In this document: one piece after another, positions 1 through 11,383 of the stretch
Numbering within the stretch: position 1 is the stretch's first letter
Layout of the letters: each line of letters begins with the position of its first letter
Made by a program: the position numbers and the translations under genes
The notes under the pieces: model-generated
Told to the model about the DNA's origin: nothing
Databases searched by the model: none
The model's input: the letters and a program-made list of their open reading frames with translations, nothing else
DNA from: Lysobacteraceae bacterium UBA6001
GTDB taxonomy: Bacteria > Pseudomonadota > Gammaproteobacteria > Xanthomonadales > Xanthomonadaceae
Length of the DNA stretch: 11,383 nt
Direction of reading: 5' to 3'
NCBI GenBank assembly: GCA_002429615.1
Contig: DJAN01000311.1
Coordinates: forward strand, 1 to 11,383

Positions 1-1839
1 CAGCGCGGCGTGCCGGTCCTCCTGGTGGGTGTGCTGGCCGTGGGCGTCGTCATCGGCTGGCCGGCGCGCGCGCCGGTGGCCCCGCCGCCCTCTGCCATCC
101 ATGACGACGTTGCGCGCGCCCGCGAGCAGGCGCGTCTTCGCCACGCCACGCTGCAGGCCACTCCACCGGCCTACACCGGCCAGCCAGCCGGCGCGCTGCC
201 CACGCTCGATGCCAAGGTGCCGCAGGGCACGCGGCTGGCGTGGACGCTGCAGTTCGACCACCCGCCCCGCGAGGTGCAGCTGCGCCTCACCGATGGCCGC
301 ACGATCCCGCTGGCGCTGCAGGGCGATCGCGCCACCGGCACGCTGGTGCTGGAGCGCCCGCTGCTCTATCGCATCGTACTCGATGGCCAGCCGCTGGCCC
401 TGCACCGCCTGGAGCCGGTGCCCGACCGCGCCCCGCAGGTACGCGTGCTCGAACCGGAGGCTTCGCTCATCGAATGGCAACCGGCGCGCAAGCGCTGGAC
501 GCTGCGCTTCGAAGCCAGCGACGACTACGCGGTGGCCGTCAGCGCCCCGCTGCGGCTCACGCTGGCCCAGGGCAGCGGCGAGAACATCCGCTTCAGCGAA
601 CACGGCGTCACCTTGAATGGCAGCGGCAGCGCGCGGCTGCGCCGCTTCGAATACACGCTGGACCCCACCGCGCTCGGCATGCAGCCGGGCGACGACCTCG
701 TGGCCCAGCTGGAAGTGCGCGACAACCACCCGCCCACGCCGCAGACCGCGCGCAGCGGCAGCGTGATCCTGCGCTGGCCTTCGCCGCAGCAGCAGGCCGG
801 GGTTGAGCTGGAAGCAAGCGTGCGCAAGACGCTTCCGGCGTACTTCCGCAGCCAGCGCCAGATCATCATCGACGCCGAGGCGCTGTTGAAGGACAAGCGC
901 AAGCTCGATGCGGAGACCTTCCTCAAGCGTTCCGACGCCATCGGCGTGGATCAGCGCATCCTGCGCCTGCGCTACGGCCAGTTCCTCGGCGAGGAAAGCG
1001 AGGGCGCGCCGAAGCTGCCCACGCACGACGACGATGCCGTACCCACCTCCGACGTGCCCACCAGCGACGCGCCTACCAGCGACATCCCCACCGCCGACGC
1101 GCCGGCACCGGAAAAGCACGCGGACGCCGCACAGGGCGCCGCCGCGCTCGACGACCACGACCACGATCACGCGCCCACCGGCGAGGCCCCCGGCTTCGGC
1201 AACGAGGGCAACGTGCTGGCCGAGTTCGGCCACACGCATGACCATGCCGAGGCAGCGACGCTGCTCGATCCCAAGACCCGCGCCACGCTCAAGGCCGCGC
1301 TGGACCAGATGTGGCAGGCCGAGGGCGAGCTGCGGCAGGGCCGCCCCGACGCGGCGTTGCCCTATGCCTACAAGGCGCTGGGCTTCATCAAGGAAGTGCA
1401 GCAGGCCGAGCGCATCTATCTCGCGCGGCTGGGTCCCGAGCTTCCGCCGATCGACATGACGCGCCGCCTGGGTGGTGACCGCGCCGGTCTGGCGCGTCGC
1501 GACGACGCGCTGGCGCCGTGGCGCGACGAAGACACGAAGGATGCGCTGGCGTTGTGGACCGCGCTGGCCCCCGCGGCGGGCGAGGTGCCTGCGCCACAGC
1601 TGGATGCCTTCGCCCGCTGGCTGGGCACGCACGAGAACCAGCTGGCGTCACCCCTGGACCTGGCCGCCGCGCTGGAGCAGTACCGCGCCGAGCCGTCCTG
1701 TACGGAATGCCGCGAACGCCTGCGCGCCTTGCTGTGGACCACGCTGGCCGCGCCGCCGGCCCGGCCGCTGCCGCGACAGGCGCCGGACGCGACGGGCCGT
1801 CGCTATCTCGATGCGCTGTCCGCCGGAGATTCCCCATGA
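1..1839 (+). CDS. DUF4175-like membrane-anchored protein, 5' end missing
   Basis: The frame is open to the first base and the GTG at base 10 lies just before a hydrophobic stretch (VLLVGVLAVGVVIGW), so the true start is probably upstream of the window. What is visible is one membrane segment followed by roughly 590 mainly soluble residues, probably periplasmic. Recognisable stretches include YTGQPA, a beta-rich region ending LEPEASLIEW, FEASDDYAV, LTLAQGSGENI and KTLPAYFRSQRQIIIDAEALL; I associate this pattern with DUF4175-like proteins of Xanthomonadales. The middle holds a tandem PTSD repeat and two His-rich clusters (bases 1150-1170 and 1231-1245), then an alpha-helical region (ATLKAALDQMWQAEGELRQG) and a CxxC (SCTEC) near the C-terminus. 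Its stop overlaps the next start as ATGA, implying translational coupling. In related genomes this protein follows MoxR, DUF58 and VWA/BatA-like genes; that context is inferred, not seen. The molecular function is unknown. Confidence 0.85.
   Translation, partial: QRGVPVLLVGVLAVGVVIGWPARAPVAPPPSAIHDDVARAREQARLRHATLQATPPAYTGQPAGALPTLDAKVPQGTRLAWTLQFDHPPREVQLRLTDGRTIPLALQGDRATGTLVLERPLLYRIVLDGQPLALHRLEPVPDRAPQVRVLEPEASLIEWQPARKRWTLRFEASDDYAVAVSAPLRLTLAQGSGENIRFSEHGVTLNGSGSARLRRFEYTLDPTALGMQPGDDLVAQLEVRDNHPPTPQTARSGSVILRWPSPQQQAGVELEASVRKTLPAYFRSQRQIIIDAEALLKDKRKLDAETFLKRSDAIGVDQRILRLRYGQFLGEESEGAPKLPTHDDDAVPTSDVPTSDAPTSDIPTADAPAPEKHADAAQGAAALDDHDHDHAPTGEAPGFGNEGNVLAEFGHTHDHAEAATLLDPKTRATLKAALDQMWQAEGELRQGRPDAALPYAYKALGFIKEVQQAERIYLARLGPELPPIDMTRRLGGDRAGLARRDDALAPWRDEDTKDALALWTALAPAAGEVPAPQLDAFARWLGTHENQLASPLDLAAALEQYRAEPSCTECRERLRALLWTTLAAPPARPLPRQAPDATGRRYLDALSAGDSP
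1039..1098 (+). repeat. four tandem 15-bp repeats encoding [V/A/I]PT(S/A)D
   Basis: Four consecutive 15-base units read VPTSD, VPTSD, APTSD and IPTAD inside the first gene. The units differ at several bases, including synonymous ones, so this is a somewhat aged in-frame repeat. It lies in a probable flexible linker between the beta-rich N-terminal region and the His-rich segment. The copy number could vary between strains by slippage without breaking the frame. Confidence 0.85.
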
Positions 1840-3533
1840 ACCCCTGGCAGATCGCCACCGCCGGCGTGATCGCGCTGGCCACGCTGGCCGGCCTGTGGCG
1901 CGTGTGGCGCCAACCGCGCAGCGCGCGCCGGGCGGGCTTGCTGGCACTGCAACCGCTGTGCGCGCTGGCGCTTTACTTCACCCTGTATCCGCTGCCACGC
2001 GCCAGCGAGGGCGGCACGCTGGTGGTACTGACGCGCGGTGCAGCGCCGGTGGGCGGTCGCGATGTCATCGCATTGCCCGAAGCCGGCGCGCCGCAAGGCG
2101 CCGTGCCGGTTCCCGATCTCGCCACCGCGCTGCGCCAGCGTCCCGGCGTCGCGCGGCTGCAAGTGCTCGGCGAAGGCTTGCCGGCGCGCGACCGCGACGC
2201 CGGCGCCGCGTTGCCACTGCAGTTCCAGGCGCCCGCGCCGACACCCGGGCTGGCGGGGCTGTCCACGCCGCCGCCGGTCGCCCCGGGCAATGCGTTCGAG
2301 GTGGAAGGGCAGGTGGTGGGCTGGCCGCGTGGCCGCGTCGAGCTGCTCGATCCGGCCGGCAATCGCGTGGATGCCGCGCCCTTCGACGCGCACGGGCGCT
2401 TCCGCCTGCAGGGCCAGGCACGCCTGGCCGGGCAGGTGCTGTTCTCGGTGCGCGTGCTCGATGCCGAGGGCCGCGAGCGCGATCGCCAGCCGCTGCCGCT
2501 GCACGTGGTGGAGCCGACGCCGTTGCGCGTGTGGATCCTGGCCGGCGCGCCACAACCGGAATGGAAGTACCTGCGCCGCTGGGCCGCCGATGCCGGCGTG
2601 ACGTTGCACACGCAGATCGCCGTGGGCGGTGGCCTGCAGCTGGGCGACGCGCCCAAGCCGCTGGACGCCGCCACCCTGACCGGCTTCGACCTGCTCTGGC
2701 TCGACGAGCGCGCATGGAGCGGCCTGTCTGCCTCGCAGCGCGCGGCGATACGCGAGGCCACGCGCGGCGGCCTGGGCGTACTGGTGCGGCTGGCCGGGCC
2801 GCTCGACAACGGCGCCCGCCAGGCGCTGGCGTCGTTCGGGTTGCCGCTGAAGGGCGGCAACGCCAGCGCGCCCGTGTCATGGCCGGTCGCCGAAGGCAAA
2901 ACGCCTGTCGTGCTGGGCCGGCGTGATTTCGCACCCGACGCCGCGCTGTCGGTGCTCGCCCGCGACGCCGGTGGAACGCCCTACGCATGGTGGCGCGGCC
3001 TCGGCCAGGGACGTATCGGCGTGACCACGCTCACCGACAGCTGGCAGTTGCCGCTGGCCGGCGAAAGCGCCGCGCACGGCCGCCTGTGGAGCGCGATGCT
3101 GGCCACGCTGGCGCGCGCCCGCACGCATGGCGCGTCGTTCGATATCCCGACGCCGGCATGGGCCGGCGAACGCGTGGTGATCTGCGGGCTCGCAACGAAT
3201 CCACAGGTGCGCGACCCCGCGGGTGCGATGCACGCGCTCATCCGCGATCCCGCGAGCGGCGACTGCGCCGCCTATTGGCCGGCGCAGGCCGGCTGGCACA
3301 CCTTGGGCACGGGGGAGGACGCCACCCCGTTCTACGTGCGCGACCCGGCGCAGGCGAAGGCCGCCTTCGCGCGGGAGCAGGCCCTGCAGACCGCGCGCCT
3401 GGTCACGCCGCCCCATGCGGTGAGTGGCGGCGCGAGCATGACGCGACACCCCGGTTCGCGCTGGCCGGCGTGGTGGGCATTCGTGCTGCTCGCCGCGGCG
3501 TGCGCGTGGCTGGAGCGGGCGCGTCGCGTCTAG
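1836..3533 (+). CDS. membrane protein with periplasmic amidotransferase-like region (Bat-type operon)
   Basis: The ATG at 1836 overlaps the previous stop (ATGA), giving 565 residues; this start places two hydrophobic helices at the N-terminus (about residues 5-23 and 34-52). A third helix sits at the extreme C-terminus (WWAFVLLAAACAWLERARRV). Between them is a large region, probably periplasmic. About residues 58-130 look alpha/beta. About 150-225 form a carboxypeptidase-regulatory or Ig-like beta domain (VEGQVVGWPRGRVELLDPAG). From about 229 there is a class I glutamine-amidotransferase-like fold (LRVWILAG, then FDLLWLDERAW, LSASQRAAIREATRGGLGVLVRLAG). I see no convincing Cys-His-Glu triad, so it is probably a non-catalytic scaffold, as in other Bat/VWA-operon membrane proteins. 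Its TAG stop shares a CTAG with the facing methyltransferase gene. The family assignment is by resemblance only. Confidence 0.88.
   Translation: MNPWQIATAGVIALATLAGLWRVWRQPRSARRAGLLALQPLCALALYFTLYPLPRASEGGTLVVLTRGAAPVGGRDVIALPEAGAPQGAVPVPDLATALRQRPGVARLQVLGEGLPARDRDAGAALPLQFQAPAPTPGLAGLSTPPPVAPGNAFEVEGQVVGWPRGRVELLDPAGNRVDAAPFDAHGRFRLQGQARLAGQVLFSVRVLDAEGRERDRQPLPLHVVEPTPLRVWILAGAPQPEWKYLRRWAADAGVTLHTQIAVGGGLQLGDAPKPLDAATLTGFDLLWLDERAWSGLSASQRAAIREATRGGLGVLVRLAGPLDNGARQALASFGLPLKGGNASAPVSWPVAEGKTPVVLGRRDFAPDAALSVLARDAGGTPYAWWRGLGQGRIGVTTLTDSWQLPLAGESAAHGRLWSAMLATLARARTHGASFDIPTPAWAGERVVICGLATNPQVRDPAGAMHALIRDPASGDCAAYWPAQAGWHTLGTGEDATPFYVRDPAQAKAAFAREQALQTARLVTPPHAVSGGASMTRHPGSRWPAWWAFVLLAAACAWLERARRV
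3530..3533. other. CTAG shared by two convergent stop codons
   Basis: On the plus strand TAG (3531-3533) ends the amidotransferase-like membrane protein gene; on the minus strand TAG (3532-3530) ends the DUF938 methyltransferase. The palindrome CTAG serves both, so there is no intergenic space for a separate terminator. Confidence 0.95.
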
Positions 3534-4156
3534 GGCGCGCGGGCGCCGCCCCGACGCCACAGCAGGCAGAAGTTGTTGGCCGGCATCGCGAAGCGTCCGA
3601 TCTCGCGCAGGCCCGCCGTGGCAGCCAGCGCCTGCACCGCTTCGAGGTCGCGGATGCCGCCTTCGGCGTATTCGGTCTTCAACCACGCATCGAAGGTGCG
3701 GTTGCTTTCGCTGGTCGGCTGGCCGCCGATGTTGAACGGGCCGTAGACCGCCAGCAGCGCATCGGGCGCCATCAGGGCCGGCAGGCTCGCGAACAGCGCC
3801 TGCACCCGCGGCCAACCCATGATGTGCAGCGTGTTGGCGGTGAACACCGCATCGAAGCCGCCCGACGGCAACGCGGGCATGGGCTGGAGGCCGCCCTCCC
3901 ACTCGGATTGCAGCGCGATGGCCGGGCGCAGGTTCGGCAGCCCCGCTTCCGCGCGCCAGGCCTCGATGCCGGGCAGCGCATCGGGATGGTCGCTGGGCTG
4001 CCATTGCAGCCACGGCATCGCCGCGGCGAAGTGCACGGCGTGCTGGCCGGTGCCGCTGCCGATCTCCAGCACCTGGCGGCGGTCGCCGAAGTAACCGCGC
4101 AGCACGCCGAGGATCGGGTCGCGGTTGCGTTCGGCGGCGGGGGAGTGGGGCTTCAT
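3530..4156 (-). CDS. DUF938 family SAM-dependent methyltransferase
   Basis: This encodes a 208-residue class I methyltransferase of the DUF938 family (PF06080, related to human METTL26), whose substrate is unknown. The N-terminal MKPHSPAAERNRDPIL is typical of the family. The SAM-binding motif I is at residues 29-38 (VLEIGSGTGQ), followed by WQPSDHPDALPGIEAW as the motif II region. FDAVFTANTLHIMGW is at 100-114, YGPFNIGGQPTSESNRTFDAW at about 137-157, and MPANN near the end. Length and motifs are complete for the family. The ATG at 4156 was chosen because it matches the usual family start. However, an AAGGA at 4174-4170 is 13 bases from it and only 7 from an in-frame GTG at 4162, which would add two residues (fMet-Pro). 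It is transcribed divergently from the MgtC-family gene and converges on the upstream envelope operon. Confidence 0.93.
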   Translation of the reverse strand: MKPHSPAAERNRDPILGVLRGYFGDRRQVLEIGSGTGQHAVHFAAAMPWLQWQPSDHPDALPGIEAWRAEAGLPNLRPAIALQSEWEGGLQPMPALPSGGFDAVFTANTLHIMGWPRVQALFASLPALMAPDALLAVYGPFNIGGQPTSESNRTFDAWLKTEYAEGGIRDLEAVQALAATAGLREIGRFAMPANNFCLLWRRGGARAP

Positions 4157-4172
4157 CGGCACAGGATAGTCC

Positions 4173-4229
4173 TTGGCCGCCTTCACCCGGCGTGTGCCGC
4201 GCGCTTGCGATGTTGGCGGCCTCACCCGG
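4173..4229 (+). repeat. imperfect direct repeat in a divergent intergenic region
   Basis: TTGGCCGCCTTCACCCGG (4173-4190) recurs as TTGGCGGCCTCACCCGG (4213-4229), differing by one substitution and one deleted base, with starts 40 bases apart. The pair lies in the 84-bp gap between the methyltransferase and the MgtC-family gene; the second copy runs into the latter's Shine-Dalgarno GGAGG (4228-4232). It could be a paired regulatory site or a chance GC-rich similarity. Confidence 0.35.
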
Positions 4230-4240
4230 AGGACGCCCGC

Positions 4241-4708
4241 ATGGAACATCTCCAACAGGACCTGATCGTCGTGCTGCGCGTGGCGGCCGCCATGGTGCTG
4301 GGCGGCGTGCTGGGCATCGAGCGCGAGATGGGCCGCCACTCCGCCGGCCTGCGCACGCACATGATGATCGCCGGCGCCGCGGCGCTGATCGTCGGGCTGG
4401 GCGACAGCATCGCCGAGCATTTCCAGCAGGAGCGCTACCGCGACCTGCTGCAGGTGGATCCGGTTCGCCTGATCGAAGCGGTGGTGGCCAGCGTGGGCTT
4501 CGTGGCCGCGGGCACCATCCTGCGCAGCGCGCGCAGCGACCGGGTGAATGGCCTGACCACGGCCAGCTCGCTGGTGATGGCGGCGGCCATCGGCATCGCC
4601 TCAGGCATCGGCCGCTATGCCATCGCCGCCGGCGCATGCCTGCTTTGCGTGATGGTCCTGGGCGCGTTCCGTGGCCTGGAAAAGCGTGCGCGCGTGCGAT
4701 CCGGCTGA
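4241..4708 (+). CDS. MgtC/SapB family inner-membrane protein
   Basis: This is a 155-residue integral membrane protein of the MgtC/SapB family. The hydrophobic N-terminal helix is followed by GIERE at 25-29 and GLRTH at 36-40, the conserved loop of the family. Further segments hold VGFVAAGTIL (85-94) and VNGLTTASSL (102-111), corresponding to the usual IGFLGAGTIL and V.GLTTAAS motifs, then AAIGIASGIG. About five membrane segments are predicted by eye. It lacks the C-terminal cytoplasmic ACT-like domain of classical virulence MgtC, so it is the short MgtC/SapB form. MgtC proteins are linked to growth in low magnesium and modulation of F-type ATP synthase; whether that applies here is inference. 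A good GGAGG (4228-4232) sits 8 bases before the ATG. There is no adjacent mgtB-like ATPase gene. Confidence 0.93.
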   Translation: MEHLQQDLIVVLRVAAAMVLGGVLGIEREMGRHSAGLRTHMMIAGAAALIVGLGDSIAEHFQQERYRDLLQVDPVRLIEAVVASVGFVAAGTILRSARSDRVNGLTTASSLVMAAAIGIASGIGRYAIAAGACLLCVMVLGAFRGLEKRARVRSG

Positions 4709-4717
4709 TCGCGCGGC

Positions 4718-4736
4718 GTGTTGCGCACTGCAACAC
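4718..4736. terminator. perfect 7-bp hairpin after the MgtC-family gene (possible terminator)
   Basis: GTGTTGC (4718-4724), a five-base loop GCACT, then GCAACAC (4730-4736) form a perfect stem ten bases past the TGA of the MgtC-family gene. There is no T-tract after it (the next bases are CACACCG), so it is at best a weak intrinsic terminator. It could instead be a dyad operator for the next gene. Confidence 0.4.
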
Positions 4737-4753
4737 CACACCGACGGCCAGCT

Positions 4754-4788
4754 GGTCCATCATCTAGGGCGCTTGCCGCCCGGGGACC
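4754..4788 (+). promoter_or_regulatory. possible nested leader hairpin over the SRPBCC gene's ribosome-binding region
   Basis: An inner stem GGGCG/CGCCC (4767-4771 with 4777-4781) lies inside an outer stem GGTCC/GGACC (4754-4758 with 4784-4788). The outer 3' arm covers most of the GGGGA that would act as Shine-Dalgarno for the ATG at 4794. The stems are short and GC-rich and may be coincidental. The CTAG at 4764-4767 lies inside the structure. Confidence 0.25.
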
Positions 4789-4793
4789 GCCCC

Positions 4794-5234
4794 ATGAACC
4801 ACGCCCTCCGCCAGCAGATCCACATTGCCGCCGCGCCGGAGGTGGTCGCGACCGCGTTGACCCAGCCCGCGCACATGGCGCAATGGTGGACACGCGAGGC
4901 GGAGGGCGACGGCCGCCATGTGCGGCTGGACTGGAGCGCGCACGGCTGGATGGTCGAGCTGGATGTATTGCACGATGTCGACCGCCGCCGCGTGGTCTGG
5001 CACTGCACGCGCTCCAACATGCTCGACAGCCCGGCATGGGTCGGCTCGTCGATGTGCTTCGAGCTGCATCCCACCGCCAGCGGCACGCGGGTGGACTTCG
5101 CCCACCTCGACTACCCCGACGCGCCCTGCAAGGACACCTGCGAAGGCGGCTGGGCGTTCTTCCTCGGTCGCAGTCTCAAGCAGTACCTGGAAACCGGGCA
5201 GGGCATGCCCTACCCGGACACGTTGTCGACCTAG
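4794..5234 (+). CDS. SRPBCC (AHSA1/START-like) domain protein
   Basis: This 146-residue protein has the layout of the SRPBCC superfamily, a helix-grip fold enclosing a hydrophobic ligand cavity. The N-terminus (LRQQIHIAAAPEVVATALT) gives the first strand and helix, and HMAQWWTREAEGDG the segment after it. WMVELDVLHDVDRRRVVWHC and SSMCFELHPTASGTRVDF are further strands. The C-terminal helix carries CEGGWAFFLGRSLKQYLETG, typical of AHSA1-type members. The start at 4794 is the first ATG aligned with the expected N-terminus, with GGGGA 7 bases upstream. The ligand and biological role cannot be read from sequence. It follows the MgtC-family gene after 85 bases and may be co-transcribed or have its own promoter. 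Its stop TAG shares a CTAG with the facing thioredoxin gene. Confidence 0.9.
   Translation: MNHALRQQIHIAAAPEVVATALTQPAHMAQWWTREAEGDGRHVRLDWSAHGWMVELDVLHDVDRRRVVWHCTRSNMLDSPAWVGSSMCFELHPTASGTRVDFAHLDYPDAPCKDTCEGGWAFFLGRSLKQYLETGQGMPYPDTLST
5231..5234. other. CTAG shared by two convergent stop codons
   Basis: TAG at 5232-5234 ends the SRPBCC gene on the plus strand and TAG at 5233-5231 ends the thioredoxin gene on the minus strand. This is the second convergent pair in the window joined in exactly this way. Confidence 0.95.
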
Positions 5235-5566
5235 GCCGGCACGGCGTCCCACAGCGCCAGCGCATCGGCCAGGTCCGCCGGCGAACGCGGCCGCACCACC
5301 CGCGCCACTTCCTCGCCGTCGCGCAGCAGCACCACGGTCGGCCACAGCTTGACGCGATAGGCGCGACCCAGCGGCTGGCCCTTGCCGTCCTCGACCTTCA
5401 GGTGGATCGCGTCGGCGCGCGCGTCCACCGCCTGCGCCAGCGCCGGTTGCGCGGCCTGGCAATGCCCGCACCAGGGCGCGCCGAATTCCAGCGCGACACG
5501 GCCGGGCAGCGCCGCTACCTGTGCGATCTCCGGCTCACGGCCGGCATAGTCGCGGGCGAAGCCCAC
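5231..5566 (-). CDS. small thioredoxin-fold protein with CGHC active site
   Basis: This encodes 111 residues with a thioredoxin fold: a strand VALEFGAPWCGHC (active site C33-G-H-C36), a following helix, a strand AIHLKVEDG, the cis-proline loop LWPTVVLLRDGEEV (P76), and a C-terminal helix. The active-site dipeptide is Gly-His, as in eukaryotic PDI, rather than the Gly-Pro of canonical thioredoxin; this usually goes with a more oxidising redox potential. No signal peptide is seen, so it is probably cytoplasmic. The GTG at 5566 is the first ATG, GTG or TTG after the in-frame stop upstream, but no clear Shine-Dalgarno precedes it. It begins 10 bases past the stop of the upstream host-attachment-like gene, so translation is probably coupled to that gene. 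Confidence 0.88.
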   Translation of the reverse strand: MGFARDYAGREPEIAQVAALPGRVALEFGAPWCGHCQAAQPALAQAVDARADAIHLKVEDGKGQPLGRAYRVKLWPTVVLLRDGEEVARVVRPRSPADLADALALWDAVPA

Positions 5567-5576
5567 CGGCGTGGAC

Positions 5577-5969
5577 TCAGCCGAGCGCGCGCTGGATGTC
5601 CGCCAGCGGCGCGTTGGTCAGATCCTTGGCCATGTCGCCCAGCAGGCGCGCCTGGGTTTCCTTGTGCAGCAACGGACGCAGCCGGCCCAGCGTGGCGGGA
5701 TCGGCCACCAGCAGCAGGTGCGCGTAGCGGTTGTTCAAGGCGCCTTCGTTGAGCTGGGACGCGAGCTGCTTGGCGAAGGTCGCCTCGTCGAGCTGCGCCA
5801 GGCTCATGTCGGCCGGCACCGCGCCGGACGGGCCCTGGCCTTCGGCGCTCTGCAGGTCCATCAGCTGGTGCAGCTGCAGGCCGCCCTTCTCGGCCACATT
5901 GGCGAACACGCGGGCGGAGCCGCCATCGGCCACCACGACCACGGTGCCTTCTGGAATGCGCTGGGCCAT
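5577..5969 (-). CDS. host attachment family (baeRF-like, PF10116) protein
   Basis: This 130-residue protein matches the 'host attachment protein' family, which has been placed with bacterial/archaeal homologues of release factor eRF1 (baeRF). Diagnostic stretches are TVVVVADGGSARVF at residues 9-22, the EKGGLQLHQLMDLQSAE segment, FAKQLASQLNEGALNNRY, and HLLLVADPATLGRLRPLL followed by a helical C-terminus. The old name comes from plant-host attachment of Agrobacterium; the eRF1-related fold suggests a role in translation or ribosome rescue, but the function here is unproven. The start at 5969 is fixed by a strong AAGGAG 7 bases upstream. A longer in-frame reading to 6218 runs through the intergenic region and into the opposite helicase gene, and is not supported. 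It is the first gene of a minus-strand pair with the thioredoxin. Confidence 0.9.
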   Translation of the reverse strand: MAQRIPEGTVVVVADGGSARVFANVAEKGGLQLHQLMDLQSAEGQGPSGAVPADMSLAQLDEATFAKQLASQLNEGALNNRYAHLLLVADPATLGRLRPLLHKETQARLLGDMAKDLTNAPLADIQRALG

Positions 5970-5976
5970 CTCGGTT

Positions 5977-5982
5977 CTCCTT
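5977..5982 (-). promoter_or_regulatory. ribosome binding site of the host-attachment-like gene
   Basis: AAGGAG on the minus strand ends 7 bases before the ATG at 5969 and decides between that start and longer in-frame alternatives. Confidence 0.85.
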
Positions 5983-6018
5983 CTGGGGGGAACCCACAGC
6001 CTGCAGTGCGGGGTGTGA

Positions 6019-6046
6019 GTATCGTGTCCCCGCGCATGCGTCAGGA
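6019..6046 (-). promoter_or_regulatory. candidate promoter for the host-attachment-like/thioredoxin pair
   Basis: Read on the minus strand there is a -10-like GATACT (6024-6019) with TCCTGA/CCTGAC about 15-16 bases upstream as a poor -35. It lies 50 bases before the gene start in the divergent region. The match is weak and spacing is short; given as a location to test. Confidence 0.25.
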
Positions 6047-6082
6047 TCATGAATCCGCTGATCGCCAACGCGATCTCACGGA

Positions 6083-6110
6083 CTGAGACAATGACGGTGT
6101 TCGATACGAT
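6083..6110 (+). promoter_or_regulatory. candidate promoter for the helicase-nuclease operon
   Basis: CTGAGA (6083-6088) and TACGAT (6105-6110), 16 bases apart, resemble a weak sigma-70 promoter at the start of the most AT-rich stretch of this intergenic region (TACGATTTTTG). Transcription would begin near 6117, leaving a leader of about 10 bases with GGGGA before the ATG at 6127. This supports 6127 over the upstream in-frame ATGs at 6049 and 6091. Confidence 0.35.
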
Positions 6111-6126
6111 TTTTGGGGAACCCTTC

Positions 6127-8625
6127 ATGGCCCACGCCCTCGCCCCGCGCACCGAGGACGCCGAGCGCGCGCTCTCCACCGTGGATGGCATCCCGGCACG
6201 CGATGGCGCGTTGCTCACCGCGCGGCTGTCGCGCCGCTACCACGACCGGATCACCGGCAGTTTCACCATTCCCGGGCGTGAAGGCCGTTACGCGCCGCTG
6301 CCGGACGACCTGCCACCGGCGTTGGCCACGGCACTGCGCGCGCGCGGCATCGAGCAGCTCTACAGCCACCAGGCCGAAGCCTGGGCCGCCACCCGGCGCG
6401 GCGAGCACGTGGCGGTGGTGACCCCCACCGCCAGCGGCAAGTCCCTGTGCTACACGTTGCCGGTGGTGGCCGCGGCGATGACCCGCCGCGCCAAGGCGCT
6501 GTACCTGTTCCCGACCAAGGCGCTGGCGCAGGACCAGGTCGCCGAGCTGCTGGAGCTCAACCGCGCCGGCGACCTGGGCGTGAAAGCCTTCACCTTCGAT
6601 GGCGATACGCCTGGCGACGCGCGCCAGGCGATCCGCCTGCATGGCGACATCGTGGTCTCCAATCCGGACATGCTGCACCAGGGCATCCTGCCGCATCACA
6701 CCAAATGGGCGCAGTTCTTCGAGAACCTGCAGTACGTGGTGATCGACGAGGTGCATACCTACCGCGGCGTATTCGGCAGCCACGTCACCAATGTGCTGCG
6801 CCGGCTCAAGCGCATCTGCGCGTTCTATGGCGTGAGCCCGCAGTTCATCCTGTGCTCGGCGACGATCGGCAACCCGCAGGCGCATGCCGAGGCGCTGATC
6901 GAGGACCGCGTCTGCGCGATCACCGAATCCGGCGCGCCGGCCGGTGACAAGCACGTGCTGCTGTGGAATCCGCCGGTGGTCAACCCGGACCTGGGCCTGC
7001 GCGCGTCGGCGCGTTCGCAGAGCAACCGGATCGCGCGCATCGCGATCAAGTCCGGGCTCAAGACCCTGGTGTTCGCGCAGAGCCGGTTGATGGTGGAAGT
7101 GCTGACCAAGTACCTGAAGGACATCTTCGACCACGACCCGCGCAAGCCGCCACGCATCCGCGCCTATCGCGGTGGCTACCTGCCGACCGAACGCCGCGAG
7201 GTGGAGAAGGCGATGCGCGCCGGCGACATCGACGGCATCGTCAGTACCTCGGCGCTGGAGCTGGGCGTGGATATCGGCGCGCTCGACGTGGTGGTGCTCA
7301 ACGGCTATCCCGGCAGCGTGGCGGCGACCTGGCAGCGCTTCGGCCGCGCCGGCCGCCGCCAGCAGCCGGCGCTGGGTGTACTGGTGGCCAGCTCGCAGCC
7401 GCTCGACCAGTACGTGGTGCGGCACCCGGATTTCTTCGCCGACGCCTCGCCCGAACACGCGCGCATCGCGCCGGACCAGGCGCTAATCCTGTTCGACCAC
7501 ATCCGCTGCGCCGCGTTCGAATTGCCGTTCAACGCCGGCGAGCCGTTTGGCCCGGTGGACCCGGTGGTGTTCCTGGAGGCATTGGCCGAAAGCGGCGTGA
7601 TCCACCAGGAAGGCGAGCGCTGGGAGTGGATCGCCGACAGCTACCCGGCCAACGCGGTCAGCCTGCGCTCGGTGGCCGATGGCAACTTCGTGGTGGTGGA
7701 CCGCAGCGACGGCAAGCAGCAGATCATCGCCGAGGTCGATTACTCGGCTGCCGCGCTCACCCTGTACGAAGGCGCCATCCACATGGTGCAGAGCACGCCG
7801 TACCAGGTCGAGCGGCTGGACTGGGAAGGCCGCAAGGCCTACGTCACCCGCACGCACGTGGACTACTACACCGACAGCATCGACTACACCAAGCTCAAGG
7901 TGCTGGACCGCTTCAACGGCGGCCCGGCCGGGCGTGGCGACAGCCATCATGGCGAGGTGCACGTGGTGCGGCGTGTGGCCGGCTACAAGAAGATCCGCTA
8001 CTACACCCATGAAAACATCGGCTATGGCCCGGTCAACCTGCCGGACCAGGAACTGCACACCACCGCGGTGTGGTGGCAGCTGCCGCAGGCCACGCTGGGC
8101 AAGGCGTTCGCCTCGCGCCAGGACGCGCTGGACGGCTTCCTCGGCGCGGCCTATGCGCTGCACGTGGTGGCGACGGTGGCGGTGATGGCCGATGCGCGCG
8201 ACCTGCAGAAGGCCGTGGGCAATGGCGACGGTGCCTGGTTCGCGGTGGCCGACCAGAGCGGTCGTGGCCAGCTGCGGGGCGCCGATGGCGCCGAAGGCCA
8301 CGTCGAGCTGCAGCAGGCGTTCGTGCCGACGGCGTACCTGTACGACAACTTCCCTGGTGGCGTCGGCCTCAGCGAGCCGCTGTGGCAGCGCCAGGCCGAA
8401 CTGGTGATGCGCGCCGGCGAGCTGGTGCAGCGTTGCGACTGCAAGGCGGGCTGCCCGGCCTGCGTGGGCCCGGTGCTGGCCGCGCAGGAACAGGGTGAGG
8501 GCGCGACGCCGAAGACGTTGGCGTTGAAGGTATTGGCCCTGCTGGCGCAGCTCGACGCCGGCGCGCGCGATACGGCGGATGACGAGGCATCGGGCACTGC
8601 GCTGGAGGCGGCGACGTGGGCGTAA
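6127..8625 (+). CDS. mrfA: MrfA/YprA-type DEAD/DEAH-box helicase with DUF1998/MZB cysteine module
   Basis: This is an 832-residue superfamily 2 helicase. Helicase motifs are all present in order. Motif I is TPTASGKS (99-106), Ia FPTKALAQDQ (129-137), Ib VSNPDML (177-183), II DEVH (207-210) and III SAT (244-246). Motif IV is LVFAQSRL (314-321), V STSALELGVDIG (373-384) and VI QRFGRAGRR (403-411). The C-terminal half has YDNFPGGVGLSE (739-750) and four cysteines C770, C772, C776 and C779 (CDCKAGCPAC), the zinc-site signature of the DUF1998/MZB module. This is the architecture of B. subtilis MrfA (YprA) and fungal Hrq1, helicases acting on crosslinked or adducted DNA. The start at 6127 has GGGGA 7 bases upstream and begins MAHALAPRTE; in-frame ATGs at 6049 and 6091 would add 26 or 12 residues. 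It overlaps the following exonuclease gene by 10 bases, so the two are certainly co-translated. Orthology is inferred from motifs and neighbour. Confidence 0.93.
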   Translation: MAHALAPRTEDAERALSTVDGIPARDGALLTARLSRRYHDRITGSFTIPGREGRYAPLPDDLPPALATALRARGIEQLYSHQAEAWAATRRGEHVAVVTPTASGKSLCYTLPVVAAAMTRRAKALYLFPTKALAQDQVAELLELNRAGDLGVKAFTFDGDTPGDARQAIRLHGDIVVSNPDMLHQGILPHHTKWAQFFENLQYVVIDEVHTYRGVFGSHVTNVLRRLKRICAFYGVSPQFILCSATIGNPQAHAEALIEDRVCAITESGAPAGDKHVLLWNPPVVNPDLGLRASARSQSNRIARIAIKSGLKTLVFAQSRLMVEVLTKYLKDIFDHDPRKPPRIRAYRGGYLPTERREVEKAMRAGDIDGIVSTSALELGVDIGALDVVVLNGYPGSVAATWQRFGRAGRRQQPALGVLVASSQPLDQYVVRHPDFFADASPEHARIAPDQALILFDHIRCAAFELPFNAGEPFGPVDPVVFLEALAESGVIHQEGERWEWIADSYPANAVSLRSVADGNFVVVDRSDGKQQIIAEVDYSAAALTLYEGAIHMVQSTPYQVERLDWEGRKAYVTRTHVDYYTDSIDYTKLKVLDRFNGGPAGRGDSHHGEVHVVRRVAGYKKIRYYTHENIGYGPVNLPDQELHTTAVWWQLPQATLGKAFASRQDALDGFLGAAYALHVVATVAVMADARDLQKAVGNGDGAWFAVADQSGRGQLRGADGAEGHVELQQAFVPTAYLYDNFPGGVGLSEPLWQRQAELVMRAGELVQRCDCKAGCPACVGPVLAAQEQGEGATPKTLALKVLALLAQLDAGARDTADDEASGTALEAATWA
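8604..8608 (+). promoter_or_regulatory. Shine-Dalgarno of the exonuclease gene, inside the helicase gene
   Basis: GGAGG lies 7 bases before the GTG at 8616, within the last codons of the helicase frame. It supports the GTG start and the 10-base overlap of the two genes. Confidence 0.85.
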
Positions 8626-9620
8626 GCGCCGACAAACTGCGGCTGTTGCGTCGGCAGGCGGGCACCGCGGTGCCGGAGCCGAAGGCCGCTGTGCCATCTG
8701 CCGCGCCACCCGCCGAACCCGCTCCCGCGAACGAGCCGGTCTTCGCCTGGGTCGAGCGCGAGGTGCGCCACAAGCCAATGGCGGGCAGCCCCTCGGCACT
8801 CCCGGTGCCGACACCCGAACCGCGTCGGCGTGGCACCGACATGGACGCGCTGCGCCGGTTGATCGGCCTGCGCGAGCGCGCCATCCCCGCCGCCGCTGCG
8901 CCGGTGCGACGCGCCAGCGCGCGTGATCGCCACCTGCCCGGCGAGGAGATCGCGCCCGGCCTGCATCTGGTCGAAGCCTTCCTGCCGCAGGCGATTCCCA
9001 CGCAGCCGCTGTCGCTGGCGTTCGCGCGCCGCGAGGACACCGTCGCGCCGCAAGACCTGCTGTTCTTCGATACCGAGACCACCGGCCTGGCCGGCGGCAC
9101 CGGCACGCGCGCCTTCATGATCGGCGCGGCCGACTGGCATCACGATGCGGCGCGCGGCCCGGGCCTGCGCATCCGCCAGCTGATGATGGCCACGATGGCC
9201 GCCGAAGCCGCGATGCTGGATACCTTCCGCGGCTGGCTGGCGCCGGGCACCGTGCTGTCCAGCTACAACGGGCGCTGCTACGACGCACCCTTGCTGAAGA
9301 CGCGTTACCGGCTGTCGCGACGCGGCGATCCATTGTCCGCACTCGACCATGTGGATCTGCTGTTCCCTACCCGCCGCCGCTATCGCGGCACCTGGGAGAA
9401 CTGCCGGCTGGCGACCATCGAGCGCCAGTTGCTGCACATCGTGCGCGAGGATGACCTGCCGGGTTCGCAGGCACCGGCGGCGTGGCTGCATTACCTGCGC
9501 GGCGGCGACGCCATCGACCTGCGCCGGGTCCTGGCGCACAACCACCAGGACGTGGTGACGCTGGCGCAGCTGATGCTGCGGCTCATCGAAGCCGAGGCAC
9601 AAGACACCTCCTCCCCGTAG
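8616..9620 (+). CDS. mrfB: MrfB/YprB-type RNase H-fold 3'-5' exonuclease
   Basis: This encodes 334 residues starting at a GTG with an excellent GGAGG. About 110 residues of Ala/Pro/Arg-rich, poorly ordered N-terminal sequence, opening with SADKLRLLRRQAG, precede the nuclease domain. The domain is of the RNase_H_2/YprB type (PF13482). FFDTETTG carries D152 and E154, SSYNGRCYDAPLL carries D223, and HNHQDVVTL carries D312, giving the four acidic residues of a DEDD two-metal exonuclease. DHVDLLFPTRRRYRGTWENCRL and DDLPGSQAPAAWLHYL are further family hallmarks. In B. subtilis MrfB is a metal-dependent DNA exonuclease acting with MrfA in mitomycin C repair, independent of UvrABC. The gene overlaps the helicase by 10 bases. 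The protein ends soon after the nuclease domain, without the C-terminal TPR-like extension I recall in the Bacillus protein. Confidence 0.92.
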   Translation: MGVSADKLRLLRRQAGTAVPEPKAAVPSAAPPAEPAPANEPVFAWVEREVRHKPMAGSPSALPVPTPEPRRRGTDMDALRRLIGLRERAIPAAAAPVRRASARDRHLPGEEIAPGLHLVEAFLPQAIPTQPLSLAFARREDTVAPQDLLFFDTETTGLAGGTGTRAFMIGAADWHHDAARGPGLRIRQLMMATMAAEAAMLDTFRGWLAPGTVLSSYNGRCYDAPLLKTRYRLSRRGDPLSALDHVDLLFPTRRRYRGTWENCRLATIERQLLHIVREDDLPGSQAPAAWLHYLRGGDAIDLRRVLAHNHQDVVTLAQLMLRLIEAEAQDTSSP

Positions 9621-9645
9621 GCGCGTCCCTGCCGCGCGGATGATC

Positions 9646-9678
9646 GCGATTTCCGGCGATTTCTCCAATATTCCGGCG
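9646..9678 (+). repeat. short phased direct repeats upstream of the TpsB gene
   Basis: GCGATTTC occurs at 9646 and 9656, 10 bases apart, and TTCCGGCG at 9651 and 9671, 20 bases apart. The intervals equal one and two helical turns, as expected of a regulator binding one face of the DNA. The region also holds the most AT-rich run here (CCAATATTCC), a possible promoter core. It lies about 70-100 bases before the ATG at 9746. Confidence 0.4.
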
Positions 9679-9703
9679 TCACCCTGCTCCCTACCCTGTG
9701 CGC

Positions 9704-9725
9704 CGCGATCCGCTGCCGGATCGCG
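9704..9725. promoter_or_regulatory. perfect 9-bp hairpin in the TpsB leader
   Basis: CGCGATCCG (9704-9712), loop CTGC, then CGGATCGCG (9717-9725) form a perfect inverted repeat ending 5 bases before the Shine-Dalgarno AGGAG (9731-9735). No T-run follows, so a terminator for the exonuclease gene is unlikely. A leader hairpin or a dyad operator for the transporter gene fits better. Confidence 0.55.
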
Positions 9726-9745
9726 TTCCCAGGAGCGGTGCGAGC

Positions 9746-11383
9746 ATGGATCCGACGCCCCCCCATCGTCGCCACAGCGGGTGGAAGCGATGCATTGGTG
9801 ATGTGCTTTTTGCAGCGCTCTCCCTCGTGGCCGCCCTCGGCGCGCTCCCGTTGCAGGCACAGCCGGCCACGCCCGCCGCGCAGGTGCAGCGCCAGCAGGA
9901 CGAGCGAGAACGTCAGCTCCGCGAACAGCTCGAAGCGCCCGCCGACGTTCGTCGTGACGACGAGCGGACGGCACGTGGCCTGCGCCGCCTGCCGGCCACG
10001 CCGGAATTACCCTGCTTCCGCATCGCCCGCATCGTCCTGGCCGGAGAGGACAGCGCGCGCTTCCACTGGGCGCTGAAGGCAGCCAACCCGCGAAACGACC
10101 GCGCCATCGGCCGCTGCCTGGGCACGCAGGGCATCAACCTCGTGCTGGCGCGCGTACAGGACGCGGTGGTCGCGCACGGCTACATCACCACCCGGGTACT
10201 CGCCGGCCCGCAAGACCTGACCGGCGGCACGCTGATGCTGACCGTGGTGCCCGGCCGCGTGCGTACGGTTCGCTTCGCCCAACCGGTGCCCGGCCACGCC
10301 AGCCTGCGCAATGCGGTGCCGGCCACGCCCGGCACGCTGCTCAACCTGCGCGACATCGAACAGGGCCTGGAGAACCTGCAGCGCGTGCCGAGCGCCACCG
10401 CCGACATCCGCATCGAACCGGCACAGGGCGATACGGCCGGCCCCGGTGACAGTGACCTGGTCGTCGCGTGGTCGCAGCCGCGGCCCTGGCGCGGCAGCCT
10501 GTCGATCGATGACGCCGGCAGCCGGGCAACCGGCAAGCTGCAGACCAACGCCATGCTCGCGCGCGACAACCCGCTGGGTTGGCATGACCTGTTCTACCTC
10601 AACGTCGGCCACGACGTGTTCAACGGCAACGGCCGGGGCAGCGGCAACTGGACCGCGCACTACGACGTGCCACTGCGACGCTGGCTGTTCGGCGTTACCG
10701 CTGGCGGCTACGAGTACCGGCAGACCATCGCCGGCGCTTTCGAGGACTACGCGTATCGCGGCCGCAGCGACAACGCCGAGCTGCGCGCTGGCCTGCTGTT
10801 GTTCCGCAACGCGCGCAGCCGCCTGAACCTGCACGGCTACGGCTGGCGCCGCGCCAGCCGCAACTACATCGACGATACCGAAGTGCGGATCCAGCGCCGC
10901 GCCACCGCCGGCTGGGCCGTGGGCCTGGATGTGCGGCAGTTCATCGGTGCCGGCAGCCTGGAGGCCGGTATCGACTATCGGCGCGGCACCGGCGCCTTCC
11001 ACGCCCTGCATGCCCCGGAGGAAGCCTTCGGCGAAGGCAGTTCGCGCATGCGCCTGCTCAGCGCCGACGCGCGCCTGAGCATGCCGTTCCGGCTCGGGAA
11101 GCAGTCACTGCGCTACCTCGGCAGCTGGCGTGCGCAGTGGAACCACACCGCGCTGGTGCCGCAGGACCGCTTCGCCATCGGCGGCCGCTACAGCGTGCGC
11201 GGCTTTGACGGCGAGATCTCACTCACTGGTGATCGCGGCTGGTGGCTGCGCAACGAAGCCGAGCTCGCGTTGGGCGGCGGCCAGGCGTTCTACCTCGGCC
11301 TGGACTACGGCCATGTCGCTGGCGGCGCGGCCGCGCGCTGGCAGCCCGGCGACCACCTGGCCGGCGCCGCGATCGGCCTGCAC
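9746..11383 (+). CDS. TpsB-type two-partner secretion outer-membrane transporter (ShlB/FhaC/HecB family), 3' end missing
   Basis: The frame runs unbroken from the ATG at 9746 for 546 codons to the last base, so the C-terminus is outside the window. AGGAG (9731-9735) is 10 bases upstream. A signal peptide is clear: basic n-region (HRRHSGWKR), hydrophobic core VLFAALSLVAALGAL, likely cleavage after LQA (residue 38). About residues 40-80 form a Gln/Glu/Arg-rich plug or linker helix. A POTRA_2 domain spans about 88-178 (PCFRIARIVLAG to VVPGRVRTVRF), with C90 and C124 placed for a disulphide. The ShlB barrel begins near NLRDIEQGLENLQRVPS (200-216), continues with WRGSLSIDDAGSRATGKLQ, and carries the diagnostic VRGF of loop L6 at 484-487. 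TpsB proteins export one large beta-helical TpsA exoprotein (haemagglutinin, haemolysin, CDI toxin); the partner would be expected next to it, downstream. Family lengths suggest only a few tens of residues are missing. Confidence 0.93.
   Translation, partial: MDPTPPHRRHSGWKRCIGDVLFAALSLVAALGALPLQAQPATPAAQVQRQQDERERQLREQLEAPADVRRDDERTARGLRRLPATPELPCFRIARIVLAGEDSARFHWALKAANPRNDRAIGRCLGTQGINLVLARVQDAVVAHGYITTRVLAGPQDLTGGTLMLTVVPGRVRTVRFAQPVPGHASLRNAVPATPGTLLNLRDIEQGLENLQRVPSATADIRIEPAQGDTAGPGDSDLVVAWSQPRPWRGSLSIDDAGSRATGKLQTNAMLARDNPLGWHDLFYLNVGHDVFNGNGRGSGNWTAHYDVPLRRWLFGVTAGGYEYRQTIAGAFEDYAYRGRSDNAELRAGLLLFRNARSRLNLHGYGWRRASRNYIDDTEVRIQRRATAGWAVGLDVRQFIGAGSLEAGIDYRRGTGAFHALHAPEEAFGEGSSRMRLLSADARLSMPFRLGKQSLRYLGSWRAQWNHTALVPQDRFAIGGRYSVRGFDGEISLTGDRGWWLRNEAELALGGGQAFYLGLDYGHVAGGAAARWQPGDHLAGAAIGLH

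Follow-up and report, generated by a model that had tools for sequence, protein, structure and literature searches.

An MrfAB-type helicase–exonuclease gene pair whose MrfB lacks the C-terminal TPR domain in Xanthomonadales

Helicase and exonuclease genes at the locus

The window, by which is meant the whole stretch of 11,383 nucleotides that was analysed, carries two overlapping genes on its forward strand, an SF2 helicase gene followed by a DEDDh exonuclease gene. The host is a Stenotrophomonas-like bacterium. The features are as follows:

6127..8625, + strand: mrfA (yprA), SF2 DNA helicase of 832 aa with winged helix and MZB zinc module
8434..8463, + strand: codons of the CxCx3CxxC zinc-binding cysteines, C770 to C779 of MrfA (sequence and alignment)
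8604..8608, + strand: GGAGG, Shine-Dalgarno-like site inside mrfA, 7 nt 5' of the mrfB GTG
8616..8625, + strand: 10-base overlap of the mrfA stop and the probable mrfB start, identical in the near relative L008 (4 bases in most named relatives)
8616..9620, + strand: mrfB (yprB), DEDDh 3'-5' exonuclease of 334 aa without TPR domain, GTG start
8622..8663, + strand: conserved N-terminal stretch of MrfB, residues 3–16, VSADKLRLLRRQAG (helix 3–14 in the model), proposed MrfA-docking peptide
8664..8915, + strand: MrfB linker, about residues 17–100, poorly conserved and mostly of low confidence (predicted disordered)
8934..9617, + strand: exonuclease core, about residues 107–334, with D152, E154, the wedge L158, Y222, D223, the basic loop R253/R254/R257, H308 and D312

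The product of mrfA, whose TAA stop lies at 8623–8625, matches the Pfam families DEAD, Helicase_C, WHD_HRQ1 and MZB, each above its gathering cut-off (for MZB, PF09369, 46.8 bits against a cut-off of 24.2), and carries what we take to be the Walker A (TPTASGKS, 99–106), DEVH (207–210), SAT (244–246) and QRFGRAGRR (403–411) motifs. Within an alignment of 14 MrfAs, which like the 16-MrfB alignment used below is a chosen subset of the fetched loci, cysteines C770, C772, C776 and C779 are invariant in all 14 sequences, as is nearly every helicase-motif position. The closest relative of solved structure is Bacillus subtilis YprA/MrfA (6znp, E 4.7e-217; the next follows at 7.3e-22): window residues 40 to 693 and the zinc module at 730–784 align to it (PDB 6znp, 6znq, 6zns), whereas the window protein has longer N- and C-terminal ends and residues 694–729 are unaligned. 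Among the NCBIfam models, the best match of MrfA, TIGR03817, scores 615.9 bits where its curated cut-off is 874.1; the other matches listed likewise stay under theirs, and MrfB has none.

MrfB matches Pfam RNase_H_2 above the gathering cut-off, and its sole sequence match among solved structures is B. subtilis MrfB (8un9, E 9.9e-26). The DEDDh residues D152, E154, D223, H308 and D312 and the wedge leucine L158 are invariant in 16 of 16 aligned MrfBs; aligned to the numbering given in the passages of PMC11194089 drawn on here, they correspond to B. subtilis D107, E109, D172, H258, D262 and L113, with F171 falling on Y222, R203 on R253 and R212 on N262, and the same alignment, read further, places R204 on R254 and K207 on R257. 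Three of the four basic-loop residues tested in B. subtilis are therefore kept (R253, R254 and R257), the fourth, R212, being replaced by N262; those passages give the wedge leucine and the basic loop as required for repair by the B. subtilis protein (PMC11194089). The predicted structure of the window MrfB (36 sequences, mean pLDDT 81.0, pTM 0.70, mostly above 90 in the core) has 8un9 as its top PDB fold match (E 6.6e-9), a moderate one (TM 0.42 by query and 0.59 by target, rmsd 6.8). The window MrfB and B. subtilis MrfB (YprB; PDB 8un9) share a DEDDh core that agrees in its catalytic and wedge residues and in most of its basic loop, and both have an unstructured N-terminus ahead of it (PMC11194089, same passages), whereas the window MrfB has a longer linker, the R212 to N262 change and no C-terminal TPR domain. 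Compared with L008, mrfA has a dN of 0.014 and a dS of 0.268, and over 225 codons of the mrfB core the values are 0.020 and 0.361, which indicate coding genes under purifying selection.

An initial annotation, made from the letters of the window, had described a complete SF2 helicase with a CxCx3CxxC module, overlapping by 10 bases a DEDD exonuclease gene with an internal Shine-Dalgarno site, and the coordinates, the Pfam matches and the invariant residues bear this out. Its assignment to MrfA/MrfB agrees with the Pfam families found and with the nearest solved relatives, B. subtilis MrfA and MrfB; best matches outside the YprA/Hrq1 clade, which it had named as counter-evidence, are absent, the best match being YprA/MrfA.

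Could the pair instead be an anti-phage defence pair of the YprA family, of the DISARM, Druantia or ARMADA kind? PADLOC models such as BrxHI, DruE, DrmA and DpdF do match the helicase, and the passages of PMC12458937 drawn on here place defence helicases in the same family, but these matches cover the shared helicase core, with a best E-value of 6e-45 against 4.7e-217 for MrfA in another library, a comparison that spans two libraries of different kind. By E-values rather than by a tree, the window helicase is nearer to MrfA than to the YprA helicases of defence systems, and the same passages assign MrfB-associated helicases to a DNA repair branch (PMC12458937). MrfB itself matches nothing in PADLOC or PHROG; of 50,697 phage records none matches it, and of 72,556 plasmid records one does so weakly. 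A Pfam scan of eight window proteins, which take in both flanks beyond the first 1.8 kb of the window, revealed no defence gene, and in particular no PglX-kind methyltransferase, PLD/Vsr nuclease or BrxHII-like helicase; a role in defence is considered highly improbable. A mobile origin was likewise set aside (no phage match, the one weak plasmid match of MrfB and, for the pair, no DNA match in E. coli).

Co-occurrence of mrfA and mrfB and their junction

The two genes come and go together across genomes. In the family survey (cut-offs of E <= 1e-100 for MrfA and E <= 0.001 for MrfB, the two sets being compared by eye), each protein is found in 73 of 119 genomes, 72 having both and 45 neither, so that 72 of the 74 carriers possess the complete pair. 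The remaining two are G014, with MrfA only, on a contig that stops about 100 nt past mrfA, and G112, where MrfB is preceded by a mere 118-aa remnant of MrfA (query residues 664–781). According to their coordinates, 69 of the 72 have both genes on one contig and on the same strand, with mrfA upstream; in the other three (G030, G041 and G118) they lie on different contigs. MrfA and MrfB occur in the same 13 of 274 genomes of the class survey (13 of 13 carriers; MrfA cut-off E <= 1e-80), and the phylum survey (E <= 1e-15 for MrfB, E <= 1e-80 for MrfA) finds MrfB in 15 and MrfA in 14 of 299 genomes, all 14 being common to both, while in the fifteenth (G624) MrfB begins at base 3 of its contig. The order survey, conducted for MrfB only, detects it in 46 of 121 genomes, four of these by weak matches (E above 1e-6); some genomes are shared between surveys.

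In the window mrfB adjoins mrfA, and the adjacency across Xanthomonadales that the initial annotation had proposed to survey is kept in the family survey as well as in the named loci. There are 80 such loci, which rank highest among 581 relatives and were hence picked by similarity to the window MrfB; in 76 MrfA is upstream of MrfB, and the other four have just 2–20 bases ahead of the match. Distances vary elsewhere: about 1.8 kb in G238, about 2.8 kb in G568, about 3 Mb on a 4.7-Mb contig in G501 and different contigs in G507, the last two from the phylum survey. One natural fusion, P0121, joins both parts in a 1248-aa chain, unlike the separate genes of the window; it is a single metagenomic sequence and the sole complete natural fusion found, the others (P0126, P0128 and P0129) having no zinc domain in precomputed Pfam lists. 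Might the genes be chance neighbours, overlapping through genome compaction only and acting apart? The variable length of the overlap and the two phylum genomes with genes far apart would fit, but both genes reside in the same genomes even when not adjacent, mrfA precedes mrfB in all 76 named loci whose upstream DNA is long enough to tell, and P0121 speaks against such independence, which makes this explanation barely credible.

If the earliest possible mrfB start is taken, 63 of the 76 named loci with mrfA upstream show an overlap of 4 bases. The junction of L009, which belongs to the same genus, is GTGGGAATGAGC and offers both the usual ATGA and a GTG upstream; in the window and in L008 it is GTGGGCGTAAGC, which ends mrfA with TAA and no longer has the ATG. 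This leaves the GTG located 10 bases inside as the probable mrfB start, the next possible ones lying 20 and 44 bases beyond the mrfA stop. With its 10 bases the overlap is a local variant of the usual 4-base one and suggests translational coupling, without proving stoichiometry: the fixed stoichiometry that had been read from it is a weak argument, given the varying overlap length and the two phylum genomes with distant genes. Consensus scans for promoters and terminators gave no match, nor did one LexA-like box pattern searched in the window. The pair is flanked by baeRF/Host_attach, thioredoxin, AHSA1 and ShlB genes. A larger operon was considered and rejected, the flanking genes being detected (tblastn) only in L008, L009 and L057, which amounts to two genomes of the genus, L009 and L057 being one contig; for many other loci, which span about 1.5 kb on each side, the comparison bears on the nearest genes alone.

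The two ends of MrfB

At its N-terminus, MrfB has a conserved helix, KLRxLRRQAG in the alignment, ahead of an unconserved linker; the model places it at residues 3–14 with a block pLDDT of about 70, and confidence is mostly low up to about residue 100. Among 153 of the 163 loci with an MrfB core (ten with no MrfA in the locus being left out), a loose start-anchored form of the motif occurs in 143 and the fuller [KR]LxxL[RKQHY]xx[AST]G in 125, counts that are inflated by repeated contigs, and neither form occurs in ten, including L137, L138, L164 and L165. With slightly different anchoring, a search behind every start codon of the fetched loci that is followed by 20 open codons (84,731 in all) finds the fuller motif 156 times, MrfB starts themselves included. 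The unlinked MrfBs of L169 and L171 start with a similar helix. For B. subtilis, the passages of PMC11194089 drawn on here report an AlphaFold-Multimer model (ipTM 0.807) in which the N-terminal helix of MrfB docks into a cleft of MrfA, together with two-hybrid data that its authors read as pointing to the exonuclease core. By analogy, we infer that the window helix corresponds to this docking helix, and it may clip MrfB to the helicase.

The C-terminus ends 7 residues past the core in the window MrfB and does not match a TPR-end profile made from the C-terminal part of nine outgroup MrfBs, a feature on which the initial annotation was silent. This profile was scored on the 163 loci with an MrfB core, among which several contigs appear twice (L009 and L057 being one such case). 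It matches 21 of them, namely 11 of the class outside the order, nine elsewhere in the phylum and L137 (genome G411, same order); nine of the 21 served to build the profile, leaving 12 independent matches. The other 142 have no match, at least three of them (L011, L013 and L014) being cut by the locus end and thus not judgeable; three loci carry vague or odd record titles (L104, L120 and L064, the last labelled Bacillus subtilis). Longer ends, of 52, 83 and 30 residues, occur in L052, L136 and L138, again with no TPR-end match. Among the judged MrfBs of the order, all except L137 are without the C-terminal TPR part, which is present in 20 of 20 outside the order. The MrfAB pairs of Pseudomonadota outside the order (L037–L047 and L162–L172) have both proteins, A then B where adjacent, and in most the N-terminal helix; unlike the window protein, their MrfBs keep 102–139 residues past the core that match the profile (102 being a contig-end cut).

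In a 52-row tree of MrfA a single change of the TPR label suffices (branch support 100/99), which is too clean a picture, as the tree covers 52 of the 56 listed loci and omits L137 among others; a quick tree of 33 rows with L137 has two changes and pairs it with the TPR-less L138. The loss appears old, a single event being only one option that the trees leave. In B. subtilis, MrfB without the TPR complements solely at the highest expression tested (PMC11194089, passages cited above), and on the strength of this complementation we take the TPR to be accessory. The window MrfB is filed as a variant, since PMC12458937, in the passages drawn on, characterises MrfB through the exonuclease domain and the helicase with which it associates. 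The TPR-less form is common to nearly all sampled relatives of the order, and the pair is a well-supported member of a known repair pair; ordinary in itself, it is distinctive for an MrfB that misses a whole domain of its best-studied relative and has a conserved short helix.

A proposed route of adduct repair

The domain content, the catalytic residues, the tight co-occurrence, the conserved N-terminus and the missing TPR are observed here; substrate, polarity, direct contact and UvrABC independence would carry over from the B. subtilis work. The preferred reading, given a probability of about 0.8 and tempered by the ten scorable loci that have no helix motif and by the moderate fold match, is that of a chromosomal MrfAB pair for adduct repair parallel to UvrABC, with MrfB held by its helix and TPR-less in Xanthomonadales. 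MrfA would unwind DNA 3'-5' beside a bulky adduct such as the monoadducts or intrastrand crosslinks made by mitomycin C; MrfB, tied to MrfA via its short N-terminal helix on a flexible leash, would digest the exposed 3' end past the lesion, and in Xanthomonadales would do so without a C-terminal TPR domain. The MrfAB assignment is right at the sequence level, and mitomycin repair in the window organism would be an extrapolation from it.

Does the pair act on the same lesions in this organism? In the passages of PMC12458937 drawn on, the pair is widespread, fusions are reported and complementation is species-specific, needing closely related alleles, from which it follows that the substrate may differ here. 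An MrfAB homologue whose main substrate is another adduct or a replication block, mitomycin C sensitivity being minor, would be in line with this species-specific function (PMC12458937), with the frequency of the pair in the family (73 of 119) and its rarity across the class (13 of 274, two of these from the family), and with the missing TPR part. But nearly all residues tested in B. subtilis are kept, and MrfA identity among the relatives compared is 61–89%, the mechanism thus being probably the same; this alternative is judged unlikely.

The pair has been described before and is reported to be widespread (PMC12458937, same passages), so that this is no new system. The initial annotation had called it under-described, which stands insofar as no experimental paper on a Xanthomonadales MrfAB pair was found in the open-licence literature, judged by title and abstract start, and fails insofar as the pair as such is known. 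An order whose TPR-less MrfBs mostly keep the N-terminal helix lends itself to direct tests, in Gram-negative bacteria for which that literature yielded no experimental study. A bolder idea, to which we give somewhat less than even odds, is that the Xanthomonadales pair has been rebuilt, the TPR (possibly a scaffold) being dropped and the coupling resting on one short conserved N-terminal helix and a leash that evolves fast and measures some tens to several hundred residues. If true, the order would represent a natural separation-of-function experiment in which the essential contact with MrfA is made by the N-terminal helix rather than by the TPR, perhaps with a shifted substrate range as well. 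The host genome has one match each above cut-off for UvrA, UvrB and UvrC, and MrfAB would therefore be a second route, as in B. subtilis.

Genes flanking mrfAB in the window

Pfam assignments place the following genes around the mrfAB pair, which encodes the SF2 helicase and the DEDDh exonuclease:

3530-4168, minus strand: DUF938 methyltransferase-like gene
5231-6008, minus strand, upstream of mrfAB: thioredoxin and baeRF_family12/Host_attach genes
9698-11383, continuing past the end of the window: gene for a ShlB/FhaC-type secretion pore with POTRA domains

When the fetched loci were searched by tblastn, the thioredoxin and baeRF_family12/Host_attach genes were found beside mrfAB in only two genomes, both belonging to the genus of the window.

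Variant, decayed and probably misattributed loci in relatives

MrfB reaches 485-616 aa at four loci of Xanthomonas and Stenotrophomonas koreensis (L059, L060, L061 and L089), and this additional length apparently corresponds to a very long linker between the N-terminal helix and the exonuclease core. At another locus (L048, genome G112), mrfB is adjoined by a 118-aa mrfA remnant, and the pair is in decay. In two surveyed genomes (G238 and G352), the MrfAB helicase is accompanied by a further YprA-like helicase, which is only distantly related (43% identity) and lies on a different contig from MrfAB. A Stenotrophomonas-like mrfAB pair, whose MrfB shares 61% identity with that of the window, is also present in a record titled Bacillus subtilis SK7B5 (L064, JAHREJ010000024.1), a title that probably reflects contamination or a wrong label.

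Fusions of MrfB-like domains

MrfA and MrfB are naturally fused in a single metagenomic protein of 1248 aa (P0121), which harbors DEAD, Helicase_C, WHD_HRQ1, MZB and RNase_H_2 domains. In other metagenomic proteins of 787-829 aa (P0122, P0123, P0124 and P0125), an MrfB-like RNase_H_2 domain is fused to PF07228, and two of these four are named RsbU-type phosphatase in their source.
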